Source: a virus
Virus record (IMG/VR): IMGVR_UViG_3300035698_014170
Location: 1-64,000 of that record
DNA: 64,000 nt
Strand: one strand, 5' to 3'
The notes beneath the pieces were generated by a model, which saw only the letters and a list, made by a program, of their open reading frames with translations, was not told the origin of the DNA and did not search any database. Each line of letters starts with the position of its first letter. The first letter of the stretch is position 1. The position numbers were made by a program, and so were the translations under genes. Below, in pieces: positions 1 to 64,000 of the stretch.

Positions 1-108
1 GAGCATTTAGTCAAAGAGGCTAATAGATTTCACAGGGTAGGCGAAGTCCCTAAATTGAGTAACGAGAAGCCGAAAGAAAATGAATTTCAGAAAGGAGAAT
101 CAGAATGA
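1..108 (+). CDS. C-terminal end of an unknown protein (partial, cut by window edge)
   Basis: Frame 1 is open from the first base and stops with TGA at 106-108, giving 35 charged residues rich in Glu and Lys. The next gene starts inside this stop (ATGA overlap at 105-108), the same coupling seen throughout the window, which supports real coding. The start lies outside the window and no family is recognisable. Confidence 0.5.
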   Translation, partial: EHLVKEANRFHRVGEVPKLSNEKPKENEFQKGESE

Positions 109-407
109 AATATCTAATCTTAATCCTGTCCTGCCTCTTGTTCCTGTCGGGCTGCGTAGGCGACTATTATCTACACGTCTACACAGACCCAGATGGTATT
201 GAGCATGAGGTCAAGCTCGGCACGTTGCGGGCACATACCAACCTAGAGGCTAGCAATGTAGGTATAGTCCTCCCAGACGGGGCTATATTCGTAGCTGGTG
301 CGTGGAATAAAACTGCTGACCCTAATTCAGCCTTGGCGTGGGGAATGGCATTTAGTGAAATGATTAAGGCTTGGAACTATTCTGGCGTATTGAGAGGCGG
401 TATATAG
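105..407 (+). CDS. Small predicted lipoprotein
   Basis: The 100-residue product starts with a classic lipoprotein signal: a positive residue, a hydrophobic run at about residues 4-14 and the lipobox L-S-G-C, so Cys17 is the likely lipidated residue after signal peptidase II cleavage. The rest is soluble and unrecognised. Start ATG 105 has AAAGGAGA about 8 nt upstream and overlaps the preceding stop. Phage lipoproteins of this size are often displayed in the host envelope and can act in superinfection exclusion or lysis, but nothing here decides between those roles. Base use is richer in G and C than in the neighbouring genes, which suggests later acquisition. Confidence 0.75.
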   Translation: MKYLILILSCLLFLSGCVGDYYLHVYTDPDGIEHEVKLGTLRAHTNLEASNVGIVLPDGAIFVAGAWNKTADPNSALAWGMAFSEMIKAWNYSGVLRGGI

Positions 408-740
408 ATGTGTATTAAAGTAATTCAGCATATTAAAGACGATATGGGATGTGCAAACGATTGTCCTATGAAAAACAAAAGTCCTTACAAAATTAGTAAA
501 TGTACTTGCTATAAAAAAGACGTGATAGTTGAAATACTTCGTAGAAGCACTGAGAATGATAATCTGAAAGAAGAGCTAAGTAAAAGGAGGAAGTTTGATA
601 ATGACATAGCCAGATTAGGAATGAGAGCAGTAACAGACAGCACTACGGACGAGGCTGAGGAAAATGGAATCGCAGATAGACTTCGTGGGTTTATAGCCAC
701 GGCAAGGAAATTAGACATTGAATTTAAAGGAGATATGTAA
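408..740 (+). CDS. Hypothetical protein with N-terminal Cys cluster
   Basis: 110 residues of unknown function. The N-terminal third has clustered cysteines (G-C-x3-D-C-P and K-C-T-C-Y) that could bind a metal. The rest is charged and probably alpha-helical. ATG 408 follows directly on the previous stop, and the 3' end overlaps the next start as TAATG. Similar Cys-Pro clusters (C-x2-C-P or D-C-P) recur in the small genes at 2107 and 5517, hinting at a small phage-specific family. Confidence 0.6.
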   Translation: MCIKVIQHIKDDMGCANDCPMKNKSPYKISKCTCYKKDVIVEILRRSTENDNLKEELSKRRKFDNDIARLGMRAVTDSTTDEAEENGIADRLRGFIATARKLDIEFKGDM

Positions 741-985
741 TGGCAGAGCAAATAGACAAATTAGCTCATTTTATTATGGCAAATATAGAAGGTGAGCCAT
801 CTAAGAGCGAGGGTGCTGGTGATACTGCAATTAGGATAATCGAGCAACTCCAATCCAAGAATGATAATCTAAAAACCTTATGGAACCAATACGCCGACAA
901 CAAGGGCAGTCAGGTAGCAGGATCATGTTTCCGTGCTATGGACAAGGCTGTTAATCCAGAGACATACAAGAAAGAAGATGAATAA
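740..985 (+). CDS. Hypothetical small helical protein
   Basis: 81 residues, start ATG 740 overlapping the previous TAA, with AAAGGAGAT about 7 nt upstream, a strong ribosome site. The sequence looks alpha-helical and charged, with no motif I recognise. It belongs to the run of overlapping small genes upstream of the portal gene. Confidence 0.6.
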   Translation: MAEQIDKLAHFIMANIEGEPSKSEGAGDTAIRIIEQLQSKNDNLKTLWNQYADNKGSQVAGSCFRAMDKAVNPETYKKEDE

Positions 986-1164
986 TGAAAATTCGAACAC
1001 TTTTTTATAGATCGAAGTGGTTTGATGGAAAAGTCATAGATAAGGCAAGTGCAGATAATCTTTTACTCGGATTAGCTCAACATCTTAACGACGAGTATTC
1101 TACTTTTTACGAACATAAAACAATTGCAACTATTACAAATGCTTATAAAAAGGTACGAGGATAA
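985..1164 (+). CDS. Hypothetical 59-residue protein
   Basis: ATG at 985-987 overlaps the preceding TAA (TAATG), and the frame runs 59 codons to TAA at 1162-1164, filling the gap between two other small genes. The product is basic and helical (begins MKIRTLFYRSKWFDG). No family recognised. The overlap and gap-filling position are the main evidence. Confidence 0.55.
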   Translation: MKIRTLFYRSKWFDGKVIDKASADNLLLGLAQHLNDEYSTFYEHKTIATITNAYKKVRG

Positions 1165-1172
1165 TATTAAAG

Positions 1173-1379
1173 ATGCACTATAAAATGTTACATGTTTGTA
1201 AAGACGAAGAAACAATTCCTTCCGTTTGTGAATGGGAACATGTACAATGTAGTTTTGCTGAGTTTTGGAATAGAAGTTGTGGAGGCTGTCATTCGTTTAT
1301 TGAAGGAGGTCCGTTCGAAAACGATTATAATTTCTGTCCGAATTGTGGTAAAAAATTAAATTACAAGAAGGAGCAGTAG
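1173..1379 (+). CDS. Small zinc-ribbon protein
   Basis: 68 residues with two CxxC pairs (C-G-G-C near residue 33 and C-P-N-C near residue 54), the layout of a small zinc ribbon. The spacing is typical of proteins that hold one zinc ion and bind nucleic acid or protein, but the specific role is unknown. The next gene starts one base after its stop. Confidence 0.6.
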   Translation: MHYKMLHVCKDEETIPSVCEWEHVQCSFAEFWNRSCGGCHSFIEGGPFENDYNFCPNCGKKLNYKKEQ

Positions 1380-1380
1380 A

Positions 1381-1566
1381 ATGAATGAGCAAGAGAAAGA
1401 GTTATGGATTGGAACATTTGTTGGCATGCTTTTAATTATTGTGATTTGGATATTGTCAGCAAATGCTGTAGAGAGTTCAAAAATTGAAAAAGGATACTTA
1501 ACGTATAAGAGCGTAACTTATTCGGTAACCCAATATGATACATTAGATAAACCAGAAGGTAAATGA
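1381..1566 (+). CDS. Small single-span membrane protein
   Basis: 61 residues with one strongly hydrophobic segment at about residues 8-28, followed by a short soluble tail containing the pattern K-G-Y-L-T-Y-K...Y-D-T-L-D-K-P. The same architecture and tail pattern (K-G-F-F-I-K...Y-D-D-L-K-T-P) occur in the gene at 28993, so the two are probably paralogues. AGAAGGAGCAGTAG precedes the ATG. The stop overlaps the next start (ATGATG). Topology and role unknown. Confidence 0.6.
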   Translation: MNEQEKELWIGTFVGMLLIIVIWILSANAVESSKIEKGYLTYKSVTYSVTQYDTLDKPEGK

Positions 1567-2090
1567 TGCTATGTAAATTAAGATTTTATAATGCTATACA
1601 AGCGTTAGAATACGGCAAGAAACTGAATTTTTCCGATCAAATTATTTTTGCTGTAAGTAATCCTCTTACTCATTCAGAGTGGGAGTTTTCGGAACGTTAC
1701 GATAAGAAAAGTTTTTCTGCTACCATGCGTGACGGAGTAGACTGTTGTAGGTTTACAACTATTGATTACACTTTGCATCCTGAGCGATGGACAACTATCT
1801 TGATGTACTTCACAGATGAAGAGGAAGATAGGGCTTGGGATAAGGCGTTAGAATTAGAAGGCAAGAAGTACGATAAACTAGGTGTTCTTAGTCTTATGCA
1901 TAAAGACAATAAAACATTTCTTATCAAACCTAATCCTAATATGTATTGGTGTAGTGAGACTGGAGGAGAGTTATTTGCTGCTGCGAAGAATCTATTTTGT
2001 ACTGGTTGGTTTATTCCAGACACAATGACACCTAATGATTTGTTCTTCGCAGTTTATTCGTTTTTGAAAATAGGAATACAGGAAATTTAA
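1563..2090 (+). CDS. Permuted papain-fold (NlpC/P60, YiiX-like) hydrolase
   Basis: 175 residues. The order of putative active-site residues is the permuted one known from YiiX/YebB-type members of the NlpC/P60 superfamily. A His comes first in T-H-S-E-W at about residue 37, inside a strand-like segment. The nucleophile Cys follows in Y-W-C-S-E near residue 130, then a closing P-x-T-M-T-P-N-D-L-F near the C terminus. Members hydrolyse amide or thioester bonds in peptidoglycan peptides or lipids; the substrate here is not predictable. The start overlaps the previous gene by four bases. Family assignment is by motif recognition only. Confidence 0.6.
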   Translation: MMLCKLRFYNAIQALEYGKKLNFSDQIIFAVSNPLTHSEWEFSERYDKKSFSATMRDGVDCCRFTTIDYTLHPERWTTILMYFTDEEEDRAWDKALELEGKKYDKLGVLSLMHKDNKTFLIKPNPNMYWCSETGGELFAAAKNLFCTGWFIPDTMTPNDLFFAVYSFLKIGIQEI

Positions 2091-2106
2091 TTTAAGGAGA
2101 TGTAGT

Positions 2107-2385
2107 ATGTCACATTTTACTGTTTTAGTATTGAAGAATATTATAAAATACGGAGTTAGTAATATAAGTGAAGCAGAAGGCGACAGGGTTGTAACCAGTT
2201 TAATGGTAATTTTAGAAGATATCGAAACAAAAAACGTAGAAATGAAAAGATTAGAAGATTGGATAAGAGTAAAAATAGCGTCTTCTTGTATTGATGATAA
2301 TATATGTGGTGCAGATTGCGGAACTTGTCCAGTACTTAATAAACGATTAGACGATATTAAAAAAGGATGTAAATCAAAAGGCTGA
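2107..2385 (+). CDS. Hypothetical protein with Cys cluster
   Basis: 92 residues, AAGGAGATG ribosome site about 5 nt before ATG 2107. The N-terminal two thirds look helical. The C-terminal part carries C-x5-C-x3-C-x2-C-P (I-C-G-A-D-C-G-T-C-P), resembling the Cys clusters in the genes at 408 and 5517. Possible metal site; function unknown. Confidence 0.6.
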   Translation: MSHFTVLVLKNIIKYGVSNISEAEGDRVVTSLMVILEDIETKNVEMKRLEDWIRVKIASSCIDDNICGADCGTCPVLNKRLDDIKKGCKSKG

Positions 2386-2524
2386 TATTAAATTAGAAAC
2401 AAATAATTGGGTTCGATGTGACGATGCTGTTAATACGCCTTTACAAAAAGGTAAGCTATATCAGATAATCAAAACGTGCGATAATAGTAGGACAGTACAA
2501 TTAAAAGGCTCCAGTTGGTTTGCT

Positions 2525-2770
2525 ATGTATCGATTTAGTTATGTTAAGCTGTCCGAAATGAAATTTGACGAACTTAACGATTGTTGTTGTTCAGAAGAAG
2601 AGAAATTAAAGAAACAAATCAAGTTGCTTAAAGCAGATAACGATACGTTAAAAGAAGCTTTAGGTAGTATAATAGACGAAGAGTACGGTTTAATGTCTTT
2701 TTGTGATTCTAATGTAAAATCTGATATCTTAGAAACAGCAGAGAAGGCCCTAGAGACAGTAGTTTTATAG
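2525..2770 (+). CDS. Hypothetical protein, paralogue of the gene at 5104; N terminus probably lies upstream
   Basis: 81 residues from the only usual start codon in this frame. The frame is open back to 2351, and its translation from about 2387 (N-N-W-V-R-C-D-D-A-V-N-T-P-L-Q-K-G-K-L-Y) lines up with the N terminus of the gene at 5104 (L-I-V-K-C-L-D-A-T-N-V-L-L-T-L-T-K-G-Q-L-Y). The intact protein is therefore probably about 125 residues: a small beta-rich (SH3/KOW-like) domain followed by a coiled coil. No ATG, GTG or TTG exists in frame upstream. Either a rare start (ATT 2387) is used or one base is missing near 2370, which would restore a start at ATG 2367. Confidence 0.5.
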   Translation: MYRFSYVKLSEMKFDELNDCCCSEEEKLKKQIKLLKADNDTLKEALGSIIDEEYGLMSFCDSNVKSDILETAEKALETVVL

Positions 2771-2902
2771 ATAGTCGATTTGAAAATTAGTTTCTTATAT
2801 TTCAGTAGATACTATTTATATATATAATGTACGCAAGAATACTATATACAGAGTTTGTTCTGTTTTTAACATTTAAGGTTTAGAACTAAAAACAAAGGTT
2901 TT
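2771..2902 (+). promoter_or_regulatory. Intergenic leader of the portal gene, possible promoter
   Basis: This 132-bp stretch is the longest AT-rich non-coding gap before the portal gene. It contains TATAAT at 2823-2828 inside an alternating TA run, with no good -35 box at the usual distance. A T4-style late promoter (only a -10-like box) would fit, but the exact TATAAATA consensus is not present on this strand. Weak evidence. Confidence 0.25.
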
Positions 2903-4858
2903 ATGGACAATAAAAAGAACGAATTATCTTTATTAAACAAATTATTCCCAGCTCCTTCTACAATAAGCACAGATTCATTTTCTACATTATCTACTGGCGA
3001 CGGCCTTAGATCTTTATCAGACGACGAACGTATGCTATTACGTAAATCGGGTATAACAAATAAAGATTTACAGTTAGCTGTACAAAGAGAACTTGAAGTA
3101 AATTATGATAGGGCTATAATTTATAAGGATGTGGATAGAGCTAGAGAGCACTGGATGATGAGCAGTGCATTATCACTCTTTGCAGATACATGTTCTGGGT
3201 TAAACTCTTTACAAAATGCTTCTGCTTGGATAACAAGTGATTCTACAAAGTACGTAAACGAACTTACTAAGCTTTTTGATAGAATCGGAGTAGAGGAAAA
3301 GATATATGATTGGACTTGGTCTACTGCTCTTTATGGAGATTTGTTTCCTAAGATAGAAGGACGTCCAGGTTACGGTGTTATATCAGTAGATGATAAGAGC
3401 CATCCTATTAATATGTCCCGAATAGATGTAAACGGAGTACTAATAGGATTTTTTGATTCATCTCTTGGTGGTGGTAATCAATCTTCTGTTCAAATCGTTC
3501 CCCCGTGGGAGTACGTACATTTCCGTCTTCTTGGTGCTAAAAGAAGGCGTCCTACATCTAATGACCCCAATTACCAAGAATACAGATCTGTTCATCTAAT
3601 GACCCATGATACCAGACAAGCCAGTGATTGTTACGGAGCATCAGTTCTTATAGATGGTATACCTGTTTGGAAAAGATTAAGATTAGCAGAAGACAGTATC
3701 CTACTTACTAGGCTAACAAGAGGTCTTATGAGATACATTTATAAGATCAAAGTAGATAGCTGGGAATCAGAATCAGTGGCTGAGTTAATGGACGAATATG
3801 TAACTATTTTAAAAAGAGCTAGAGCTATTTCTACCGACGAAGACAATCCAGATTACTCTAGCAAGTTTGGTATTATGAGCAGCTTGGAAGATCTGATACT
3901 TCCTGTTTGGGGAGACCAAGGTGATATAACTATTGATAAGATAGGCGGCGATCCAGATATTCGTTGGATCGTAGACATTGATAAACTAGAAGAGCAGCTG
4001 GCTATGGCATTGAGAGTACCATTAGCACTGTTAGGCGGGAGTGCAGACGATGCTACCGGTGCGCTTGGTTCTGAGTCTATATCTAAATTAGACATCCAAT
4101 TCAGTAAGACATCGAAAAGACTTCAAAGAGCTATAAAAGAAGGTCTTACAAGGATTTGCCAAATACATCTAGCTTATATGGGAATGGATCCAGATTCCAA
4201 GTTATTCGAAGTCCATCTAAACGAAACATCGTCCGCAGAAGAAGAGCAATTAAAAGACACACTTGATACAGGTGCAGACATTATCGATAAGTATATGGAC
4301 ATGTTTAATAGGATGCAAGAGAACAATCCTCTTATGGAATTTGATCAAATTGAATTCTTTAACTACATGAATCAAAAGATACTTAAGTTGAATGATCTTG
4401 ATATAAATGATTATATTACAATTAAAGAAGTTGCAGAGCCAGTTCGAGAAGTCGAACCAGCAGATATAGGACCTGCTACAGGAATGGGCGGAGAAGATCT
4501 TCCAGAACTAGAACCAGCAGGCAAAGAAGGAACAGAAGAAGCAGAAGCACTTCCTTCGAATATGGCTCCTCCAACAGAACTTCCAGTAGAACGAAAGAGT
4601 CGTAATAAGAGTACAAAGTCAATTATTTCAGAGTATCTTAAGAAACAAGACGAGGAAAAGGATAAGTTATTAAAAAGACAACCTGTTATGAATCTTGATC
4701 TAACTGCTGCTCTACCTATTAAGAACTCTTATTCAAAGGGTATAATGAATGAGAGCACTTGGACAGATCTTTATGGACATGCAAAAGTAAAAGTAGTTAT
4801 TAATGAAAAGTTGCATGAAGACGAGAACAAAGGTAGTATAATAAAGATAAAGGATTAA
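2903..4858 (+). CDS. gp20: Portal (head-tail vertex) protein, T4 gp20-like
   Basis: 651 residues. This is the dodecameric ring at the capsid vertex through which DNA enters and leaves. T4-type portal features are visible: the R-E-H-W-M-M...L-F-A-D-T-C-S segment near residue 85, the Y-D-W-T-W-S-T-A-L-Y-G-D-L-F wing segment near residue 140, and the crown/tunnel region L-E-E-Q-L-A-M-A-L-R-V-P near residue 360, followed by G-A-L-G-S-E-S-I-S-K-L-D-I-Q-F. It is longer than T4 gp20 (about 520 residues) because of a Glu/Pro-rich, probably disordered tail after about residue 505. ATG 2903 has AAAGG 4-8 nt upstream. It opens the head genes, but a block of small genes separates it from the protease and capsid genes. 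Confidence 0.88.
   Translation: MDNKKNELSLLNKLFPAPSTISTDSFSTLSTGDGLRSLSDDERMLLRKSGITNKDLQLAVQRELEVNYDRAIIYKDVDRAREHWMMSSALSLFADTCSGLNSLQNASAWITSDSTKYVNELTKLFDRIGVEEKIYDWTWSTALYGDLFPKIEGRPGYGVISVDDKSHPINMSRIDVNGVLIGFFDSSLGGGNQSSVQIVPPWEYVHFRLLGAKRRRPTSNDPNYQEYRSVHLMTHDTRQASDCYGASVLIDGIPVWKRLRLAEDSILLTRLTRGLMRYIYKIKVDSWESESVAELMDEYVTILKRARAISTDEDNPDYSSKFGIMSSLEDLILPVWGDQGDITIDKIGGDPDIRWIVDIDKLEEQLAMALRVPLALLGGSADDATGALGSESISKLDIQFSKTSKRLQRAIKEGLTRICQIHLAYMGMDPDSKLFEVHLNETSSAEEEQLKDTLDTGADIIDKYMDMFNRMQENNPLMEFDQIEFFNYMNQKILKLNDLDINDYITIKEVAEPVREVEPADIGPATGMGGEDLPELEPAGKEGTEEAEALPSNMAPPTELPVERKSRNKSTKSIISEYLKKQDEEKDKLLKRQPVMNLDLTAALPIKNSYSKGIMNESTWTDLYGHAKVKVVINEKLHEDENKGSIIKIKD
4835..4847 (+). 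promoter_or_regulatory. AGTATAATAAAGA motif, possible promoter -10 box
   Basis: AGTATAATAAAGA overlaps the end of the portal gene about 40 nt before the next start. A near-identical motif sits at 5062-5074, and TATAATAA(A)G recurs upstream of other small genes (5469, 27070, 27160, 28967). Repetition ahead of starts suggests a promoter -10 element, but no consistent -35 is visible at this copy. Confidence 0.3.
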
Positions 4859-4885
4859 AAATAAAGGATTAAAAGGATTAAAAAG

Positions 4886-5029
4886 ATGTATAAAGTAATA
4901 AGTTGGTTTGTTATTTTAGTTCCTGGTTGTTTAGCACTAGCTATTGGAGTATTTGTAATTTCAGTTTGTTTGCATCATGGTATTTGTTTGATACGTGGCA
5001 AAGAGGATTTATGGTTAGATAAATGGTAA
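4886..5029 (+). CDS. Small membrane protein (47 residues)
   Basis: ATG 4886 is preceded by two AAAGGATTA repeats and the frame runs 47 codons to TAA at 5027-5029. Residues about 5-32 form one long hydrophobic segment ending in a Cys/His-containing turn, then a short charged tail. It fills the gap between portal and the next gene. No family recognised; a small inner-membrane protein is the simplest reading. Confidence 0.5.
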   Translation: MYKVISWFVILVPGCLALAIGVFVISVCLHHGICLIRGKEDLWLDKW

Positions 5030-5061
5030 ACGTTTTTACACATACTTTTAAATTATAAGTT

Positions 5062-5074
5062 AGTATAATAAAGA
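5062..5074 (+). promoter_or_regulatory. AGTATAATAAAGA motif, possible promoter -10 box
   Basis: Second intergenic copy of the motif at 4835, 30 nt before ATG 5104 and followed by an AAAGGATTAGAAG ribosome site. The same 13 bases two genes apart in otherwise different sequence argue for a signal rather than chance. Confidence 0.35.
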
Positions 5075-5103
5075 TAAAAGAATTAAATTTAAAGGATTAG
5101 AAG

Positions 5104-5421
5104 ATGTCAGATAACAAAAGATTAATAGTAAAGTGTTTGGATGCTACTAATGTATTGCTTACATTAACAAAAGGACAATTGTACGAAGTATCTGAAATGA
5201 ATGCTTACGAGCTTAAAGTTGTAGGCTGTGATTTTTGGTATTCGAGATCAAGGTTTGCGTGGTTAGATAATTCGGACATATTAACAATTAAACAAATGCT
5301 TGATCAAGTTACCGAACAGCGAGATAGTTTACTTAGTGCTCTTAAAAAAATTACTGCTACTACGACGAAAGTCATTGAGAAGATAACCGATTCGAATGAT
5401 ATGATTGAGAGCAATAGTTAA
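5104..5421 (+). CDS. Hypothetical protein with beta-rich N-terminal domain and coiled coil
   Basis: 105 residues. The first 55 look like a small beta barrel (hydrophobic alternation around K-G-Q-L-Y-E-V, as in KOW/SH3-like folds). Residues 60-105 are a coiled-coil-like helix. Its N-terminal half matches the upstream open frame of the gene at 2525, so the two are paralogues. AAAGGATTAGAAG precedes ATG 5104. Function unknown. Confidence 0.6.
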   Translation: MSDNKRLIVKCLDATNVLLTLTKGQLYEVSEMNAYELKVVGCDFWYSRSRFAWLDNSDILTIKQMLDQVTEQRDSLLSALKKITATTTKVIEKITDSNDMIESNS

Positions 5422-5446
5422 AATGTTAAGAAAAATAAAAAAGTTC

Positions 5447-5474
5447 TTGATTTTTTCTTTTAATCGTGTATAAT
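5447..5474 (+). promoter_or_regulatory. Sigma70-type promoter, duplicated at 27138
   Basis: TTGATT (5447-5452), a 16-nt spacer and a perfect TATAAT (5469-5474) precede the gene at 5517. The downstream leader (AAAAGTTAATAATT...TAGAAAGGATTGAAAA) is nearly identical to the one before the gene at 27209, which has TTGGAC-16-TATAAT. The shared spacing and leader make this the best-supported promoter in the window and suggest use by unmodified host RNA polymerase. Confidence 0.6.
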
Positions 5475-5516
5475 AAGGGAGTAGGCAAAAGTTAATAATT
5501 TTAGAAAGGATTGAAA

Positions 5517-5735
5517 ATGTGCGGACCTAATTATTTAAATGAATGTAAAGAATGTGAAAATTGTCCTGCAAAGGGAAAAAGGAAACGTGTTGGCGAAGGT
5601 GCTAAGTATAAGTTTAAATGCAATAGAGGCGTATTAAAGCCAGTAGCAGGTCCAAAGGAATCTTGTTATATGTACAAATTTTTAGACGAAGATGGCAAGC
5701 TCCATTACAACGATTTAGGACAGCTAGTCAAATAA
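5517..5735 (+). CDS. Small Cys-cluster protein
   Basis: 72 residues from ATG 5517. The TTG at 5511 is inside the ribosome site AGAAAGGATTGAAA, so it is not the start. C-K-E-C-E-N-C-P near the N terminus plus later Cys residues suggest metal binding. It is transcribed from the promoter at 5447 and resembles the Cys-Pro clusters of the genes at 408 and 2107. No known family. Confidence 0.55.
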   Translation: MCGPNYLNECKECENCPAKGKRKRVGEGAKYKFKCNRGVLKPVAGPKESCYMYKFLDEDGKLHYNDLGQLVK

Positions 5736-5745
5736 GGTAAAGTAA

Positions 5746-5937
5746 GTGGAAGATTCTACAACAGAATGTGTATTAGAATACGGTAAAAGCTATCGTAAGT
5801 GTTTTGATACTAGAGAACAATTTGATAAGTTTATGTCAATACATCAGTGTGGCGGAATTCTTTCTACTTCTGAAGGACGTTTTACAATAAACGAAGGAAA
5901 GATAGTGAAAAGTCAGTATAATAAAGGAAAAGATTAG
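5746..5937 (+). CDS. Hypothetical 63-residue protein (GTG start)
   Basis: Begins with GTG 5746 preceded by AAGGTAAAGTA. The product is small, mixed alpha/beta and has two Cys residues flanking the centre. It probably belongs to the transcript starting at 5447. No recognisable family. Confidence 0.5.
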   Translation: MEDSTTECVLEYGKSYRKCFDTREQFDKFMSIHQCGGILSTSEGRFTINEGKIVKSQYNKGKD

Positions 5938-5969
5938 AAGATGAAAACAGGCAAGATAGGAATAACAAA

Positions 5970-6251
5970 ATGGAAATAGGTAAAGATACAATTGTAACTA
6001 AAAAGTCGTCCGAAGCACTTTTATTAGACTCTAAAAAGAAGAAGATGAACGAAGACAAAACAGAAGAAATATTTAAACCTTCGACAATTGATCAAGTAGA
6101 GATGTTGTTGAAAAGAGCTTCAGGCAATTCAGGATTGGACACTAGGTCAAAGAAGTCACTTATGCTAGAAGCACTTGACATAATTTCGAAGTCTAGAAGC
6201 AAAGAGAAGAAAGCTGTAAAGGTACAGAGTAAAGATGCACTTATTATTTAG
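5970..6251 (+). CDS. Hypothetical highly charged protein
   Basis: 93 residues, very rich in Lys, Ser and Glu, probably helical or partly disordered. The ATG at 5970 is preceded only weakly by a purine-rich stretch. No family recognised. It lies in the accessory cluster downstream of the promoter at 5447. Confidence 0.5.
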   Translation: MEIGKDTIVTKKSSEALLLDSKKKKMNEDKTEEIFKPSTIDQVEMLLKRASGNSGLDTRSKKSLMLEALDIISKSRSKEKKAVKVQSKDALII

Positions 6252-6275
6252 TGAATTCGTTTAAAGGATAAGGAA

Positions 6276-6616
6276 ATGGATAAAAAGAAAGATAGGCATC
6301 AAGCTGTGAATTCCGTTTACAAAGAAGTTTACGGAAAAGGAAAACCGGAAACGTATGTTCCTGCTATTGAAATAGATGTCAAAGGAAAAGTATGCTCTGG
6401 TAAATCAACTATTTGTGAGTTTATTAAAAAGCTTTAGAAGAAGGCGGCTTTACTAATATTGAAGTTCGAGGCGAAGAAGAGAACAGAGTGTCGTTTGGTT
6501 TCAGTTACGAAAATAGAATGAAATGTTTTAATAAAGATATAAGTATCAAACTTACTACGAAGCAGTTACCTCTTCATACAGTAGAAGAGATAGACGATTA
6601 CTATGTACATGTGTAA
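6276..6616 (+). pseudogene. P-loop protein interrupted by a one-base frameshift near 6430
   Basis: ATG 6276 (AAGGATAAGGAA upstream) opens a frame with a Walker A-like G-K-V-C-S-G-K-S-T near residue 40 that stops at TAG 6435-6437. The next frame continues the protein seamlessly from 6428 (K-A-L-E-E-G-G-F-T-N-I-E-V) to TAA 6614-6616, typical of the helix and strand after a P-loop. The junction lies in a run of five A (6426-6430); adding one A restores about 113 residues. This is probably a nucleotide-binding protein. The break may be a base-calling contraction, a true mutation or, less likely, -1 slippage at T-AAA-AAG. Confidence 0.55.
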
Positions 6617-6627
6617 GGAATTAACTA

Positions 6628-7026
6628 ATGATATTCGAATTTAACTGGAATTGGTTCGAAGACTATTGTCCTAACTTATTTGAACATCCTGATAAGACAG
6701 CAGAAGAGTTCGAAGTTGATTGTAAAAAAGCTTTAAGAGAATGCTTTGATGAATATATGAAAGATCAAGATGCTTGGGTAGGTGTAAATGATTGGGTAGA
6801 ATTTGCTTGTGGCACTCTTAAAAGTTATGGATATATACCAGTTGTAACAGTTTCGTACGGATTGTTCGGCGGATACATAGTAGACAAACATTCTAAAGAT
6901 AGTAAATTGTTAAGAGATTTTCCAGAAGAAATTCAAAAGATGGTTAAACATAATGAAGCATACAGAAAGATACATGATGTTAAATATTGTGTGGAATATA
7001 ATGATGCTAAATACAGCACGGAGTAA
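6628..7026 (+). CDS. Hypothetical acidic protein
   Basis: 132 residues, acidic and Trp/Tyr-rich, apparently a compact alpha/beta domain. AAGGAATTAACTA precedes ATG 6628. No motif recognised. It contains an intact AAAAAAGCTTTA (K-K-A-L) with six A, a useful comparison with the shortened A runs at 6426 and 27658. Confidence 0.6.
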   Translation: MIFEFNWNWFEDYCPNLFEHPDKTAEEFEVDCKKALRECFDEYMKDQDAWVGVNDWVEFACGTLKSYGYIPVVTVSYGLFGGYIVDKHSKDSKLLRDFPEEIQKMVKHNEAYRKIHDVKYCVEYNDAKYSTE

Positions 7027-7030
7027 GAAG

Positions 7031-7618
7031 ATGTTCAATAAGCTATTTGGAATACTTAATGAAGTTGATTTGTCTGATACTTCTAAGGTTGCTCATTTTT
7101 TAGACAGGACGAATAATCATATTAATCTTGTTAAGCAGGCAGCACTTAGGATAGTAGAGACTTATCCAGAATACGCAGAGTTGCTTAGTCAAGTAGATAC
7201 ACACGACTCTTCTAAATTTAAAGAACCTGAGAAGACTCCTTACGTAGAATTGACATGGCAGAAGAAGATTGGTAAAGGTAAGAATCCTAACGTTACTGGA
7301 AATGAAGATATAACGAACGCAACTCTCCATCATATTAAATATAATAAGCATCATCCTGAATATTGGTTAGAAGATAAGACCAAAGCTAATCTTAATAGTA
7401 CGAATAGAGACGAATCGATCGAATGTGTTGATGCGACTAATATGCCCACAATATCAATAGCAGAGATGGTTAGCGATTGGCAGGCGATGTCAGAAGAGTT
7501 AGGTACGAACACAGCTAGAGAATGGTACGACGGTGTAAAGGATGTCCGTTGGCATTTCAGTGAAGAACAGAATCAACTTATCGATAAGCTACTGACAGTA
7601 TTCGAAGAAGCTAATTAA
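7031..7618 (+). CDS. DUF5662-like protein (possible HD-type hydrolase fold)
   Basis: 195 residues from ATG 7031, which overlaps no other gene and follows GTAAGAAG; an in-frame ATG at 6953 lies inside the upstream gene and is unlikely. The spaced His/Asp motifs D-T-H-D-S-S-K-F...E-L-T-W, then L-H-H-I-K-Y-N-K-H-H-P-E-Y-W, then M-V-S-D-W resemble DUF5662, a phage and bacterial family in which conserved His and Asp probably bind metal in a helical, HD-like fold. The biochemical activity is not established. Assignment rests on motif memory, not a search. Confidence 0.5.
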   Translation: MFNKLFGILNEVDLSDTSKVAHFLDRTNNHINLVKQAALRIVETYPEYAELLSQVDTHDSSKFKEPEKTPYVELTWQKKIGKGKNPNVTGNEDITNATLHHIKYNKHHPEYWLEDKTKANLNSTNRDESIECVDATNMPTISIAEMVSDWQAMSEELGTNTAREWYDGVKDVRWHFSEEQNQLIDKLLTVFEEAN

Positions 7619-7636
7619 AAAGAAAAGGAAAAGAAA

Positions 7637-7756
7637 ATGGACGAAGAAAAAGATCTTATTACAATGTTAAGAGAATGTTATGAATCAGCATTGGCAAACC
7701 AGGCTATTGATTTAGCTGTTGAAATTGCTCTTAAGATACATGAGATAGGAAGCTAG
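7637..7756 (+). CDS. Hypothetical 39-residue helical peptide
   Basis: ATG 7637 follows AAAAGGAAAAGAAA, a good ribosome site, and the frame ends at TAG 7754-7756. The product looks like a pair of amphipathic helices. Short, so confidence is limited. Confidence 0.4.
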   Translation: MDEEKDLITMLRECYESALANQAIDLAVEIALKIHEIGS

Positions 7757-7785
7757 AAGGAATTTTTAAATCTAGTAAAAAGAAA

Positions 7786-8121
7786 ATGGAAAAGCATAAA
7801 CTCGATTGTACGTGTACTTATTGTAGAGGAAAAGATAAGTTACATTTTGGTCTTAACATTCCTATTCATTGGAATAGCTGGAATGCATGGTATGTGATTA
7901 AAGTATGGAGAGGCTGTTATATTCGTTGGACAAACAGTTGGTTTAAAAAGGTTGGAATAGATCGAAGGACTGGACTGGAAAATAAAAAGTATGATTGCCC
8001 GTGTTTAGAGATAGCAGGGATGTTGAATTTTACAAGTAAAGGAAAACCGATACAAGATTGTTGTATATGTAAAGGAACTGGTTATGTTCCTGATAGTAAA
8101 AATATGAGCTTAAAAATTTAA
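7786..8121 (+). CDS. Zinc-ribbon / DnaJ-type Cys-rich protein
   Basis: 111 residues with three Cys pairs: C-T-C-T-Y-C at residues 8-13, then C-P-C near residue 72, then C-C-I-C-K-G-T-G-Y near the C terminus. The last resembles the C-x2-C-x-G-x-G repeat of DnaJ zinc domains. It could bind zinc and a peptide or nucleic acid partner. The middle is Trp-rich. Function unknown. Confidence 0.55.
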   Translation: MEKHKLDCTCTYCRGKDKLHFGLNIPIHWNSWNAWYVIKVWRGCYIRWTNSWFKKVGIDRRTGLENKKYDCPCLEIAGMLNFTSKGKPIQDCCICKGTGYVPDSKNMSLKI

Positions 8122-8130
8122 AGGACGAAA

Positions 8131-8574
8131 ATGAAAAAGCTTAATTTTGATGATCTGAATAAAAGTGAATTCCAAACAGTAGTAGAAAAGATCAACGAGA
8201 TAGTTGATCGGGTGACCGAATTTGAAAAAAGGATATTCAAATACTACATAGAGCCAGACGCAGACTTAGAAGCCAATCTTATCGAAGTTTTAGGATTAGA
8301 AAAACAAGACGATAAGGAAACAAAAGAAGAACATGAGTTTTGTAATCTTATAGCAAAAGTTAAAGTTTTCGATGTAACAATGAAAAGATTTATGTGCATG
8401 AAGTGTGGTAAGCCTGCAACAGGTAGAGCAAGTATTAATACTACAAATCCTGAAGTATTGCGTTGGTTTAGTCCAAGTGGATGTCCTATAGATAATAGAT
8501 CATTTCCTTTATGTGATGCTTGTGCTAAGGAAGTAGAGAAAATAGCCGACGGAAATATTAAGGATAAGGAATAA
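8131..8574 (+). CDS. Hypothetical protein with C-terminal zinc-binding domain
   Basis: 147 residues. The N-terminal 85 are helical and acidic. The C-terminal half has C-M-K-C-G-K-P near residue 90 and C-D-A-C near residue 131, likely one zinc site. AAAGGACGAAA precedes ATG 8131. Specific role unknown. Confidence 0.55.
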   Translation: MKKLNFDDLNKSEFQTVVEKINEIVDRVTEFEKRIFKYYIEPDADLEANLIEVLGLEKQDDKETKEEHEFCNLIAKVKVFDVTMKRFMCMKCGKPATGRASINTTNPEVLRWFSPSGCPIDNRSFPLCDACAKEVEKIADGNIKDKE

Positions 8575-8578
8575 AATA

Positions 8579-8842
8579 ATGGAAGTATTAGGAGAAATTA
8601 CGTCCGGAGTAGCAGCAGAGTTAAATGGCAAATATTGGGGATGTCAGTACGAAGATGGCTACAGTCGTACTTATGGTTTTGGTCCTATAGATAATGCTAA
8701 GATTAGTGTCCCTGAGTTTTGTACTAAACCAGAAGCTATGACTTACGATACAGATTTTAGAAGAAAAGAGTTAGCTAAAGCAACTTTAGTACGTATTTCT
8801 AGAGTAGCTCATTTTAATGTGGAAGAAATTAAAGATGACTGA
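8579..8842 (+). CDS. Hypothetical protein
   Basis: 87 residues with a compact Tyr/Gly-rich alpha/beta composition. It starts four bases after the previous stop and overlaps the next start. No family recognised. Confidence 0.55.
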   Translation: MEVLGEITSGVAAELNGKYWGCQYEDGYSRTYGFGPIDNAKISVPEFCTKPEAMTYDTDFRRKELAKATLVRISRVAHFNVEEIKDD

Positions 8843-9005
8843 TAACGATGAAATAACTTTAAAGCATATGACTGTAGAGCAATATAAAAATAGTATTTGT
8901 ACTCCTATTAAATCGGGAATGCAATTCAGTGAAGTAAATATCGATACGACAAAAGAACTTAATATGGAAGCTGCACTTACTGGGAGATCACATCGTGGCA
9001 GATGA
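8835..9005 (+). CDS. Hypothetical small protein
   Basis: 56 residues from ATG 8835 (GAAGAAATTAAAG upstream), overlapping the previous stop by eight bases; the alternative ATG at 8817 lies deeper in the upstream gene. Its last codons overlap the GTG of the next gene. Unrecognised. Confidence 0.5.
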   Translation: MTDNDEITLKHMTVEQYKNSICTPIKSGMQFSEVNIDTTKELNMEAALTGRSHRGR

Positions 9006-9549
9006 TAGTACTAGAAATGAAGCTATGAACTTTCTCCTTAAGGAAGGTTCTTCTACAACTAAAACTACGAAGAAGGAAGAGGCTCCTTCATATACATTAT
9101 ACGAAGACAAAGAAGATAATTCTCAGGAAAATAAAAAAGATTCACTTATTGAGAAGTTAGCAGCATTAGAACATGACCAGTGGATGGAATGGGCTAAGTC
9201 AATTATGAAGTCAGAAAAGTTATCTGCTGATCGAATAGCTCGCTGGGAAAAAGAATGTTTTATGCCTTACGAAGATCTATCTGAAGAGATGAAAGAATTC
9301 GATAGGGAATGGGCGTATAAGGTAGTTGACATTACGGGCAATACAAATAGCCCCGATGTACAAGAACACTCAGTACACGCAGAGTACGAGCCCCTTAAGG
9401 GTAGTATAAATGAAGACTTACCAGACCTAACTAACGCTTTTGAAGAAGTAATTGATAAGAAGACAAAAGATTGTTCCGAAGAGATTGAAGTTGTTCGTGA
9501 ACGTTATACAAGCAACATTAGATTTGATATAATAGAAGGAATGTTTTAG
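8995..9549 (+). CDS. RyR-domain-like protein carrying an in-frame repeat element
   Basis: 184 residues, GTG start. Residues about 53-108 (L-A-A-L-E-H-D-Q-W-M-E-W...R-I-A-R-W-E-K-E...M-P-Y-E-D-L...D-R-E-W) resemble the small RyR-like domain found in several phage and bacterial proteins, whose role is probably ligand binding. Immediately after it, residues about 115-135 (G-N-T-N-S-P...S-V-H-A-E-Y-E-P-L-K) are the first copy of the repeat described in the findings. Following residues are acidic and helical. The RyR call is from pattern memory. Confidence 0.5.
   Translation: MADDSTRNEAMNFLLKEGSSTTKTTKKEEAPSYTLYEDKEDNSQENKKDSLIEKLAALEHDQWMEWAKSIMKSEKLSADRIARWEKECFMPYEDLSEEMKEFDREWAYKVVDITGNTNSPDVQEHSVHAEYEPLKGSINEDLPDLTNAFEEVIDKKTKDCSEEIEVVRERYTSNIRFDIIEGMF
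9337..9399 (+). repeat. Repeat element copy 1 (in frame inside the gene at 8995)
   Basis: Encodes G-N-T-N-S-P-D-V-Q-E-H-S-V-H-A-E-Y-E-P-L-K in the gene's own frame. It is the most diverged copy at the start, but its second half (CAGTACACGCAGAGTACGAGCCCCTTAA) matches the copies at 15300, 22522 and 40498 at base level. Confidence 0.55.
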
Positions 9550-9764
9550 TGATTGACTTTGATATATTTAACAGATTAACAGAAGCAGAAAAATGCTTTA
9601 AAGATACTAGATATGATTATCTTTTTCCGGCAATAGAAGGTTGTGTAGAAGCAGGACAATATGATGAGGCAGGAAGAATGCTAGACCGTTTCCCTACTAA
9701 AAAAGAACTTCTTGACACTCTTACTGAGAAGCTTGTAAATAAATCTGTTTATAAGACATTTTAA
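9549..9764 (+). CDS. Hypothetical helical protein (GTG start)
   Basis: 71 residues beginning at GTG 9549 that overlaps the previous TAG. Helix-turn-helix-like repeats with Ala and Leu spacing suggest a small alpha-helical bundle. After its TAA (9762-9764) the same frame stays open for 54 further codons into the next small gene. Confidence 0.5.
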   Translation: MIDFDIFNRLTEAEKCFKDTRYDYLFPAIEGCVEAGQYDEAGRMLDRFPTKKELLDTLTEKLVNKSVYKTF

Positions 9765-9800
9765 AGAATATCTGAAAACAAATACAGTGACGATACTGGT

Positions 9801-9929
9801 ATGTTAAAAGGGTTTAGTAGTCTTTTAACACATGCAGCAATAGAGGTAGAAAAAGGTAATAAAGAATATAGAGCTCTTTATCCTTTAATCTATGAAAGAA
9901 TAGGAAAAATATTATATAGGAGCAAATAA
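9801..9929 (+). CDS. Hypothetical 42-residue protein
   Basis: ATG 9801 to TAA 9927-9929, overlapping the next ATG as TAATG. The product is basic and helical. It lies in the same frame as the gene at 9549, separated by one TAA and 12 sense codons, so it may be the end of a longer gene broken by a nonsense codon rather than an independent gene. No strong ribosome site precedes ATG 9801. Confidence 0.35.
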   Translation: MLKGFSSLLTHAAIEVEKGNKEYRALYPLIYERIGKILYRSK

Positions 9930-10450
9930 TGAGTACTGATTTACAAGACGCAGTTGATTTTATTAACAGTGAATTGAATAACGAAGGTGTTGTATCAAAC
10001 ACAGACGAAGATTCCGAAGAAGTAGCTATTAAGAAGTTGACGGAGAAGGGTAAAGTAAAAGAAGATTTAGATATAGAGAGAGGCAAAGAAGAAGAACAAG
10101 ATTTTGTAGAACAGGATTCAGATATAGAAAGAGGTAACGAAGTTTCTGAATTAGACAGTTATATTAATAAAGAAGCTCTTCGTATAGCTTCAACTATAAC
10201 TAGAAAAAATTTAGTAGATATAATTACGAATATGCTAAAATTATCTATTGAAGGTATATATGTAAACGGCGGAGGTCTTGCAGATGTACTTAACACAGCA
10301 GAGGAAATAGTACAAGCGTCAGGTTGGGCAATAGATGAAATGGAGGATTCTTGGGATGAAATTAAAGACGAAATGGAATCAACGTTGCTAGGCGACGGAA
10401 ATGATAATGACGACGAAACTTACGAATCTAAGAAAACAACTAAAAAATAA
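9929..10450 (+). CDS. Acidic protein sharing an N-terminal tag with the gene at 12986
   Basis: 173 residues, strongly acidic with helices. Residues about 18-38 (E-G-V-V-S-N-T-D-E-D-S-E-E-V-A-I-K-K-L-T-E) are almost identical in the protein at 12986, also at DNA level. The shared block ends in L-T-E, which fits the (I/L)-x-E pattern cut by T4-type prohead proteases, so I infer a core-targeting peptide and an internal head protein. ATATAGGAGCAAATA precedes ATG 9929. Confidence 0.55.
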   Translation: MSTDLQDAVDFINSELNNEGVVSNTDEDSEEVAIKKLTEKGKVKEDLDIERGKEEEQDFVEQDSDIERGNEVSELDSYINKEALRIASTITRKNLVDIITNMLKLSIEGIYVNGGGLADVLNTAEEIVQASGWAIDEMEDSWDEIKDEMESTLLGDGNDNDDETYESKKTTKK

Positions 10451-10477
10451 CTAGAATAATTATAAATAGGGATTCAA

Positions 10478-10810
10478 ATGTTGAATGATTGTATTAATAC
10501 ATGCAGATACGTATTAGGCGCTACAGGAATAGGTACAATGGTAATGGGAGTGACTGCTCCTACTGGTAACGATATTTGGCCTAAGGTCGTTGCAATAATG
10601 GGTGGATTAGTAGCTACAATGTTTTCAGTAATGTTCGGTACATTTATTAAACATATTTATAGTCATACTGAGAAAACAGAAGAGCTTATAGACAATAAAC
10701 TTAATACACAGTCAAGAATATGTACTGCTGAGTTAAAAAATTCTATTCGGGACGCAATAGTCGAAGGAATAAAAGAAGGCGTACAACAATCGCACTTAAA
10801 TAAAGAGTAG
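10478..10810 (+). CDS. Small membrane protein, holin-like by architecture only
   Basis: 110 residues with two hydrophobic segments at about residues 11-28 and 34-56, and a charged, helical C-terminal tail. Two close spans, small size and charged tail are the layout of many phage holins, which open the inner membrane at lysis, but no lysis genes are adjacent, so this is only a possibility. ATAGGGATTCAA precedes ATG 10478. Confidence 0.5.
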   Translation: MLNDCINTCRYVLGATGIGTMVMGVTAPTGNDIWPKVVAIMGGLVATMFSVMFGTFIKHIYSHTEKTEELIDNKLNTQSRICTAELKNSIRDAIVEGIKEGVQQSHLNKE

Positions 10811-10820
10811 GATTTAAGTA

Positions 10821-11126
10821 ATGGATATTAAAACAGCAATAGATTGGATAATTAATTCGTCTGGTCTGACGTATAATCAAATGCTTGGAATAACAATAGC
10901 CGATGTTCGTACAAGATTTCCTAATAAAGATATGTCTAATACATTTATTAAACATGTGTTAGCTTTTGTTAGAGCTTATGCACAAGGTCAGAAAGATCAA
11001 TTTGACCTTGATACTATTAAAACTCAGGTTACTACTTGGCTAGATAATAACTTTCCCGGCAACGAGATCGAAAAAGGTAGATTAAATGATAAGCCTTATA
11101 TCAAAATATGGCTGGAGGGTAAATAA
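10821..11126 (+). CDS. Hypothetical protein upstream of the beta-helix gene
   Basis: 101 residues, compact helical composition. Its stop overlaps the next start as TAATG, so it is translationally coupled to the large surface protein that follows. No family recognised. Confidence 0.55.
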   Translation: MDIKTAIDWIINSSGLTYNQMLGITIADVRTRFPNKDMSNTFIKHVLAFVRAYAQGQKDQFDLDTIKTQVTTWLDNNFPGNEIEKGRLNDKPYIKIWLEGK

Positions 11127-12649
11127 TGGCTGAAGTATTAGAAGGTAAAGAAACAGTATTCTTTGTAGGAGGTACCGGAAACAAAACTGGGACCTCACTT
11201 GCCGGAGGATGTACAAGAGCTTATTACGATGCTAATATAGCAGAGTCTGGTGATCTTAGTAAGATAATGGGAGATGATGGCGCATGTTTAATTACTGCAT
11301 CAGGAGTCACTTATAATAATACAACAGGAGTTTTATCGTCGGCTAGTGTAGCAGCAGTAGCAGAGGCTGGTATGGTAGCTCTTGTTATAGGAGGTATGTT
11401 AACTCCTGGTGAGTATGAGATACTTTCAGTTGTAGGAGATACTGTAATAATAGATGCCGGGCTTTCTCTGGGGGGCGACACCTCTGTTACTGTAAATTTA
11501 GGAGGGGCTTTTGATACAGCAGTAACAGGATTTGCTAATTTGAATGCTTCAAGTTATAGTTTGTGGCTGTTGGATAACAAAGACGAAGCAACTATGGGAA
11601 CAGTGACAACATCGGCTGCCGGTTCACTAGCAGCAAATACATACTTATATTGGATTGGATTTAATACAACGCCTCCTATTAATTTAGATGAGCCTTCAGG
11701 AGATACGGACTATAACGAAACATTAAAAACAGCAGGAACATATTATTCTTCTGCATTAGGTATATTGATAAATGGCGGAACAGCAATTATAGGCACTAAA
11801 GTTTCAAAAAATACTTCGGCACAAGACTTCGCTTTGAACCTATCAAATGTTTCAAATATGGTAATAAAAAACATAGCAATTACCCACGCAACAGGCAACT
11901 CGTTAATTTTCCAGTCCGGTCCGACTCAAGGACTACAATTCTTAGATTGTTCGTTATCAACTTTTAATGAGTTTAATGTCGCTAACGTAATGCTATCATT
12001 ACTTATAAAAGGTACCTATATTGGAGATCTGAATACATCTTTTAACGGTACATTTCGACACAACAATAAAATTATAAGTTCAGTATTTGATCTAAAGACA
12101 AAGATTGGTATAGCAAGCGATAACATAGAAGTACAAAACTGCTTATTTGTAGGAGGGAGCAAAGGAATATCTGCCGATAGTTTAGGAGGAGTGAAGAATT
12201 GTATTTTTTATAATCAAACAACTACCTGTATTAGTTTTGAAGGCTCAGGCTCTAAAAACAATATTATAAATAATATTTTTGTACCTCAAGCAACTAAAAA
12301 TGTCTTAGACATAACGTCAGCAGGAGGTGGGTCAGTAGGACTATTTAGTAATAACATATACTATGGAGCAGACGGATCACCACTGGCAAATCCATTCGAC
12401 GATGTCGGCAGTGATTTTATTCCGTATGGCGGAGGTAATCAGGCAGTAGATCCTATGTTTGTTGATCCGGCTAATAATGATTTTAGAGTTTTTTCTGATT
12501 CGCCAGCAGTTGGAGCAGGGATGCGAGGTTTATATCCTGGAGGAGATTCGATTGGAGGTTTTCAACCCGAAACAAATTCAACAGGGTTTGGTAAATTCCG
12601 GGGTACAAATAGATTTGGTGAAGTATATAAACGTTGTAATCAAATATAG
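11126..12649 (+). CDS. Right-handed parallel beta-helix virion surface protein
   Basis: 507 residues. The middle and C-terminal half show rungs typical of parallel beta-helices: repeated short strands with N-N-x-I/F turns (K-N-N-I-I-N-N-I-F-V near residue 385) and the closing pattern D-P-M-F-V-D-P-A-N-N-D-F-R-V followed by S-P-A-V-G-A-G, common in pectate-lyase-like and polysaccharide-binding folds. The N-terminal about 120 residues are small, Gly/Ala-rich and probably attach it to the particle. It lies among head genes, so a capsid decoration or fibre is likely; catalytic activity on sugars is possible but no active site can be named. Confidence 0.65.
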   Translation: MAEVLEGKETVFFVGGTGNKTGTSLAGGCTRAYYDANIAESGDLSKIMGDDGACLITASGVTYNNTTGVLSSASVAAVAEAGMVALVIGGMLTPGEYEILSVVGDTVIIDAGLSLGGDTSVTVNLGGAFDTAVTGFANLNASSYSLWLLDNKDEATMGTVTTSAAGSLAANTYLYWIGFNTTPPINLDEPSGDTDYNETLKTAGTYYSSALGILINGGTAIIGTKVSKNTSAQDFALNLSNVSNMVIKNIAITHATGNSLIFQSGPTQGLQFLDCSLSTFNEFNVANVMLSLLIKGTYIGDLNTSFNGTFRHNNKIISSVFDLKTKIGIASDNIEVQNCLFVGGSKGISADSLGGVKNCIFYNQTTTCISFEGSGSKNNIINNIFVPQATKNVLDITSAGGGSVGLFSNNIYYGADGSPLANPFDDVGSDFIPYGGGNQAVDPMFVDPANNDFRVFSDSPAVGAGMRGLYPGGDSIGGFQPETNSTGFGKFRGTNRFGEVYKRCNQI

Positions 12650-12661
12650 GAAAATAATAAA

Positions 12662-12970
12662 ATGACATTCACGACAATATATAGACCAACAGGAAGAACA
12701 TATTATTGCAGGTTCGTAAAACAGCTTGATAATAGTATTTGGGACGACGTAGCAGAAGCTTTGTCTACTACTACTACCTGGGCAAATAGTGTAGTAGGGA
12801 TATCTGAATTTAATGCTGCGGGCCAATATCCTATCGTTATTCCTACTGATCTTATTAAAGGAATTATATATGATGTAATAGTATATAGACAAGCAGGTGC
12901 TAATCCTGCTAACACAGATTTAGTCGATAGTGGTTATGAATTAAAATACGGCAGTGAATTTGGTTTTTAA
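12662..12970 (+). CDS. Small beta-rich structural protein
   Basis: 102 residues with alternating hydrophobic strands and Trp/Tyr-rich turns. The pattern resembles the N-terminal domain of the structural protein at 20722, also near surface genes. Probably a virion component linked to the beta-helix protein 12 nt upstream; not assigned to a family. Confidence 0.5.
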   Translation: MTFTTIYRPTGRTYYCRFVKQLDNSIWDDVAEALSTTTTWANSVVGISEFNAAGQYPIVIPTDLIKGIIYDVIVYRQAGANPANTDLVDSGYELKYGSEFGF

Positions 12971-12985
12971 TATTAGGAGCATAAA

Positions 12986-14488
12986 ATGGACAATTTAATT
13001 AGTAAAATGTTAGACGATAGTGACGAACTTCAGGACAAGTTAGTAGAATGTCGGGGTATAGAAGAAGGCATTGTATCGAACACAGACGAAGATTCTGAAG
13101 AAGTAGCTATTAAGAAACTGACAGAAGAAGAAACAGAATTTGAGACTAACACAGACACAGAAGCAGATATGTCCGGCGATGTAAACGCAGAAGCCGAAGA
13201 AGATCATAGTGAAGAGGGCGAAGAAGTAGATAAAGAGTACTTCGGTAAATCAGGAGACACCTATTACTATTTAATAGGCAATGAATCTGACAGCGGTGTA
13301 GTAGAAGATCTTCAAATCGTTGACCAAGAAGGCGAAGTAGTTTATAGTGCTAAAGATAATGAAGCAGAGATAACCAATGTAGTTGATTTCATTATCCAAG
13401 CAATACAAGAAATGGACATAGAAGATATATCTTATGATGTGTTTGAAAAATACATTATGCCTAAGTTAGTTGAGCCAGAAGAAGAGGAAGAAGAGTTTAG
13501 CGAAGATGAGTTCGGCGAAGAAAATGAAGAAGATATGATACCTGACGAAGAGGATACGTTCGAATCAATTAGTAGGACTAAGTATGTTTACAAAGATAAA
13601 GATTACGAAGTTGCTTTGCTTCCTGAGAACAAAGTTCGAGTAGGCGGAAAGATATTTACTTTATCAGAAGATACATTAAGTTTTTATAATATTAAAGAGA
13701 GTAAAGTAAACTTTGAAAGTTTACGCGATCTTGCTAAGGATATGTTAAGAGCGATGGACGAAAGTGAATTAAAGGAATTAAAAGAAGGTTACGAAGAAGC
13801 AGGTGTAAGAGATGGAACTGGTCCTAACAAACGTTCGCCTCGAAAAGGCATGGGTAGAAGAAAAGCAGCTGGGGAGACTTGTCCTGCTGAGGTAGACGAA
13901 GAGGGTTATAATCCTTCTGGAGTAGGTTCAAATGTTTGTAGTAAGTGCGGCGCTAAAATAGGCGAACCAAAAGATGGAATATCTGTTTGTCCTAACTGCG
14001 GTAATAAAAATAGAATGCTTGGCAAGAATGAATCAAAAACCAACGAAGGTTTTGAAAGTATCGAAGCAGCCGAAAAATTTTTAAATGTTAATGGTTTAAA
14101 GCGTGCAGAAAATACCACGGAAGAACAAATAATGGAAGCTGCTTACAGTATTAGAAAACTTCAAAACACTTTTATTGAAAAAAAGGAAGCAAATATGAAG
14201 AAAACAAATGAAGATATCACAACTGATGTAAAAGACCTTCAGAAGAAAGCAGAAGCAGCGGTCAAAGACGGCGATTATACGAAAGCAGCAGATTATGTTA
14301 GCCGACTTGCTAATGTTGAATCGTCTGTAGGAACAGTTGAAGATGAGTCAGCTGTCGTAGAGCCAATTGCAGATGAAGCACCTGAAGCATCTGAAGAAGA
14401 TGTAGTTGAAGAGGAAGAAGTAGCAGAGGATGTAAAAGAACAAGTAGACTTCTTAGACACATTACTAGAAGAAGGTATGAATAGATAA
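12986..14488 (+). CDS. Acidic modular head-core protein with zinc ribbon
   Basis: 500 residues, extremely acidic. Residues about 26-47 repeat the tag E-G-I-V-S-N-T-D-E-D-S-E-E-V-A-I-K-K-L-T-E of the gene at 9929. A central zinc ribbon (C-S-K-C-G-A-K-I-G...C-P-N-C-G-N-K-N) sits near residues 314-335, followed by an E-S-K-T-N-E linker also found in the genes at 14637 and 30832. The C-terminal third is coiled-coil-like and acidic. Position directly before the protease and capsid genes and the acidic character fit a scaffold/core protein (compare T4 gp67/gp68/gp22), but I see no direct homology. Confidence 0.5.
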   Translation: MDNLISKMLDDSDELQDKLVECRGIEEGIVSNTDEDSEEVAIKKLTEEETEFETNTDTEADMSGDVNAEAEEDHSEEGEEVDKEYFGKSGDTYYYLIGNESDSGVVEDLQIVDQEGEVVYSAKDNEAEITNVVDFIIQAIQEMDIEDISYDVFEKYIMPKLVEPEEEEEEFSEDEFGEENEEDMIPDEEDTFESISRTKYVYKDKDYEVALLPENKVRVGGKIFTLSEDTLSFYNIKESKVNFESLRDLAKDMLRAMDESELKELKEGYEEAGVRDGTGPNKRSPRKGMGRRKAAGETCPAEVDEEGYNPSGVGSNVCSKCGAKIGEPKDGISVCPNCGNKNRMLGKNESKTNEGFESIEAAEKFLNVNGLKRAENTTEEQIMEAAYSIRKLQNTFIEKKEANMKKTNEDITTDVKDLQKKAEAAVKDGDYTKAADYVSRLANVESSVGTVEDESAVVEPIADEAPEASEEDVVEEEEVAEDVKEQVDFLDTLLEEGMNR

Positions 14489-14518
14489 ACAGTTATTGCT
14501 ATTAGTTAGACAGAGACA

Positions 14519-14599
14519 GAGACAGAGACGAAGAGCACGACGTCTTGGATACAGATCTAATGCTGATCAGTGAAAAGGTTCGAATCCTTTCTGTCTTTT
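14519..14599 (+). other. tRNA-like structure, possibly a decayed class II tRNA
   Basis: A perfect T arm (AAAGG-TTCGAAT-CCTTT, 14574-14590) is followed by CTGTCTT (14591-14597), which pairs with GAGACAG at 14519-14525. AGACG/CGTCT (14526-14530 and 14541-14545) can form a D-arm-like stem. The anticodon region is abnormal: TTGGA/TCTAA leaves a 6-nt loop, followed by a palindromic CTGATCAG where a long variable arm would be. The acceptor side sits in a hexamer repeat (GACAGA about three times from 14509). Probably a dead tRNA or an RNA-processing mark between two head genes. Confidence 0.4.
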
Positions 14600-14603
14600 A
14601 AAT

Positions 14604-14611
14604 TATAAATA
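14604..14611 (+). promoter_or_regulatory. T4-type late promoter box TATAAATA before the prohead protease gene
   Basis: Exact match to the T4 late -10 consensus TATAAATA, 26 nt before ATG 14637. A start site about 6 nt downstream would leave the ribosome site TTAGGAG inside the leader. This is the expected class of promoter for a head gene, though the phage's own late sigma-like factor is not visible in this window. Confidence 0.45.
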
Positions 14612-14636
14612 CTTAGAACAATTTTAGGAGCATATA

Positions 14637-16721
14637 ATGTTATTATCAGAAACAACGTTTACTAAAGGAAAAATAGTTGAAAGTGCACAACAGGAATTGC
14701 CTAAAGGTGTTCTTTGTAGAGTAATATATCCAATTTGTAATATTGGGGAGAAGAATCAGAATAATAGAATATACGAAAAGGATCTTTGGGAAAGAGTTAT
14801 TTCCGAAGACCGTGTGATAAGAGTCATGGCGGAAAGAACTTTGTTCGGACAAGCGGAGCACCCTGAAGAGACTCAATCCGATCTTCAATTAACATCTCAT
14901 ATTATTACAAAGACTTGGATAGACGAAAGTGCTAATAAAGTATACCAGGAGATGGACGTACTTAATACGCCTTGTGGTAAGATAATTAACACATTATTAG
15001 AAGCAGGTTGTTTAGTCGGTGTAAGTACAAGAGCAGAAGGCGAGTTAGAAGAAGTTACTGAGGGCAATGAAACTCATTATAAAGTATTGTCTGAGTCTTA
15101 TAATTATGTAACGACTGACTTCACTGCCGATCCAAGTACATTTAATGTTAAGCCAGTTAAGTATGAATCAAACGTAGTACAAGAAATTAAACAAGGTTTG
15201 AAGTCTAAGAAACTTGATAAACATTTTGCAACAGTATTACTTGAATCTATGAAGAGTAAAGAAGCAAAAGCAGTACTCGAATCAATTGGCAAAATAGATG
15301 GGGCTATAAATACCCCAGGAGATAAGAATAACGCAGTACACGGGTTGTCAGAAGGCCTAATTGGGAAGCTAATCCGCATTAAAGAAGGTAAATATAAAGG
15401 TTCTTACGGAGAAGTTAAATCAATCAACGAAGAGGATGTAACAGTCACTTTATCGAACGGTGCAGAGATTATTACTAATACAAATCGTATCGATATGGAT
15501 GCAGTTCAGATTAATACAACTCAAGCAAGCGGAGGCGATACAGTTGAGCCTTTAGAGATTGAGGCAGAAATAACTCCAGCAGAACCACTTGAGGATATGG
15601 GCGACGGCGAGATGGAAGGTCCTGAGGCATTAGAAGACGAGATGCTTAGTGAACCTGAGGATATAACTTTCGAATCTAAAGAAGCTGGTGATAAACCAAA
15701 TTGGCCTAAAGAAGAGCAGTCAGATAAAGAAGAAGAAGAAGATCTTCAAGACGAAGCAGACGCTAAAGATTATAAAGAAACAGATGAATCTAAAACTAAC
15801 GAAGTATTAGAATACAGTATTAACTATAAGAATTCTGCTGGTGAGTCTAATATTTTTGATAAAACAGTCCGGGCTGCTAATACAATCGAAGCCGCAGATA
15901 AAGCACAGTTACTTATTGGAGAAGATAATAAGATTGTTTCTCTAAATGTAGTTGCTTCTGAGAAAGTAAACGAAGTAGAGTTTGACGGACGATATGGAGA
16001 CGACGTATTAGATGATACTAACGATGGTTTGGATCATAGTAAGGACGAAGAAGCAGTTGAGAAAACTGAATCCATTACAAGCACTATTCGCGATCTTAGA
16101 ATTTCCGAAGCTGGTATAAGAGCAGAACGTGAGAAGGCAATCGAACTATTAGAATCTGCAGAGAAGTCTTTAAAAGATGTAGATAGCTCGAAAGCACTTG
16201 AATTCAAAATGCTTAGCACTAGATTAAAAGAAGCGCAATCAAAAGATTCTGTTGAAATAAAAGCTCTTTGTAAAAAGCTAGAAGAGAAAACTTCTGTCAT
16301 TAATAAAGTGAAGAAGCAAGTAGAAGGGTTGAAAGCTTCTTATAATGTCGATTTGCTTAAGATAAAAGAGCAAGTACAGTCTCATAAAAAAGATGTACTA
16401 AAGGTAACTGAGGCTTATAAAGTTAAAATAGCTAAAGAAGAAAAGTTACTCGACGAAAAATATAGACACAAATTTATTAAGAATTATGTAGCAATAAAAT
16501 TAGAATCAACTGGATGTAATCCTCACAGTTCTACTCGGGCACTTCTCGAGAAGAAGAAGACAGTAAAAGAAGTCGATGAAACTTTTGACGAAGTTCTCGA
16601 TGTAATGCGTCAGAATGCACTTCATTCCCGCAAGTTAACAGAAATTATTGTCAATAAGAATGAGAAGATAGATCCAGAAATTAAACGGATTGAAAACAAT
16701 ATAAACGGATTAAACTTTTAA
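14637..16721 (+). CDS. gp21: Prohead protease (T4 gp21-like) fused to KOW domain and scaffold-like region
   Basis: 694 residues against about 210 for T4 gp21. Residues 1-185 are the serine protease that matures the prohead: His75 in G-Q-A-E-H-P, Ser130 in V-G-V-S-T-R-A-E-G, and Asp161 in T-D-F-T-A-D-P. Residues 222-242 are a copy of the in-frame repeat element. Residues about 244-285 form a KOW-like barrel (I-R-I-K-E-G-K-Y-K-G-S-Y-G). Residues about 300-390 are acidic, followed by an E-S-K-T-N-E linker. Residues about 480-694 are a long coiled coil like a core scaffold (T4 gp22), preceded by D-L-R-I-S-E-A-G, a plausible self-cleavage site. The major capsid gene follows 21 nt downstream. Confidence 0.85.
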   Translation: MLLSETTFTKGKIVESAQQELPKGVLCRVIYPICNIGEKNQNNRIYEKDLWERVISEDRVIRVMAERTLFGQAEHPEETQSDLQLTSHIITKTWIDESANKVYQEMDVLNTPCGKIINTLLEAGCLVGVSTRAEGELEEVTEGNETHYKVLSESYNYVTTDFTADPSTFNVKPVKYESNVVQEIKQGLKSKKLDKHFATVLLESMKSKEAKAVLESIGKIDGAINTPGDKNNAVHGLSEGLIGKLIRIKEGKYKGSYGEVKSINEEDVTVTLSNGAEIITNTNRIDMDAVQINTTQASGGDTVEPLEIEAEITPAEPLEDMGDGEMEGPEALEDEMLSEPEDITFESKEAGDKPNWPKEEQSDKEEEEDLQDEADAKDYKETDESKTNEVLEYSINYKNSAGESNIFDKTVRAANTIEAADKAQLLIGEDNKIVSLNVVASEKVNEVEFDGRYGDDVLDDTNDGLDHSKDEEAVEKTESITSTIRDLRISEAGIRAEREKAIELLESAEKSLKDVDSSKALEFKMLSTRLKEAQSKDSVEIKALCKKLEEKTSVINKVKKQVEGLKASYNVDLLKIKEQVQSHKKDVLKVTEAYKVKIAKEEKLLDEKYRHKFIKNYVAIKLESTGCNPHSSTRALLEKKKTVKEVDETFDEVLDVMRQNALHSRKLTEIIVNKNEKIDPEIKRIENNINGLNF
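15300..15362 (+). repeat. Repeat element copy 2 (in frame inside the prohead protease gene)
   Basis: Encodes G-A-I-N-T-P-G-D-K-N-N-A-V-H-G-L-S-E-G-L-I. The DNA GGGGCTATAAATACCCC...GCAGTACACGGGTTGTCAGAAGGCC matches the intergenic copies, most closely that at 29550. It lies between the protease and KOW domains. Confidence 0.6.
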
Positions 16722-16742
16722 TTAATTATAGAAAGGTTTCTT

Positions 16743-18269
16743 ATGAAATCTGGTATGAAAAATCTTGTTGAGAAGAGATTAGCTCAGATCAACGGTCGCC
16801 AGACTCAGCTTGCTGAGAATTGGTCACCTTACATTAACGCTGTAGATAAATATATGCAAAGTTCTCGTAACCGTAGTCTTACTATTTACGAGAGACAAGT
16901 TATTGGTCAGTGTTTAGAAAATGCTCTAGATGAGCACGGACTTCGTAAAGGTAAAATGTTTGAAGCAACAGACGAAGGCGATATTTCGTTTTTAGGCGTA
17001 CAGCTTCCAGTTATTGCAGCCATGCTTCCAACTCTTGTAATGAACGATATTGCAATCGTTCAGGCAATGGATCGTAGAACTGCTTCTTTGTTCTACTTCG
17101 ACGCATTGTATGGTAGTGATAAAGGTGCTATTGAAAGTGGCGATACGATGTTAAGCGCACGTACTGGTCACGATCGTACTACTTCGGGTCGTCGTTATGC
17201 GATGGCAATGGTAGAAGACGAAACTTTGTCAGATGCAGCCGGCGATGCCGATGTTTATACTGGCACAGTAGACTATGCACCTGGTGTTAAACGTGGCACA
17301 GTTGTTGTAAAAGACAGTGACGGAAATGAAATTGCTAGTGATAGAGCAACAGATGGCATTATCGCAGCAACAGACTCTTCTGGTGTTACAGGTACTATTA
17401 CTGCTGCTGGTGATTACAGTATTGATTTTAGTACATATAGTTTAGGTTCAGGTCTTGGTGCTGTTATTAGTTATCAGTATCAGTATGATTTGCCTTATGA
17501 TAGTGATTGTTGTGATTATAAGGGTGTTCCGGAAGTAAACTTCCAGGTAACGCAGGCTAATCTTGAAGCCATTGATTTTCCAATTCGTTCTAAATATTCT
17601 ATTGGTGCAAGTATTGATCTGCTTAAAGCACACGGAATAAATTTAGAGACAGAAATTGTAAAATATCTTGGCGGCGAGTGTAAGTTCACAATCGATCATT
17701 ACGGTATTGATTTAATTAATACTGCTGCTGAAGATGGAATTTATATTCCTAATGCTGCAGGAACTGATGTTCTTCGTAATCCGGCTGCTTCTATTACACA
17801 GTGGGACGCAGACGTAGGTAGCGGTGAGCCTTGGTTGTGGAAAAAGCATGAGATAATTGACCGCTTTGAAGAAGGTTCAAATAATATATTTGCAGCATCG
17901 TTGAGAGGCGTTGCCACTTATATTATTGCAGGTAACTCAGTTGCAAGAGTTATTAAACAGCTTCCTAACTTTAAGCCAAGTGCAATGCCAAAGGTTCCGA
18001 CTGGTCCTATGAATATAGGTACGCTTGACGGTAGAACTGTTATTCAGGATCCGTTCTTAACATCAACTCGTTATGTTATGGGTTACAAAGGCGACAACTT
18101 CCTTACCGGTAGTTTTGCTTATTGTCCATATATTCCGTTGTTTGCAAGTCCGACTCTTGTTACTTCTGATCTTTATGCTCAGAAGGGTTTCTTAAGTAGT
18201 GCTGGTTTCAAGGTTACCAACCCTGCGTTGTTAACTTATGGTACTATTACTGGAACTTATTTTGGATAA
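16743..18269 (+). CDS. gp23: Major capsid protein, T4 gp23-like
   Basis: 508 residues, close to T4 gp23 (about 520). The segment I-S-F-L-G-V-Q-L-P-V-I-A-A-M-L-P near residues 81-96, followed by the run from Q-A-M-D-R-R-T-A to F-Y-F-D-A-L-Y-G-S, is characteristic of T4-type capsid proteins. Gly71-Lys-Met-Phe-Glu74 followed by Ala75 is a good candidate for removal of an N-terminal propeptide by the adjacent prohead protease, as T4 gp23 loses about 65 residues. The P-T-G-P-M-N-I-G-T-L-D-G-R segment near residue 420 and the C terminus are also family-like. AGAAAGGTTTCTT precedes ATG 16743. A terminator follows, as expected for the most expressed gene. Confidence 0.93.
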   Translation: MKSGMKNLVEKRLAQINGRQTQLAENWSPYINAVDKYMQSSRNRSLTIYERQVIGQCLENALDEHGLRKGKMFEATDEGDISFLGVQLPVIAAMLPTLVMNDIAIVQAMDRRTASLFYFDALYGSDKGAIESGDTMLSARTGHDRTTSGRRYAMAMVEDETLSDAAGDADVYTGTVDYAPGVKRGTVVVKDSDGNEIASDRATDGIIAATDSSGVTGTITAAGDYSIDFSTYSLGSGLGAVISYQYQYDLPYDSDCCDYKGVPEVNFQVTQANLEAIDFPIRSKYSIGASIDLLKAHGINLETEIVKYLGGECKFTIDHYGIDLINTAAEDGIYIPNAAGTDVLRNPAASITQWDADVGSGEPWLWKKHEIIDRFEEGSNNIFAASLRGVATYIIAGNSVARVIKQLPNFKPSAMPKVPTGPMNIGTLDGRTVIQDPFLTSTRYVMGYKGDNFLTGSFAYCPYIPLFASPTLVTSDLYAQKGFLSSAGFKVTNPALLTYGTITGTYFG

Positions 18270-18287
18270 GCTGTAAAAGATACGATG

Positions 18288-18319
18288 GGAGGGGCATTAA
18301 TTTGTCCCTCCTAATTTTA
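18288..18319 (+). terminator. Rho-independent terminator after the major capsid gene
   Basis: GGAGGG (18288-18293) pairs with CCCTCC (18306-18311) around a 12-nt AT-rich loop, followed by TAATTTTA. The uridine tract is weak, so termination may be partial. It is the only clear GC-rich intergenic hairpin in the head module. Confidence 0.6.
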
Positions 18320-18355
18320 AAAGAAAGATTAAAATTAATTTAAGGAAAAAGAAAG

Positions 18356-18922
18356 ATGATAGAAAGAAATATAAAGGCATTGATAGCTTTTAATTTAAAT
18401 ACTCAGTTAGAACAAGTCAGTCTTAAAAAGGACGAAGTTAAAAGAGTTAAGTTCCCTAACGAAGATAAGTATAAAGCTCTTTTATCGTTGAATACATTCG
18501 AAGAAGCTCGTAATGGAACACCAGTAGTTAAAGAAGAAAAAGTAAAATCTTTAGAGAATAAAATAGTTGTTGTAAAAGAAATCCCTGCTACTGATAATAT
18601 TGCTGATAATGAAATTAATGCATCGGATGTAAAAGAAATAGGACAACTTTGTGAGAACTGTAGCATACCTATGGTATTATCAGGCGAAACTTATTCAGAA
18701 GAAGGACATGTTTATAGTTTTGTTTGTCCAATGTGTAAGAACGAAAAGGAAGTAATTGAAACTAAAGAATTGGAAGCAATCAAAACTAAAGAAGCAGATG
18801 TAGAAGAAATAAAAGTCGAAGAAATAGTAACAAAAACAGATCCTAAGATTTGTCCAATTTGTGGAAAAGGCAAGAGAAAAAATTCAAAGTATTGTGCAAC
18901 GTGTTCTAGTACTCGCAAATAA
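18356..18922 (+). CDS. Hypothetical protein with two zinc-binding segments
   Basis: 188 residues. An N-terminal small domain (residues about 1-55) resembles the short beta domains of the genes at 35648 and 35851. A C-E-N-C...C-P-M-C zinc site lies at about residues 101-130, then a Glu/Lys-rich helix, and a C-terminal C-P-I-C-G-K...C-A-T-C zinc finger. AAGGAAAAAGAAAG precedes ATG 18356. Role unknown; location suggests a minor head component. Confidence 0.5.
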   Translation: MIERNIKALIAFNLNTQLEQVSLKKDEVKRVKFPNEDKYKALLSLNTFEEARNGTPVVKEEKVKSLENKIVVVKEIPATDNIADNEINASDVKEIGQLCENCSIPMVLSGETYSEEGHVYSFVCPMCKNEKEVIETKELEAIKTKEADVEEIKVEEIVTKTDPKICPICGKGKRKNSKYCATCSSTRK

Positions 18923-18934
18923 AAGAAAAGAGAT

Positions 18935-20725
18935 ATGGCATATACATTAAAAATAACAGTTGATAATACAAGGGTTGGCGGTGATTTATCTGGTTATCCG
19001 GCCCTGATTACCGAAGCGAATCTGCCCGATAGTTTTTGGGCTAATGCTCAACTGGACGGTTCTGACATCTGGTGCAATCTGGCCGATGGTACAAAGCTTA
19101 AAAGAGAAATCGCTTATGTAAATGTGGCTAACGAGAAGTTAGAGATGTGGGTATCTCTTCCAACTCTCTCTGGATCGGTTGATACTGAATTTTTTATAAA
19201 CTATGGTAATTCAACATTATCAGAAACTAACGATTTGGATACCTGGGATCCAAACCATAAGCTGGTTTATCATTTCGGAAACGAAGTTGATGGAGTACAG
19301 CCTGACTCATCTCAAGGGAATAATGACGGCGATATAGTTCGCGGTATTTCAAATGTAGAGAGCATTGAAGCTTTGAAATCTCCTGACGTTAGTGCCCATC
19401 AGGGCGTGGCGTGGGATGGAACATATTACTATGCGATTGATACGGGATCAGTGACTAAATATACAGCCGATTGGGTGCAAGTAGGCTCTGTATATTCAAC
19501 TCTTTTTGCAGATGTCGAGAATGAAATCGGGCATGAAACCACCAATGACTATAACCATAATGGCGATGGCTGTCATTATAATGGCAAATTATATATACCA
19601 TTGCAAGGTACAGGTACTAATTTAGGTGGAACTGGAACTTCACAGGCAATTGCAATTATAAATACTAATGGCTCAGGTGAAATGGCATACGATTCCGCTG
19701 AGAAGCTTTGGGATAAAATGTCACAGCGTTACGAGGTTGACGGTATGTACATTGATGGTACATCTGCTTATATTGTTTCGTATGTCAATAATACCACTCA
19801 CGAAGATTCTAAACGAATTAGAGTATGGACGATTGCAGATTGGTCAGAAGGAATTGACATAACAATATCAAGCGGTACTAAGTACATGCAAGGAATAACA
19901 GGCTACAAGGGAGGATTTGCAATTACTTCTGGGTCTGCTTCACTTTATCAAGTGGATTCAGACGGTACTAGAATGGGTCATATTTTATGGAGTAGGACGC
20001 AGGTCGGAGACGGAGATATTGAGGGTCTTTGTTATCGTAACGACATCGATTCGTTATGTGTTTTATGCGATCACATTTCCGATCATAATGGAGATAGTTA
20101 TGTTTATGCCCTTCAACCAACTAATTTAGGTATAGCTGATTTTGATAATGATGGGACTGGTGTAAGATATGTAGATGTACCGTCAGCAACATATTTTGAA
20201 GGATTGTCTGCTATAACTATGGAATGCAAAGCTAAACTTGATGATATTACTGATAGCCAGAGATTTTTATGGTCTTATCCAGGTCTTAGTTTTGAGCCGG
20301 ATCCAAAAGGGACAAATCATGGTATTGCTTTTCACGACGGAAGTGCTTGGAAAAATAGTTCAGAGTTTCCAATAGATGTAACAGGAGTTTGGCATCATTT
20401 TGCTGTTACTTGGAATAAGGATGTTGATAGCGGGGCGTTTAAGTTTTATTTAGACGGTGTCTCTATCGGAGGTTCGGGTAGTCGCACAACTGTTTTAGGT
20501 GTTGATTATAATGATTTCTTTATAGGAACAGGACATGCGACACTTTCTGATCAACTTGATGGTTTGATGGATGAATTTAGAATATCAGATAGTCAGAGAT
20601 CGGCCGATTGGCTCTTAACTGAGGTAAATAATCTAACTGCTCCTGCTGATTTTTATGCAGCCGAATTGTGGCAAATTCCTGCTAGTCAAAGGTGCAATAA
20701 TTTACTTGGAGGTTTAGTAGGATGA
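18935..20725 (+). CDS. Large sugar-binding virion surface protein (DUF2341-like plus LamG)
   Basis: 596 residues. Residues about 1-105 match the DUF2341 pattern (N-T-R-V-G-G-D-L-S-G-Y-P-A-L-I...D-G-S-D-I-W...Y-G-N-S), often found at the front of carbohydrate-binding proteins. A central beta-propeller-like region follows. Residues about 410-580 form a concanavalin/LamG sandwich (W-H-H-F-A-V-T-W, F-Y-L-D-G, F-I-G-T-G, D-G-L-M-D-E-F-R-I). It probably projects from the head and binds polysaccharide. The first several hundred bases are richer in GC and use CTG and CCC codons unlike the flanking genes, suggesting recent acquisition. Confidence 0.65.
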   Translation: MAYTLKITVDNTRVGGDLSGYPALITEANLPDSFWANAQLDGSDIWCNLADGTKLKREIAYVNVANEKLEMWVSLPTLSGSVDTEFFINYGNSTLSETNDLDTWDPNHKLVYHFGNEVDGVQPDSSQGNNDGDIVRGISNVESIEALKSPDVSAHQGVAWDGTYYYAIDTGSVTKYTADWVQVGSVYSTLFADVENEIGHETTNDYNHNGDGCHYNGKLYIPLQGTGTNLGGTGTSQAIAIINTNGSGEMAYDSAEKLWDKMSQRYEVDGMYIDGTSAYIVSYVNNTTHEDSKRIRVWTIADWSEGIDITISSGTKYMQGITGYKGGFAITSGSASLYQVDSDGTRMGHILWSRTQVGDGDIEGLCYRNDIDSLCVLCDHISDHNGDSYVYALQPTNLGIADFDNDGTGVRYVDVPSATYFEGLSAITMECKAKLDDITDSQRFLWSYPGLSFEPDPKGTNHGIAFHDGSAWKNSSEFPIDVTGVWHHFAVTWNKDVDSGAFKFYLDGVSIGGSGSRTTVLGVDYNDFFIGTGHATLSDQLDGLMDEFRISDSQRSADWLLTEVNNLTAPADFYAAELWQIPASQRCNNLLGGLVG

Positions 20726-21759
20726 ATTATATAGGTGATTTTACTGTTGATTATACTAATCTTACATTCTTTTGGAATACAAACGACAAAGCTGGGGCAA
20801 GTATAACAAGGGCTACGGATGGAACTGTTAAAGTTATTCGAGATGATGACACAGATTGTACTGGAACAAGTGTTACGGATACTGAGGATAGTCCGGATAC
20901 TGGAATCCATAAGTGTGTTATAGATTTAAGTGACGGGGCTGATTATATAATTGGTCATGATTATTTTGTTTGGATTGACGGTGCTGTAGTAGACGGCGAA
21001 ACAGTTAATGCTATGATAGCTCATTTTTCTATTTTTAATAGATATTCAGCTACTGGCACCGCTGCAGTATCAATAGCAGTAAACAGTTTACATAATTTTG
21101 ATCCGAATAACGATCAAGTCGATGTTGCGGCTGTAGGCGGAGCTGGATTTGCCGATGGTATTAATGATTTTAAAGCTACAAGTGTGGAGGTTACTAATTT
21201 AACAGCTATAGCGTCAGCAGTTTGGAATGCACTAACATCTGGTTTCTCTACTGCAAGTAGTATAGGCGAAAAGTTGAAAAATTGGACTGTTGGATTAGTT
21301 ACAAGTAATTCCGATAAAACAGGTTATTCCTTAGCAGTCGATCAAAGTGCTGTAACAATCGGTACTGTTACAACTAATACGGATATGAGAGGAACAGACG
21401 ATGCAGCTACTGAGGCTAAGCAAGATATAATAGATACAGTCGTTGACGCAGTTAAATTAAAAACAGATAAGTTGAATTTTAATACAGATAACGATGTATA
21501 TTCAATACCAAGAGGAACAGGTGCAGGAGCTGTCACATTAAGTTATTATGTTTATACCGACGAAGCTGCAAAAACTGGTCCAATAGCTGATTGTAAGGTC
21601 TGGATAACAACTGATGTTGCTGGTACAAATATTGTAGCATCTGGATATACAGATAACTACGGGAAAGTAATATTTTATGTTGATCCTGGGACATACTATA
21701 TATGGCGCAAGAAATCGGGATATAATTTTACTAATCCAGATACAGAAATAGTTTCATAA
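20722..21759 (+). CDS. Virion surface/appendage protein with C-terminal Ig-like domain
   Basis: 345 residues, start overlapping the previous stop (ATGA). The N-terminal about 105 residues look like the beta domain seen in receptor-binding appendages. The middle is a short-repeat, coiled-coil-like region rich in Thr, Ala and Val. Residues about 265-345 resemble a prealbumin/carboxypeptidase-regulatory sandwich (A-D-C-K-V-W-I-T-T-D...Y-T-D-N-Y-G-K-V-I-F-Y-V-D-P-G-T-Y-Y). It is coupled to the LamG protein and likely assembles with it. Confidence 0.5.
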   Translation: MNYIGDFTVDYTNLTFFWNTNDKAGASITRATDGTVKVIRDDDTDCTGTSVTDTEDSPDTGIHKCVIDLSDGADYIIGHDYFVWIDGAVVDGETVNAMIAHFSIFNRYSATGTAAVSIAVNSLHNFDPNNDQVDVAAVGGAGFADGINDFKATSVEVTNLTAIASAVWNALTSGFSTASSIGEKLKNWTVGLVTSNSDKTGYSLAVDQSAVTIGTVTTNTDMRGTDDAATEAKQDIIDTVVDAVKLKTDKLNFNTDNDVYSIPRGTGAGAVTLSYYVYTDEAAKTGPIADCKVWITTDVAGTNIVASGYTDNYGKVIFYVDPGTYYIWRKKSGYNFTNPDTEIVS

Positions 21760-21769
21760 GGGGTAAAAA

Positions 21770-22519
21770 ATGGTAGATAAATACGGCGAAGGTAGTGTAG
21801 CAACAGGCAACGATCTTACGCCTATCCGTCAAATGGATAAGTACGTCGATTGGATAAAAACAGAATTTCAACCTCTTACTCTTGCTACTCCTGATGCAAC
21901 AATCGAACAATGTGTAGAAAATGCAATACGCTATTGGAATACTCATAGTGCTTATAAGATCAGTACTATGGTTGATTACGCACTTAGTCAGGTGAGAGCA
22001 CAGATACCTACGGATTTTAAATCAGTTGTACAAGTATATCCAGGTAGTGCAACACAATGGATATTAAATGATCATCCTCTTTGGACTTTAACAGGCGTAG
22101 CTATATTAGATAACGTTACTTCTGATTTAATAATAATGTCAGAAGCTTTTAGAAATTATCGAACTTACATAGGTACTGATTTTAGATGGACGTTTGTTAA
22201 ATCAGAGACTCCTAATGTTGATGGTGGATATCTTTATTGTGAGAATCTTCCTAAATCAAATTCGTCGGTGTTTGTAGTAGGTACAAAAAGGATTACAAAT
22301 ACTGAGGATATTAAACAAGAATATATACTAGATTGGGTACTCTCCTATACTTTGTCTTTGGTAAAACTTATAGAAGGAAATACTTTAAGAAAAGCTGGAA
22401 TTGTTAATATAAAGAACGATGGTAATGATTTAGTAAACGAAGGTAAGGAAGAGAAAAAAGATTTACAAGAAAGGCTAGCACGAGATGGCCGTTGGGTTTC
22501 ATTAGCCCGTCGTTGTTAG
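21770..22519 (+). CDS. Probable neck or head-completion protein
   Basis: 249 residues, mixed alpha/beta with many aromatic residues. The opening part (I-E-Q-C-V-E-N-A-I-R-Y-W-N-T-H) and position after the capsid genes resemble neck or connector proteins of large T4-like phages that build the adaptor below the portal. I cannot tell whether it corresponds to T4 gp13, gp14 or another protein. GGGGTAAAAA precedes ATG 21770. Confidence 0.4.
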   Translation: MVDKYGEGSVATGNDLTPIRQMDKYVDWIKTEFQPLTLATPDATIEQCVENAIRYWNTHSAYKISTMVDYALSQVRAQIPTDFKSVVQVYPGSATQWILNDHPLWTLTGVAILDNVTSDLIIMSEAFRNYRTYIGTDFRWTFVKSETPNVDGGYLYCENLPKSNSSVFVVGTKRITNTEDIKQEYILDWVLSYTLSLVKLIEGNTLRKAGIVNIKNDGNDLVNEGKEEKKDLQERLARDGRWVSLARRC

Positions 22520-22521
22520 AA

Positions 22522-22587
22522 GGGGCTATAATTATACCCTTCTTAGAATTAAACTTAATACAAGCAGAGTATAAGCCCCTAAATAGA
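22522..22587 (+). repeat. Repeat element copy 3 (just after the stop of the gene at 21770)
   Basis: Begins two bases after the stop codon. Open frame encodes G-A-I-I-I-P-F-L-E-L-N-L-I-Q-A-E-Y-K-P-L-N-R. AGAAGGG/CCCTTCT can pair around the central GCTATAATTATA, and GGGGC at the start can pair with GCCCC at the end. Confidence 0.65.
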
Positions 22588-22656
22588 ACGTATATAGAGA
22601 ATGTAAACAGTTTGTTAGACTACATTCTAAGCTTGTTTTTAAGGATTAATAATAGA

Positions 22657-22830
22657 ATGAAAATTAAAGTATTCAAAGACGAAGAAGACAAATGGTATTG
22701 GCACATTCTTGCTCGTAATAATAAAGTATTAGCAGTATCTGAATCATATGAAACTAGACGTAGTTGTATAAAGACAGCAGAAAAAGTAGCTTGGTCAGAT
22801 CCGATGAACATAATTATTGACGAGAAATAA
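22657..22830 (+). CDS. DUF1508 (YegP-like) small protein
   Basis: 57 residues from ATG 22657 with AAGGATTAATAATAG upstream. The frame is open further upstream but that part is the repeat element. The pattern F-K-D-E-E-D-K-W-Y-W-H-I-L...N-N-K-V-L-A-V-S-E-S-Y-E-T...C-I matches the DUF1508 beta-beta-alpha unit, a small bacterial domain of unclear role. A related small gene is at 27499. Confidence 0.6.
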   Translation: MKIKVFKDEEDKWYWHILARNNKVLAVSESYETRRSCIKTAEKVAWSDPMNIIIDEK

Positions 22831-24030
22831 ATGAACGAATTCGAATACGTATTAGAATCCTTAAAAACAGCTAGAGAAAAGTATCTCAATACTGGAAAGA
22901 TTTCTAAGGATTACTTTGGTTATTTATTAGAACAAGATCCTTCTAAAAATAAAAAATATCTCGAATGGATGTGTAAACAAATAGTTGACGGATATAACAG
23001 ACTCGAACATCTTAAAGATACAATACAATACTTCGATACCCTTGTTAATAAGAATAAGATTAAAGAAAAAGATATTAATTATTACAAATCTGTAGAAGAC
23101 GTTGAAGAAGTAATAGCAGATGTTAAGGATAAGCTTTCAAAAACAGAAGTTAAGAAATCTGTTAAATTAAAAGAAGCTGATAAAGTATATGAAGACGATA
23201 GATTAGTTGTTATAAATCCTCATACGCATAAAGCTGCTCAGTTATACGGCAAAGGAACTCAGTGGTGTATAACATCCGAAGACGATCATTATTGGGTTGA
23301 GTATACATTACAAGAAGGAGTTGAATTTTATTATGTTATATTTAAAAAGGACGTTGAAGGAGCTAGTTGGCCGAGTACTTTATCTGCTGAATTTAGTAAA
23401 GGCGATAAATTTGCAATAGCTTTATTTCAATCAGAAAATAATGTAGAAGTTTACGATGCAGAAGATAAAAAAATAGATATAATGGCTGGTAAGACAGGTT
23501 CATTTAATCCAATACGAGAAGTTGCTCAGATGTTTGATATACCTGAAGATATACTCGTACCTAAGGATTTAAATGATTGGTTAGACGAAAAACTGGAAAA
23601 GGGACTTGAAGGTCTTGAGGAATATGTAATTGACCAGTTAAAGTATAATTATCAGTTACAATCGACAGCGGAAATTGATCAGGAGAGTTATGAAGAATAT
23701 GGTTCATTAGTCGATTCAAGTTCAGGCGAAATTATCCCTTACTTATTTCTAAAAACGGAACTTACAGATAATGATTTTGAGGATATGGCATCAGGGATTA
23801 TAAGTTGGGCGTCGGATGAAGGTTTAGTTGAAGAAGTATACGATGCAGAAGATATTTCTGACATGCTCTTTATAGATAGTGTGGCTATAACAACAGCTGT
23901 TCAGGAACTTAACTACGGAAGTACGTCACTTCCGGAAAGTGAAGAACGAAAACGAATGGATATCGAAGGTCAGCAAAAGATGGAATTTGCAAAAGAAAGT
24001 ATTGCTATAATCGAAAGTATAGGTTATTAA
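22831..24030 (+). CDS. Phage protein with G-T-x-W-C-I-T core domain, candidate internal head protein
   Basis: 399 residues. The N-terminal 105 are helical and charged; a domain follows at about residues 115-215 with the pattern D-D-R-L-V-V-I-N-P-H-T-H...Y-G-K-G-T-Q-W-C-I-T-S, which I recognise only as a recurring domain in uncharacterised phage proteins. The C-terminal 150 residues are acidic. V-K-L-K-E-A-D before the core domain fits an (I/L)-x-E prohead-protease site. The gene starts directly at the previous stop and overlaps the next start (TAATG). Confidence 0.5.
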   Translation: MNEFEYVLESLKTAREKYLNTGKISKDYFGYLLEQDPSKNKKYLEWMCKQIVDGYNRLEHLKDTIQYFDTLVNKNKIKEKDINYYKSVEDVEEVIADVKDKLSKTEVKKSVKLKEADKVYEDDRLVVINPHTHKAAQLYGKGTQWCITSEDDHYWVEYTLQEGVEFYYVIFKKDVEGASWPSTLSAEFSKGDKFAIALFQSENNVEVYDAEDKKIDIMAGKTGSFNPIREVAQMFDIPEDILVPKDLNDWLDEKLEKGLEGLEEYVIDQLKYNYQLQSTAEIDQESYEEYGSLVDSSSGEIIPYLFLKTELTDNDFEDMASGIISWASDEGLVEEVYDAEDISDMLFIDSVAITTAVQELNYGSTSLPESEERKRMDIEGQQKMEFAKESIAIIESIGY

Positions 24031-26935
24031 TGAACGAATTATTCGAACAAATATTATTAGAAACCGACTATAAGGGCGTAGTCCGCAAGCAAAGATCTAT
24101 CAATCGTTTGTTTCCTGATTGGAGTGATAAGGTTAAAGGAATTGCTAAGATGGGCGGACTTCGTATGAAGTCTTCTAATGAAACGGAATGGTATTTTAAA
24201 ATACATAGTGGCACAACAGCAGGTAAAACATACGATGTTCATCTTCAATTTAAGAATGTTCAGAATTATTATCCAAGCATGTTAAGGATAGAAGGCTTTG
24301 GGTTAAGGATAAAAGTAGAATTGATCGTAGAAAACTTGCAAAGAAGATGCTTTATAACGTAGATATTGCATTCGATTGTTCTTGCCCAGCATTCCAATAT
24401 TGGGGCGGTGCTTATATTACTTCTCTTCCTAAGTACGCAGCAAAATATGGAGATGCAGAAACCAGGGCTCCTAATGTTAGGAACCCAAAACAATATGGAA
24501 TGGTGTGTAAACACCTTCAGAATCTGATAAACGTACTTCCTTTTTATGAAAGTACTATGGCACAGTGGCTTACTCAATTTTATGACAAGCAGATAACTGA
24601 GATAGAAGCAAAAGCTAAAGAGGAGTATGGTTCGTTCAAAGCAGCTGGAGCTGAATTAGGTAAAAGAAAAGAAGAACCTGCTGAGCCAGAAGTTAAAGTA
24701 AAAGAACCTGGTAAAACAATGCGTACTAGTATTGTTAAGAATAAATTAAAAGATAAGGGATTAATAGATAGGATAGTAAAAGAAGGCGTAGAAGATAGAC
24801 TGGGAAACTGCTATCCGTTATCAGGAAGATATGTTCAAGCTCATCTTGATGCTATATTAGTACATGGTTCAATTAATGGTATAAGGTTTACGGGAAAAGA
24901 TTTAGACAATCCTCATGCATGGGTTGAAGAAGGCGACGAAGTATATGATCCAGTTTGGGATAAAAGACTTCCTAAAGAAGCCTATTATGGGATAATGCAG
25001 GCTAAAGTAATTAAGAAATACACGGACGAAGAAGCAGCCTTAAAAATGATTAGATCTCAACATTGGGGTCCTTGGGATGATATAAAAGAAGCTTGGCAAA
25101 AAGTAGGAAGAAAAACTTATAGCAATCAAGTAGGTAAATATTTAATAACTTTACGACCAGATCGTCCTACAGCAAAAATGCCTTGGGGAAAATCTTATTC
25201 TATATTTGTAGCAGAGGTTTGGCCAGGCGAAAAGAATGTTTGGAAAAAAGTTGAGAACTTTATGAGTGTAGGTTCTCTTACTCAAGCCAAAAAGAAATCC
25301 GAAGAATGGTTAGTAAGTAACGGGTTAAACGAAGATTTAAATTTTCGTGATACAACGGATATCCCTCATTATGATAGTATGATTAAGAATCCTGAGTATT
25401 TCAAAAAAGAAAAAGGAGCAGAATTTGAGATAGTAGAAATGTCTCCTAATGATTATCTTTCTATAGTTATAGACGGAATGTGGGCTGGGTCTGCTAATCT
25501 TCGAAGAGATTATAAAAACGATAAAAGTATTTTTACAAGAATATTATTAAAAGGTAGACTTAGAGATATTAGAAAATACGCTAAAGAATTTTGGAGTACT
25601 GTTTCTGACGTTCATATGCCCTTTCTAGATTTCGGAGTATCTAATTGGCTTTCACAAGAAGGACTTCATCGAGCAATAGTAGCTAGAAAACAGAATATTT
25701 CTACAATGCCTGTTTTAATTGTTTTTACTAACGTTTCCAAAAAAGAAATAGTTAAAAGGTTTCCAAAATTAGGAAAGTACGTTACGAACGAAAGTATAAT
25801 AAAAGAGGCTTTTGAATATAGTTGTGGTTGGATTACTCCGCAAGGAGAGTATGAAGGCATAGGTAGATTGAGTCATAGTGATTTCGCAGAGCTGTATATG
25901 GAAGAAAAAGGGATTTCCTACTCAGTAGACGATGAACTTACTATTTTCGGTAAGGTTTCCAGATATATTCGAGTTACAGCATCCAAGGATTCTTTCAGTG
26001 AAATAAACTTTGAAATTATATCTCCCAAGGTTACTGTAGCCCAATTATTAACTATACAGGAAAAAGCTGTAAACTATGAATCAGTTTATTGGGAGGATAT
26101 AATTAGTAGGGAGTATGGAGAAGATTTAAAAACATTCGTTATTTATATACGAAATACATATTTAAACGAAAGTATAATAAAAGAGACAAGAAGGCAAGAA
26201 TTGTGGATTAGTAAAGGTATTTACGGCTCTAATATAGATCCAGCTATAAAAACAGCTTCTGTGGAAGAAGTAGCTCGTACAGCTGGAGAATGGGCTGGAC
26301 GCGAATGGCGTAGAAGAACTGCTTTAATAAAAAACGGAGAAAGTGTAAATCCTACATGGGGCGATCCTGATAGTAGGGTATCTTGGTCTGACATAATTGC
26401 ACAGCTCGACGAGGCCGGCGTGACAAAACGTCCTGAAATACAAAAAGCTTTGAAACCTTTAGGCGGAAGAATTAGAGAACTTTCTCAACCTGTTTTTAAT
26501 AAAGCTAAGAAAAATGCTAACGAAAGTATAATAAAAGAGGACGCAGCAGAAGCTACTGCTTTTGCAAAAGAAGTTATGATAGCTCTTGAAGCTAATGACG
26601 ACGCAGCTTTAGAAAAAGCATTAGGATTTGAACCTGGCGAAGAAGAAGCGGTTATGTCAAAAGCAGATAGTTTAGTTAAGGATTTAAATGGAATGATTGC
26701 TAATAATAAAAGTTTACAAGAAAGTAACGCTTTTCAGATTGTCTCTTATAACTCTTTAGGAGAATTAACTATTTTATCTTCTAAAGGCGTAAGATATCTT
26801 ATTAGTAAAGTTAATCCTTTTGTTCATAAAAAAATTAAAATGTATCTTAGTCATAAAAATTATGGTCCTGCTTGGCAGATGTTTAATAAATTTCCTGTAG
26901 AGAGACTTGAAAATGAGAACAGTAAAACTAGATAA
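24030..26935 (+). CDS. Multidomain polyprotein-like gene: SWIM finger, papain/transglutaminase-like and ParB-like domains (frameshift near 24300)
   Basis: Two overlapping frames (24030-24362 and 24347-26935) read as one protein of about 968 residues if one base is added at TTTGGG (24297-24302). The joined part gives a SWIM zinc finger (C-S-C-P-A-F...C-K-H-L) at about residues 110-165. Next comes a domain with G-N-C-Y-P-L-S-G, H-A-W-V-E and V-Y-D-P-V, a Cys-His-Asp layout like papain or transglutaminase folds, then a ParB-like Q-E-G-L-H-R-A-I segment. Three linkers N-E-S-I-I-K-E (25787, 26165, 26519) precede modules of about 126, 118 and 130 residues. The N terminus M-N-E-L-F-E-Q-I-L-L-E resembles capsid-targeting peptides. 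I infer an internal head polyprotein. Confidence 0.55.
25787..25807 (+). repeat. NESIIKE linker repeat 1
   Basis: AACGAAAGTATAATAAAAGA plus G, identical at all 21 bases to the copies at 26165 and 26519. Encodes N-E-S-I-I-K-E followed by Ala. Ends in I-K-E, an (I/L)-x-E match to the T4-type prohead protease consensus. Confidence 0.7.
26165..26185 (+). repeat. NESIIKE linker repeat 2
   Basis: Second identical 21-base copy, followed by Thr. It separates two modules of the gene at 24030. Confidence 0.7.
26519..26539 (+). repeat. NESIIKE linker repeat 3
   Basis: Third identical 21-base copy, followed by Asp. The central AGTATAATAAAAG also resembles the intergenic AGTATAATAAAGA motif, so a promoter role cannot be excluded. 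Confidence 0.7.
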
Positions 26936-27050
26936 AGGGTTAAAAGATTGGTTAAGAGCGTACGAAATGGAAGAAGATCTTAAGTTTCGTAGAGGAGACT
27001 ACGATGTGCCCTTATATTATTCGGATAAACAGGAAGACGATAAACAATAA
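26913..27050 (+). CDS. Hypothetical 45-residue protein
   Basis: ATG 26913 overlaps the end of the polyprotein gene, with AGAGACTTGAAA upstream, and the frame ends at TAA 27048-27050. The product is charged and helical. No family recognised. Confidence 0.45.
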   Translation: MRTVKLDKGLKDWLRAYEMEEDLKFRRGDYDVPLYYSDKQEDDKQ

Positions 27051-27069
27051 GTACTCATATAGGTCTTTG

Positions 27070-27075
27070 TATAAT
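27070..27075 (+). promoter_or_regulatory. Possible promoter -10 box (TTTGTATAATAAAGAG)
   Basis: TATAAT in the same local context (TATAATAAAGA) as 4835 and 5062, in the 158-bp gap before the gene at 27209. No clear -35. The stronger signal in this gap is at 27138. Confidence 0.3.
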
Positions 27076-27137
27076 AAAGAGTTACTACGTTTTTAGCAAG
27101 ATTTTAAGGAAAAGTATAAAAATTAATATTTTTTTTC

Positions 27138-27165
27138 TTGGACTTTTAGAATAATAGGTTATAAT
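27138..27165 (+). promoter_or_regulatory. Sigma70-type promoter with leader duplicated from 5447
   Basis: TTGGAC (27138-27143), 16-nt spacer, TATAAT (27160-27165). The leader from about 27176 to the start codon (GAAAAGTTAATAATTTAGAAAGGATTGAAAA) repeats the leader before the gene at 5517. Same spacing, same leader, different gene: a duplicated expression cassette. Confidence 0.6.
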
Positions 27166-27208
27166 AAGTTTAATTAGAAAAGTTAATAATTTAGAAAGGA
27201 TTGAAAAG

Positions 27209-27451
27209 ATGGAAAATCATAAGGCAGGAAAGAAAATCGATAAACGAACAATAAAATTGGGGACCTACGTAAGAGTTCAATATGACGATGCTGTATGTGA
27301 TGGTTTGGTTATTGAAAATTATCGAGACGAGACTAGCATGAAAGTGTTTTTTCCGACCGACGGAGTAATCGATACTGTCTCCCGAAATCAAATTTATAAA
27401 ATCGGAAATACGGCAAAATTTGATTTGATAAACTCCGGACTGTGGGATTGA
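27209..27451 (+). CDS. Hypothetical small beta-barrel protein
   Basis: 80 residues with strand-turn-strand alternation (T-Y-V-R-V-Q-Y-D-D...G-L-V-I-E-N-Y...M-K-V-F-F-P-T-D-G-V-I), reminiscent of SH3-like barrels. AGAAAGGATTGAAAAG precedes ATG 27209. It is the first gene behind the promoter at 27138. Function unknown. Confidence 0.55.
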   Translation: MENHKAGKKIDKRTIKLGTYVRVQYDDAVCDGLVIENYRDETSMKVFFPTDGVIDTVSRNQIYKIGNTAKFDLINSGLWD

Positions 27452-27498
27452 CAAATTGAAAAGGATAGAAAGTTGAATTTATTGAAAGGATAGATAAG

Positions 27499-27654
27499 AT
27501 GGTTACTAAAGGAAAATGGAAAAGTGTATATCATAAACAATCAGATACTTTTATTGTTATCGACGAAAACGATATGGTTGTAGCTAGTCATTGCACCGAA
27601 CCCGATGCCTGTTTTATAGCTGCTGCAAAGGAATTAGTAAAAGAGCATGGATGA
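27499..27654 (+). CDS. Small DUF1508-like protein
   Basis: 51 residues from ATG 27499 (GAAAGGATAGATAAG upstream) to TGA 27652-27654. The pattern K-W-K-S-V-Y...F-I-V-I-D-E-N-D-M-V-V-A-S-H...C-F resembles the DUF1508 unit of the gene at 22657. Weak family call because of length. Confidence 0.45.
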   Translation: MVTKGKWKSVYHKQSDTFIVIDENDMVVASHCTEPDACFIAAAKELVKEHG

Positions 27655-27885
27655 TATAAAAAAGCTTTAGAAAATATTATTCCAATCGGCAGCTGTGTAC
27701 GATATTATGACAAAACAAAAGAAATACCTGCGATACATAAGAAAGCTAGAAATAAAAACGGAGCTTTTTTAACGAAAAATAAACAATTTTCTTTTGAGTC
27801 AGGTTGTTATAATTACGAATCTATTAATTCTTTTATTGAACAACAACTAAAACCAAAAATTAAGGACGGTAAAACATGCATTTAA
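27647..27885 (+). pseudogene. Small gene interrupted by a one-base frameshift at an A run
   Basis: ATG 27647 (overlapping the previous gene) reads M-D-D-I-K-K-L then TAG 27668-27670. The -1 frame continues for 72 codons (A-L-E-N-I-I-P-I-G-S-C-V-R-Y-Y) to TAA 27883-27885 with no start of its own. The break is in six A (27658-27663). The sequence ATA-AAA-AAG is a textbook A-AAA-AAG slippery site, so programmed -1 shifting would give the full 78 residues. However, other single-base losses in this window make a contraction error equally likely. Confidence 0.45.
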
Positions 27886-27974
27886 TTTTAGCCTTAGAAA
27901 CTACTAGTCTTGTTCAAATTACAATAGCCGTTTGGATGATTGTTATTGCTTCTTTTGCGTCTTGGAGACCTTAA
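27876..27974 (+). CDS. Tiny membrane protein (32 residues)
   Basis: ATG 27876 after GGACGGTAAAAC, ending at TAA 27972-27974. Residues about 3-28 are a single hydrophobic span. Short, but the ribosome site and position between genes support it. Confidence 0.4.
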   Translation: MHLILALETTSLVQITIAVWMIVIASFASWRP

Positions 27975-27977
27975 AAA

Positions 27978-28808
27978 ATGTTCGATAGTTTAGCAACAAA
28001 TTTAATTCATTTAAAAGAAGATACATCTATGTCGTCAATATCGTTTTTACCTTCTGGATTAGGAACAGTTAAATCGGCTATTGCTTCTCTTGCAAAACAA
28101 ATGCCGGAATGGGATATTGAAATACTGGAAAGTGACGACGGTAAGAAAGTTTATTTTGGCGAAAGTCTTTGTATAGATGTCCCAAACGAACATTGGATAG
28201 ATTTTTTAAGCTTATTTGATAACTGTGATATAACGAATAGGCGTATAAATCTGAGTACTGCATTAAACGAAGCTATGGAAGAAGAGCTATCAGATCTTCT
28301 AAAGAATTTGAAGCCACAATTAATTAGAACGTTTTCAGAAGCGCCTTTAGACGAAGTACAATTGGATTTGAATAGATGGAAGAATAGATTTGGAATTGAT
28401 AAATACAAAGCACAAAACGTTCTTGTATCTTATCAGAATAAAAAGAACGATCTTCGGAAACTTTATAACGGGTTGCTAAAAGCTTACAAAACTGATAGGG
28501 GCAATCTTGAGATGCTTATCGAAGCATTAAAAGGTAAAACGTCTCTTGCACCGTTTGAAGTATTTAATGATCATAAATTCATATACGGAGCTAGAGTATT
28601 TTCTAGATTTCACGGAGTGAAGATTTTGTTCGAAGCAACAGTAAGTCCTGAGTTTAATATGTCCGAATCTGTTTATATAGATGATCCAGATGTAATAGAT
28701 ATCTTAGAAGAACAGCCTAGAGGATATAAAATTGTAGGGAACGTAGTATATCCAAAAGGTCAACGGTTTGCAGAAACGTTTTATAAAATATTGGAAGAAG
28801 CTATATAA
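27978..28808 (+). CDS. Hypothetical protein, candidate internal head protein
   Basis: 276 residues without recognised domains: an alpha/beta N-terminal part, a helical middle (residues about 115-190) and a beta-rich end. The N terminus M-F-D-S-L-A-T-N-L-I-H-L-K-E followed by Asp looks like a short capsid-targeting peptide ending in an (I/L)-x-E cleavage site. This is inference from the protease consensus; direct homology is not visible. The stop overlaps the next start. Confidence 0.5.
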   Translation: MFDSLATNLIHLKEDTSMSSISFLPSGLGTVKSAIASLAKQMPEWDIEILESDDGKKVYFGESLCIDVPNEHWIDFLSLFDNCDITNRRINLSTALNEAMEEELSDLLKNLKPQLIRTFSEAPLDEVQLDLNRWKNRFGIDKYKAQNVLVSYQNKKNDLRKLYNGLLKAYKTDRGNLEMLIEALKGKTSLAPFEVFNDHKFIYGARVFSRFHGVKILFEATVSPEFNMSESVYIDDPDVIDILEEQPRGYKIVGNVVYPKGQRFAETFYKILEEAI

Positions 28809-28966
28809 TGGATGAGATAGAAAGAGCAGCTTTTGAAATGTTCGGAAGTTCGAGTATTCCTAGGAATGCCGGAGAAGAGTATGCCGTAAGGCAAACAACT
28901 GAACAACATTCTCCTAATTGTAAATGTTCAATGTGTATTTACGAAAACGAAATGGAACAAGCTTAG
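28808..28966 (+). CDS. Hypothetical 52-residue protein
   Basis: ATG 28808 overlaps the previous TAA and the frame ends at TAG 28964-28966. A C-terminal C-K-C-S-M-C cluster suggests metal binding. No family recognised. Confidence 0.5.
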   Translation: MDEIERAAFEMFGSSSIPRNAGEEYAVRQTTEQHSPNCKCSMCIYENEMEQA

Positions 28967-28972
28967 TATAAT
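28967..28972 (+). promoter_or_regulatory. Possible promoter -10 box (TTAGTATAATAAGAATAAAGG)
   Basis: TATAAT directly after the stop of the gene at 28808 and 26 nt before ATG 28993, in the TATAATAA context seen at 4835, 5062, 5469, 27070 and 27160. No -35 seen. Confidence 0.3.
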
Positions 28973-28992
28973 AAGAATAAAGGAGTGTAAAA

Positions 28993-29181
28993 ATGAGTAA
29001 AATGAATGGTTTTTTAATCAGTTTAATTACATATTTGTTCGGACTTTTTATAGGGTTTTTAATACTTAATTCTGTCACTGATAAAGCTATACAAAAAGGT
29101 TTTTTTATAAAAGATAATAAAACGTATAAAGTTGTATTATACGACGATTTAAAAACTCCAGATGTACGAGGTGTAAAATGA
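28993..29181 (+). CDS. Small single-span membrane protein, paralogue of the gene at 1381
   Basis: 62 residues with one hydrophobic segment at about residues 7-27, then K-G-F-F-I-K-D-N-K-T-Y-K-V-V-L-Y-D-D-L-K-T-P, which parallels the tail of the gene at 1381. AAAGGAGTGTAAAA precedes ATG 28993. Its stop overlaps the next start (ATGA), as in the paralogue. Role unknown. Confidence 0.55.
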   Translation: MSKMNGFLISLITYLFGLFIGFLILNSVTDKAIQKGFFIKDNKTYKVVLYDDLKTPDVRGVK

Positions 29182-29366
29182 GTAGACCCGATTTTGTAAC
29201 AGAAGAACATTTAGATTATTTAGACGAGTTAAGAGAATCAGGTGTAACGAATATGTTTGGAGCAGCACCTTATTTAAGAGAAGCTTTTGATATTTCAAAT
29301 AAGGACGATAGAGCAGGGGAAATTCTTGATTACTGGATGAAATCATTTGGAAAAGAAGGTAGGTAG
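29178..29366 (+). CDS. Small conserved phage-type protein (E-H-L-x-Y-L-D-x-L-R-E-S-G)
   Basis: 62 residues: T-E-E-H-L-D-Y-L-D-E-L-R-E-S-G-V-T-N-M-F-G then G-E-I-L-D-Y-W-M-K-S-F. I recognise this as a small helical protein common in phages and prophages with no assigned role. It is coupled to the membrane protein upstream by ATGA. Confidence 0.6.
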   Translation: MSRPDFVTEEHLDYLDELRESGVTNMFGAAPYLREAFDISNKDDRAGEILDYWMKSFGKEGR

Positions 29367-29372
29367 ATTAAT

Positions 29373-29477
29373 ATGAATAAGCCAAGAGAACAAATTGACG
29401 AAATATTTGATATTGCCTTAGAAGTAATAGAAGCTGCAGAAGATATAGATAAAAAGTTATACATTATTGCGGGGTAG
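29373..29477 (+). CDS. Possible 34-residue peptide
   Basis: ATG 29373 after AAGGTAGGTAGATTAAT, ending at TAG 29475-29477 inside the first tRNA gene. The sequence is an acidic helix. The overlap with the tRNA makes it doubtful. Confidence 0.3.
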   Translation: MNKPREQIDEIFDIALEVIEAAEDIDKKLYIIAG

Positions 29478-29541
29478 AGCAGTCTGGCAGCTCAAGTGCC
29501 TCATAAGCATTAGGTCGTCGGTTCGAATCCGACCCCCGCTA
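29468..29541 (+). tRNA. tRNA-Met (CAT), initiator (fMet)-like
   Basis: 74 nt with anticodon CAT in loop CTCATAA. It follows the layout of bacterial initiator tRNA closely: the same length, an unpaired 1-72 position (T1 opposite T72), an A11-T24 pair in the D stem, and near-identical acceptor, D-loop, variable and T-arm sequence (AGGTCGTCGGTTC). It lacks the three G-C pairs normally found in the initiator anticodon stem (AGTGC/GCATT here). CCA is not encoded. Confidence 0.85.
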
Positions 29542-29549
29542 TTTACAAG

Positions 29550-29612
29550 GGTATAATTATACCAATTAGAAATAATAACGCAGTATACGGGGCGTCAGAG
29601 CCTTTAAATAAA
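29550..29612 (+). repeat. Repeat element copy 4 (8 nt after the tRNA-Met gene)
   Basis: Open frame G-I-I-I-P-I-R-N-N-N-A-V-Y-G-A-S-E-P-L-N-K. GGTATAATTATACC at its start is a perfect palindrome. Not part of any annotated gene. Confidence 0.65.
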
Positions 29613-29629
29613 AAATGTACAGAAGACAT

Positions 29630-29702
29630 TGCAGAGTAAACGAGCGGCTTCAGTTACAGGACTTTGACTCCTGGTACGTCAGTTCGAATCTGACCTCTGC
29701 CG
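29630..29702 (+). tRNA. tRNA-Gln (TTG)
   Basis: Anticodon stem CAGGA/TCCTG with loop CTTTGAC gives TTG. T arm GTCAG-TTCGAAT-CTGAC and acceptor GCAGAG/CTCTGC are intact; position 1-72 (T/C) is unpaired. Weak 1-72 pairing and G73 are normal for glutamine tRNAs. D stem AAC/GTT. Confidence 0.82.
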
Positions 29703-29707
29703 TTAAT

Positions 29708-29778
29708 GTGGATATAGCACAATGGTAGTGTTCCTGGCTTCCAACCAGGGGATGCAGGTTCGAATCCTGTTATCCGCT
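29708..29778 (+). tRNA. tRNA-Gly (TCC)
   Basis: Acceptor GTGGATA/TATCCGC, anticodon loop CTTCCAA in stem CCTGG/CCAGG, T arm GCAGG-TTCGAAT-CCTGT. All arms pair well. Confidence 0.88.
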
Positions 29779-29784
29779 TTTTAT

Positions 29785-29856
29785 TGTGGAGTAGTTCAAT
29801 GGTAGAACGCTCGGCTGTTAACCGAGAAGTTGAAAGTTCGAATCTTTCCTTCGCAG
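29785..29856 (+). tRNA. tRNA-Asn (GTT)
   Basis: Acceptor TGTGGAG/CTTCGCA, D arm GTTC/GAAC, anticodon loop CTGTTAA in stem CTCGG/CCGAG, T arm GAAAG-TTCGAAT-CTTTC. Confidence 0.88.
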
Positions 29857-29868
29857 ATGTTTTAATTC

Positions 29869-29942
29869 GCTGGTGTATCCCAATTGGCAGAGGAGACAGT
29901 TTTAGAAACTGTAGAGTGTAGGTTCAAATCCTACCACCAGTA
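29869..29942 (+). tRNA. tRNA-Leu (TAG) with a short variable loop
   Basis: Acceptor GCTGGTG/CACCAGT, anticodon loop TTTAGAA in stem ACAGT/ACTGT, T arm GTAGG-TTCAAAT-CCTAC. The anticodon TAG reads CUN leucine codons. The variable region is only about 5 nt (AGAGT), whereas bacterial leucine tRNAs normally have a long class II arm. Confidence 0.8.
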
Positions 29943-29946
29943 TTAC

Positions 29947-30019
29947 GGTCCAGTAAACCAACGGCAGAGTTAACGAACTTAAAATTCGTAAAGTGTAGGT
30001 TCGAATCCTACTTGGACCA
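29947..30019 (+). tRNA. tRNA-Leu (TAA) with a short variable loop
   Basis: Acceptor GGTCCAG/TTGGACC, anticodon loop CTTAAAA in stem ACGAA/TTCGT, T arm GTAGG-TTCGAAT-CCTAC, A73. The variable region is again about 5 nt (AAAGT). The two Leu tRNAs share the T stem and short variable region, so probably arose by duplication. Confidence 0.8.
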
Positions 30020-30024
30020 TTTAC

Positions 30025-30100
30025 CTAAGTGTAGGCTAGTTTGGAAAGAGTCGCTCGCCTTGGAAGCGAGATCACGCTGGTTCGAATCCAGCCACTTAGA
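30025..30100 (+). tRNA. tRNA-Pro (TGG)
   Basis: Acceptor CTAAGTG/CACTTAG, anticodon loop CTTGGAA in stem CTCGC/GCGAG, T arm GCTGG-TTCGAAT-CCAGC. Well-formed; last of the seven-gene tRNA cluster. Confidence 0.87.
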
Positions 30101-30123
30101 TTATTTAATTAAAGGAGTAAAAA

Positions 30124-30290
30124 ATGAAACTAAATATTAGAATGTTTATTGCAGCAGCCGGAACAGTAAGTTTCGGATCTTTAGGTACAATGATGCTCTT
30201 ATTAAAAATCAACCTAATGTTAATTTTAATTTGATAGGAGTTTTCTTTATAATAGCTGCTATAAGATTTCTAGCAGGCATATGGGAATAG
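30124..30290 (+). pseudogene. Two-span membrane protein interrupted by a one-base frameshift near 30193
   Basis: ATG 30124 after AAAGGAGTAAAAA opens a hydrophobic protein that stops at TGA after 36 codons. Reading the next frame from about 30194 gives A-L-I-K-N-Q-P-N-V-N-F-N-L-I-G-V-F-F-I-I-A-A-I-R-F-L and ends at TAG 30288-30290. Adding one base at ATGATGCTC yields a sensible 55-residue protein with two transmembrane helices. Probably a base-calling gap. Confidence 0.5.
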
Positions 30291-30359
30291 ATATAAATTG
30301 TTAGGATATATATAACTATCCACTAAATAGATATAAATTATTGGGAAATATAAAACTAT
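30288..30359 (+). repeat. Two 32-bp direct repeats before the gene at 30358
   Basis: TAGATATAAATTGTTAGGAT... (30288-30319) and TAGATATAAATTATTGGGAA... (30328-30359) match over 32 positions with few differences and both end in ACTAT. Each holds TATAAATT, one base from the T4 late box, so they may be tandem promoters or operator sites for the downstream gene. Confidence 0.5.
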
Positions 30360-30795
30360 GAGTATAAGAAAAAAAATTATTGAAGCAAAAGATGTTTCGA
30401 TTTATAAGAAACTTTTAAAAGTACTTGGAGATTATTCTACTTCGTTTCCTGCAACTGGAGTTACTGGATTATTTGATGTAGCAATTGAACAAGGCAAGAA
30501 GATACTTCCGAATGATAAACAAGCACTAGATATAATTGATTGCCTTTTATCAGACGAATCTAATCCTGCCGCTGTTCAAAAGTTTCTTAATTGCAGATTT
30601 TCAGATCTTCCAATTGAATATCGTCCTATTTCTAAAAAAGGAAATAAACATGAGGTAGCTTCTTGGGAAAGAAACGGAATAGTAAGTGACAGAGCAAAGG
30701 CACTTATAGATTTTGGAGTAGTAGGTAAAAAAGGTAAATGGTCAGATATAGACGGACAGAGTGTAACGCTTGTTGATATATCTAAAGAAGAATAA
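30358..30795 (+). CDS. Hypothetical protein, candidate internal head protein
   Basis: 145 residues, basic helical N-terminal half and a beta-rich end (W-S-D-I-D-G-Q-S-V-T-L-V). The N terminus M-S-I-R-K-K-I-I-E followed by Ala fits a very short targeting peptide with an I-x-E cleavage site. The start overlaps the second direct repeat. No family recognised. Confidence 0.5.
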   Translation: MSIRKKIIEAKDVSIYKKLLKVLGDYSTSFPATGVTGLFDVAIEQGKKILPNDKQALDIIDCLLSDESNPAAVQKFLNCRFSDLPIEYRPISKKGNKHEVASWERNGIVSDRAKALIDFGVVGKKGKWSDIDGQSVTLVDISKEE

Positions 30796-30831
30796 TTATC
30801 GTCAAAAAATTTAATAATTTAAGGAACAATA

Positions 30832-32895
30832 ATGAGCAATAGTGAAATTAATCCAGTTGATTTATTTGAATGTCTTGTAAATGATAACGGCATCAAAGTT
30901 TTTACCGAAGGCAAAGCAGAAATTGAAAATTCACTAGACCGGTTAGCTAAAGTTTCTGGTACAGAATTGTCAGATATTTGGTTAGTCGAAGTAGCAGGTA
31001 AGAAAGTTCCCGAAAGTAGACTAGACGTAATCGACGATATAATGCATTCTAAATACAGTGCAGAATACGACAGTTATCTTAAAGGCGAAACTGGGTTAGC
31101 AGAAAGAAAAAATCGTTTCAAAAACTTAAGAATATCTGAAGCAGGATACAACAAAGGCGATACTGTTAAAGTCGTTAAAGATAGTGAATGGGGTCAATGG
31201 CTTGTCAAATATTATGAAAATGGTAAATATTCAGAAGATAAGACATCTTATCACGATGATAAAGAAGATGCAGAAGGAACAGCAGAGTTTACTCGTAAGA
31301 AAATTGCTACTGCTAACGAATCTACAGAATCAGAAGAAACAGCTCCTGCTGAATTAATTGAAGAACCAGAATTAGACTCTGAAGATGTATCAATGGAAGA
31401 CGGGGAAAAAACTCCTGATAAGAAAAAACAAGATGGTATGGACGAAGTGTCTGATAAAGAGTTGGAGCAACTTATTGATAAGAAAAACGAATCTACTGAT
31501 TCGATGGATAATAGATTACAGAAAATGTTTACTGAGGATAAAATAGAAATTCTTCAAAAGAAAATTGATCGATTAAATGCTCAAGCAAAAGAAACAGATA
31601 GCCAGCAACAAGGTACTAGAAAATCAAGTCGAGGCTACGGACTTCAAAATATGTACGGAGAGATAGATAAAGCAGAAAAGGAAATTGCTGTTCTAAAAAA
31701 AAGATTAGGAGAATCTATTAACGAATCTGTGCAAGAATTAATAGGAGAAGTATCTGGTATAACACAGTTTGAACAGAAGATATTGAATTGGGCAATTGAA
31801 AACAATGTGATAGATAACGAATTTCCTTCTTATAATGACATGATGTATGCAATTTCTCGTCATCCTAAAGCAGAAAAACAATCGTTGTCTTCTATAGGCG
31901 ATAACGAAGTTCGATTAGCCGATAACGCGGACGTATCAGGAATGTATTTAAGATATATTTTAATGCCTAAAGCAAAAGAAGCTTTTAAACACAGTTACTC
32001 AGATACCGAATCTTGGTTTGATGTAGATAAAGAAGGCAATCCTACTAAAGAATCTTTACATATTTGCAACGATTGTAGTAAGACGTTTAGGAGTAAACTT
32101 TCTGAGTGTACGCATTGTAAATCAAAAAACGTAGAAAAAATAGTAGAAGAAATATCAGATCAACTAGCCTTAGGTACAAAGATTGAAATGGAACATACGG
32201 ACGACAAAGAAGAAGCTGCTAAAATAGCAATTGACCATATTCAAGAAGATCCTGATTATTATACAAAACTTAAAAAGATGGAAGCTGGCGGTTGTGACGA
32301 ATCTAAAGTAAACGAATTTGACGACAATAAAGACGGATATACAGTAATTGCAAAAGGTATAGCAGATAAAGATTCAGCAGATGAACTTGCTAATACTCAT
32401 CAAGCCACTGTTATACAAGACGAAGAAGATGAAAAGAAGTTCGCTGTAATCAAAAAGACAGACGAATCTAAAGTAAACGAAGACACTCGTAATACTGTGA
32501 TTACAGCTTTTGATCCACATGGTTATAGTTTATCGGCTGAAGAAATAGATAAAGATACAGGCACTAGAACTCTTACTCTATCAAAAGGCGCCGAAGAATT
32601 AAAAATACAGATTATGCCTACTCAATCAGACGCATACGAAAGCAAAGTAAAGGAACGTGATCAAGGTAGTCCTCTTAATACTAATAAAATAGATTGGGGA
32701 GATAAGGAAGAGGTTCGAGAACTTTTCGTTGAGAATTTTGGCGAAGATTTTGATCCTGCTAATCTAGTAACAGTAGAAGACAACGATGTTAAAACAGCTG
32801 TATATATAGATTACAGTGGAAGAGTTGAATATTACTTTGTTTATTGGAACACTAATTATAATGATCTTCCTACTATTAAGAAGATAAATTTTTAA
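30832..32895 (+). CDS. Large acidic modular protein with ESK(V/T)NE linkers and zinc ribbon
   Basis: 687 residues, strongly acidic. F-K-N-L-R-I-S-E-A-G near residue 100 repeats the D-L-R-I-S-E-A-G of the prohead protease protein and fits an I-x-E cleavage site. A coiled coil lies at about residues 225-300. A zinc ribbon C-N-D-C...C-T-H-C is near residues 408-430. Three linkers (E-S-K-V-N-E twice, E-S-K-V-K-E once) separate small modules near residues 490, 545 and 603; the same linker type occurs in the genes at 12986 and 14637. I infer a virion core component processed by the phage protease. AAGGAACAATA precedes ATG 30832. Confidence 0.5.
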   Translation: MSNSEINPVDLFECLVNDNGIKVFTEGKAEIENSLDRLAKVSGTELSDIWLVEVAGKKVPESRLDVIDDIMHSKYSAEYDSYLKGETGLAERKNRFKNLRISEAGYNKGDTVKVVKDSEWGQWLVKYYENGKYSEDKTSYHDDKEDAEGTAEFTRKKIATANESTESEETAPAELIEEPELDSEDVSMEDGEKTPDKKKQDGMDEVSDKELEQLIDKKNESTDSMDNRLQKMFTEDKIEILQKKIDRLNAQAKETDSQQQGTRKSSRGYGLQNMYGEIDKAEKEIAVLKKRLGESINESVQELIGEVSGITQFEQKILNWAIENNVIDNEFPSYNDMMYAISRHPKAEKQSLSSIGDNEVRLADNADVSGMYLRYILMPKAKEAFKHSYSDTESWFDVDKEGNPTKESLHICNDCSKTFRSKLSECTHCKSKNVEKIVEEISDQLALGTKIEMEHTDDKEEAAKIAIDHIQEDPDYYTKLKKMEAGGCDESKVNEFDDNKDGYTVIAKGIADKDSADELANTHQATVIQDEEDEKKFAVIKKTDESKVNEDTRNTVITAFDPHGYSLSAEEIDKDTGTRTLTLSKGAEELKIQIMPTQSDAYESKVKERDQGSPLNTNKIDWGDKEEVRELFVENFGEDFDPANLVTVEDNDVKTAVYIDYSGRVEYYFVYWNTNYNDLPTIKKINF

Positions 32896-32908
32896 TAGAA
32901 AGATATTG

Positions 32909-33223
32909 ATGCATTTATTTCACGATAGTTTAGATAACGAAGTTGATTTAGATAACTTAGCTACTTATCCTGCTGAATGGTATAGGTTAACTGCTTACGA
33001 ATTATTCGATATGGCTTGGGCGGAAGCAGGTAAATCATTAATTTATATGAAATATTTTTATCCTAATTTTGATTGGTCCGGACAAGACGAAAACGTAAAT
33101 ATATTATGTATAGAATTACGAGATAATTATAAAGAACGTTTTTGTGACGATACTCCAGAAAATCGTTTATGGTTTATGAGTTGGATTTTTAGATTTCAAA
33201 CTGAGGTAGAAAATCAATGTTAG
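32909..33223 (+). CDS. Hypothetical acidic protein
   Basis: 104 residues from ATG 32909 (the adjacent TTG at 32906 is less likely). Acidic, rich in Trp, Tyr and Phe, probably a helical bundle. It overlaps the start of the transglycosylase gene, so they are coupled. No family recognised. Confidence 0.55.
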   Translation: MHLFHDSLDNEVDLDNLATYPAEWYRLTAYELFDMAWAEAGKSLIYMKYFYPNFDWSGQDENVNILCIELRDNYKERFCDDTPENRLWFMSWIFRFQTEVENQC

Positions 33224-33834
33224 AACTTTTAGAACAACTTATAAAAGAACAAGATGTCATTATGAATGAATTAAGTGGTAAAGGATTTAAAAAAGCTTTA
33301 GCCACTGGTATAGTAGGAGCATCTACTGTATTAGGCGGATTACAAAATACTGCACAGGCATCCCCTCCTTCCGACGCTAAACCAATATATAATCAGCCGA
33401 GTTACTCGGCACCTTTACATAAAGATGTGTCAAAGGTATCTGCCGGTGCAGTAATTATTAAACTCGATCCAATATGGAGAATTGAATCTTCTAGAGGAAA
33501 AAATCTTTGGAATAAAAGGACAAGAGCAAGAGGACATTTTCAATTTGTTGAAAAGACATGGAACGAATGTGTAAAAAGAATGGGTAAGGATTGGGATTGG
33601 TGGACTGATTCGATGGATTACAAAAAAAGCAGTCAAGTCGCTGATTATTATTTAAACAAAAGAATTCCTCAGATGATAAGGTATTATAAAATTCCTGATA
33701 CAATCGAAACAAGAATAGGTGCGTATAACTGGGGAATCGGAAATACGTTAAAAAGTTATAGGAAATACGGCGATAATTGGTTACAACATTCTACAAAAGA
33801 GACTATAGATTACGTAAGAAAGTATAAATTGTAA
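33217..33834 (+). CDS. Lytic transglycosylase-like (lysozyme-fold) virion enzyme
   Basis: 205 residues. Residues about 80-205 form a soluble-lytic-transglycosylase-like domain: the putative catalytic Glu in W-R-I-E-S-S-R-G near residue 90, the G-H-F-Q-F-V-E-K-T-W segment (compare G-x-x-Q) near 107-116, and a late A-Y-N-W-G motif near 172. It would cut peptidoglycan glycan strands during DNA entry. The front part M-L-E-L-L-E-Q-L-I-K-E resembles a capsid-targeting peptide with an I-x-E site, and a hydrophobic Ala/Gly segment lies near residues 28-46. ATG 33217 overlaps the upstream stop. Confidence 0.65.
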   Translation: MLELLEQLIKEQDVIMNELSGKGFKKALATGIVGASTVLGGLQNTAQASPPSDAKPIYNQPSYSAPLHKDVSKVSAGAVIIKLDPIWRIESSRGKNLWNKRTRARGHFQFVEKTWNECVKRMGKDWDWWTDSMDYKKSSQVADYYLNKRIPQMIRYYKIPDTIETRIGAYNWGIGNTLKSYRKYGDNWLQHSTKETIDYVRKYKL

Positions 33835-35160
33835 ATGAAAAAACTAATAGAACACTTAATAAAAATTCAAGAAACTTTTGATAGAAAAACTATAGTTGCT
33901 ATCAATAAAGTTTATAAAGACCACGAAAGAAGACTAGATCCAGATTCTGAACAAGTGAAAACTGCACTTCAAGGCTTAAAAAGTTATTACATTAATTATA
34001 TTGATTGGTGGGCACAAGGACACGGAAAAAACGAATCTTTTAAATTAAAAATGGCTTATACTAAAAGATTAGAAGAAATACAAGATAGTTTACAGTCGGG
34101 AGATATCAAAGCTCAAATTATTGCATTAGATAATGCTATAAATCAATGGCATATCGATTTTCCAGTAATCGAACATTTAAGAATGGAATTAGAAAATTTA
34201 GAAGAAGATGATATTTTAAGTAGTGAAATCGAACATGTAATAGACGATACATACGATATATTACGATCGTTAGGACGATTACCTAAAAAAAGTCCTTATG
34301 TTCTTGAATCTACAATTGATTTTCCTCGTAAAGAACTTTGTCCGGCTATTTGGTTAAAAGAAAATAATAGATATGTTATTAAACCGGAAGTTAAGGAAAT
34401 TATCTTTAATTTATTATCAGAATACGGTATAATAAATGTAATAGAGATAGCAGAAGAAATTCATATAACTGGATCAATCGGCACCGCCCAATATCTTGAC
34501 GATACTGATATCGACGTACATGTTGTAGCAGATGCTAGTAAAATTGAAAACGCCGAAAATGTTCAAAAAGATATATTTAAATACTTTAGGAAAGAAGAAA
34601 ACACTGTTTATATCGATCAGCACCCTATAGAAGTTTATTTACAATTTGATCCAAAGCAAGAACTTCTTTCTGATGCTGTTTATAATTTGATAGACGATAA
34701 ATGGATAATAGGTCCTAAAATTGTACCTGCTAGTTACGATCCTTATGAAGATTTTAGTGATGTACTTCAAGATGTAAAAGATTTAGCAGGTGAAGCAGAT
34801 AAAGAATTTGGCGAATTAAAAAGAGATGCCGTTGATTACAGTATAATAAGTAAAGCAATTGAAAATTTAGACGGAGCCGATCAAAAAGCTCTTCTTACTA
34901 AATTGAAAGATAAACTTTATGAAATAGAAAACGATATAAGTAAATTAAAAGGTCTTAAAAAGAATTGGATTCAAATGCGTAGAAACTCTTCCAAAGGAGA
35001 TGGTAAAACTCTTACTTGGAGAGAAGACAATGCAAAATTCAAATATTTGCAGCGATATCATTATATGAAAACAATTTCAAAACTTGAGCAAATACTTAGT
35101 GATAATAAAATAGAACCAGAAGAATTAAATACTATTCGTCAGATGATGGGAAGTAATTAA
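33835..35160 (+). CDS. Nucleotidyltransferase-fold protein, candidate injected effector
   Basis: 441 residues. The middle contains G-S-I-G-T-A-Q-Y-L-D-D-T-D-I-D-V-H-V near residue 213, the G-S...D-x-D signature of polymerase-beta-type nucleotidyltransferases (metal-binding Asp pair), with a third acidic strand downstream (H-P-I-E-V-Y-L). Flanking regions are helical. The N terminus M-K-K-L-I-E-H-L-I-K-I-Q-E followed by Thr again looks like a capsid-targeting peptide with an I-x-E site. If packaged, it could modify a host RNA or protein on entry; substrate unknown. It starts right after the transglycosylase stop and overlaps the next gene (TAATG). Confidence 0.6.
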   Translation: MKKLIEHLIKIQETFDRKTIVAINKVYKDHERRLDPDSEQVKTALQGLKSYYINYIDWWAQGHGKNESFKLKMAYTKRLEEIQDSLQSGDIKAQIIALDNAINQWHIDFPVIEHLRMELENLEEDDILSSEIEHVIDDTYDILRSLGRLPKKSPYVLESTIDFPRKELCPAIWLKENNRYVIKPEVKEIIFNLLSEYGIINVIEIAEEIHITGSIGTAQYLDDTDIDVHVVADASKIENAENVQKDIFKYFRKEENTVYIDQHPIEVYLQFDPKQELLSDAVYNLIDDKWIIGPKIVPASYDPYEDFSDVLQDVKDLAGEADKEFGELKRDAVDYSIISKAIENLDGADQKALLTKLKDKLYEIENDISKLKGLKKNWIQMRRNSSKGDGKTLTWREDNAKFKYLQRYHYMKTISKLEQILSDNKIEPEELNTIRQMMGSN

Positions 35161-35636
35161 TGAGTAAGATGATACCTCAAAGATCAATTGATGCACTACG
35201 TGCCCAGATTAACGTATCGTTAGCGAATTTTGGGATTGACTGTGATCTATATGTTCCGACAAACCTTGCTACTACTGAAATCGACGATATTTATCAAGCC
35301 CCTGCTGATTATGTATTTGATCATTATACAACTACTTGTTTTATTGAATGGAACCCTAATATTTTTAGACTAAAAGCTAGGGGGCTTTACGTAGACGGCG
35401 AATTACCTATTATTGTGTATATCCCTTATAAAGCTACTGATGATAGTAACGAAGAAGTAGACGTAGATGTATTAAGACATAGTTATATATCAATTGATCC
35501 TCAGTTTATTCCAGATGATTATGAAGGTGCTGAGGAATTTGAATTAGTTGACATAATCGTAGACAAATTTCATGATGCTGCGATTGTAAAATCATTTAAA
35601 GCAGTTCCAAGGAGATATGAAGATGCTTCTGGATAA
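35160..35636 (+). CDS. Probable neck or connector structural protein
   Basis: 158 residues, helical start then beta-rich (F-I-E-W-N-P...L-P-I-I-V-Y-I-P-Y-K). Acidic and compact. Position between head-associated genes and the tail module and its general look suggest a virion connector, but I cannot match it to a specific T4 neck protein. Confidence 0.4.
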   Translation: MSKMIPQRSIDALRAQINVSLANFGIDCDLYVPTNLATTEIDDIYQAPADYVFDHYTTTCFIEWNPNIFRLKARGLYVDGELPIIVYIPYKATDDSNEEVDVDVLRHSYISIDPQFIPDDYEGAEEFELVDIIVDKFHDAAIVKSFKAVPRRYEDASG

Positions 35637-35647
35637 AGGAAAAGAAA

Positions 35648-35848
35648 ATGATAGTAGACAAAATTGTAAATACATCTTTTGGAAATGTCGAAATACGTTT
35701 AATAGATAAAACTTTGGTAAACATAAAACCAAACGAAGCTTTAGAAAAAGTAGATGTATTTAATGTAAATGAGCTTATTTCAAACGGTAATTTATTGATT
35801 GATTTAGGTGAAGACGGATTAAAATTCAGAACAGGTAAAAGGAGCTAA
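35648..35848 (+). CDS. Small beta-domain protein, pair member 1
   Basis: 66 residues, beta-rich. Together with the next gene it shares the plan V-x-x-I-x-N...L-x-x-x-P/K-x-E...D-V-x-N-x-x-x-L, so the two look like diverged tandem duplicates. AAAGGAAAAGAAA precedes ATG 35648. Function unknown. Confidence 0.5.
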   Translation: MIVDKIVNTSFGNVEIRLIDKTLVNIKPNEALEKVDVFNVNELISNGNLLIDLGEDGLKFRTGKRS

Positions 35849-35850
35849 TT

Positions 35851-36057
35851 ATGAGAGTATCAAATATTAAAAACGTATCAAAAAAAGGTGTTACGCTTAA
35901 GACGGTTAGTAAGATGGAAATATTTTTACCGCCGGAGCAAGAATTTGAGGATATAGATGTGACTAATTTAAAAAAGCTAGGTGAAAAGGTGTCTTATGTT
36001 TCGGATTTAACAGAAGTAAATCGTGGGAAAAGGGGTAGAGCTGTTCTTCATAGCTAA
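35851..36057 (+). CDS. Small beta-domain protein, pair member 2
   Basis: 68 residues starting two bases after its likely paralogue, with AAAAGGAGCTAATT as ribosome site. Beta-rich with a basic tail (R-G-K-R-G-R). The first domain of the gene at 18356 may be related. Confidence 0.5.
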   Translation: MRVSNIKNVSKKGVTLKTVSKMEIFLPPEQEFEDIDVTNLKKLGEKVSYVSDLTEVNRGKRGRAVLHS

Positions 36058-36176
36058 TTCACAATATATACATTGATTTAGTTTTTATCTTTTAACAGAT
36101 TGAAAAATTAATAAAGCCATATTCGTCCTTATACTTAATTAATATACTATACTAATTTTAAAGAAACAAAAATAAC

Positions 36177-36455
36177 ATGAAAAAATTGAAAAAAATTGAA
36201 ACTTTATCTGAGTTTAAAAATTATTCTCAATTGTTAGCCGCTCACCGTATATTAGGCGAATATTTAAATTTAAAAGAAGTTTTAGCAGAAATTCGGGATA
36301 ACACATCTTGTAATTTTTCTAAAATAGAACCAGAATCATTTGCAGAAGGATGGATTAAAGAAAACGTTATTACAAAAGACAAAGATTGGCCGGATAACGT
36401 ATTCAAATATTTTATGGAACTTTTTGTAGGTTATAATCATAATCAAGAGGAATAA
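36177..36455 (+). CDS. Hypothetical helical protein
   Basis: 92 residues, helical, preceded by a 119-bp AT-rich gap (36058-36176) in which I see no clear promoter beyond TATACT-like boxes near 36146-36152. No family recognised. It is the first gene of the tail cluster. Confidence 0.5.
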   Translation: MKKLKKIETLSEFKNYSQLLAAHRILGEYLNLKEVLAEIRDNTSCNFSKIEPESFAEGWIKENVITKDKDWPDNVFKYFMELFVGYNHNQEE

Positions 36456-36457
36456 AA

Positions 36458-37375
36458 TTGTCTAGTTTTCTTAAAACAATTGATATAAGTATAAGAACCG
36501 CTTTATTCGATAAGTTCGGAGATCTCCTAGATCTTATTGATGTAAACAGAGGTGTTCTTCTTTATCCAAAAGAAATAGCTTTTAGAATGATATCTGAGAA
36601 GAAGGGGAAGTCTATCTCTGAATTTATAAATGTTTGGAGAACAAGGACTGCGCCTTCGTGGAAGAGACAAAGAACTCCTGTAGCTCGCCGAGGAATGACA
36701 ATGGATTATACCGACAGTACAGGTACTAATACCACTGTTGTTAAAGCAATGCCAGTCGATTTAGAGTATAATGTTTGGTTTTGGACAAAAGATATTGAGA
36801 ATCTTAATCTTATAGCAGAGAAATACCTTTTTTGGCAGCAGGATAATCCCAACCTCAATTTATATTATAATACTGATTATCCTGCTGACCTTGATTTACA
36901 TTTTGGTGAAATGGTAGACGAATCAAATGTTCCTAATATGTTAGATCGTGGTAACCATTTCTGCATGCGAGTACCGATTACAATAGATGGTTGGATATTT
37001 GCAAGTGATGATACATCCAAGGTTATTCAAAAAATTGAGATGGTTTTATATGATTCTCAAAATTTAACAGATTATAAAGAATGTATATACGAAGCAGATG
37101 AATATGATTCAGATACTGAAGCTGCTTTAAGATTATACGAAGAGCACATGTTTGGAATATTAGCAGTAGACGTTGATAAAAGTACATTTACTGTAAACAG
37201 GGCATCTGCTGACGAATTTGTAGTAGATAGTACTCTTTATATCGATGACAGTACTGGAAACGACGGAGTTTACACAATTGTATCCGCAGTAGACGGAGCT
37301 GATAATACAGTAGTAACAGTATTAGAAGAAATCGAAGACAGTACTGTTGACGGAAATATTAGCATAAAAATATAA
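36458..37375 (+). CDS. Tail-completion or neck protein upstream of the sheath (TTG start)
   Basis: 305 residues starting at TTG 36458 with GAGGAATAAAA upstream; no ATG fits near it. The central part (Y-N-V-W-F-W-T-K-D...F-W-Q-Q-D-N-P-N-L-N-L-Y-Y) resembles structural proteins encoded just before the sheath gene in large T4-like phages, where gp15/gp3-type proteins cap the tail. The C-terminal about 80 residues form a small beta domain. Exact T4 counterpart uncertain. Confidence 0.5.
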   Translation: MSSFLKTIDISIRTALFDKFGDLLDLIDVNRGVLLYPKEIAFRMISEKKGKSISEFINVWRTRTAPSWKRQRTPVARRGMTMDYTDSTGTNTTVVKAMPVDLEYNVWFWTKDIENLNLIAEKYLFWQQDNPNLNLYYNTDYPADLDLHFGEMVDESNVPNMLDRGNHFCMRVPITIDGWIFASDDTSKVIQKIEMVLYDSQNLTDYKECIYEADEYDSDTEAALRLYEEHMFGILAVDVDKSTFTVNRASADEFVVDSTLYIDDSTGNDGVYTIVSAVDGADNTVVTVLEEIEDSTVDGNISIKI

Positions 37376-37403
37376 AATAATTTTTGAATTTGGAGAACAA
37401 ATA

Positions 37404-39130
37404 ATGGGAACTTATCTTAGCGCTGGCGTATATAGTAAAGAAAAAGATTTATCACAAATAGTACTGAATATTGCTACTACTACTACTGCTGCGTTATGTG
37501 GTTGGTCGCCAAAAGGTGACGTAGACGATATCAAACTTATTACAAACCAACAGCAATTTATAGAGGAATACGGCAAACCCGTTAATACATCGGGGAACTA
37601 TTTTCATTATACTGCTTTAGCTTTTCTTGAGAAAGGTAATAAGCTTTGGTGTAAAAGAGTAGAAGAAGACGCAGAGTATGGCGGGTATGGAATTAGTAAT
37701 GCTGTTCTTGCTGGAACGAACGAAACATTTAGTGACATATCTAACGATTTTGATGCAATCATGGATAGCGGATATGCAGGTTCTTTAACGGACGCAGATT
37801 GTTTATTCATGATTATGGGTAAAGATCCTGGCGTTTGGAATGCAAGAATAAGTGTAGCAGTCGATAAACTAGTGAATACTACGGAAAGTTGGGATACTGG
37901 AGCTCCTACAGCAGTAGCAGATGCAATTGTTCCAGCCGAAGTAGATCAGTATACATTTAGAATTAAAGTGTACTGGGAAAACGACGATGGAGATGACGAA
38001 TTAGTCGAAACATGGGTAGTTTCTAGAAAACATAAAATTAACGGTTACGGCAAACAACTTTATCTTGAAGATAGAATTAACGGCTACAGTGAGTATATTT
38101 ATGTACAGGACAATACTGCACTTGCTGATACTCGAATGCCAGATGGTTTTACCACTCAAGTTAATTTAGGAGCAGGATCTGACGGTACTGCTTATGCTTC
38201 TCTTGCTAAAACAGTTATAGCAGGTGCATCTGCCACAAGTACAGGTTGGTATGCTTTTCAAATCCAGCAGTTGTCGATATCAGAATTTTGTTAAACGGCG
38301 GAGAAACTGGTGACGGTGTAACTACTGCTGTTCAAGATGCAATGTTAGCAATAGCAGAAGCAAGAGCAGATTGTATTGCAATAATGGATATGGATTACGA
38401 TGAGATGGGTGCAGGTGTAGACGATGCTATTACTTGGCGGAAGACTGTTAATAACATGAATTCAAGTTACGCAGCACTTTATGCTCCTTGGGTTAGAATA
38501 AACGATCCTTATAATGATGTATTAATGTACGTACCGCCATCAGGATATGTAGGAGCCCAATTTGCTTATAATGATTATGTTGCACAACCTTGGAATGCTC
38601 CAGCAGGTTTTAATCGAGGAATGTTAAATATTGTATCTGTGCAAGACATATTTACAGAAGGCGAAAGAGATGTTTTATATGAGGCTCAGATTAATCCTAT
38701 TCAAACGTTCAGAGGCGAAGGCGACGCAATCTGGGGTCAAAAGACAATGCAGACAAAATCTTCTGCTCTTAGTCGTGTAAATGTACGTAGATTACTTATC
38801 GTAATTGAAAAGGCGATGGCTATTAGTCTTAGACCGTTTGTATTCGAAAACAATAGTGAGTTAACTAGATTTAGAATTGAAGCTATGTTGATCGAATACT
38901 TAGATCTTTTATCTTCACAAGGTGCTTTCCAAACAGAAGCAGGCGATAACGGATATCTAGTTGTTGTAGATACTACTAACAACACAACAGCAGTAATAGA
39001 TAGGAATGAGCTTAAAGTTTCGGTTTTTGTGAAACCTGCGAGAACGGCAGAATTTCTTGAACTCTCTACGGTTGTTACCAGTTCTGGGGCCAGCTTTGAT
39101 GAGCTCACTTCTCGTGGAGCTTTACTGTAA
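37404..39130 (+). CDS. gp18: Tail sheath protein, T4 gp18-like (one-base frameshift near 38256)
   Basis: Two frames, 37404-38294 and 38246-39130, join into one protein of about 575 residues if one T is added to the run at 38255-38258: ...G-W-Y-A-F then S-N-P-A-V-V-D-I-R-I-L-L-N-G-G. The N-terminal part (Y-L-S-A-G-V-Y-S-K-E-K-D) and the C-terminal domain (S-A-L-S-R-V-N-V-R-R-L-L-I-V-I-E-K, then F-E-N-N near residue 480) are typical of contractile sheaths. An essential gene is unlikely to be truly broken, so the shift is most likely a sequence error. GGAGAACAAATA precedes ATG 37404. Confidence 0.85.
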
Positions 39131-40029
39131 TGAGTGTTAAAAAGAAACGAAAATCTTGGACTAAGGAAGCTTTAGAAAAACGAAGTCTAACTATCCGAAA
39201 TAAATATAAAAACGGATATGTTTCTCCTTTGTTAGGTTCTACTTCAGCAAAGTTAGGAAAAACTTACGAAGAGATTTATGGTGTAGATCAAGCTTTAGAA
39301 TTAAAACAACGGTTACATAAATCACATATAGGCATTTCGACGTCTCGTAAAGGAAAAACTTACGAAGAGATTTATACCCTTGAAACAGCTAACAGATTTA
39401 AGAAACGAATGGTCGAAAACAATCCTTCTAAAGCTCGTATAGGTAAAACACATAAAGAGTTTTTTGGAATTGAAAAAGCTAAGGAAATAAGTAAGTTAAT
39501 TAGTAAAAGTAGAAAAGGGAAAACTTACGAAGAGATTTATGGAGTTAAACAAGCTACTAAACTAAAAGAAAACTTGCGAAAGAAACAAAAAGCTTGTTGG
39601 GCTAACGTAGATTATAAGGAATGGCACGGGAAATTAACAGCAAAATCTCAACATGTAAAGCCTAACAAACCCGAAACCATTTTATTAAATCTTCTCAATA
39701 TAGTTCTTCCAAATCAATATGAATTTGTAGGGGACGGCGAAGTGTGGATCAACGGAAAGAATCCTGATTTTATTAATGTAAACGGCCAGAAGAAATTAAT
39801 AGAGATGTTTGGCGATCATTGGCATTCAGAGGAAATTCAAGGCGTTCCAACAGAACAACATGTGAAGGAACGTAAACTAATTTTTTTCAATCGTGGATAT
39901 GAAACTCTCATTATTTGGGAACATGAATTAAAAGATTTAAAAACTGTAACTAATAAAGTATTAAAATTTAATAAAGGAACCAAAAATGTCAGACATGTCG
40001 ATAAATTCGCTCAAGAACAGTTTAACTAA
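39130..40029 (+). CDS. Free-standing homing endonuclease (NUMOD3 repeats plus Vsr-like nuclease domain)
   Basis: 299 residues. Residues about 35-155 carry repeats of G-K-T-Y-E-E-I-Y-G-x-x-x-A, a DNA-binding motif (NUMOD3 type) of homing endonucleases; at least four copies are visible. The C-terminal about 110 residues (N-P-D-F-I-N-V-N-G-Q-K-K-L-I-E-M-F-G-D-H-W-H, then L-I-I-W-E-H-E-L) match the Vsr/PD-(D/E)xK fold used by some phage homing nucleases. The gene starts in the sheath stop (TAATG) and overlaps the tube start by 44 bases, so it has been inserted cleanly between gp18 and gp19. Confidence 0.75.
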   Translation: MSVKKKRKSWTKEALEKRSLTIRNKYKNGYVSPLLGSTSAKLGKTYEEIYGVDQALELKQRLHKSHIGISTSRKGKTYEEIYTLETANRFKKRMVENNPSKARIGKTHKEFFGIEKAKEISKLISKSRKGKTYEEIYGVKQATKLKENLRKKQKACWANVDYKEWHGKLTAKSQHVKPNKPETILLNLLNIVLPNQYEFVGDGEVWINGKNPDFINVNGQKKLIEMFGDHWHSEEIQGVPTEQHVKERKLIFFNRGYETLIIWEHELKDLKTVTNKVLKFNKGTKNVRHVDKFAQEQFN

Positions 40030-40489
40030 TCCTGCAAGGGATTATCTTTGGGAAGTATTATTTTCCAATCCGAAAGGCGGAGATACAGAAACTTTGTTAC
40101 TTAGATGTCAGTCTACCAGTATTCCTGGCAGGTCTGTAGGTAAAATACCTATTCCGTATAAACAGAATGCCCCGATTCAATATCCAGGAAAGATTACGTA
40201 CTCGCATAATTGGCCTTGCACATTTGTAGAAGGCGAAGATCGTGAGATGTGGAATGCTTTTTACGATTGGGCTCAGTCTATAATCGACGACGAAACAGGA
40301 CTCGGATCTTTTAATATTAAAACTGATATTTATCTTAGTCTTTTAAACACAGACGGCTCTAGTCCTATGAAAATCAAACTCGTTGGTTGTTTCCTCGAAT
40401 CTCAGGAAGATATTGCTGTGTCGTACGATAGCGAAGGCGCTATTAAAATAGCGGCAGCGTGGAGTTATGATTTTTGGACTAAAGCATAA
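39986..40489 (+). CDS. gp19: Tail tube protein, T4 gp19-like
   Basis: 167 residues, close to T4 gp19 (163). The pattern P-A-R-D-Y-L-W-E-V-L-F at the start, Q-S-T-S-I-P-G-R-S-V-G-K-I-P-I-P-Y-K and a late F-W-T-K-A end fit the tube family, whose hexameric rings line the sheath. ATG 39986 has AAAGGAACCAAAA upstream inside the endonuclease gene. Confidence 0.85.
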   Translation: MSDMSINSLKNSLTNPARDYLWEVLFSNPKGGDTETLLLRCQSTSIPGRSVGKIPIPYKQNAPIQYPGKITYSHNWPCTFVEGEDREMWNAFYDWAQSIIDDETGLGSFNIKTDIYLSLLNTDGSSPMKIKLVGCFLESQEDIAVSYDSEGAIKIAAAWSYDFWTKA

Positions 40490-40497
40490 TTATTAAA

Positions 40498-40563
40498 GGG
40501 GCTATAATTATACCCGTTATCAAATTAAACGTGTTGTACGGGATGTCAGACCCCTTAAACAAG
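40498..40563 (+). repeat. Repeat element copy 5 (8 nt after the tube gene)
   Basis: Open frame G-A-I-I-I-P-V-I-K-L-N-V-L-Y-G-M-S-D-P-L-N-K. AAGGGG/CCCCTT (outer) and CCCGT/ACGGG (inner) can pair. The similarity to copy 6 continues through CACTTAAAGGAAGATACATG, which provides the ribosome site of the next gene. Confidence 0.7.
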
Positions 40564-40580
40564 CACTTAAAGGAAGATAC

Positions 40581-41189
40581 ATGTCTTTACTAAATAATAT
40601 TTTTGGATTTCCAAGAATTGGCGTTCAACGCTCTTATCTTTGGGATTGTATACTACCAGATGTTTGGGGTGCAGGTATTCTTGGAGTAGCTGTTTCTAAG
40701 TTTTGTCAAGAAGTTAAAATCGGCAACTATAATATCGATGATGTATCGGAAATGAAAACTGGGGCTTATAAAAAGTTTTTTGCAGGCAATATGAATATTT
40801 CAAATCCTACGATGACTTTTATAGCCCCAGTACCCGATATTGTGTCTAATTATTTTCATACTTGGAAGAAGAAAATTATTGACGACGAGGGTTTTTATCA
40901 CAAGGCCTCTAATTATAAAAGAAATGTTTATGTGGTATTATACGATAGAACAGGTATTCCGGTTAACATGCTCACATTAGTTGGAGCATTTCCAAAATCG
41001 TTTCCGTCTTGGAATTTAAGTTACAACGGACAAGATTTAGTGAAATACGATGTGGAATTTAAAGTAGACAAGATTAAAACTGGATTGTCTGCTTTTGGAT
41101 CTTTCGGATCTGATGCATCTAAAGCATTAGGAGAAGCAGGAACAGCTGTTAAAACAGGAATAAGTAAAGCAGGCAGTTTATTTAATTAA
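40581..41189 (+). CDS. Second tail-tube-family protein
   Basis: 202 residues: R-S-Y-L-W-D-C-I-L-P near the start, a beta-sandwich core (N-P-T-M-T-F-I-A-P-V-P) and N-V-Y-V-V-L-Y-D-R-T-G near residue 112, parallel to the tube protein upstream. The C-terminal 40 residues are Gly/Ala-rich. It could be the tube end or initiation protein, or a minor tube subunit. The ribosome site AAAGGAAGATAC lies in the repeat element. Confidence 0.6.
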   Translation: MSLLNNIFGFPRIGVQRSYLWDCILPDVWGAGILGVAVSKFCQEVKIGNYNIDDVSEMKTGAYKKFFAGNMNISNPTMTFIAPVPDIVSNYFHTWKKKIIDDEGFYHKASNYKRNVYVVLYDRTGIPVNMLTLVGAFPKSFPSWNLSYNGQDLVKYDVEFKVDKIKTGLSAFGSFGSDASKALGEAGTAVKTGISKAGSLFN

Positions 41190-41209
41190 TTAAAAGGAAA
41201 GAAAGAAAA

Positions 41210-41902
41210 ATGAGTGAACAATACATACCTATCACATTACCTTCTAAATGTTTAGCATATGAAGATGTCAATCCTGACGATATTAAAATCAGACCTTTCA
41301 AAGGTAAAGACGAAGCGTTAATAGCAGAACTTAATATAAACAATTTTAAAAAGAAATTTGCTACAGTTATTGAAAATGTACTACAAGGTATCGAACCCAA
41401 GAAATTGACTACGGGTGATACAACGTACATAATGTTATGGGAGGCTATTAATTCTTACGATCAAAATTATTCGGATAGAATAGTTTGTGAGGGCTGTTTA
41501 CAAGAAGTAAACGTAACGTTTGATTTAAGTAAGATAAATAATGTCGAATTACCTGACGATTTTAAACAACCACATTCTGAACAATTGTCCGATAAAGAGA
41601 TTAAGCTTAGATTACTTACGTTAGAAGACGACATTTCTTCTTTAGATTGGTCTAAGAACGGTAAATCAATATATCTTTATTCGTACGCAAGATCTATAGT
41701 TGACGATAGTTTATCGATTATAGATAAAATCAAATTATTAGAAGATATGGGCACTAAAGATTTAGATGTGATTAAAAAATTCCACAAACAGTATGCACAT
41801 GGTCCAGATATGGCAAGCACTTACAAGTGTCCGCTATGTGAATACGAGGGTAAGCTAGAGCTTCCCTTTCGATACGACAAACTTTTTTCGTTTGACGAAT
41901 AG
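41210..41902 (+). CDS. Tail assembly chaperone / baseplate hub assembly protein (gp26-type)
   Basis: 230 residues. The body resembles the T4 baseplate-hub assembly family: I-T-L-P-S-K-C-L-A-Y at the front, then paired cysteines C-E-G-C near residue 93 and C-P-L-C near residue 204 that probably hold zinc, and L-P-F-R at the end. It lies between the tube genes and the tape-measure candidate, the standard position of tail assembly chaperones, which often have a frameshifted longer form. Here a longer frame joins at the T run 41883-41888. Confidence 0.65.
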   Translation: MSEQYIPITLPSKCLAYEDVNPDDIKIRPFKGKDEALIAELNINNFKKKFATVIENVLQGIEPKKLTTGDTTYIMLWEAINSYDQNYSDRIVCEGCLQEVNVTFDLSKINNVELPDDFKQPHSEQLSDKEIKLRLLTLEDDISSLDWSKNGKSIYLYSYARSIVDDSLSIIDKIKLLEDMGTKDLDVIKKFHKQYAHGPDMASTYKCPLCEYEGKLELPFRYDKLFSFDE

Positions 41903-41945
41903 TTTAGAATATATATTCGAAAGAAAGTTTAATTTTCAATACAGG

Positions 41946-42059
41946 ATGAATTTATCTTTTTCAGAATACGATAATACACAATTAAAAGAACTTGATTGGA
42001 TGTACGGACGTTTACTTCAACAAAAGCAAGAAGAAGATAAATTATTAAAAGGTAGATAA
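41946..42059 (+). CDS. Extension of the tail assembly chaperone, reached by frameshift, or small separate gene
   Basis: From ATG 41946 the frame gives 37 residues (M-N-L-S-F-S-E-Y...L-D-W-M-Y-G-R-L-L-Q-Q-K). The same frame is open upstream into the end of the previous gene as F-F-R-L-T-N-S-L-E-Y-I-F-E-R-K-F. Read through from the chaperone by a +1 (or -2) shift at CTTTTTTCG (41882-41890), this makes a 280-residue protein ending in a helix with paired basic and acidic residues, like frameshift extensions of other phage tail chaperones. Its TAA overlaps the tape-measure ATG. Confidence 0.55.
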   Translation: MNLSFSEYDNTQLKELDWMYGRLLQQKQEEDKLLKGR

Positions 42060-43624
42060 TGGCAAAATTAGACGACATAACGATAGGCAATTATCAAATA
42101 GCCGCTAGTAAAATTGCTAAACAATATATACCATACTACAGAAATTTATCTTCTGTATATTCAGATGTAAAAACTGGTATTGGGAAAGTAATTAAAGATC
42201 AAACTGTTCGATTAAAAGAAGTACTTCCTTTACTAGCAAGAGTATCTGGCAGAGGCGGAACAGCTGTTACTAGAAAGGAATTGAAAAAATTAGATTCTTT
42301 ATTAGAAGAAATTAGTACTGCACATACTCAAGTTAAGGAATGGACAAAAGAAAGTGAAACGTTAAGAGAAAATTCAAAAAATTCTACTAAAGATTTAGGA
42401 GTAGCACCAGAAGATCTTCGTTCTTCTGTAAGTTCTTTTAAGGAAAAACAAACTCAAGATAAAGGCGGTATTTCTAAAGAAGCGCTTGGTTTAATCGGAG
42501 GCGTTACAAAAGCGTTAGGTTTAGGTTCTCCGGGCAAAGCAGTTGGCGTAGCTGCAATGCTTCCTTTTTTAAGTCCTATAATCGGTCCGTTTATTAAACC
42601 CGCTTTAGCAGCGTACGAAACTTTACGCGGACTTAAAACATCGGGCGGCGGAATAATACGTGGAGTAACAAAGCCTTGGCGCAGCAGAAAAAAATCTTTT
42701 TTTGATTCTGAATCCCCTGCAGTAGATTCAATAAGTAGATCTCCGTCTACTTCTGATAGAGTTCCTGGAATATCCCCTGCAGTAGGCGGAGCTTTTAGAA
42801 CATTGACCAGACGAAAAAAAGAAGAAGCTACAGCCCCTTTATTTTACTTTTTTAATAAAAGGGCTTATAAAGCTGGTTGGACAAGAGATGTTCTTTCAGC
42901 TTTGAGAGGAAAAAAAACCGAAGGGGCTATTTCTTCTTTTAAAGATTGGCTTGCTTTAGGAGCCGGAGCAGCTCTTGGAAGCAGTTTATTAACGTTTTTA
43001 GGAACAGCAGGAGCAGTAGCTATTACTGTAACCACTGCTTATTTAACAGGAAAACATATTTTATATCCACAATTAGAAAAATTAAAATGGTTTCAAGATC
43101 TTTTAAATTTTTCTGGCAAGTTAGAATCTTGGCGAATACGATTATCTGATTGGGTCGAAGCAAAATTACCTCAAATTCCGAATGCTCCGAATGCTCCTTC
43201 TTTGGAAGAACGAAGAGAAGAATTTTATAAAAAGCCTTTCAAAGAGCGTTTTCAAACCAGTCCTTTGATGGTGGGTATTCGAAAAAATTTAGGAAAATTA
43301 TCTCTAAACAGTGTAACTCCATTACCAAATACTTGGCCAGGAAGCGGATACAACAATCGCGGCGTTTATGATCCTGCTGAAGGTCCTTATATTTCGCCAC
43401 AAGAATCTTTTCCTGAAGAAACTCCAGAAAATGCGAAAAAATTAGAAGCTATGTTGAACGAAATAAAAAACATGAATGTTGGTCTTCAAAATGCTATAAA
43501 TCAACGCCCAAGTAGTGGCGGTGGAGCAGGCGGTCCTGTTTTACAACCGACTCTTGTTGGAGATAACGACGACGTTATGATGAGTAATTATAAAAATGCT
43601 TTAAAATGGTTAGATGAGAATTAA
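42059..43624 (+). CDS. Probable tape measure protein
   Basis: 521 residues, helical, with hydrophobic segments near residues 155-200 and 295-345, an Arg/Ser-rich middle and a Pro/Gly-rich tail. Gene order (tube, chaperone, this gene, then tube cap and hub) is that of a tape measure, which sets tail length and is threaded through the tube. At about 1.5 A per residue it would fit a tail near 80 nm, slightly shorter than T4. Sequence similarity to T4 gp29 is not evident to me. Confidence 0.5.
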   Translation: MAKLDDITIGNYQIAASKIAKQYIPYYRNLSSVYSDVKTGIGKVIKDQTVRLKEVLPLLARVSGRGGTAVTRKELKKLDSLLEEISTAHTQVKEWTKESETLRENSKNSTKDLGVAPEDLRSSVSSFKEKQTQDKGGISKEALGLIGGVTKALGLGSPGKAVGVAAMLPFLSPIIGPFIKPALAAYETLRGLKTSGGGIIRGVTKPWRSRKKSFFDSESPAVDSISRSPSTSDRVPGISPAVGGAFRTLTRRKKEEATAPLFYFFNKRAYKAGWTRDVLSALRGKKTEGAISSFKDWLALGAGAALGSSLLTFLGTAGAVAITVTTAYLTGKHILYPQLEKLKWFQDLLNFSGKLESWRIRLSDWVEAKLPQIPNAPNAPSLEERREEFYKKPFKERFQTSPLMVGIRKNLGKLSLNSVTPLPNTWPGSGYNNRGVYDPAEGPYISPQESFPEETPENAKKLEAMLNEIKNMNVGLQNAINQRPSSGGGAGGPVLQPTLVGDNDDVMMSNYKNALKWLDEN

Positions 43625-43626
43625 TT

Positions 43627-44529
43627 ATGGCTATCTTTTCACATGCGTTTAATAACATTAAAGATGCAGTAACCGGAGTATTTAAATCAAATACTAGTCC
43701 GATAGCAAGAGATTTTTTGGGCTATTTGGGTACGGACATACCTAACGAATACTTGGTAACTATAACTGACGACTTACCTACTTCTTATATAGGAGAAGGT
43801 AAAAAAATAACAATTAAAGCTCCTATTCAAGAAAAAATAACTACTAGAACAGAATCATCTTGGTCGTCTTTAACTGCGTCGTCTTTTATTACAGATTCTT
43901 ACGGAGTTTTAACACAAGCATTAGCAGGCCGTTCACTTGTTAGTAGATTTGCAAGTAGAAGAATGTGGTCAGGTACTTCGCCGTTAGATTTTACGTTAAG
44001 TTTAAAGTTTGAAGCTATAAATAATACAAATAAAGAAGTAACAGAACCTATAATGGAGCTACAACGTATGGTACTTCCGTATATTGGAAGTAACAAAAGT
44101 AAAGAAGCAACTGAACTTAGTTCTAAAACAGGATTAGGAAATGGATTTTTCTTACATCCTCCCGGTCCGAACCCTTTTAATATACCTGGTATAGAAAACG
44201 TACGTTTATTAAAACATATGTATGTTTCTGATCCAGGCGAAATTATAAACATAAACGTAGGTAATTTACTGACGTTAAGAAAGGTCATAGTTAAAGACGT
44301 TAGTATAGATTATTTACCTAAGTTTGAAAAAGGCGGAGCTACTATTGGTGCAATTGCTACAATTCATTTCCAAACTTTTGAAATTATGACAAAAGAATCG
44401 TTAGACGAAATGTTTAACATATCTGCTACTACAGTTTTGCCTAGTCAAAGTCCTGTAGCTCCTATAGGAACACCTCCTGGTGGAATGAACGATGTTATTA
44501 GTAGAGACGGAAGGACAGCGTTAGCATAA
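43627..44529 (+). CDS. Baseplate tail-tube junction protein (gp48/gp54-like)
   Basis: 300 residues: a flexible N terminus, then a tube-like beta core with W-S-G-T-S-P-L-D-F-T-L-S-L-K-F near residue 117 and V-S-I-D-Y-L-P-K-F-E-K-G-G-A near residue 225, matching the T4 gp48/gp54 plan, which caps the baseplate and nucleates tube growth. Flanked by the tape-measure candidate and gp53. Confidence 0.65.
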   Translation: MAIFSHAFNNIKDAVTGVFKSNTSPIARDFLGYLGTDIPNEYLVTITDDLPTSYIGEGKKITIKAPIQEKITTRTESSWSSLTASSFITDSYGVLTQALAGRSLVSRFASRRMWSGTSPLDFTLSLKFEAINNTNKEVTEPIMELQRMVLPYIGSNKSKEATELSSKTGLGNGFFLHPPGPNPFNIPGIENVRLLKHMYVSDPGEIININVGNLLTLRKVIVKDVSIDYLPKFEKGGATIGAIATIHFQTFEIMTKESLDEMFNISATTVLPSQSPVAPIGTPPGGMNDVISRDGRTALA

Positions 44530-44530
44530 T

Positions 44531-44836
44531 ATGAATAGAACAAAATTTTATAATACAGCTGTTGTAAACAATGTAAAAGAAGTAGACCATCTATACAATA
44601 CTTTGTCTTCTTTCAAGATAAAACACTCTCCTTCTTATTATAGGACAAATTCTCACGATGTAGGACAGCCGGATTTAATCAGTAAAAAATTGTACGATAC
44701 TGAAAGATACTGGTGGGTTATTTGTTTAGTGAACGATATAAATAATCCTTTTACAGATATAGAAGAAGGAACAATTTTACAAATTCCAAGTATTTTAGAC
44801 ATATACGATTTTTATCAAAAATATAACGTACGATAA
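44531..44836 (+). CDS. gp53: Baseplate wedge protein gp53-like
   Basis: 101 residues. The pattern K-K-L-Y-D-T-E-R-Y-W-W-V-I-C-L-V-N-D-I-N-N-P near residues 54-75, followed by a short LysM-like end (G-T-I-L-Q-I-P), matches the wedge protein gp53. It is shorter than T4 gp53. Overlaps the hub gene (TAATG). Confidence 0.75.
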   Translation: MNRTKFYNTAVVNNVKEVDHLYNTLSSFKIKHSPSYYRTNSHDVGQPDLISKKLYDTERYWWVICLVNDINNPFTDIEEGTILQIPSILDIYDFYQKYNVR

Positions 44837-46119
44837 TGACTATAAAACAACATACAAGTCCGTATTACTTAAATATTAAGTTTGGAGAATCTGCAGGATT
44901 TACTAAAACAGATTCTAAAAGATTAAATTTTCAACTTAATCCTATCAATACTTTATATATCATACAAGATATTAATAGGGTACTACCTTCTTTTCGATTA
45001 AAATTCCAAGATCCGGCATCTGAATATTCACAATTAACTCCTTTTGATAGTAAACAAAATAAAATTAGAATTAGCTTTAATCGTAATAAATTTCCAGAAG
45101 ATCCGTCTACGTTTGATTTTGATATTTACAGGACATTTCCTACTTCAGATTTTGTATACGACGTTGAAGGACTTTTACAGGTTAAAAATTTATATTCTCC
45201 TAGCAAAACTCGAGGATTTAGTAAAAGATATCCGGTTTCAGATCATTTAATTGATATAGTATTAAACGATTTAAAAATTAAAGATTATGATATAAGTCCT
45301 ACTCTTGATAAAGTGTTCAAAAATATTGTTCAACCCAATTGGACAAATATCGAATTATTAGAGTATTTAAAAAAGAATCTTTTAGGTACAAATTCTGAAG
45401 CAGGATATTTTTGCTTTATTCGTACAGAAAAAGATAAAAGAGTATTTGTTTTCCGATCATTAAAAGAATTGTATAGTCAGAAACCAAAATATTATTTTTC
45501 TAATAGTACAAGTGCTTTTGGAGACGGCGGAGCACAAAGAGTTTATTATCCTATTTTAGATTTTAAAGTGTACGATAATTGTAAGCTTTTAGGAACTAAA
45601 GGCACAAAAAGTCTTAATTATTCGTATTTCGATTACAATTCTTCTTCTTTTAAGCAACAAACTGTTAAAGCTAAAAACAATGCAAACGAATTTTTACCTC
45701 CCTCTTATACGAGTACAGACGATTTCTTATCTTTAACTAAATATTTTTTAATAGACGGAAACGACGACGACGTAGGTATAGGTTTAGATCATGCTGGTCG
45801 ATCGTCAGAATTTGCCTCTAATTATAAAGGACGTGCTAAAAATATATTTTATAAGAGACTGAATAACCTATCTAAGTTTTGGATAACTTCTTGGGGGATA
45901 GAAGACGTATCTCCTGGGGATGTTGTTTCAGTAGAATTTGTAGATTCACCAGAATTAATAAGTATTCATCAATATAACGGAAGTTGGTTAGTTGAAAGAG
46001 TAGTACATTTATTAGGGCCTAATTTTGGAACTAGATTGTTATTAACAAGGAGCGGAGTAGATACTTCTGCAGATACAACATTACTAACAGTAAATCAAAA
46101 AAATATTATTTCAAAATAG
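44836..46119 (+). CDS. Baseplate hub protein (gp27-like)
   Basis: 427 residues, close to T4 gp27 (391). Alternating tube-like beta domains with aromatic strands; the end (W-G-I-E-D-V-S-P-G-D-V-V-S-V-E-F near residue 355) is typical of hub proteins that make a trimeric ring above the spike. Position before the spike gene supports this. Confidence 0.6.
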   Translation: MTIKQHTSPYYLNIKFGESAGFTKTDSKRLNFQLNPINTLYIIQDINRVLPSFRLKFQDPASEYSQLTPFDSKQNKIRISFNRNKFPEDPSTFDFDIYRTFPTSDFVYDVEGLLQVKNLYSPSKTRGFSKRYPVSDHLIDIVLNDLKIKDYDISPTLDKVFKNIVQPNWTNIELLEYLKKNLLGTNSEAGYFCFIRTEKDKRVFVFRSLKELYSQKPKYYFSNSTSAFGDGGAQRVYYPILDFKVYDNCKLLGTKGTKSLNYSYFDYNSSSFKQQTVKAKNNANEFLPPSYTSTDDFLSLTKYFLIDGNDDDVGIGLDHAGRSSEFASNYKGRAKNIFYKRLNNLSKFWITSWGIEDVSPGDVVSVEFVDSPELISIHQYNGSWLVERVVHLLGPNFGTRLLLTRSGVDTSADTTLLTVNQKNIISK

Positions 46120-46160
46120 TTCTTTGATTATAAGTGTTTATACATTATAATATATTTAAG

Positions 46161-46337
46161 ATGAATATACTTATAAACATTTTGTTATTTCTTTTAAGAT
46201 GCGTAGGATGGACATGTTGTTTTCTTTTTGCAACTGTTCTAGTAGCATCTATAATTTTAATAACTGTATCGATAGCACCTTTAGCAATTTTTATAGGCAT
46301 ATTTGCGTTTACTATATACGCAAATGTAACAAATTAG
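46161..46337 (+). CDS. Small two-span membrane protein in the baseplate cluster
   Basis: 58 residues from ATG 46161, almost entirely hydrophobic with two predicted spans (about residues 4-26 and 30-53). The ribosome site is weak, and a GTG at 46134 would add nine residues. A membrane protein here is unusual; a lysis or entry role is possible but unsupported. Confidence 0.45.
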   Translation: MNILINILLFLLRCVGWTCCFLFATVLVASIILITVSIAPLAIFIGIFAFTIYANVTN

Positions 46338-46346
46338 TAGGTAAAA

Positions 46347-46871
46347 ATGAACAATTCTGATAAGTATAATGGTATCTACAGAGCAAAAGTCTTAATGACT
46401 GACGCCTTAGAGGACGATAAATTAGGCAGAGTACGTTGTGAAGTCTATCCGATGCTTGTAGGTGTAGATACAGCAACGGATTTAGACAATGTTGAAGGAA
46501 TAGTAACCACTCAATTACCTTGGGCTATTCCGGCTATGCCTTTGTTTGCCGGAGCGTTAACTGCTGGATCAGGTTCGTTTGTGATACCTGAAGTTGAGTC
46601 ATTTGTTTGGGTCTTTTTTGAAGCAGGCGATATTTATCAACCCGTTTATTTTGCAGAAGCTCAAACAGCAGGAGCAGGAATACCTTCCGAAAGACTTACA
46701 GATTACCCTTATACAAAAGTTTGGAAATCTGCTGGAGGCGTCATTATAACGATTAACGATAAAGAGGGAAGTGAAAAAATTAACGTATTACATCCTTCTG
46801 GTTCGAATATTCAAATAGACAGTGGCGGAAACATAAATATTAGTGGAACAACTGTAAATATTAATACTTAA
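46347..46871 (+). CDS. Baseplate spike protein, gp5-like OB fold with short beta-helix, no lysozyme domain
   Basis: 174 residues: an OB-fold-like domain (G-I-Y-R-A-K-V-L...D-K-L-G-R-V-R-C-E-V-Y-P-M) at about residues 10-110 and then a triple-beta-helix-like end (I-D-S-G-G-N-I-N-I-S-G-T-T-V-N-I-N-T). T4 gp5 has an inserted lysozyme domain between these; none is present. The separate transglycosylase at 33217 may supply that activity. Confidence 0.65.
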   Translation: MNNSDKYNGIYRAKVLMTDALEDDKLGRVRCEVYPMLVGVDTATDLDNVEGIVTTQLPWAIPAMPLFAGALTAGSGSFVIPEVESFVWVFFEAGDIYQPVYFAEAQTAGAGIPSERLTDYPYTKVWKSAGGVIITINDKEGSEKINVLHPSGSNIQIDSGGNINISGTTVNINT

Positions 46872-46879
46872 GAGATAAA

Positions 46880-47427
46880 ATGGCAGAATTTCCAACACCT
46901 GGTGCATCAAAAGATACTTGGGGCAAAGAACTCCAAGAAGTTTGGCTCGTACAACACGATATGTACGGCCATCATCCTGGATCTCCGATTCAAATTGATA
47001 ATTATCAAACTGGAGCAAAGCAGTATTTTACTGGTGCTACTGTAATTCCTTATGGCGATACTATTCCTGAAAGCACTCAAGGTAGTAAAGTAATGGAACT
47101 CGATTTTACTCCTATAAGTGCTTTGAATAAATTAAAATAGATGTTGTAGCTATATTTGCTAATACCGGAGCTCATTTATGTGCAGCTTTATTTAAAAACT
47201 TAGATCAATATGCTTTAGCTTGCTCGTATGCAAATAAAAACGCCAGTTGGCCAGATACATACTCTTTTTCTCATTTTATGGTAGCAGACACTATCGAAAA
47301 AATAAAATTCAAAGTTTATGTAGGCGGAAATGGTACGACTACTACGTTTAATGGTGACAACAATAATATAGCCATGTACGGCGGTGTAATAGCATCTAGC
47401 ATCACCATTACGGAGATTCAGGTATGA
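46880..47427 (+). CDS. Baseplate-associated structural protein (one-base frameshift near 47135)
   Basis: Frame one from ATG 46880 stops at TAG 47138-47140 (...A-L-N-K-L-K). Frame two continues from I-D-V-V-A-I-F-A-N-T-G-A-H-L-C to TGA 47425-47427, overlapping the next start. Adding one A to the run at 47134-47137 gives one protein of about 182 residues, with a surface-like N-terminal part and a beta-rich C-terminal domain. Position between the spike and the PAAR protein suggests a spike- or fibre-associated part. Family not recognised. Confidence 0.5.
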
Positions 47428-47747
47428 GTAAGAAAATAGCTTGTGTTGGTGATTATTCGAGTCACGTAGGAGTTGTGATTACATCTAATCAAGACGGTAA
47501 ATTCAGAATCGGATACAGTGATAGAGCTTTTGGTTCAGGTGTTGCAGGTTCAGGATCTTTTGGCGGAGCTATCCCAGCTGTCGAAGGTGCAATGCATAGT
47601 TGTCCGATACCTGAACATGGAATCACTGCTATCAAAGCTGTTACAACGAAAAGTTATAAAAATGGTAAATTGATATTAACAACAAACGCTTTTGCAGGTT
47701 GTGGAGCCTTAATTTTACCTTCAGATAGAAAGGTATACGTTGAATAA
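47424..47747 (+). CDS. PAAR-like spike-tip protein
   Basis: 107 residues. The pattern G-D-Y-S-S-H-V-G near residue 8, then M-H-S-C-P-I-P-E-H-G near residue 57 and A-G-C-G-A near the end places His and Cys where PAAR proteins bind the metal that sharpens the cell-puncturing tip (compare T4 gp5.4). Adjacent to the spike gene, overlapping its neighbours at both ends. Confidence 0.65.
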   Translation: MSKKIACVGDYSSHVGVVITSNQDGKFRIGYSDRAFGSGVAGSGSFGGAIPAVEGAMHSCPIPEHGITAIKAVTTKSYKNGKLILTTNAFAGCGALILPSDRKVYVE

Positions 47748-48127
47748 TGGCAATTAAAGCAACTGAAATTTGGTCAGATTTGCATCAGGGTTTTATTCCA
47801 GATGCTCAAGGAAAGTTAAAAAAAGTTATTAATATAGGAGCAGTTAAGACTTCTATTGATAATATTATGCGTACTTCAAAAGGGGAACGTGTAATGCTTC
47901 GTGATTTCGGCTCTGATCTTAAAACCATGTTATTTGAAAATATAGATGAATCTCTTGTAAGCACAATAGCAGAAGAAATTAAAACTGCTATAACGACTTG
48001 GGACAACAGAGTTATTGTAAATTCTGTAAACTTTGAAACAGATGCCGATCGAAACGAAGTTCGTGTAACTATACAGTTTATAGTACGAGGATATGACGAG
48101 ATATTTAGTCTCGATACTATTGTATAA
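47747..48127 (+). CDS. gp25: Baseplate wedge protein gp25 (GPW/gp25 family)
   Basis: 126 residues, about the size of T4 gp25 (132). S-K-G-E-R-V-M-L-R-D-F-G-S-D-L near residues 44-58 and the beta strands R-V-I-V-N-S-V-N-F and V-R-V-T-I-Q-F are hallmark gp25 features. It sits just before gp6, as in contractile-tail clusters. Confidence 0.88.
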   Translation: MAIKATEIWSDLHQGFIPDAQGKLKKVINIGAVKTSIDNIMRTSKGERVMLRDFGSDLKTMLFENIDESLVSTIAEEIKTAITTWDNRVIVNSVNFETDADRNEVRVTIQFIVRGYDEIFSLDTIV

Positions 48128-48138
48128 GAAAGATAAAT

Positions 48139-49902
48139 ATGTCAAATGAATTAAATTATGTAAATTACGACTTCGACGATATAGTTGAGCAATTAGAAAA
48201 TCGTCTTTTATTATCTGACGCATGGAAAGATACATACAAATCTAGTACTGGACAGATGTTAATAGAATTATTAGGTTATGTATCTAATCTAACTTTGTAT
48301 TACATTGAAAGAAGAGCAGAAGAGTCTTATATTGATACTGCTCAGAATAGAAGTAGTATAATTAATCTTGTTAAATTGTTAAACTATCAACCTAAAAGAG
48401 TTGTATCATCTACTGGCATACTTACTTTTTATCTAAGTGAAGCTAATGCCTATAATATATCTATTCCTAGATGGACAGAATGTCAGACAGCAGCAGGCAT
48501 TAAATTTTTAACGTCTGAAGAAGCTACAATTATAAAAAAGGGAATATCAGTCGAAGTAAATGCAATTCAAGGCGAATTAGAAACTCTTTCCGCAACAGCT
48601 GATGGAACAGCAGATCAAGAATATTCAATCGAAGAAACAACAGTTGAAGATTCTTCTAATAATGATTCTTTAATTGTAGTAGTAGACGGAGTTACTTGGA
48701 CTAAAGTATCTTCATTTTTACGTAGTGAAAATACCTCTACCCATTATAGAGTTATTACAAATCTAGACGATACCGTTACTATTAAATTTGGAAACGATGT
48801 TAAAGGAAAAGCTCCTGAGAATGGTTTGACTATTGCTATAACATATGTATTAAGCAAAGGGTTAGACGGAAACATATATACTGATAATGCCGTTACTACA
48901 ATAAACGTTGCTATTACCAATGCTAATTCGGACGCAGTAACAAATATTAGCGTAAGTAACGATGCAACAATAGTTACGCCTACGTCTACTGTAACTAGAT
49001 CTTTTTTAGGAGGAGATGATCGAGAATCTGCCGAAGAAATAAGATATGAGGCTCCTAGAGTCTTTGCAACGGGAGATCGTGCTGTTACTAAAAATGATTT
49101 TATAGCAATCTTAGAAAATACAGCTGATATAGCAAACGTAAATGTTTGGGGCGAATTAGAAGAAGCTGAAGATGCAGGCGAAGATTCAGATTATGAGATG
49201 CTCAATAAAGTTAAAATGTGTATAATATTGGTGAATTGGCAAACAACTGAAGCCCCCTTCGAAGCAACGTTATCAGAAAATTTGTATGATCGATCAATGA
49301 TGACAGTTAAGTACGAGTTTGTTGACCCTGTTATTCTAAATGTAATTGTTAGCTTTTCGTCTATTGTAACAGCGTTAGGTTCGTCTTTAACAGACGTACA
49401 AAATACAGTAGAATCGACTTTAACCAACGAATTTGAATTAGGCGTTACAACTAAATTAGGTACAGCAATTAGATATAGTAACTTAGTTAGAGCAGTAGAT
49501 GCATTAGACGATGTAGAATATCATACAATGACTTTAGAAATTTATAAAGCGCTAGAAGCAGGATACGATTCTAATTACGATTACGGCGAAATACTTGACG
49601 CAGTAGAAATTAAAACTGAATCTGTAAAAATATATGTAGGAGATACTCTAATTGCAGTAGACGACGGAGTAGAAGGATTTACAGACGAATCTTCTGATTA
49701 TTCCGTATCAGGTGATATCGATTATGATACAGGAGTAATAGGTATTGATATAGCCGAATCCGTAGGCAGTGAAGTAGTATCGGTCAGATACCGTCAAGAT
49801 AACTCTGATAATAACAAAGATGGGGACATCATTACAGATCGTTTCGAAATATGTAAGCTTCACGACGTAGAAGTAAATTCAATTTCGATTATTGAAAGTT
49901 AA
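48139..49902 (+). CDS. gp6: Baseplate wedge protein gp6-like (baseplate J family)
   Basis: 587 residues, near T4 gp6 (660). The N-terminal W-K-D-T-Y-K-S-S-T-G-Q-M-L-I-E-L-L-G-Y near residue 33 and the central baseplate-J region (L-G-G-D-D-R-E-S-A-E-E-I-R-Y-E-A-P near residue 290) match the wedge protein that forms the inner baseplate ring. Follows gp25 directly. Confidence 0.85.
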   Translation: MSNELNYVNYDFDDIVEQLENRLLLSDAWKDTYKSSTGQMLIELLGYVSNLTLYYIERRAEESYIDTAQNRSSIINLVKLLNYQPKRVVSSTGILTFYLSEANAYNISIPRWTECQTAAGIKFLTSEEATIIKKGISVEVNAIQGELETLSATADGTADQEYSIEETTVEDSSNNDSLIVVVDGVTWTKVSSFLRSENTSTHYRVITNLDDTVTIKFGNDVKGKAPENGLTIAITYVLSKGLDGNIYTDNAVTTINVAITNANSDAVTNISVSNDATIVTPTSTVTRSFLGGDDRESAEEIRYEAPRVFATGDRAVTKNDFIAILENTADIANVNVWGELEEAEDAGEDSDYEMLNKVKMCIILVNWQTTEAPFEATLSENLYDRSMMTVKYEFVDPVILNVIVSFSSIVTALGSSLTDVQNTVESTLTNEFELGVTTKLGTAIRYSNLVRAVDALDDVEYHTMTLEIYKALEAGYDSNYDYGEILDAVEIKTESVKIYVGDTLIAVDDGVEGFTDESSDYSVSGDIDYDTGVIGIDIAESVGSEVVSVRYRQDNSDNNKDGDIITDRFEICKLHDVEVNSISIIES

Positions 49903-49904
49903 AA

Positions 49905-51929
49905 ATGGGAAATAGTGTAAACCTTTTAAATCTTGTTCCTCAGAAGTTTAGAGATTCTCAGATACTTATAGCTTATCTATCTGCTATGGGCGACGAGCTT
50001 ACTAATATGACTTTAGCTGATTTTGAAGCTGCTCAATACACCCCTACAGCTGCAGCAGCTTTGATGGTTTCTAATCCAGATACTTTAAGCTATAACGTAG
50101 GCAATTGGTTTGATTTAATAGACGGCCTCGAAGATTTTTTTAATCCTAGAACAGTAGATATAAAATATTTAAGAAATTTAGCTGCTTTAATTGGTTTAAA
50201 ATTATTACCAGAAGATACTACATCTGAAAGTATTTTAAGAGCTTCTGTTGTCGAAGCAATTGATTGGTATAAAATAAAAGGGACTTACGAATCATTAATT
50301 GTAATTGGTTTAATTAATCAAATTTCTTTTAATATTTGGGATATGTATACCGATTCAACTTACAATACGTTTAATAAAGTGGAATGGTTTGTAGGAGCAG
50401 AAAACGAAAATCCTGCAAGTTATCCTTATCCTACGTATTTTAAATCTCCTCATTTTGGATTAGAAGTTATTTTAAACAAAGTGTACGATGCAAAGCCAGA
50501 TTTAGGCGCTCCGAATGTTCATTTATGGTATCCTTCGTATTGGACGAATATATTAAATTACGTTGAAAGAACCAGACCTGTACATACAGTGCCTCATTAT
50601 ATGTTATTTCTTAATCCTCAAACTAACGAAAACGGAGAAATAGTTATAGTAGACGGCGATATTCAAACAAAAGCTACTTTGAATTGGGTTAGTGGCATAC
50701 AATATTTCGACGAGAATATTACTACATATAATTTACCTTATGGATATCCGTTGGATTCGTCTGACTTACCAGAAACGCCTATATTTAAAGATAATCAAGT
50801 TTACGGATACGGATTGTACGGCGGAAAAGTTACAGAAGCAGATTGGACTTGGGATGAAGGCGCTGATAGTGAAAGCGACGCAGAGTATAAATTAGATACG
50901 CCTTCAGGCATAACAACTGAGTTTATCGATACTTGGAAATTAGGAACTGGAAGTAAAGGTAAAAATTTACCAGTAGATTTAAGCACAGATTTAGTTGCAC
51001 AATACAAGTTAAATGACAATCTTGATACAAATGTTGTTTTAGACGATTCTGGTTATTCAAACAATGGTACAGTTGTAAATGACGGAAACAATTACGCATC
51101 TGAGCAATATAATGTGGACGGTAAAATAAACGGTTGTTTCGAGTTTGACGGAATAAACGATTACGTCGGAGTAGCTTCCAATGTAATACCTTCGTCAGGT
51201 GATTGGACAATTGCAGGTTGGGTTTACTGCGAAGGAAAATTAGCAGGCACTACTGATGATTTTGGTACTGCCTTCGGCTCTGCTGCTTTACCAACAGATA
51301 TAAAAGGCTGTATTGTCAGTACAAGTGCTGCAAACGGTTTATATGTTACAATAGGAAACGGCACTTCGTCAGGTAGTTTCGGGTTACTTTCCGATATATC
51401 CACAACGAATAAACAGAAGTGGTATCATATTATTCTTACATACGACGAATCTACAACTACGACAAGAGGGTATGTTAACAGCGAATTAGTAGACGAGTTA
51501 GTTCAGGAATACGCAGATTCAGGCGAAGGGGCTTTTAGAATAGGACATTCTGTAAATTTGTATCCACTAACAACTTTTTGGTACGGTAAAGTAGACGATG
51601 TTAGGTCATATAGTAGAATAATAGATGCAGAAGATATTGCAACGCTGTATAATTCTGGTGACGGTACAGAGATGCAAAAATTTGATTTAGAAGATACTTC
51701 CCCTACTGAAGATACTTTAACTGCGTCAAATATTATAGTAACATCTGAAGCTGTAACAATAGAATTTACTGTTCCAAAAACTACGATTTTATCAGGGGTA
51801 TCTGAATTAGGTATATATACAGACGGCGGCGAAGCGACTGAAAAGTTAGTAGTAGCTAGTTTGTTTCCAGATATTTATAAATCTACAGACGCCGAATTAA
51901 GAGTACAAATAATAATAGAAAGAGAGTAA
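49905..51929 (+). CDS. Baseplate/tail protein (P2 gpI-like) with LamG sugar-binding domain
   Basis: 674 residues. Residues about 1-230 resemble tail protein I-type wedge parts (Y-L-R-N-L-A-A-L-I-G-L-K near residue 88 and Y-K-I-K-G-T-Y-E-S-L-I-V-I-G). Residues about 365-590 form a concanavalin/LamG sandwich (Y-K-L-N-D-N-L, N-N-G-T-V, W-T-I-A-G-W-V-Y, W-Y-H-I-I-L-T-Y-D, G-K-V-D-D-V-R-S-Y-S-R). A baseplate protein with a fused glycan-binding domain suggests it also contacts the host surface. Confidence 0.6.
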   Translation: MGNSVNLLNLVPQKFRDSQILIAYLSAMGDELTNMTLADFEAAQYTPTAAAALMVSNPDTLSYNVGNWFDLIDGLEDFFNPRTVDIKYLRNLAALIGLKLLPEDTTSESILRASVVEAIDWYKIKGTYESLIVIGLINQISFNIWDMYTDSTYNTFNKVEWFVGAENENPASYPYPTYFKSPHFGLEVILNKVYDAKPDLGAPNVHLWYPSYWTNILNYVERTRPVHTVPHYMLFLNPQTNENGEIVIVDGDIQTKATLNWVSGIQYFDENITTYNLPYGYPLDSSDLPETPIFKDNQVYGYGLYGGKVTEADWTWDEGADSESDAEYKLDTPSGITTEFIDTWKLGTGSKGKNLPVDLSTDLVAQYKLNDNLDTNVVLDDSGYSNNGTVVNDGNNYASEQYNVDGKINGCFEFDGINDYVGVASNVIPSSGDWTIAGWVYCEGKLAGTTDDFGTAFGSAALPTDIKGCIVSTSAANGLYVTIGNGTSSGSFGLLSDISTTNKQKWYHIILTYDESTTTTRGYVNSELVDELVQEYADSGEGAFRIGHSVNLYPLTTFWYGKVDDVRSYSRIIDAEDIATLYNSGDGTEMQKFDLEDTSPTEDTLTASNIIVTSEAVTIEFTVPKTTILSGVSELGIYTDGGEATEKLVVASLFPDIYKSTDAELRVQIIIERE

Positions 51930-51932
51930 ACT

Positions 51933-53390
51933 ATGGTAGATTATCCAATTCCAGTTGATGGCGAAACAACTGAATGGGGAGATGATTTAAACAATCATCT
52001 AGCTGTAAATATTAATCCTGCAAATGGAAAAATAGAAAATCTTCAATATGTTAAAGACCCCTGGCATGATGTGCGAGCGTATGGTGCAATAGGAGATGGC
52101 ATTACGGATGATGCTACAGCAATAAAAGCGGCCATAGCTGCTGCCGTTACTGATGGAGGTGGTATTGTATTTTTTCCAGTAGGTACATATATTGTCAAAT
52201 CTACGATTGACTTAAATTCAGATATTCATCTCGTTGGTGCAGGTAGAGATTCACTTATAAAGGCACACTCCGATTTAGCTGGATTTGTTTTTCAGTGTGT
52301 TGGTACTAATGCGGCAAAGAAATATAATATGTCAGTTGAAAGGCTACTGATTGATGGAGACGACCAAACGAATGTAACTGGCGGAATACTGTTAGAATAC
52401 ACTGTTCGTTCTATTATTAGAGATGTAAAAGTAGTAAATATGGACAATGTTGCTGCAATAGGAATTAGTCTTGTTGGGGAAACGTGGAATAACATATTCG
52501 AAAGTTGTAATGTACAGCTTGGTAGTTCTGCTGCAACTGGACCAGTAGGAGATACTGGATTTAAGGTTGTTGGTGGTAATCATACTAATATTACATGGAT
52601 AAATTGCATGGCTCATTTATGTAATATTGGATTCGGCGTTGCAGACCAAGTTTCATATTCCGGAAATTTTATTTGGGACAATTGTACCGCAAATTGTGTT
52701 GCAAATTCAACACGAACTAATACTGGTATAGCCGGATTTAAGATAGGAAACTCATTAAACGGATGGGAAATTAGGTCTCCTCATATTGAATGGTGGGATG
52801 ATGCTGGTGAGTACGGAATTATAATTGATGGAACTGCTCGTTCTGGAATCATACAGACTCCAAGTTTGTATGCGTGTGACACTGGTATTTATCTTAATGA
52901 TTGCTCTGAAATATTTGTCAATCTTCCTAATTACAACGGGGCTACAAATGGATATAAAGCTATGGATATAACAGCTACTGCTAAACAAATTAGACTTGGT
53001 GGATTTACAAAATATACAACACCTGTAGACGAAGCAAGCACTTATGCTACTGGTGCAACAATTATATTTGATGATAGTGCATATTTAGATGTTGTAACTT
53101 TTCCTGTATCTGACGCAACACCAGATATAGGGATAGGTAATTTTTTCCAGACTGCTGATACAACGACAATTACAGATTTTGATAATGGTTGGGAAGGAAA
53201 AGTAATTACCGTCCTTTGTAAACATAGCTTGACGTTTGATTTTACTACGGCCCAAGACGTAAACCATAATCTTAATGGCAGTTCGGCGGATATAACTGCC
53301 GACGCTGGCGATATATTGAAGTTTTTATGTGAAGACGGGTTGACGTGGCATTTAATATCTAATTTAGACGCAAGTGTAGATAATAACTAA
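51933..53390 (+). CDS. Tailspike with pectate-lyase-like beta-helix (candidate depolymerase)
   Basis: 485 residues. After a short attachment part comes the pectate-lyase-superfamily opening D-V-R-A-Y-G-A-I-G-D-G-I-T-D-D-A-T-A-I near residue 48, then G-G-I-V-F-F-P-V-G-T-Y and rungs of beta-helix, typical of tailspikes that bind or cut capsular or O-antigen polysaccharide. Catalytic residues cannot be assigned by eye. Codon use is slightly less AT-rich than its neighbours. Confidence 0.7.
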   Translation: MVDYPIPVDGETTEWGDDLNNHLAVNINPANGKIENLQYVKDPWHDVRAYGAIGDGITDDATAIKAAIAAAVTDGGGIVFFPVGTYIVKSTIDLNSDIHLVGAGRDSLIKAHSDLAGFVFQCVGTNAAKKYNMSVERLLIDGDDQTNVTGGILLEYTVRSIIRDVKVVNMDNVAAIGISLVGETWNNIFESCNVQLGSSAATGPVGDTGFKVVGGNHTNITWINCMAHLCNIGFGVADQVSYSGNFIWDNCTANCVANSTRTNTGIAGFKIGNSLNGWEIRSPHIEWWDDAGEYGIIIDGTARSGIIQTPSLYACDTGIYLNDCSEIFVNLPNYNGATNGYKAMDITATAKQIRLGGFTKYTTPVDEASTYATGATIIFDDSAYLDVVTFPVSDATPDIGIGNFFQTADTTTITDFDNGWEGKVITVLCKHSLTFDFTTAQDVNHNLNGSSADITADAGDILKFLCEDGLTWHLISNLDASVDNN

Positions 53391-53412
53391 ACGGAAATAA
53401 TGGAGCGTAAAT

Positions 53413-53542
53413 ATGTCTGATATGGTAATTTATATTCCGGTTCACGGATATATTTGCTGAAATTATACAAAGTTGGTCGACATCCGATTATTGTCTTGAT
53501 TTCAACTCGGACGGAATAGTTAATTTTATGGACTATGTATAG
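53413..53542 (+). pseudogene. Fragment with dockerin-like calcium loop, frame-disrupted
   Basis: ATG 53413 gives 15 residues to TGA 53458-53460. The frame read from 53429 gives F-T-D-I-F-A-E-I-I-Q-S-W-S-T-S-D-Y-C-L then D-F-N-S-D-G-I-V-N-F-M-D-Y, a clear EF-hand/dockerin-type calcium loop, ending at TAG 53540-53542. It has no start of its own. A remnant of a fibre or cell-wall-binding gene is likely. Confidence 0.35.
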
Positions 53543-53550
53543 GTGGTACA

Positions 53551-53616
53551 ATGAAAAACAATTATTTACTTATAACAGACATTAAAAAATTAGATAAATT
53601 TAGGAAATTATTATGA
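53551..53616 (+). CDS. Possible leader peptide (21 residues)
   Basis: ATG 53551 after AGGTGGTACA, ending in a TGA that overlaps the next ATG (ATGA at 53613). Basic short peptide; may only serve to couple translation of the following fibre gene. Low confidence. Confidence 0.3.
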   Translation: MKNNYLLITDIKKLDKFRKLL

Positions 53617-54452
53617 GCACAGAATTAACAAATCAAACAGTAACTCTTCTTTATCTAACTCCGGCAGATAGCCATAGAGTAAATTTGAGATTTCAAGATA
53701 TTAGACAAGTCGGAATATACTCTGGAATGTATTTAACAAATCCGTCTGCTTCTAATGTATCGATATCTGCTGGCGTATGTGAAATATCTAATGGGGCTTA
53801 TCAAGTTCGTGTCAAAACAACTTCAGAAACTTCAGGAATAGTCGGAACATCGGATCAATATATAGTTCTGCAATGGGATTATTCTGGAAACGAAGACGAC
53901 GATGTTTTAATTGCTGATTGTGTAGTTACTCCAGGCGATAACGATATTGTTGTAGGTAAAATAGTAGACACGGCCGGATCATTTTCTTTTGATTACGGAG
54001 ATACTGCTCATCCACGTACTCAACCAAACACAATGGATTTATTCTTAAAAGTAGAAGCTCCAGATTCGTCAGATCTTGTTAGTAGTCCAATGAAACCTAG
54101 AGTAAGAGCTGGAAGAATTCAAGCATCCTCTGAAACAATAGATATTGCAGACGGTCAAACAATTTCTGCGTTCTCTAAAGTTGCTGGAATAACGTATGGA
54201 TTAGTATATGTAGACGATTCTGGAACTCTGCAGATTGTTAATAACACTGTACATACTACTATTCCAGATTACGACGGAAAACGTGTATTAGCCGAAATAA
54301 CTCTTCCAGATAATACTTCTGTAATTACTTCAGATATGATTAAAGATGTTCGAAATTTTGTGTCGAATAGAACAGGATACGTATTAGAGGTTAGAGACAG
54401 TGATCCTATAGGCGGCGATTTATTTACTGGTAGAATTTGGATGATTGTGTAA
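53613..54452 (+). CDS. Tail fibre or baseplate appendage protein
   Basis: 279 residues, beta-rich. The first part (P-S-A-S-N-V-S-I-S-A-G-V-C-E-I-S-N-G-A-Y-Q-V near residue 48) and the rest resemble receptor-binding appendage proteins with repeated small beta domains. Follows the tailspike and precedes another fibre gene. Confidence 0.5.
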   Translation: MSTELTNQTVTLLYLTPADSHRVNLRFQDIRQVGIYSGMYLTNPSASNVSISAGVCEISNGAYQVRVKTTSETSGIVGTSDQYIVLQWDYSGNEDDDVLIADCVVTPGDNDIVVGKIVDTAGSFSFDYGDTAHPRTQPNTMDLFLKVEAPDSSDLVSSPMKPRVRAGRIQASSETIDIADGQTISAFSKVAGITYGLVYVDDSGTLQIVNNTVHTTIPDYDGKRVLAEITLPDNTSVITSDMIKDVRNFVSNRTGYVLEVRDSDPIGGDLFTGRIWMIV

Positions 54453-54453
54453 A

Positions 54454-55239
54454 ATGGCAAATATAAATAGTTTGATAACTAGTTTTACAGGTTATGATTA
54501 TAATACTTACGATCGGTCTCAGCGGTATGAATCTAATGCCAATTGGTTTGGCGACGGTAGTGGAAATGGGTATAATGCACCTAGTGTACTTAAACTTACA
54601 GACGGACATACTCCTTTAGGAATAGGTACTACAAAATCTTCCATAGTAACAAGTCCTCGGAGTACTGAAAATTTTTGTTGGGCATGGGGAAATGGAAACG
54701 AATTTCGAATTAATGAATATTTTGAGTCTAATACATTCGAATATCCTGCGGTTTTAGATAATGTGGAGATACAATACTCGGCATTCGGAGTAGTAAATAG
54801 AATGAGTTTAGAGTTTTCTGCTTTTGATAGCAAAACCGAAACTTGGACTGATTTGGCAAAATTGAATATAGTAGATCCCAACACTTGGACAGCCCAACCT
54901 ATCGTATCTAGTACGTTAACACTACAAGCAACGAATGTAACAAAAGTTAGAATCTTTGTAGCAATAACGGGAAGAAGTAATGCAGGACCGCGTGCTATTT
55001 TTGATTTGGTAAACTTTAATGGGGCAATCATTGAAAATAGTAAAATAAGAGTATGTGACGGCGTAGAAAAATATAATTGGGCACAGCATCCTATGGGAGC
55101 AGATACTAGTTGTTTAAAATACTACGACGGAGATAATATCAGACACTTATATTTAGTGGATATAGGCGATGAAAGAGCAACACCTATAGTTGTAGAAACC
55201 TCTGAAGGTTTAAAGGCAATTGCTAGAGGACTTAATTAA
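54454..55239 (+). CDS. Tail fibre / galactose-binding-like surface protein
   Basis: 261 residues from ATG 54454 (TTG 54445 overlaps the previous gene and is less likely). A jelly-roll-like pattern with V-E-I-Q-Y-S-A-F-G-V-V-N near residue 104 and V-R-I-F-V-A-I-T-G-R-S-N near residue 167 suggests a carbohydrate- or protein-binding sandwich. Last fibre gene before the glycosylation cassette. Confidence 0.5.
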   Translation: MANINSLITSFTGYDYNTYDRSQRYESNANWFGDGSGNGYNAPSVLKLTDGHTPLGIGTTKSSIVTSPRSTENFCWAWGNGNEFRINEYFESNTFEYPAVLDNVEIQYSAFGVVNRMSLEFSAFDSKTETWTDLAKLNIVDPNTWTAQPIVSSTLTLQATNVTKVRIFVAITGRSNAGPRAIFDLVNFNGAIIENSKIRVCDGVEKYNWAQHPMGADTSCLKYYDGDNIRHLYLVDIGDERATPIVVETSEGLKAIARGLN

Positions 55240-55269
55240 ATTTACAATATTTTATAGAATCGGCGTAAT

Positions 55270-56253
55270 ATGGGATATACAACAAAACATAGTAGATTAA
55301 ATAAAAGAGCAAAGCGAGTAATTCGATCAAATCGCGGAACTTCTATAAATAACATACTTTCTGCTAATTCTTGGAAAGATCGACGTTGTTATATAATAGC
55401 TGGCGGTCCTTCTTTAAAAGATTTTGATTTTAGTAATATGAAAGACGAATTAACTATCGGAATCAATAAAGCTTTTACTAAGTATCCGTGTACTATTAAT
55501 TACAGCATGGATCCTAAGTTCTATAAATACATCTCCGATCCTGGAATATCTGATTCGACTAGAGCTGAAATACATCGTCAATGGTTAGCTTATAAAGGTA
55601 TTAAAGTATTTGTAGACAACAATTCTAAAAATGTATTATTTGATCCTTCTATATATTTAGTAAAAAAATTACATAAACCTACTGTTAGTTTCGATGTTGT
55701 AAAAGGAATATACAAAGGTACAAATAGTGGTGTCGGTGCTTTAATGTTAGCAATTGCATTAGGTGCTAATCCTATATATCTCGTAGGAGTAGATTTAAAA
55801 GTAGACGTTGCAGATAGAGCTACTCATTGGCATAGAGGATATCCCAAACAAAAAATAACTGACTTTGAACGCAATTTACTTAAATTTAAAGCAGACTTCG
55901 AATTGATCGCCCCAATTATCAAAGCAGCCGGAATAAAAGTGATTAATTTAAATTCTGATTCTGCGTTAGAATGTTTTCCTAAACAGGTTGTCGAAAATAC
56001 TAGAAAAGTAGACACAGTTAGAGCTATTAATAAACGAACTGCTCTTTTAAAATCTGTAAATTATGATATACTGAAGTTAAGTAAGGAAATAATAACTTCG
56101 CCTAGTTTGATTGAAAAGAAAATCGAATTTGAAAAGAAAGAAAAAGAATTTATTTGTCCTATATGTAATAAATCTTTTACGACAGACTTAGGTTTAAAAA
56201 TACACATAGGTCGAGTACACTCTGACGACATTGGAAATGGGAAAGAAAAGTAA
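55270..56253 (+). CDS. DUF115/MptE-like protein with C-terminal C2H2 zinc finger
   Basis: 327 residues. The core matches the DUF115 family (6-hydroxymethylpterin diphosphokinase MptE-like; also the fold of Maf-type flagellin glycosyltransferases): I-I-A-G-G-P-S-L-K-D-F-D near residue 40, G-I-N-K-A-F, then G-V-G-A-L-M-L-A-I-A-L-G near residue 155 and H-W-H-R-G-Y-P near residue 193. The C-terminal 45 residues are a C2H2 zinc finger, C-P-I-C-N-K-S-F-T-T-D-L-G-L-K-I-H-I-G-R-V-H, rare in phage proteins. Probably involved in sugar transfer or surface modification; reaction unknown. Confidence 0.65.
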   Translation: MGYTTKHSRLNKRAKRVIRSNRGTSINNILSANSWKDRRCYIIAGGPSLKDFDFSNMKDELTIGINKAFTKYPCTINYSMDPKFYKYISDPGISDSTRAEIHRQWLAYKGIKVFVDNNSKNVLFDPSIYLVKKLHKPTVSFDVVKGIYKGTNSGVGALMLAIALGANPIYLVGVDLKVDVADRATHWHRGYPKQKITDFERNLLKFKADFELIAPIIKAAGIKVINLNSDSALECFPKQVVENTRKVDTVRAINKRTALLKSVNYDILKLSKEIITSPSLIEKKIEFEKKEKEFICPICNKSFTTDLGLKIHIGRVHSDDIGNGKEK

Positions 56254-56914
56254 GTACATTTCAGAAATCTTTGCGTCCGATTATTTAAAAAATAAAAGAT
56301 GTTTTTTATTAGCAGGCGGACCTTCACTTAAAGATTTTGACTATTCACTTCTTCAAAATGAATTCACAATCGGAATCAATAAGACTTTTATGACTTATTC
56401 TCCTACCATCAATTATTCTATGGACTTAAAATTCTATAATTATATCTCACAACCTGGGATAACACAAGAACAAAGAAAAGCACATAATAAATGGAACGGT
56501 TATGAAGGGATTAAAGTTCTTTTAAAACCGCTTAGAGATGAACCACTTGCAGAAGATATTTATTTAGTTCAAAATTTAAAAAAGAGATCTTTATGTTTAG
56601 ATATAAAGCAAGGGATTTACTCTGCTAAAAACTCTGGCTTTGGTGCTTTAATGCTAGCAATAGCATTAGGATGTAAAGAAATTTATTTATTAGGTTATGA
56701 CTTAAAACTTGATAATCGAACCACTCATTGGCATAAAGGTTATCCAAAACAAGAACCAGAAGTATATGAAAAGACTTTAAAGAAATTTATTAAGAGTTTT
56801 GAAGAATTCACAGATGTTATAAAAGATAACGGGATTAAGGTAGTTAATTTAAACGGATTTTCGGCTTTAAGTTGTTTTGAAAAGAAAGATATACGTTCAA
56901 TTTTAAAGGTGTGA
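56237..56914 (+). CDS. DUF115/MptE-like protein, second tandem paralogue
   Basis: 225 residues from ATG 56237 (TTG 56231 is less likely). It repeats the core of the gene before it: L-L-A-G-G-P-S-L-K-D-F-D-Y, G-I-N-K-T-F, N-S-G-F-G-A-L-M-L-A-I-A-L-G and H-W-H-K-G-Y-P-K. It lacks the zinc finger. Overlaps the end of its paralogue, so it arose by tandem duplication. Confidence 0.65.
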   Translation: MGKKSKYISEIFASDYLKNKRCFLLAGGPSLKDFDYSLLQNEFTIGINKTFMTYSPTINYSMDLKFYNYISQPGITQEQRKAHNKWNGYEGIKVLLKPLRDEPLAEDIYLVQNLKKRSLCLDIKQGIYSAKNSGFGALMLAIALGCKEIYLLGYDLKLDNRTTHWHKGYPKQEPEVYEKTLKKFIKSFEEFTDVIKDNGIKVVNLNGFSALSCFEKKDIRSILKV

Positions 56915-56920
56915 TTATTT

Positions 56921-56986
56921 GGGGCTATAATTATACCCGTTACTGATTTAAACCCAGTACAAGGAGTGTTAGACCTCTTAAACAAA
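56921..56986 (+). repeat. Repeat element copy 6 (6 nt after the second DUF115 gene)
   Basis: Open frame G-A-I-I-I-P-V-T-D-L-N-P-V-Q-G-V-L-D-L-L-N-K. It continues into CACTTAAAGGATGTTACATG, which is the ribosome site and start of the next gene, as at copy 5. Confidence 0.7.
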
Positions 56987-57003
56987 CACTTAAAGGATGT
57001 TAC

Positions 57004-57654
57004 ATGGAAAAAAAAGAAATGTATATAGTAGCAGGCGGACCTTCTTTAAAAAACTTTGATTTTAATCGTTTAAAAAATCGTACCACTATCGTTGTCAATA
57101 AATCTATATTCGATGTCCCTAATTCAAATTATTTTATAACAACCGATTATACGTTTTTAAAAAAAATTAAAAAACAAAAAGATCAATTCGATTCAATTGA
57201 GTGTACGAAAATATTTATAGCAGATCTTCATTATCCTTACATCAAAGAAAAAAACGGACGAATTACTGATACAAGAAGTAAATTAGTATACGAATTGCAA
57301 GACTTTGACGTTGTAATCAAATCTAAAAAAGTAGAGGGGATTGGTTATAGGTACAACGAATTTCGAACCGGATTAAATTCTGGATACAGTGCATTACAAT
57401 TAGCTGTACTATTAGGATATGAAAAAATATACTTATTAGGCGTAGATTTAACTAAACAAAACATTACTCATTATCATGGAGGATATGGTGAACCGGCAAA
57501 GAAATTTAATGCCAAGATAAATACTTATTTAAACTATTTTAAAAAAGGTTTAGAACAAATTAAACGCGATAAAATAACAGAAGTATTTTCTTGTAGTCCG
57601 AATAGTGCGTTGAACAGCACAATCGATTATGTAAATATCAATACGTTAGTATAG
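57004..57654 (+). CDS. DUF115/MptE-like protein, third paralogue
   Basis: 216 residues: I-V-A-G-G-P-S-L-K-N-F-D-F, I-V-V-N-K-S-I, N-S-G-Y-S-A-L-Q-L-A-V-L-L-G and H-Y-H-G-G-Y-G. More diverged than the other two, and separated from them by repeat copy 6, which supplies its ribosome site (TTAAAGGATGTTAC). Confidence 0.6.
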   Translation: MEKKEMYIVAGGPSLKNFDFNRLKNRTTIVVNKSIFDVPNSNYFITTDYTFLKKIKKQKDQFDSIECTKIFIADLHYPYIKEKNGRITDTRSKLVYELQDFDVVIKSKKVEGIGYRYNEFRTGLNSGYSALQLAVLLGYEKIYLLGVDLTKQNITHYHGGYGEPAKKFNAKINTYLNYFKKGLEQIKRDKITEVFSCSPNSALNSTIDYVNINTLV

Positions 57655-57663
57655 GAAAAGCAT

Positions 57664-58611
57664 ATGAATATAAGTGAAAATACAAGTAAAATAGAGATAG
57701 CTAAAAAAGGATATTGTGAAGGTAAATATATTGTAGGCATGGGAAGAGCTCATAAATGCTGTAATCCGCATAGTAAAATTTTCAATTGTACAATGTACGG
57801 TACTTTCAATGTAAAATTGAAGTCTGGAAATATTAAAGATTTTAAGCCTTGTATTACAAATAATGTAAAATCATATTGGTTTGTAAAACTTATACAACAT
57901 AAACAAGTTTGGCAAGGGTGGGCAATTCGAGATCATAAGAGTAAACAGGCTACAAATGTGTTAGAATTGTTATCAAAAGAGAAGTTTCCAAATTGTTTAA
58001 AAGAAGAAACATTTGGCGTAGTCATCTTAGAAAAATGGGAAGACACTCAAATTAAAGAGTGGGCTAAAGATCAATATTGGTTTCAAGGTTTTCCTTTTGC
58101 CGCTGAAATAAGATCAGATAGTGAACATGTTTGGAATACCATAAATAGAACAAACACAGTACGTCCAATTGATTGGGCGAATAAAACTGTTTTAGATATA
58201 GGTGCACATACAGGTTATTTTTCTTTTAAAGCAAGTGAATTAGGCGCAAATGTTACTGCGATGGAACCTAATAAAAGTAGTTTAAGTATGGGTACGACGA
58301 TTCAAGAAAATATAATTCAACAAGATGTTAAATTTGTTAAAACTGTTCCTGAAGACAGATTCGATAATATTTTATATCTTAGTGTGCATCATCAAATTGA
58401 TCCGAATTATGCGTCTTTAGAACAAAAAATAAAAGACTTGAAAGCAAAAACAAAATTAAATCTATTTGTTGAATTGATAATGCCCCCGATGTTCCCTAAA
58501 AATAAATCATTGTCCGAAGAACAAATTGATAAAATTGTTGGCGGAAAAGTTTTAAACCGTTATAAGCATAACGTTCGCGGAATAAGAAAAATTTATTGGA
58601 TTAAGAAATAA
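57664..58611 (+). CDS. SAM-dependent methyltransferase with N-terminal unknown domain
   Basis: 315 residues. Residues about 170-270 form a class I methyltransferase: V-L-D-I-G-A-H-T-G-Y-F-S near 175 (SAM-binding motif I) and A-M-E-P-N-K-S near 199. The first 165 residues are Cys/Trp-containing and unrecognised, with C-C-N-P-H near residue 33. In this neighbourhood, O-methylation of a sugar is the likeliest role. Confidence 0.6.
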   Translation: MNISENTSKIEIAKKGYCEGKYIVGMGRAHKCCNPHSKIFNCTMYGTFNVKLKSGNIKDFKPCITNNVKSYWFVKLIQHKQVWQGWAIRDHKSKQATNVLELLSKEKFPNCLKEETFGVVILEKWEDTQIKEWAKDQYWFQGFPFAAEIRSDSEHVWNTINRTNTVRPIDWANKTVLDIGAHTGYFSFKASELGANVTAMEPNKSSLSMGTTIQENIIQQDVKFVKTVPEDRFDNILYLSVHHQIDPNYASLEQKIKDLKAKTKLNLFVELIMPPMFPKNKSLSEEQIDKIVGGKVLNRYKHNVRGIRKIYWIKK

Positions 58612-59444
58612 TGTACAAAATCATTTTACCTGCTAGTGGACCAAAACCTACGTATTATGCTGCGTATGTTGGATATATCAAAAAGATACTTGAATATAAT
58701 AATATTTCTTACAAATTAGAAGGAGTAGTTAATCAAGGTACAGTTATTTATCCTACAGCTACAAAATTTTTAATGATAATAAATGGTAAAAAAATAGTTG
58801 TAGATTATTCTGATAACTTAGACTGGATGCTTAATTGGAACGAATTTGACGCGTATTTTAAGTTTCATTATTCAAAAAAATACCATCAAAGTTATAAAAC
58901 GATGTACCCATTTTCGCCCATTAGTTTTTATAATTGGAAGCAGTATTTTAAGCTAGAAAAAGAAATAAAATATACTTGTAATACAGGTTTAATTCTTAAC
59001 AAACAAACTCCTGGTGGCAATGCGCTAGAACGAAGAAAAGAAGTGCAAAAATTATTAAAAGATAAGTATGGAGAATCTGTAGATTTATTTGGTAAAACTC
59101 CTCAAATAGATTTTTGGAATATTATAAATAATTGTTTGATTCAAATTTTTGTACCTGGATGTCGAAATGATATGATGGATCGAGGACAACTGCAATGTAT
59201 GGCCTACGGATGCTGCACTATTTCTCCTAAAATAGTAGACGAACTTCCAGGAAAAGAATTTTTACAGATGGTACATTATATCCCTTGTGCTAGCGATTAT
59301 TCAGATCTTGTTGAAAAAATTGAATGGTGTAAAACTAATAGAGAAAAATGTATTGAAATAGGAAAAAATGCAAAACAATTGTTTTTAGAAACATCAACAC
59401 CTGAGAAATTATGGCAATACATATTGGAAAAGGTTAAAATATGA
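58611..59444 (+). CDS. GT-B-type glycosyltransferase (GT4-like)
   Basis: 277 residues. The C-terminal half shows glycosyltransferase group 1 features: R-K-E-V-Q-K-L-L near residue 146, D-L-F-G-K-T near 160, and D-R-G-Q-L-Q-C-M-A-Y-G-C-C-T-I near 190, where the sugar-nucleotide donor binds. It overlaps the next gene by four bases. The sugar and acceptor cannot be told. Confidence 0.6.
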   Translation: MYKIILPASGPKPTYYAAYVGYIKKILEYNNISYKLEGVVNQGTVIYPTATKFLMIINGKKIVVDYSDNLDWMLNWNEFDAYFKFHYSKKYHQSYKTMYPFSPISFYNWKQYFKLEKEIKYTCNTGLILNKQTPGGNALERRKEVQKLLKDKYGESVDLFGKTPQIDFWNIINNCLIQIFVPGCRNDMMDRGQLQCMAYGCCTISPKIVDELPGKEFLQMVHYIPCASDYSDLVEKIEWCKTNREKCIEIGKNAKQLFLETSTPEKLWQYILEKVKI

Positions 59445-60232
59445 AAACACCATTACTTTCTATTGTAATGCCGTATTATAATAGAGCAGATCAACTTCTT
59501 TTAACATTAAAAACAATTGAATGCTCTTCCAAAGCAAACGATATTGAAATTATTATTTTAGACGACGGAAGTGATAAAGAACATAGGTCAGAAAAAGTTG
59601 CTGAAAAATCTTCTTTAAATATAAAGAATTTTTATTACTTAAAAAAACAGAAAACTTGGAAAAATCCTTGCTACCTATTTAATGAAGGCTTTAAAAAAGC
59701 TTCTGGAGATATTATAGTCATTCAGAATCCAGAATGTTTTCATGTAGGAGATGTTATTAAATATGCTATTGAAAATACAAACAATAATTATTTGACGTTT
59801 TCTTGTAAAAATATTAAAGAGAATAACAGTGCTAAGCTTCTTAAAATATTTGGTACATCAGAATACACTACTTACATAAATAAAATAAAAGCTGTTACAA
59901 GTTCTTGGTATAATCATCCTAAATTTAACCCAACAAAATATCATTTTACTTCTTCTATTTCTAGAAAAAATTTAAAGGAATTAGGAGGGTTTGATTTAAG
60001 ATACAAAGACGGCCATTCCTTTGACGACGACGAATTTCTTACAAGAATAAAAAGATCTCCGATTAATATAGTCGACGCTCCTTCTGAAGTATGTTTTTCA
60101 GTGCATCAATGGCATTCTTGTACAAGACCTTTAAATGGAAACAAGGATGAGGGGTGGAAACGAAATTACCAACTTTTTGAAAATGTTACTAAAAAAGAAC
60201 AGGATTGGAAAGCAAATGAATCAACAAAATAA
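59441..60232 (+). CDS. Family 2 (GT-A) glycosyltransferase
   Basis: 263 residues: S-I-V-M-P-Y-Y-N-R near residue 6, I-I-I-L-D-D-G-S near 40 and a Q-N-P-E-C-F-H segment near 95 where the DxD region normally sits. The end G-G-F-D-L-R-Y-K-D-G-H-S-F-D-D-D-E-F holds the acceptor-side catalytic Asp expected in GT2 enzymes. Coupled to the methyltransferase downstream. Confidence 0.7.
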   Translation: MKTPLLSIVMPYYNRADQLLLTLKTIECSSKANDIEIIILDDGSDKEHRSEKVAEKSSLNIKNFYYLKKQKTWKNPCYLFNEGFKKASGDIIVIQNPECFHVGDVIKYAIENTNNNYLTFSCKNIKENNSAKLLKIFGTSEYTTYINKIKAVTSSWYNHPKFNPTKYHFTSSISRKNLKELGGFDLRYKDGHSFDDDEFLTRIKRSPINIVDAPSEVCFSVHQWHSCTRPLNGNKDEGWKRNYQLFENVTKKEQDWKANESTK

Positions 60233-60842
60233 TATACAGGAATGGTGGAAACACAATCACAATGTCAATTCATCTAGTTTGTTATCAGGATCGGTAGGAA
60301 ATGTAATATGGAAGAGACACGAAATAGATCATAAACTTGTGAAAGGATTGAAAGTTTTAAACATAGGCGTAGGTACAGGTGCTTGTACACACGAATTAAG
60401 TGAAAGAGGCATTGATGTTAGTGTTTTAGATATTTGTGAAAACGCTTTTAATAAAATAACTGAGGTTGTAGAAAAATGTTATTTAAGCAGTAAATTGCAG
60501 AATCTTCCCGTTAATTATTTTGATTTTGCTATATCTCATCTTGTTTCTCAACATGTTTCTGACGAAGAGCTTACACAACAGTTTATTCATGTGCTGAAAA
60601 GTTTAAAGTCAAAAGGTATTTTTTCAATACAATATGCTGATATACTTGAAAGAACAAAGGATGACGAAGAGTATAGATCCAGTAAGCAAGTATTGAAATG
60701 TCAAAAATATGGAGGTGTTATTAGGTCAGTAAAACATATGCATCAAATTGTTAGTACTTGTGATGGAAAAATTGTTAGTGAACCGCCTCCAAGAAAACTC
60801 AATTCAGCAATATGGCGTTATATTCATATAAGGAGAATGTAA
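60216..60842 (+). CDS. SAM-dependent methyltransferase
   Basis: 208 residues from ATG 60216, chosen because AGGATTGGAAAGCAA precedes it and the overlap with the upstream gene is only 17 bases (the frame is open further back). V-L-N-I-G-V-G-T-G near residue 47 is SAM motif I, followed by V-L-D-I-C near 69 and an F-D-F-A-I-S-H-L motif near 100. The C-terminal pattern fits small class I enzymes that act on sugars or lipids. Confidence 0.65.
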   Translation: MNQQNNIQEWWKHNHNVNSSSLLSGSVGNVIWKRHEIDHKLVKGLKVLNIGVGTGACTHELSERGIDVSVLDICENAFNKITEVVEKCYLSSKLQNLPVNYFDFAISHLVSQHVSDEELTQQFIHVLKSLKSKGIFSIQYADILERTKDDEEYRSSKQVLKCQKYGGVIRSVKHMHQIVSTCDGKIVSEPPPRKLNSAIWRYIHIRRM

Positions 60843-61681
60843 TGATACCTAAAAAAATATTTTTCTTTTGGGGAGGCGAGGGACTATCTTGGATGAGATA
60901 CATGAGTTTGTTTTCTTTCAAAAAACTTAATCCAGATTGGGAAGTAACCCTTTGTATTTCGACAAACAGTTTAGTCTGTTCAAAAAATTGGTCCACTAAA
61001 GAAATTCAAGATTATCATACTTTAGATAGGAATAAAAATAATTACTTATATAAACTACAACAACACGATATAAAGATACTTAATATAAATAGTAGTCTAA
61101 ATCATTTAAAAGATGTTAATCCTATTCATCAAAGCGATATTTTTAGATGGAAACGTCTTTCAGAAGAAGGAGGATTATATGCAGATACGGACATTTTGTT
61201 TGTAAAACCTATCAAAGAATACTATCATAAAATTCAAACAACTGATATAATTATTTGTTATCAGAATACTTATCATTCAATCGGATTCTTAGGTTGTTCT
61301 AAGGATAATTCTTTCTTTTCTTATGTATATAACGATTCTTTAACAAGATTAAATAATCCTAAGTATACTTCAAATTATCAATCTTTTGGAAGTCATCTTT
61401 TAAAAACATGTGGCAGCTATGCTAGGATAAAAATAAATTATTCAAACCATAAACTTTACAATAATCCTATGGAGATTGTTTATCCTTTTCTATGGAAAGA
61501 AACAAATAAAATTTTTGAAGAATGCAATACAAATCTTCCAGAAAAATGCCTAGGAATACATTGGTTCGGAGGAGCTCCAGATTCTCATAGGATGAATATG
61601 CTGTTAAATCATGAAAATTATAAAGATTTTAATAATACATTTACCTATTTTGCTAAACAATTAGAGGAAATAAATGAGTAA
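60842..61681 (+). CDS. GT32-type glycosyltransferase (DxD sugar transferase)
   Basis: 279 residues from ATG 60842 (AAGGAGA before it; the previous TAA overlaps). I-P-K-K-I-F-F-F-W-G near the start, then S-D-I-F-R-W-K-R-L-S-E-E-G-G-L-Y-A-D-T-D near residue 100, the signature of DxD-containing GT32 enzymes, where A-D-T-D binds the nucleotide-sugar metal. Ends with H-W-F-G-G-A-P. Confidence 0.75.
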   Translation: MIPKKIFFFWGGEGLSWMRYMSLFSFKKLNPDWEVTLCISTNSLVCSKNWSTKEIQDYHTLDRNKNNYLYKLQQHDIKILNINSSLNHLKDVNPIHQSDIFRWKRLSEEGGLYADTDILFVKPIKEYYHKIQTTDIIICYQNTYHSIGFLGCSKDNSFFSYVYNDSLTRLNNPKYTSNYQSFGSHLLKTCGSYARIKINYSNHKLYNNPMEIVYPFLWKETNKIFEECNTNLPEKCLGIHWFGGAPDSHRMNMLLNHENYKDFNNTFTYFAKQLEEINE

Positions 61682-62789
61682 AAAGTTAATAATCGTCTCC
61701 GGAATAACTGGTTCTGGTAAAACAACTTATACTAATAGTTTAGAATATCTTCATATTCATTTTGATGAAATTTTTAGTTATCAAACAAATGTTTTAAACT
61801 ATGAGGCTATTAAAAATTTAATTATAAGAAATTCAGATTCTGATACTTTTGTATTAGATGCCTACATGTTTCATCTTGATTTGGATCTTGTAAAACTTAA
61901 AGAAGTGTTAGAAGGCTTGATAGATGTTTATGAAATTCATTTTCTTTATACGAACTTAAAAGATTTGTATGCCGCACAAGTGTACAAAAATGTTTTAACA
62001 AAAACTTATGAAGCGCCTGAAACATTTGAAAAACAAGCTCAAAAGAATACAAGAGGATCATATAGATTAGCAAGATATATTATGTCTGCATACGAAAGAA
62101 AAGTTGTAGAAGATTTGAAGTTTATATATAGATATAGATCTGGTTATAGTTATCAAAACAAAGCACATTTTTTAAGGACATTAGGCACGGATAGACAAGA
62201 ATTATTAGATTTTATTAAATTAACTGTAGCAGATTGGAAGTATCAAACAATAGAACTTCATGGAAAGACAGAGGTTCCTGGATATTCCGAATCATCAATT
62301 TCTTGGGATAATATACTTAAAACAGGAGTACAATTCTCAGGTAAATCTGTTTGTGAAATAGGATGTTTTTTCGGCTACTTTTGTTGTAAGGCTGAAAAAG
62401 CTGAGGCTTCAAAAGTAGTAGGATATGATCAATCTTGCACAGTATTGGATGTAGCTAGAAAAATAACAGCTTACAATGATTTGGATAGCATATTTGAAGT
62501 AAGAACTATTGACGGAGATTTTGCTTTCCCAGAAAAATTTGATATTATTTTGACATTGAATATGCTTCATCATATTCGAAAATTATGTGATGAAACAACT
62601 TTTACAAAAATCGTAAGGGAAATCTTTTTAAATTGCAAAGAGGCAGTGTTTGAAATAAACGAAAACGAGATAGATATAATTACTGGAGAAGGAAAAAAAG
62701 AAGGTTTTGCATTAAAAAATTCTGTTGTCTCGCATAGAAAAACACAATACGGTAATAGATCTATTCTTTATTTTTTAAAGGAAAAATAA
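61674..62789 (+). CDS. Fusion of a P-loop kinase and a SAM-dependent methyltransferase
   Basis: 371 residues. Residues 1-150 form an AAA_33/adenylate-kinase-like P-loop domain with Walker A G-I-T-G-S-G-K-T-T at residues 10-18, Asp in F-V-L-D-A-Y-M-F-H near 62, and Arg-rich lid residues. Residues about 195-371 form a methyltransferase with V-C-E-I-G-C-F-F-G-Y near 223 and I-I-L-T-L-N-M-L-H-H near 290. A kinase joined to a methyltransferase suggests phosphorylation and methylation of one sugar or small molecule. Start overlaps the previous gene by 8 bases. Confidence 0.65.
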   Translation: MSKKLIIVSGITGSGKTTYTNSLEYLHIHFDEIFSYQTNVLNYEAIKNLIIRNSDSDTFVLDAYMFHLDLDLVKLKEVLEGLIDVYEIHFLYTNLKDLYAAQVYKNVLTKTYEAPETFEKQAQKNTRGSYRLARYIMSAYERKVVEDLKFIYRYRSGYSYQNKAHFLRTLGTDRQELLDFIKLTVADWKYQTIELHGKTEVPGYSESSISWDNILKTGVQFSGKSVCEIGCFFGYFCCKAEKAEASKVVGYDQSCTVLDVARKITAYNDLDSIFEVRTIDGDFAFPEKFDIILTLNMLHHIRKLCDETTFTKIVREIFLNCKEAVFEINENEIDIITGEGKKEGFALKNSVVSHRKTQYGNRSILYFLKEK

Positions 62790-62790
62790 A

Positions 62791-63870
62791 ATGAAGAGTG
62801 TAGTTACTATAACAGGCATCCGACCAGATTTTATTAGAATGTCCGAAATTTTTAAAAAATTGGATGAGAATTTCAATCATATTCTTATTCATACGGGACA
62901 ACATTATGATAAAATGTTATCAGATGTGTTTTTTGAAGAATTAGAAATCCGCTCTCCAGATTATAACTTAGGAGTCGGAGGTTCTGGTAAAGAGCATTTT
63001 CATCAAACAGCAGAAATTCCTGTAAAAATTATTGAATTGTTTCAAAAAGAAAAAATCAATCCAGATATTATTTTATTTCTTGGTGATTCTAATTCTGTAC
63101 TGTGTGCTCCAGTTTTAAAGAAACAAGGATACAAAATAGGTCACATAGAAGCTGGAATGCGATCATATGATAAAAGAATGTTCGAGGAAATAAATAGGGT
63201 GGTTTGTGATCATTGTAGTGATTTATTGTTTGTTTACCATGAAGATTACAAGAAACAAGCCCTTGAAGAAGGGGTTAACGAGGAAAACATATTTGTTGTA
63301 GGTAATACAATTGTAGAGGTTTGCACCCCTTATTTGAAAGAGTTCGATTATTCTAGTAAAAGTAGGGATCTTATTTTATTAGATATTCATAGGCCTGAAA
63401 ATTTTAAGTATCCTACTAGACTTCAAAATATATTTGATATGGCAAATACTTTAATGAATACTTATAATAAACCAGTTAAATGTTTATCATTCGGAAGAAC
63501 CGTACAAGCCATAAAAGATTTACGGATAAAAACAGGCGAAGTTGAATTTATAAATTTATTATCTTATAAGAACTTTTTACATTTACAAAACGACGCTTTA
63601 TTTACTATTTCAGATTCGGGAACTGCTCAAGAAGAAGCTGCAATATTTCAAACACCTGTTCTTGTACCAAGGGATTTTACAGAAAGACCTCAATCAATTC
63701 AAAATAATTGTTCTTTTATGGTAGATGTTAATAATTCTCCAGAAATGGGACCTGTATTACGCTGGTTGGATACTGTATTAAAGGCTCTTTTTATAATAAA
63801 TTCGAGCTGGTTAGGAGAAGGAAATACTTCTGATAAAATAATTAAAATTTTAAAAAGGTATATGAAATGA
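62791..63870 (+). CDS. wecB: UDP-N-acetylglucosamine 2-epimerase
   Basis: 359 residues, typical of non-hydrolysing UDP-GlcNAc 2-epimerases (about 370). It converts UDP-GlcNAc to UDP-ManNAc, precursor of many surface sugars. Visible family residues: G-I-R-P-D at 9-13, H-T-G-Q-H-Y near 34, G-D-S-N-S near 98, H-I-E-A-G-M-R-S-Y near 118, E-E-I-N-R near 132, D-I-H-R-P-E-N near 211, and the UDP-binding S-D-S-G-T-A-Q-E-E-A near 282. The common D-x-x-G-D-T-N motif is altered to G-D-S-N. Confidence 0.83.
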   Translation: MKSVVTITGIRPDFIRMSEIFKKLDENFNHILIHTGQHYDKMLSDVFFEELEIRSPDYNLGVGGSGKEHFHQTAEIPVKIIELFQKEKINPDIILFLGDSNSVLCAPVLKKQGYKIGHIEAGMRSYDKRMFEEINRVVCDHCSDLLFVYHEDYKKQALEEGVNEENIFVVGNTIVEVCTPYLKEFDYSSKSRDLILLDIHRPENFKYPTRLQNIFDMANTLMNTYNKPVKCLSFGRTVQAIKDLRIKTGEVEFINLLSYKNFLHLQNDALFTISDSGTAQEEAAIFQTPVLVPRDFTERPQSIQNNCSFMVDVNNSPEMGPVLRWLDTVLKALFIINSSWLGEGNTSDKIIKILKRYMK

Positions 63871-64000
63871 AAGTAGCTGCTTTTCTACAACTGTATAACG
63901 AATTAGAAAAAGGTAATCTTGTTCGATGTTTAAACAATTGTTCAAAATGGGCAGATGATATTTACATTTACGACGATTGTTCTACTGATGGTTCTCAAGA
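63867..64000 (+). CDS. Start of a family 2 glycosyltransferase (partial)
   Basis: ATG 63867 overlaps the previous stop (ATGA) and the frame is open to the window edge, 44 codons. Begins M-K-V-A-A-F-L-Q-L-Y-N-E, then N-C-S-K-W-A-D-D-I-Y-I-Y-D-D-C-S-T-D-G-S, the nucleotide-binding strand of GT2 enzymes. Confidence 0.7.
   Translation, partial: MKVAAFLQLYNELEKGNLVRCLNNCSKWADDIYIYDDCSTDGSQ

What the first reader, a model, noticed from the sequence alone, without database searches (positions are those of the whole stretch)
14637..16721. Prohead protease fused to KOW domain and core scaffold in one 694-residue protein
In T4 the protease (gp21) and the core scaffold (gp22) are separate genes in the same order. 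Here the protease is followed, in one frame, by a KOW-like barrel, an acidic region and a long coiled coil. The candidate self-cleavage site L-R-I-S-E-A-G lies before the coiled coil. This ties protease dose to scaffold dose.
Basis: partly seen in the sequence, partly recalled or inferred. Interest (0 to 1): 0.6.

Follow-up and report, generated by a model that had tools for sequence, protein, structure and literature searches.

The report
Fused phage head protease and scaffold
This phage gene encodes the enzyme that matures the virus head and, in the same protein, the internal scaffold that the enzyme probably destroys afterwards; the fusion is common in phages only distantly related to T4, and what is unusual here is the small extra domains carried between the two halves.

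Summary
Window 14637-16721 (+) is one 694-residue ORF, directly before a gp23-type major capsid gene. Residues ~1-170 are a T4 gp21-type (S77) protease with the H/S/D triad in register; 241-280 is a Pfam KOW match; ~300-400 is acidic; ~470-625 is modelled as one long helix followed by a small helical C-terminus. No gp22-family gene was found in the 87-kb record, which is incomplete.

The fusion is ordinary among T4-distant phages. Bacillus SP-15, Listeria LIS04, Rhizobium RHph_TM61, coliphage IME392, Streptococcus GXN1, QdP_Psa3 and 68 of 80 IMG/VR relatives carry one long protease ORF, mostly directly before the capsid gene. Phage P2 gpO is an experimentally known protease-scaffold fusion.

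New support for scaffold function: the gp21 cleavage motif [LI]xE[ASG] is 4.3-fold enriched in the C-terminal extensions; K, Q, D and shifted controls are not.

The KOW is not conserved: one of 45 members by Pfam. The middle is a variable slot holding different small modules (KOW, LPD11, Cys-rich segments). Most likely a protease-scaffold precursor that self-cleaves after shell assembly. Whether the middle modules are packaged cargo is untested.

The parts
14637..16721 (+). protease-scaffold fusion gene, 694 aa
14637..15146 (+). S77 prohead protease domain, residues ~1-170; H75, S130, D161 aligned with T4 gp21 H85, S140, D168
   Evidence: an H/S/D triad aligned with that of T4 gp21 is described for the homologous SPN3US protease gp245 in PMC5694885
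15351..15353 (+). E239 of strict gp21-type motif LSE|G immediately before the KOW match
15357..15476 (+). KOW-like domain, residues 241-280
   Evidence: Pfam; not confidently modelled
15534..15836 (+). acidic, probably disordered linker, residues ~300-400
   Evidence: sequence; low pLDDT for 283-368
15786..15971 (+). possible small alpha/beta module, residues ~384-445, no relatives found
   Evidence: sequence; (weak strands only)
16095..16115 (+). LRISEAG, candidate self-cleavage site I-S-E|A, residues 487-493
   Evidence: conserved E in L017 and L101, not in L016
16044..16511 (+). long helix / predicted coiled coil, residues ~470-625 (scaffold)
16530..16718 (+). small helical C-terminal domain, residues ~632-694, alignable with the C-termini of close fused relatives
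16743..18269 (+). gp23-type major capsid protein; candidate propeptide site KMFE|A
12986..14488 (+). acidic upstream protein with weak zinc-ribbon-like match, in the position of T4 core genes 67/68; enriched in LxE[ASG] and FE[ASGT]; homologues upstream of the protease in L016 and L017 (and, by eye, L101)
2903..4858 (+). portal protein, upstream in the same head block

Best explanation
A bifunctional head-assembly precursor. The C-terminal coiled-coil half acts as the internal core scaffold on which the gp23-type shell assembles; the N-terminal S77 protease rides inside as part of the same chain. Once the shell closes, the protease cuts itself and neighbouring copies at several L/I-x-E|A/S/G sites (including LRISE|AG and LSE|G), removes the capsid propeptide and breaks up the scaffold to make room for DNA. 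Protease and scaffold are therefore made 1:1. The segment between them (KOW, acidic linker, a small module) is a tolerated, fast-changing insertion slot in the core. Shown: ORF, protease family, triad register, helix prediction, gene order, motif enrichment, wide occurrence of the fusion. Inferred: scaffold role, self-cleavage, timing, 1:1 stoichiometry.
For: Protease identity, fold and triad. Direct adjacency to gp23 MCP with no separate gene between, and no phrog_237 (gp22) match in the 87-kb record. Long helix. Same long ORF followed by the capsid gene in isolated phages SP-15, LIS04, RHph_TM61, IME392, GXN1, phiXF1, QdP_Psa3, whereas T4, HTVC008M, C48C1, immuto and Hallingskeid have a ~200-aa protease and at least one further gene before the capsid gene. 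68 of 80 IMG/VR relatives have a protease ORF of 381 aa or more. Documented T4 gp21 specificity L/I-X-E and cleavage of gp22 into fragments (PMC9026906). [LI]xE[ASG] in 45 C-terminal extensions: 293 observed vs 67.5 expected (z=28.5), with [LI]xK 1.0x, [LI]xQ 1.1x, [LI]xD 0.6x and shifted [LI]xxE 0.65x. Window extension 6 vs 2.1, p=0.017; T4 gp22 8 vs 1.35, p=0.0002; eight phage-collection fused proteins (seven named isolates and one metagenomic genome) sum to 58 vs 11.5.
Against: No detectable homology between the fused C-termini and T4 gp22 (only three gp22 sequences used). Window-only motif enrichment is modest, and the protease half of P0001 also shows it (4 vs 0.47). Among 13 other large window ORFs three lie at 2-3x expectation, the clearest being the upstream ORF 12986-14488 (5 vs 1.7), so a second core protein may share the scaffold role. 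The record is incomplete, so a gp22-like gene could lie outside. No proteomics.
Confidence: 0.8

Rival explanations
1. Scaffold-borne cargo (an addition to, not a replacement of, the main explanation). The middle slot carries small functional domains (here KOW and perhaps a second module; LPD11 in L057; Cys-rich segments in L016 and L017; unassigned modules elsewhere) that are cut free by the protease, stay in the head as internal proteins and are ejected with the DNA, like T4 internal proteins and Alt.
For: Middle differs completely between relatives sharing both flanks. LPD11, a domain named for polyvalent proteins, sits at 230-309 of L057 (E=1.3e-17); phage members of that class are proposed to be packaged and injected (PMC5512222). 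In P0001 strict sites flank and spare 251-490, and the largest site-free gap coincides with the insert in L016, L017, L045, L077, L087.
Against: The gap test is weak per protein (extension-only p=0.148 for P0001, then 0.046, 0.013, 0.056, 0.079, 0.061), those proteins are related, and the gap was noticed before it was tested. Relaxed sites occur inside the middle (LTE, LLE and FE|G in L016; FE|S in P0001 and L017). No known activity for any module.
Confidence: 0.22
2. The middle is merely a neutral spacer: acidic low-complexity linker with decaying modules, some exchanged with neighbouring core genes, expelled or degraded at maturation.
For: High divergence, low-confidence structure, acidic composition, short motifs shared with the upstream core-like gene and ORF 30832.
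Against: The KOW keeps a profile score above curated cut-offs, and LPD11 in L057 likewise, which is not expected of decaying sequence.
Confidence: 0.45
3. The C-terminal coil is not the main scaffold but a tether that places the protease in the core; the bulk scaffold is another protein such as the acidic ORF 12986-14488.
For: That ORF has its own cleavage-motif enrichment ([LI]xE[ASG] 5 vs 1.7, p=0.02-0.03; FE[ASGT] 4 vs 0.64, p=0.002) and a 95-residue helix-like stretch; T4 uses far more gp22 (576) than gp21 (100) per head (PMC5694885).
Against: In IME392 only portal-position gene, fused protease and capsid gene follow terminase in this block; the coil here is the longest in the record.
Confidence: 0.18
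4. The ORF is an assembly or frameshift artefact joining two genes.
For: Several relatives show interrupted versions (L027, L053, L054), so sequencing or frame problems occur at this locus.
Against: Intact fused ORFs recur across many independent contigs and isolates.
Confidence: 0.01

Closest known systems
Fused phrog_207 proteins: Bacillus phage SP-15 (568 aa), Listeria phage LIS04 (559 aa), Rhizobium phage RHph_TM61 (503 aa, annotated 'prohead core scaffolding and protease protein')
   Same: One ORF with N-terminal S77 protease and long coil-rich C-terminus directly before a gp23-type capsid gene; phrog_207 itself is 519 positions and SP-15 matches it over nearly its whole length
   Different: No KOW; extension about 310-380 aa against 514 here
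T4 gp21 (protease) plus gp22 (core scaffold)
   Same: Protease fold, triad register, gene order portal - core genes - protease - scaffold - capsid, cleavage motif
   Different: Two genes in T4; the fused C-terminus has no detectable sequence homology to gp22
Phage P2 gpO
   Same: One protein with N-terminal protease (1-141), middle (142-194), C-terminal scaffold (195-284), cleaving itself and the capsid protein (PMC7552001)
   Different: P2 is not T4-like; gpO is much smaller; relation of its protease to S77 not tested here
Herpesvirus protease-scaffold precursor
   Same: Protease joined to the scaffold in one precursor (own general knowledge, not tested)
   Different: A nested scaffold-only product exists there; no convincing internal start seen here
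Polyvalent proteins (LPD domains)
   Same: LPD11 occurs in the middle slot of relative L057
   Different: The window protein has no LPD domain; injection is proposed for that class, not shown for this protein

Membership tests
Peptidase S77 / phrog_207 head maturation protease | Profile match above curated cut-off | tested here: met
   PF03420 41.6 bits vs cut-off 27; phrog_207 E=4e-31
Peptidase S77 / phrog_207 head maturation protease | gp21 fold and catalytic triad | tested here: met
   5JBL E=3e-11; H75/S130/D161 align with T4 H85/S140/D168
Peptidase S77 / phrog_207 head maturation protease | Cleavage after L/I-x-E | not testable with these tools
   Needs protein; only motif enrichment could be measured
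gp22 core scaffold (phrog_237) | Sequence homology to gp22 | tested here: not met
   No phrog_237 hit; hhalign probability 0.2%
gp22 core scaffold (phrog_237) | Coil-rich, position before the capsid gene, many gp21-type sites (works like gp22) | tested here: met
   gene order
P2 gpO-type protease-scaffold fusion | Protease and scaffold in one chain | tested here: inconclusive
   Protease shown; scaffold role inferred
P2 gpO-type protease-scaffold fusion | Homology to gpO | not tested
   No comparison with gpO was run
KOW domain | Pfam KOW score above cut-off | tested here: met
   27.1 vs 22.3 and 29.6 vs 27 bits
KOW domain | Small SH3-like barrel | tested here: inconclusive
   Strands only, low confidence
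KOW domain | Conserved in relatives of this protein | tested here: not met
   1 of 45 members; no KOW hit in L101
Polyvalent protein | LPD or effector domains | tested here: not met
   None in P0001

The most novel reading that the evidence does not exclude
The protease-scaffold protein of these phages doubles as a cargo carrier: a hypervariable slot between protease and coil receives small domains (KOW here, LPD11 elsewhere) that self-cleavage frees inside the head for ejection into the next host, coupling head assembly to effector loading.
Probability: 0.22. Interest if true: 0.65.

Novelty: new variant of a known kind. Interest (0 to 1): 0.35.

Why it matters
In T4 the protease and scaffold are separate genes; many T4-distant phages evidently fuse them, and records label these proteins 'protease', 'peptidase' or 'hypothetical', so the scaffold half is often unannotated. 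Enrichment of the protease's own cleavage motif is a simple sequence signature for recognising scaffolds where gp22 homology fails. The variable middle slot gives a direct experimental question about what phage heads carry besides DNA.

Tried and rejected
Single-protein pattern scans of IMG/VR with P0001 and with the capsid protein found nothing; an alignment of eight fused proteins was too divergent; a four-protein alignment worked. tblastn of the extension and of residues 380-451 in the phage collection found nothing. Internal start for a scaffold-only product: no well-spaced Shine-Dalgarno before the coil. gp22 homology of the C-terminus: none. Single-sequence AlphaFold of the middle failed. 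The 'site-free middle' first looked striking but weakened when relaxed L-x-E and F-E sites were considered. Apparent split genes inside the fused clade look like interrupted fused ORFs in L027, L053 and L054; L022 really ends short. The tree gives no single origin for the fused or split state (7 changes, long branches, bootstrap unsettled). Literature: searches of the open library found no paper that describes the S77 fusion explicitly, which is not proof that none exists.

Full report
OBSERVATION. Window 14637-16721 (+) is a single 694-residue ORF with a good ribosome-binding site. Pfam places an S77 prohead protease at 39-153 (E=1.2e-10) and KOW at 241-280 (E=5e-7 to 3.5e-6), all above curated cut-offs. 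AlphaFold2 with 45 sequences gives a confident protease (E=3e-11 to T4 gp21, 5JBL) and one helix from 470 to 625 with a small helical C-terminus; the middle is of low confidence. The triad residues line up: H75, S130, D161 against T4 H85, S140, D168 (PMC5694885 describes an H/S/D triad for the homologous gp245 aligned to that of gp21). The next gene is a gp23-type capsid protein and the portal lies upstream at 2903-4858.

HOW COMMON IS THE FUSION. In T4, HTVC008M, C48C1, immuto and Hallingskeid the protease is ~190-220 aa with at least one separate gene before the capsid gene. In SP-15 (568 aa), LIS04 (559), RHph_TM61 (503), IME392 (478), GXN1 (558), phiXF1 (474) and QdP_Psa3 (705) one ORF takes both places. 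The PHROG for this protease is 519 positions long and SP-15 matches it from end to end, so the database family already contains the fused form. An IMG/VR scan seeded with fused proteins returned 80 loci; 68 have a protease ORF of at least 381 aa, mostly directly before the capsid gene. Of the other twelve, three are cut by a contig end, and L027, L053 and L054 look like interrupted fused genes. The seed was fused proteins, so the proportion is biased upward. The protease tree (68 rows, long branches, bootstrap unsettled) puts the window with L016, L017 and L101 (100/99) and cannot settle one origin of the fusion; the T4-type split genes of six named phages form one weakly supported group.

IS THE C-TERMINAL HALF A SCAFFOLD. 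It has no detectable homology to gp22. But gp21 cuts after L/I-X-E and cuts gp22 into several pieces (PMC9026906). Counting [LI]xE[ASG] in 45 extensions gives 293 against 67.5 expected from shuffling; replacing E by K, Q or D, or shifting the spacing, gives ratios 1.0, 1.1, 0.6, 0.65. The 45 proteins are related, so z=28 is inflated. Eight more divergent fused proteins from the phage collection (seven named isolates plus one metagenomic genome) still sum to 58 against 11.5. T4 gp22 as positive control is 8 against 1.35. The window extension alone is 6 against 2.1 (p=0.017). Of 13 other large window ORFs, three lie at 2-3 times expectation, the clearest being the upstream ORF 12986-14488 (p=0.02), which sits where T4 has core genes 67/68. 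The protease half of P0001 itself has 4 against 0.47, so the motif is not confined to the extension.

THE MIDDLE. Comparing P0001 with L101, L017 and L016 (35-39% overall) both ends align and the middle does not. KOW is found in 1 of 45 members, the window protein itself. L057 carries LPD11 at 230-309 (E=1.3e-17). L016 and L017 have Cys-rich segments; other large members have unassigned modules. Strict sites in P0001 flank and spare 251-490, and the same holds in several insert-bearing relatives, but significance is weak and relaxed sites exist inside. So a variable insertion slot is shown; cargo is a hypothesis.

DOSE. T4 heads hold ~100 gp21 and ~576 gp22 (PMC5694885). A fusion makes them 1:1 unless a shorter product is made; no convincing internal start was seen. 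P2 gpO combines both functions in one chain (PMC7552001), so such coupling is workable.

VERDICT. Real, correctly read in outline, and a variant of an arrangement already abundant in sequence databases and known in principle from P2. The unusual feature is the variable middle.

Noticed in passing
window 9980-10048 and 13061-13129; L016 6001-8541 (res 357-379, 615-637); L017 2645-5128 (res 83-105, 416-438); L099 5344-6297; L100 2441-3373; L101 49-2727 (three copies): A recurring ~23-residue peptide, consensus EGKVPxxKDSEExIIxKLTE, in several different head- or tail-region proteins of the window phage and relatives, two copies inside L016's fused protease; it usually ends in a gp21-type LTE site. 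Copies within one genome differ at synonymous sites. Not found in the other loci held or in the phage collection.
   Followed up: partly
window 30832-32895: 687-aa protein with the same LRISEAG heptapeptide, DESKVNE motifs, a DUF5661 domain (E=1e-11) and a Cys-pair motif; part of it matches L017's upstream core-like ORF (139 residues, 37%) and, by eye, the ORFs in L099/L100 that carry the 23-residue element.
   Followed up: partly
L016, L017, L018, L020, L047, L053, L071, L073, L093 (capsid gene): The major capsid gene is broken into separated pieces in many relatives, as in SP-15 where an endonuclease gene lies between; possible introns or other inserts.
   Followed up: no
window 18935-20725: 596-aa protein two genes after the capsid gene with a LamG-type lectin domain (PF13385 E=4e-16), possibly a head decoration or adhesion protein.
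   Followed up: no
window 11126-12649: 507-aa protein between portal and protease with a sub-threshold DUF5123 match.
   Followed up: no
L012 3917-6091 (Pseudomonas phage QdP_Psa3): Fused protease contains a tandem pair of small repeats (FFDDEAGYY...) in its extension, seen by eye in the alignment.
   Followed up: no
L101 2990-4855: Middle slot holds a module KKAGLPAPDGKGVHTKQFHELAIEIAKGYVEKG...AMKQLGKGKAVKKAHRKT, unlike the window's, without a Pfam hit.
   Followed up: partly
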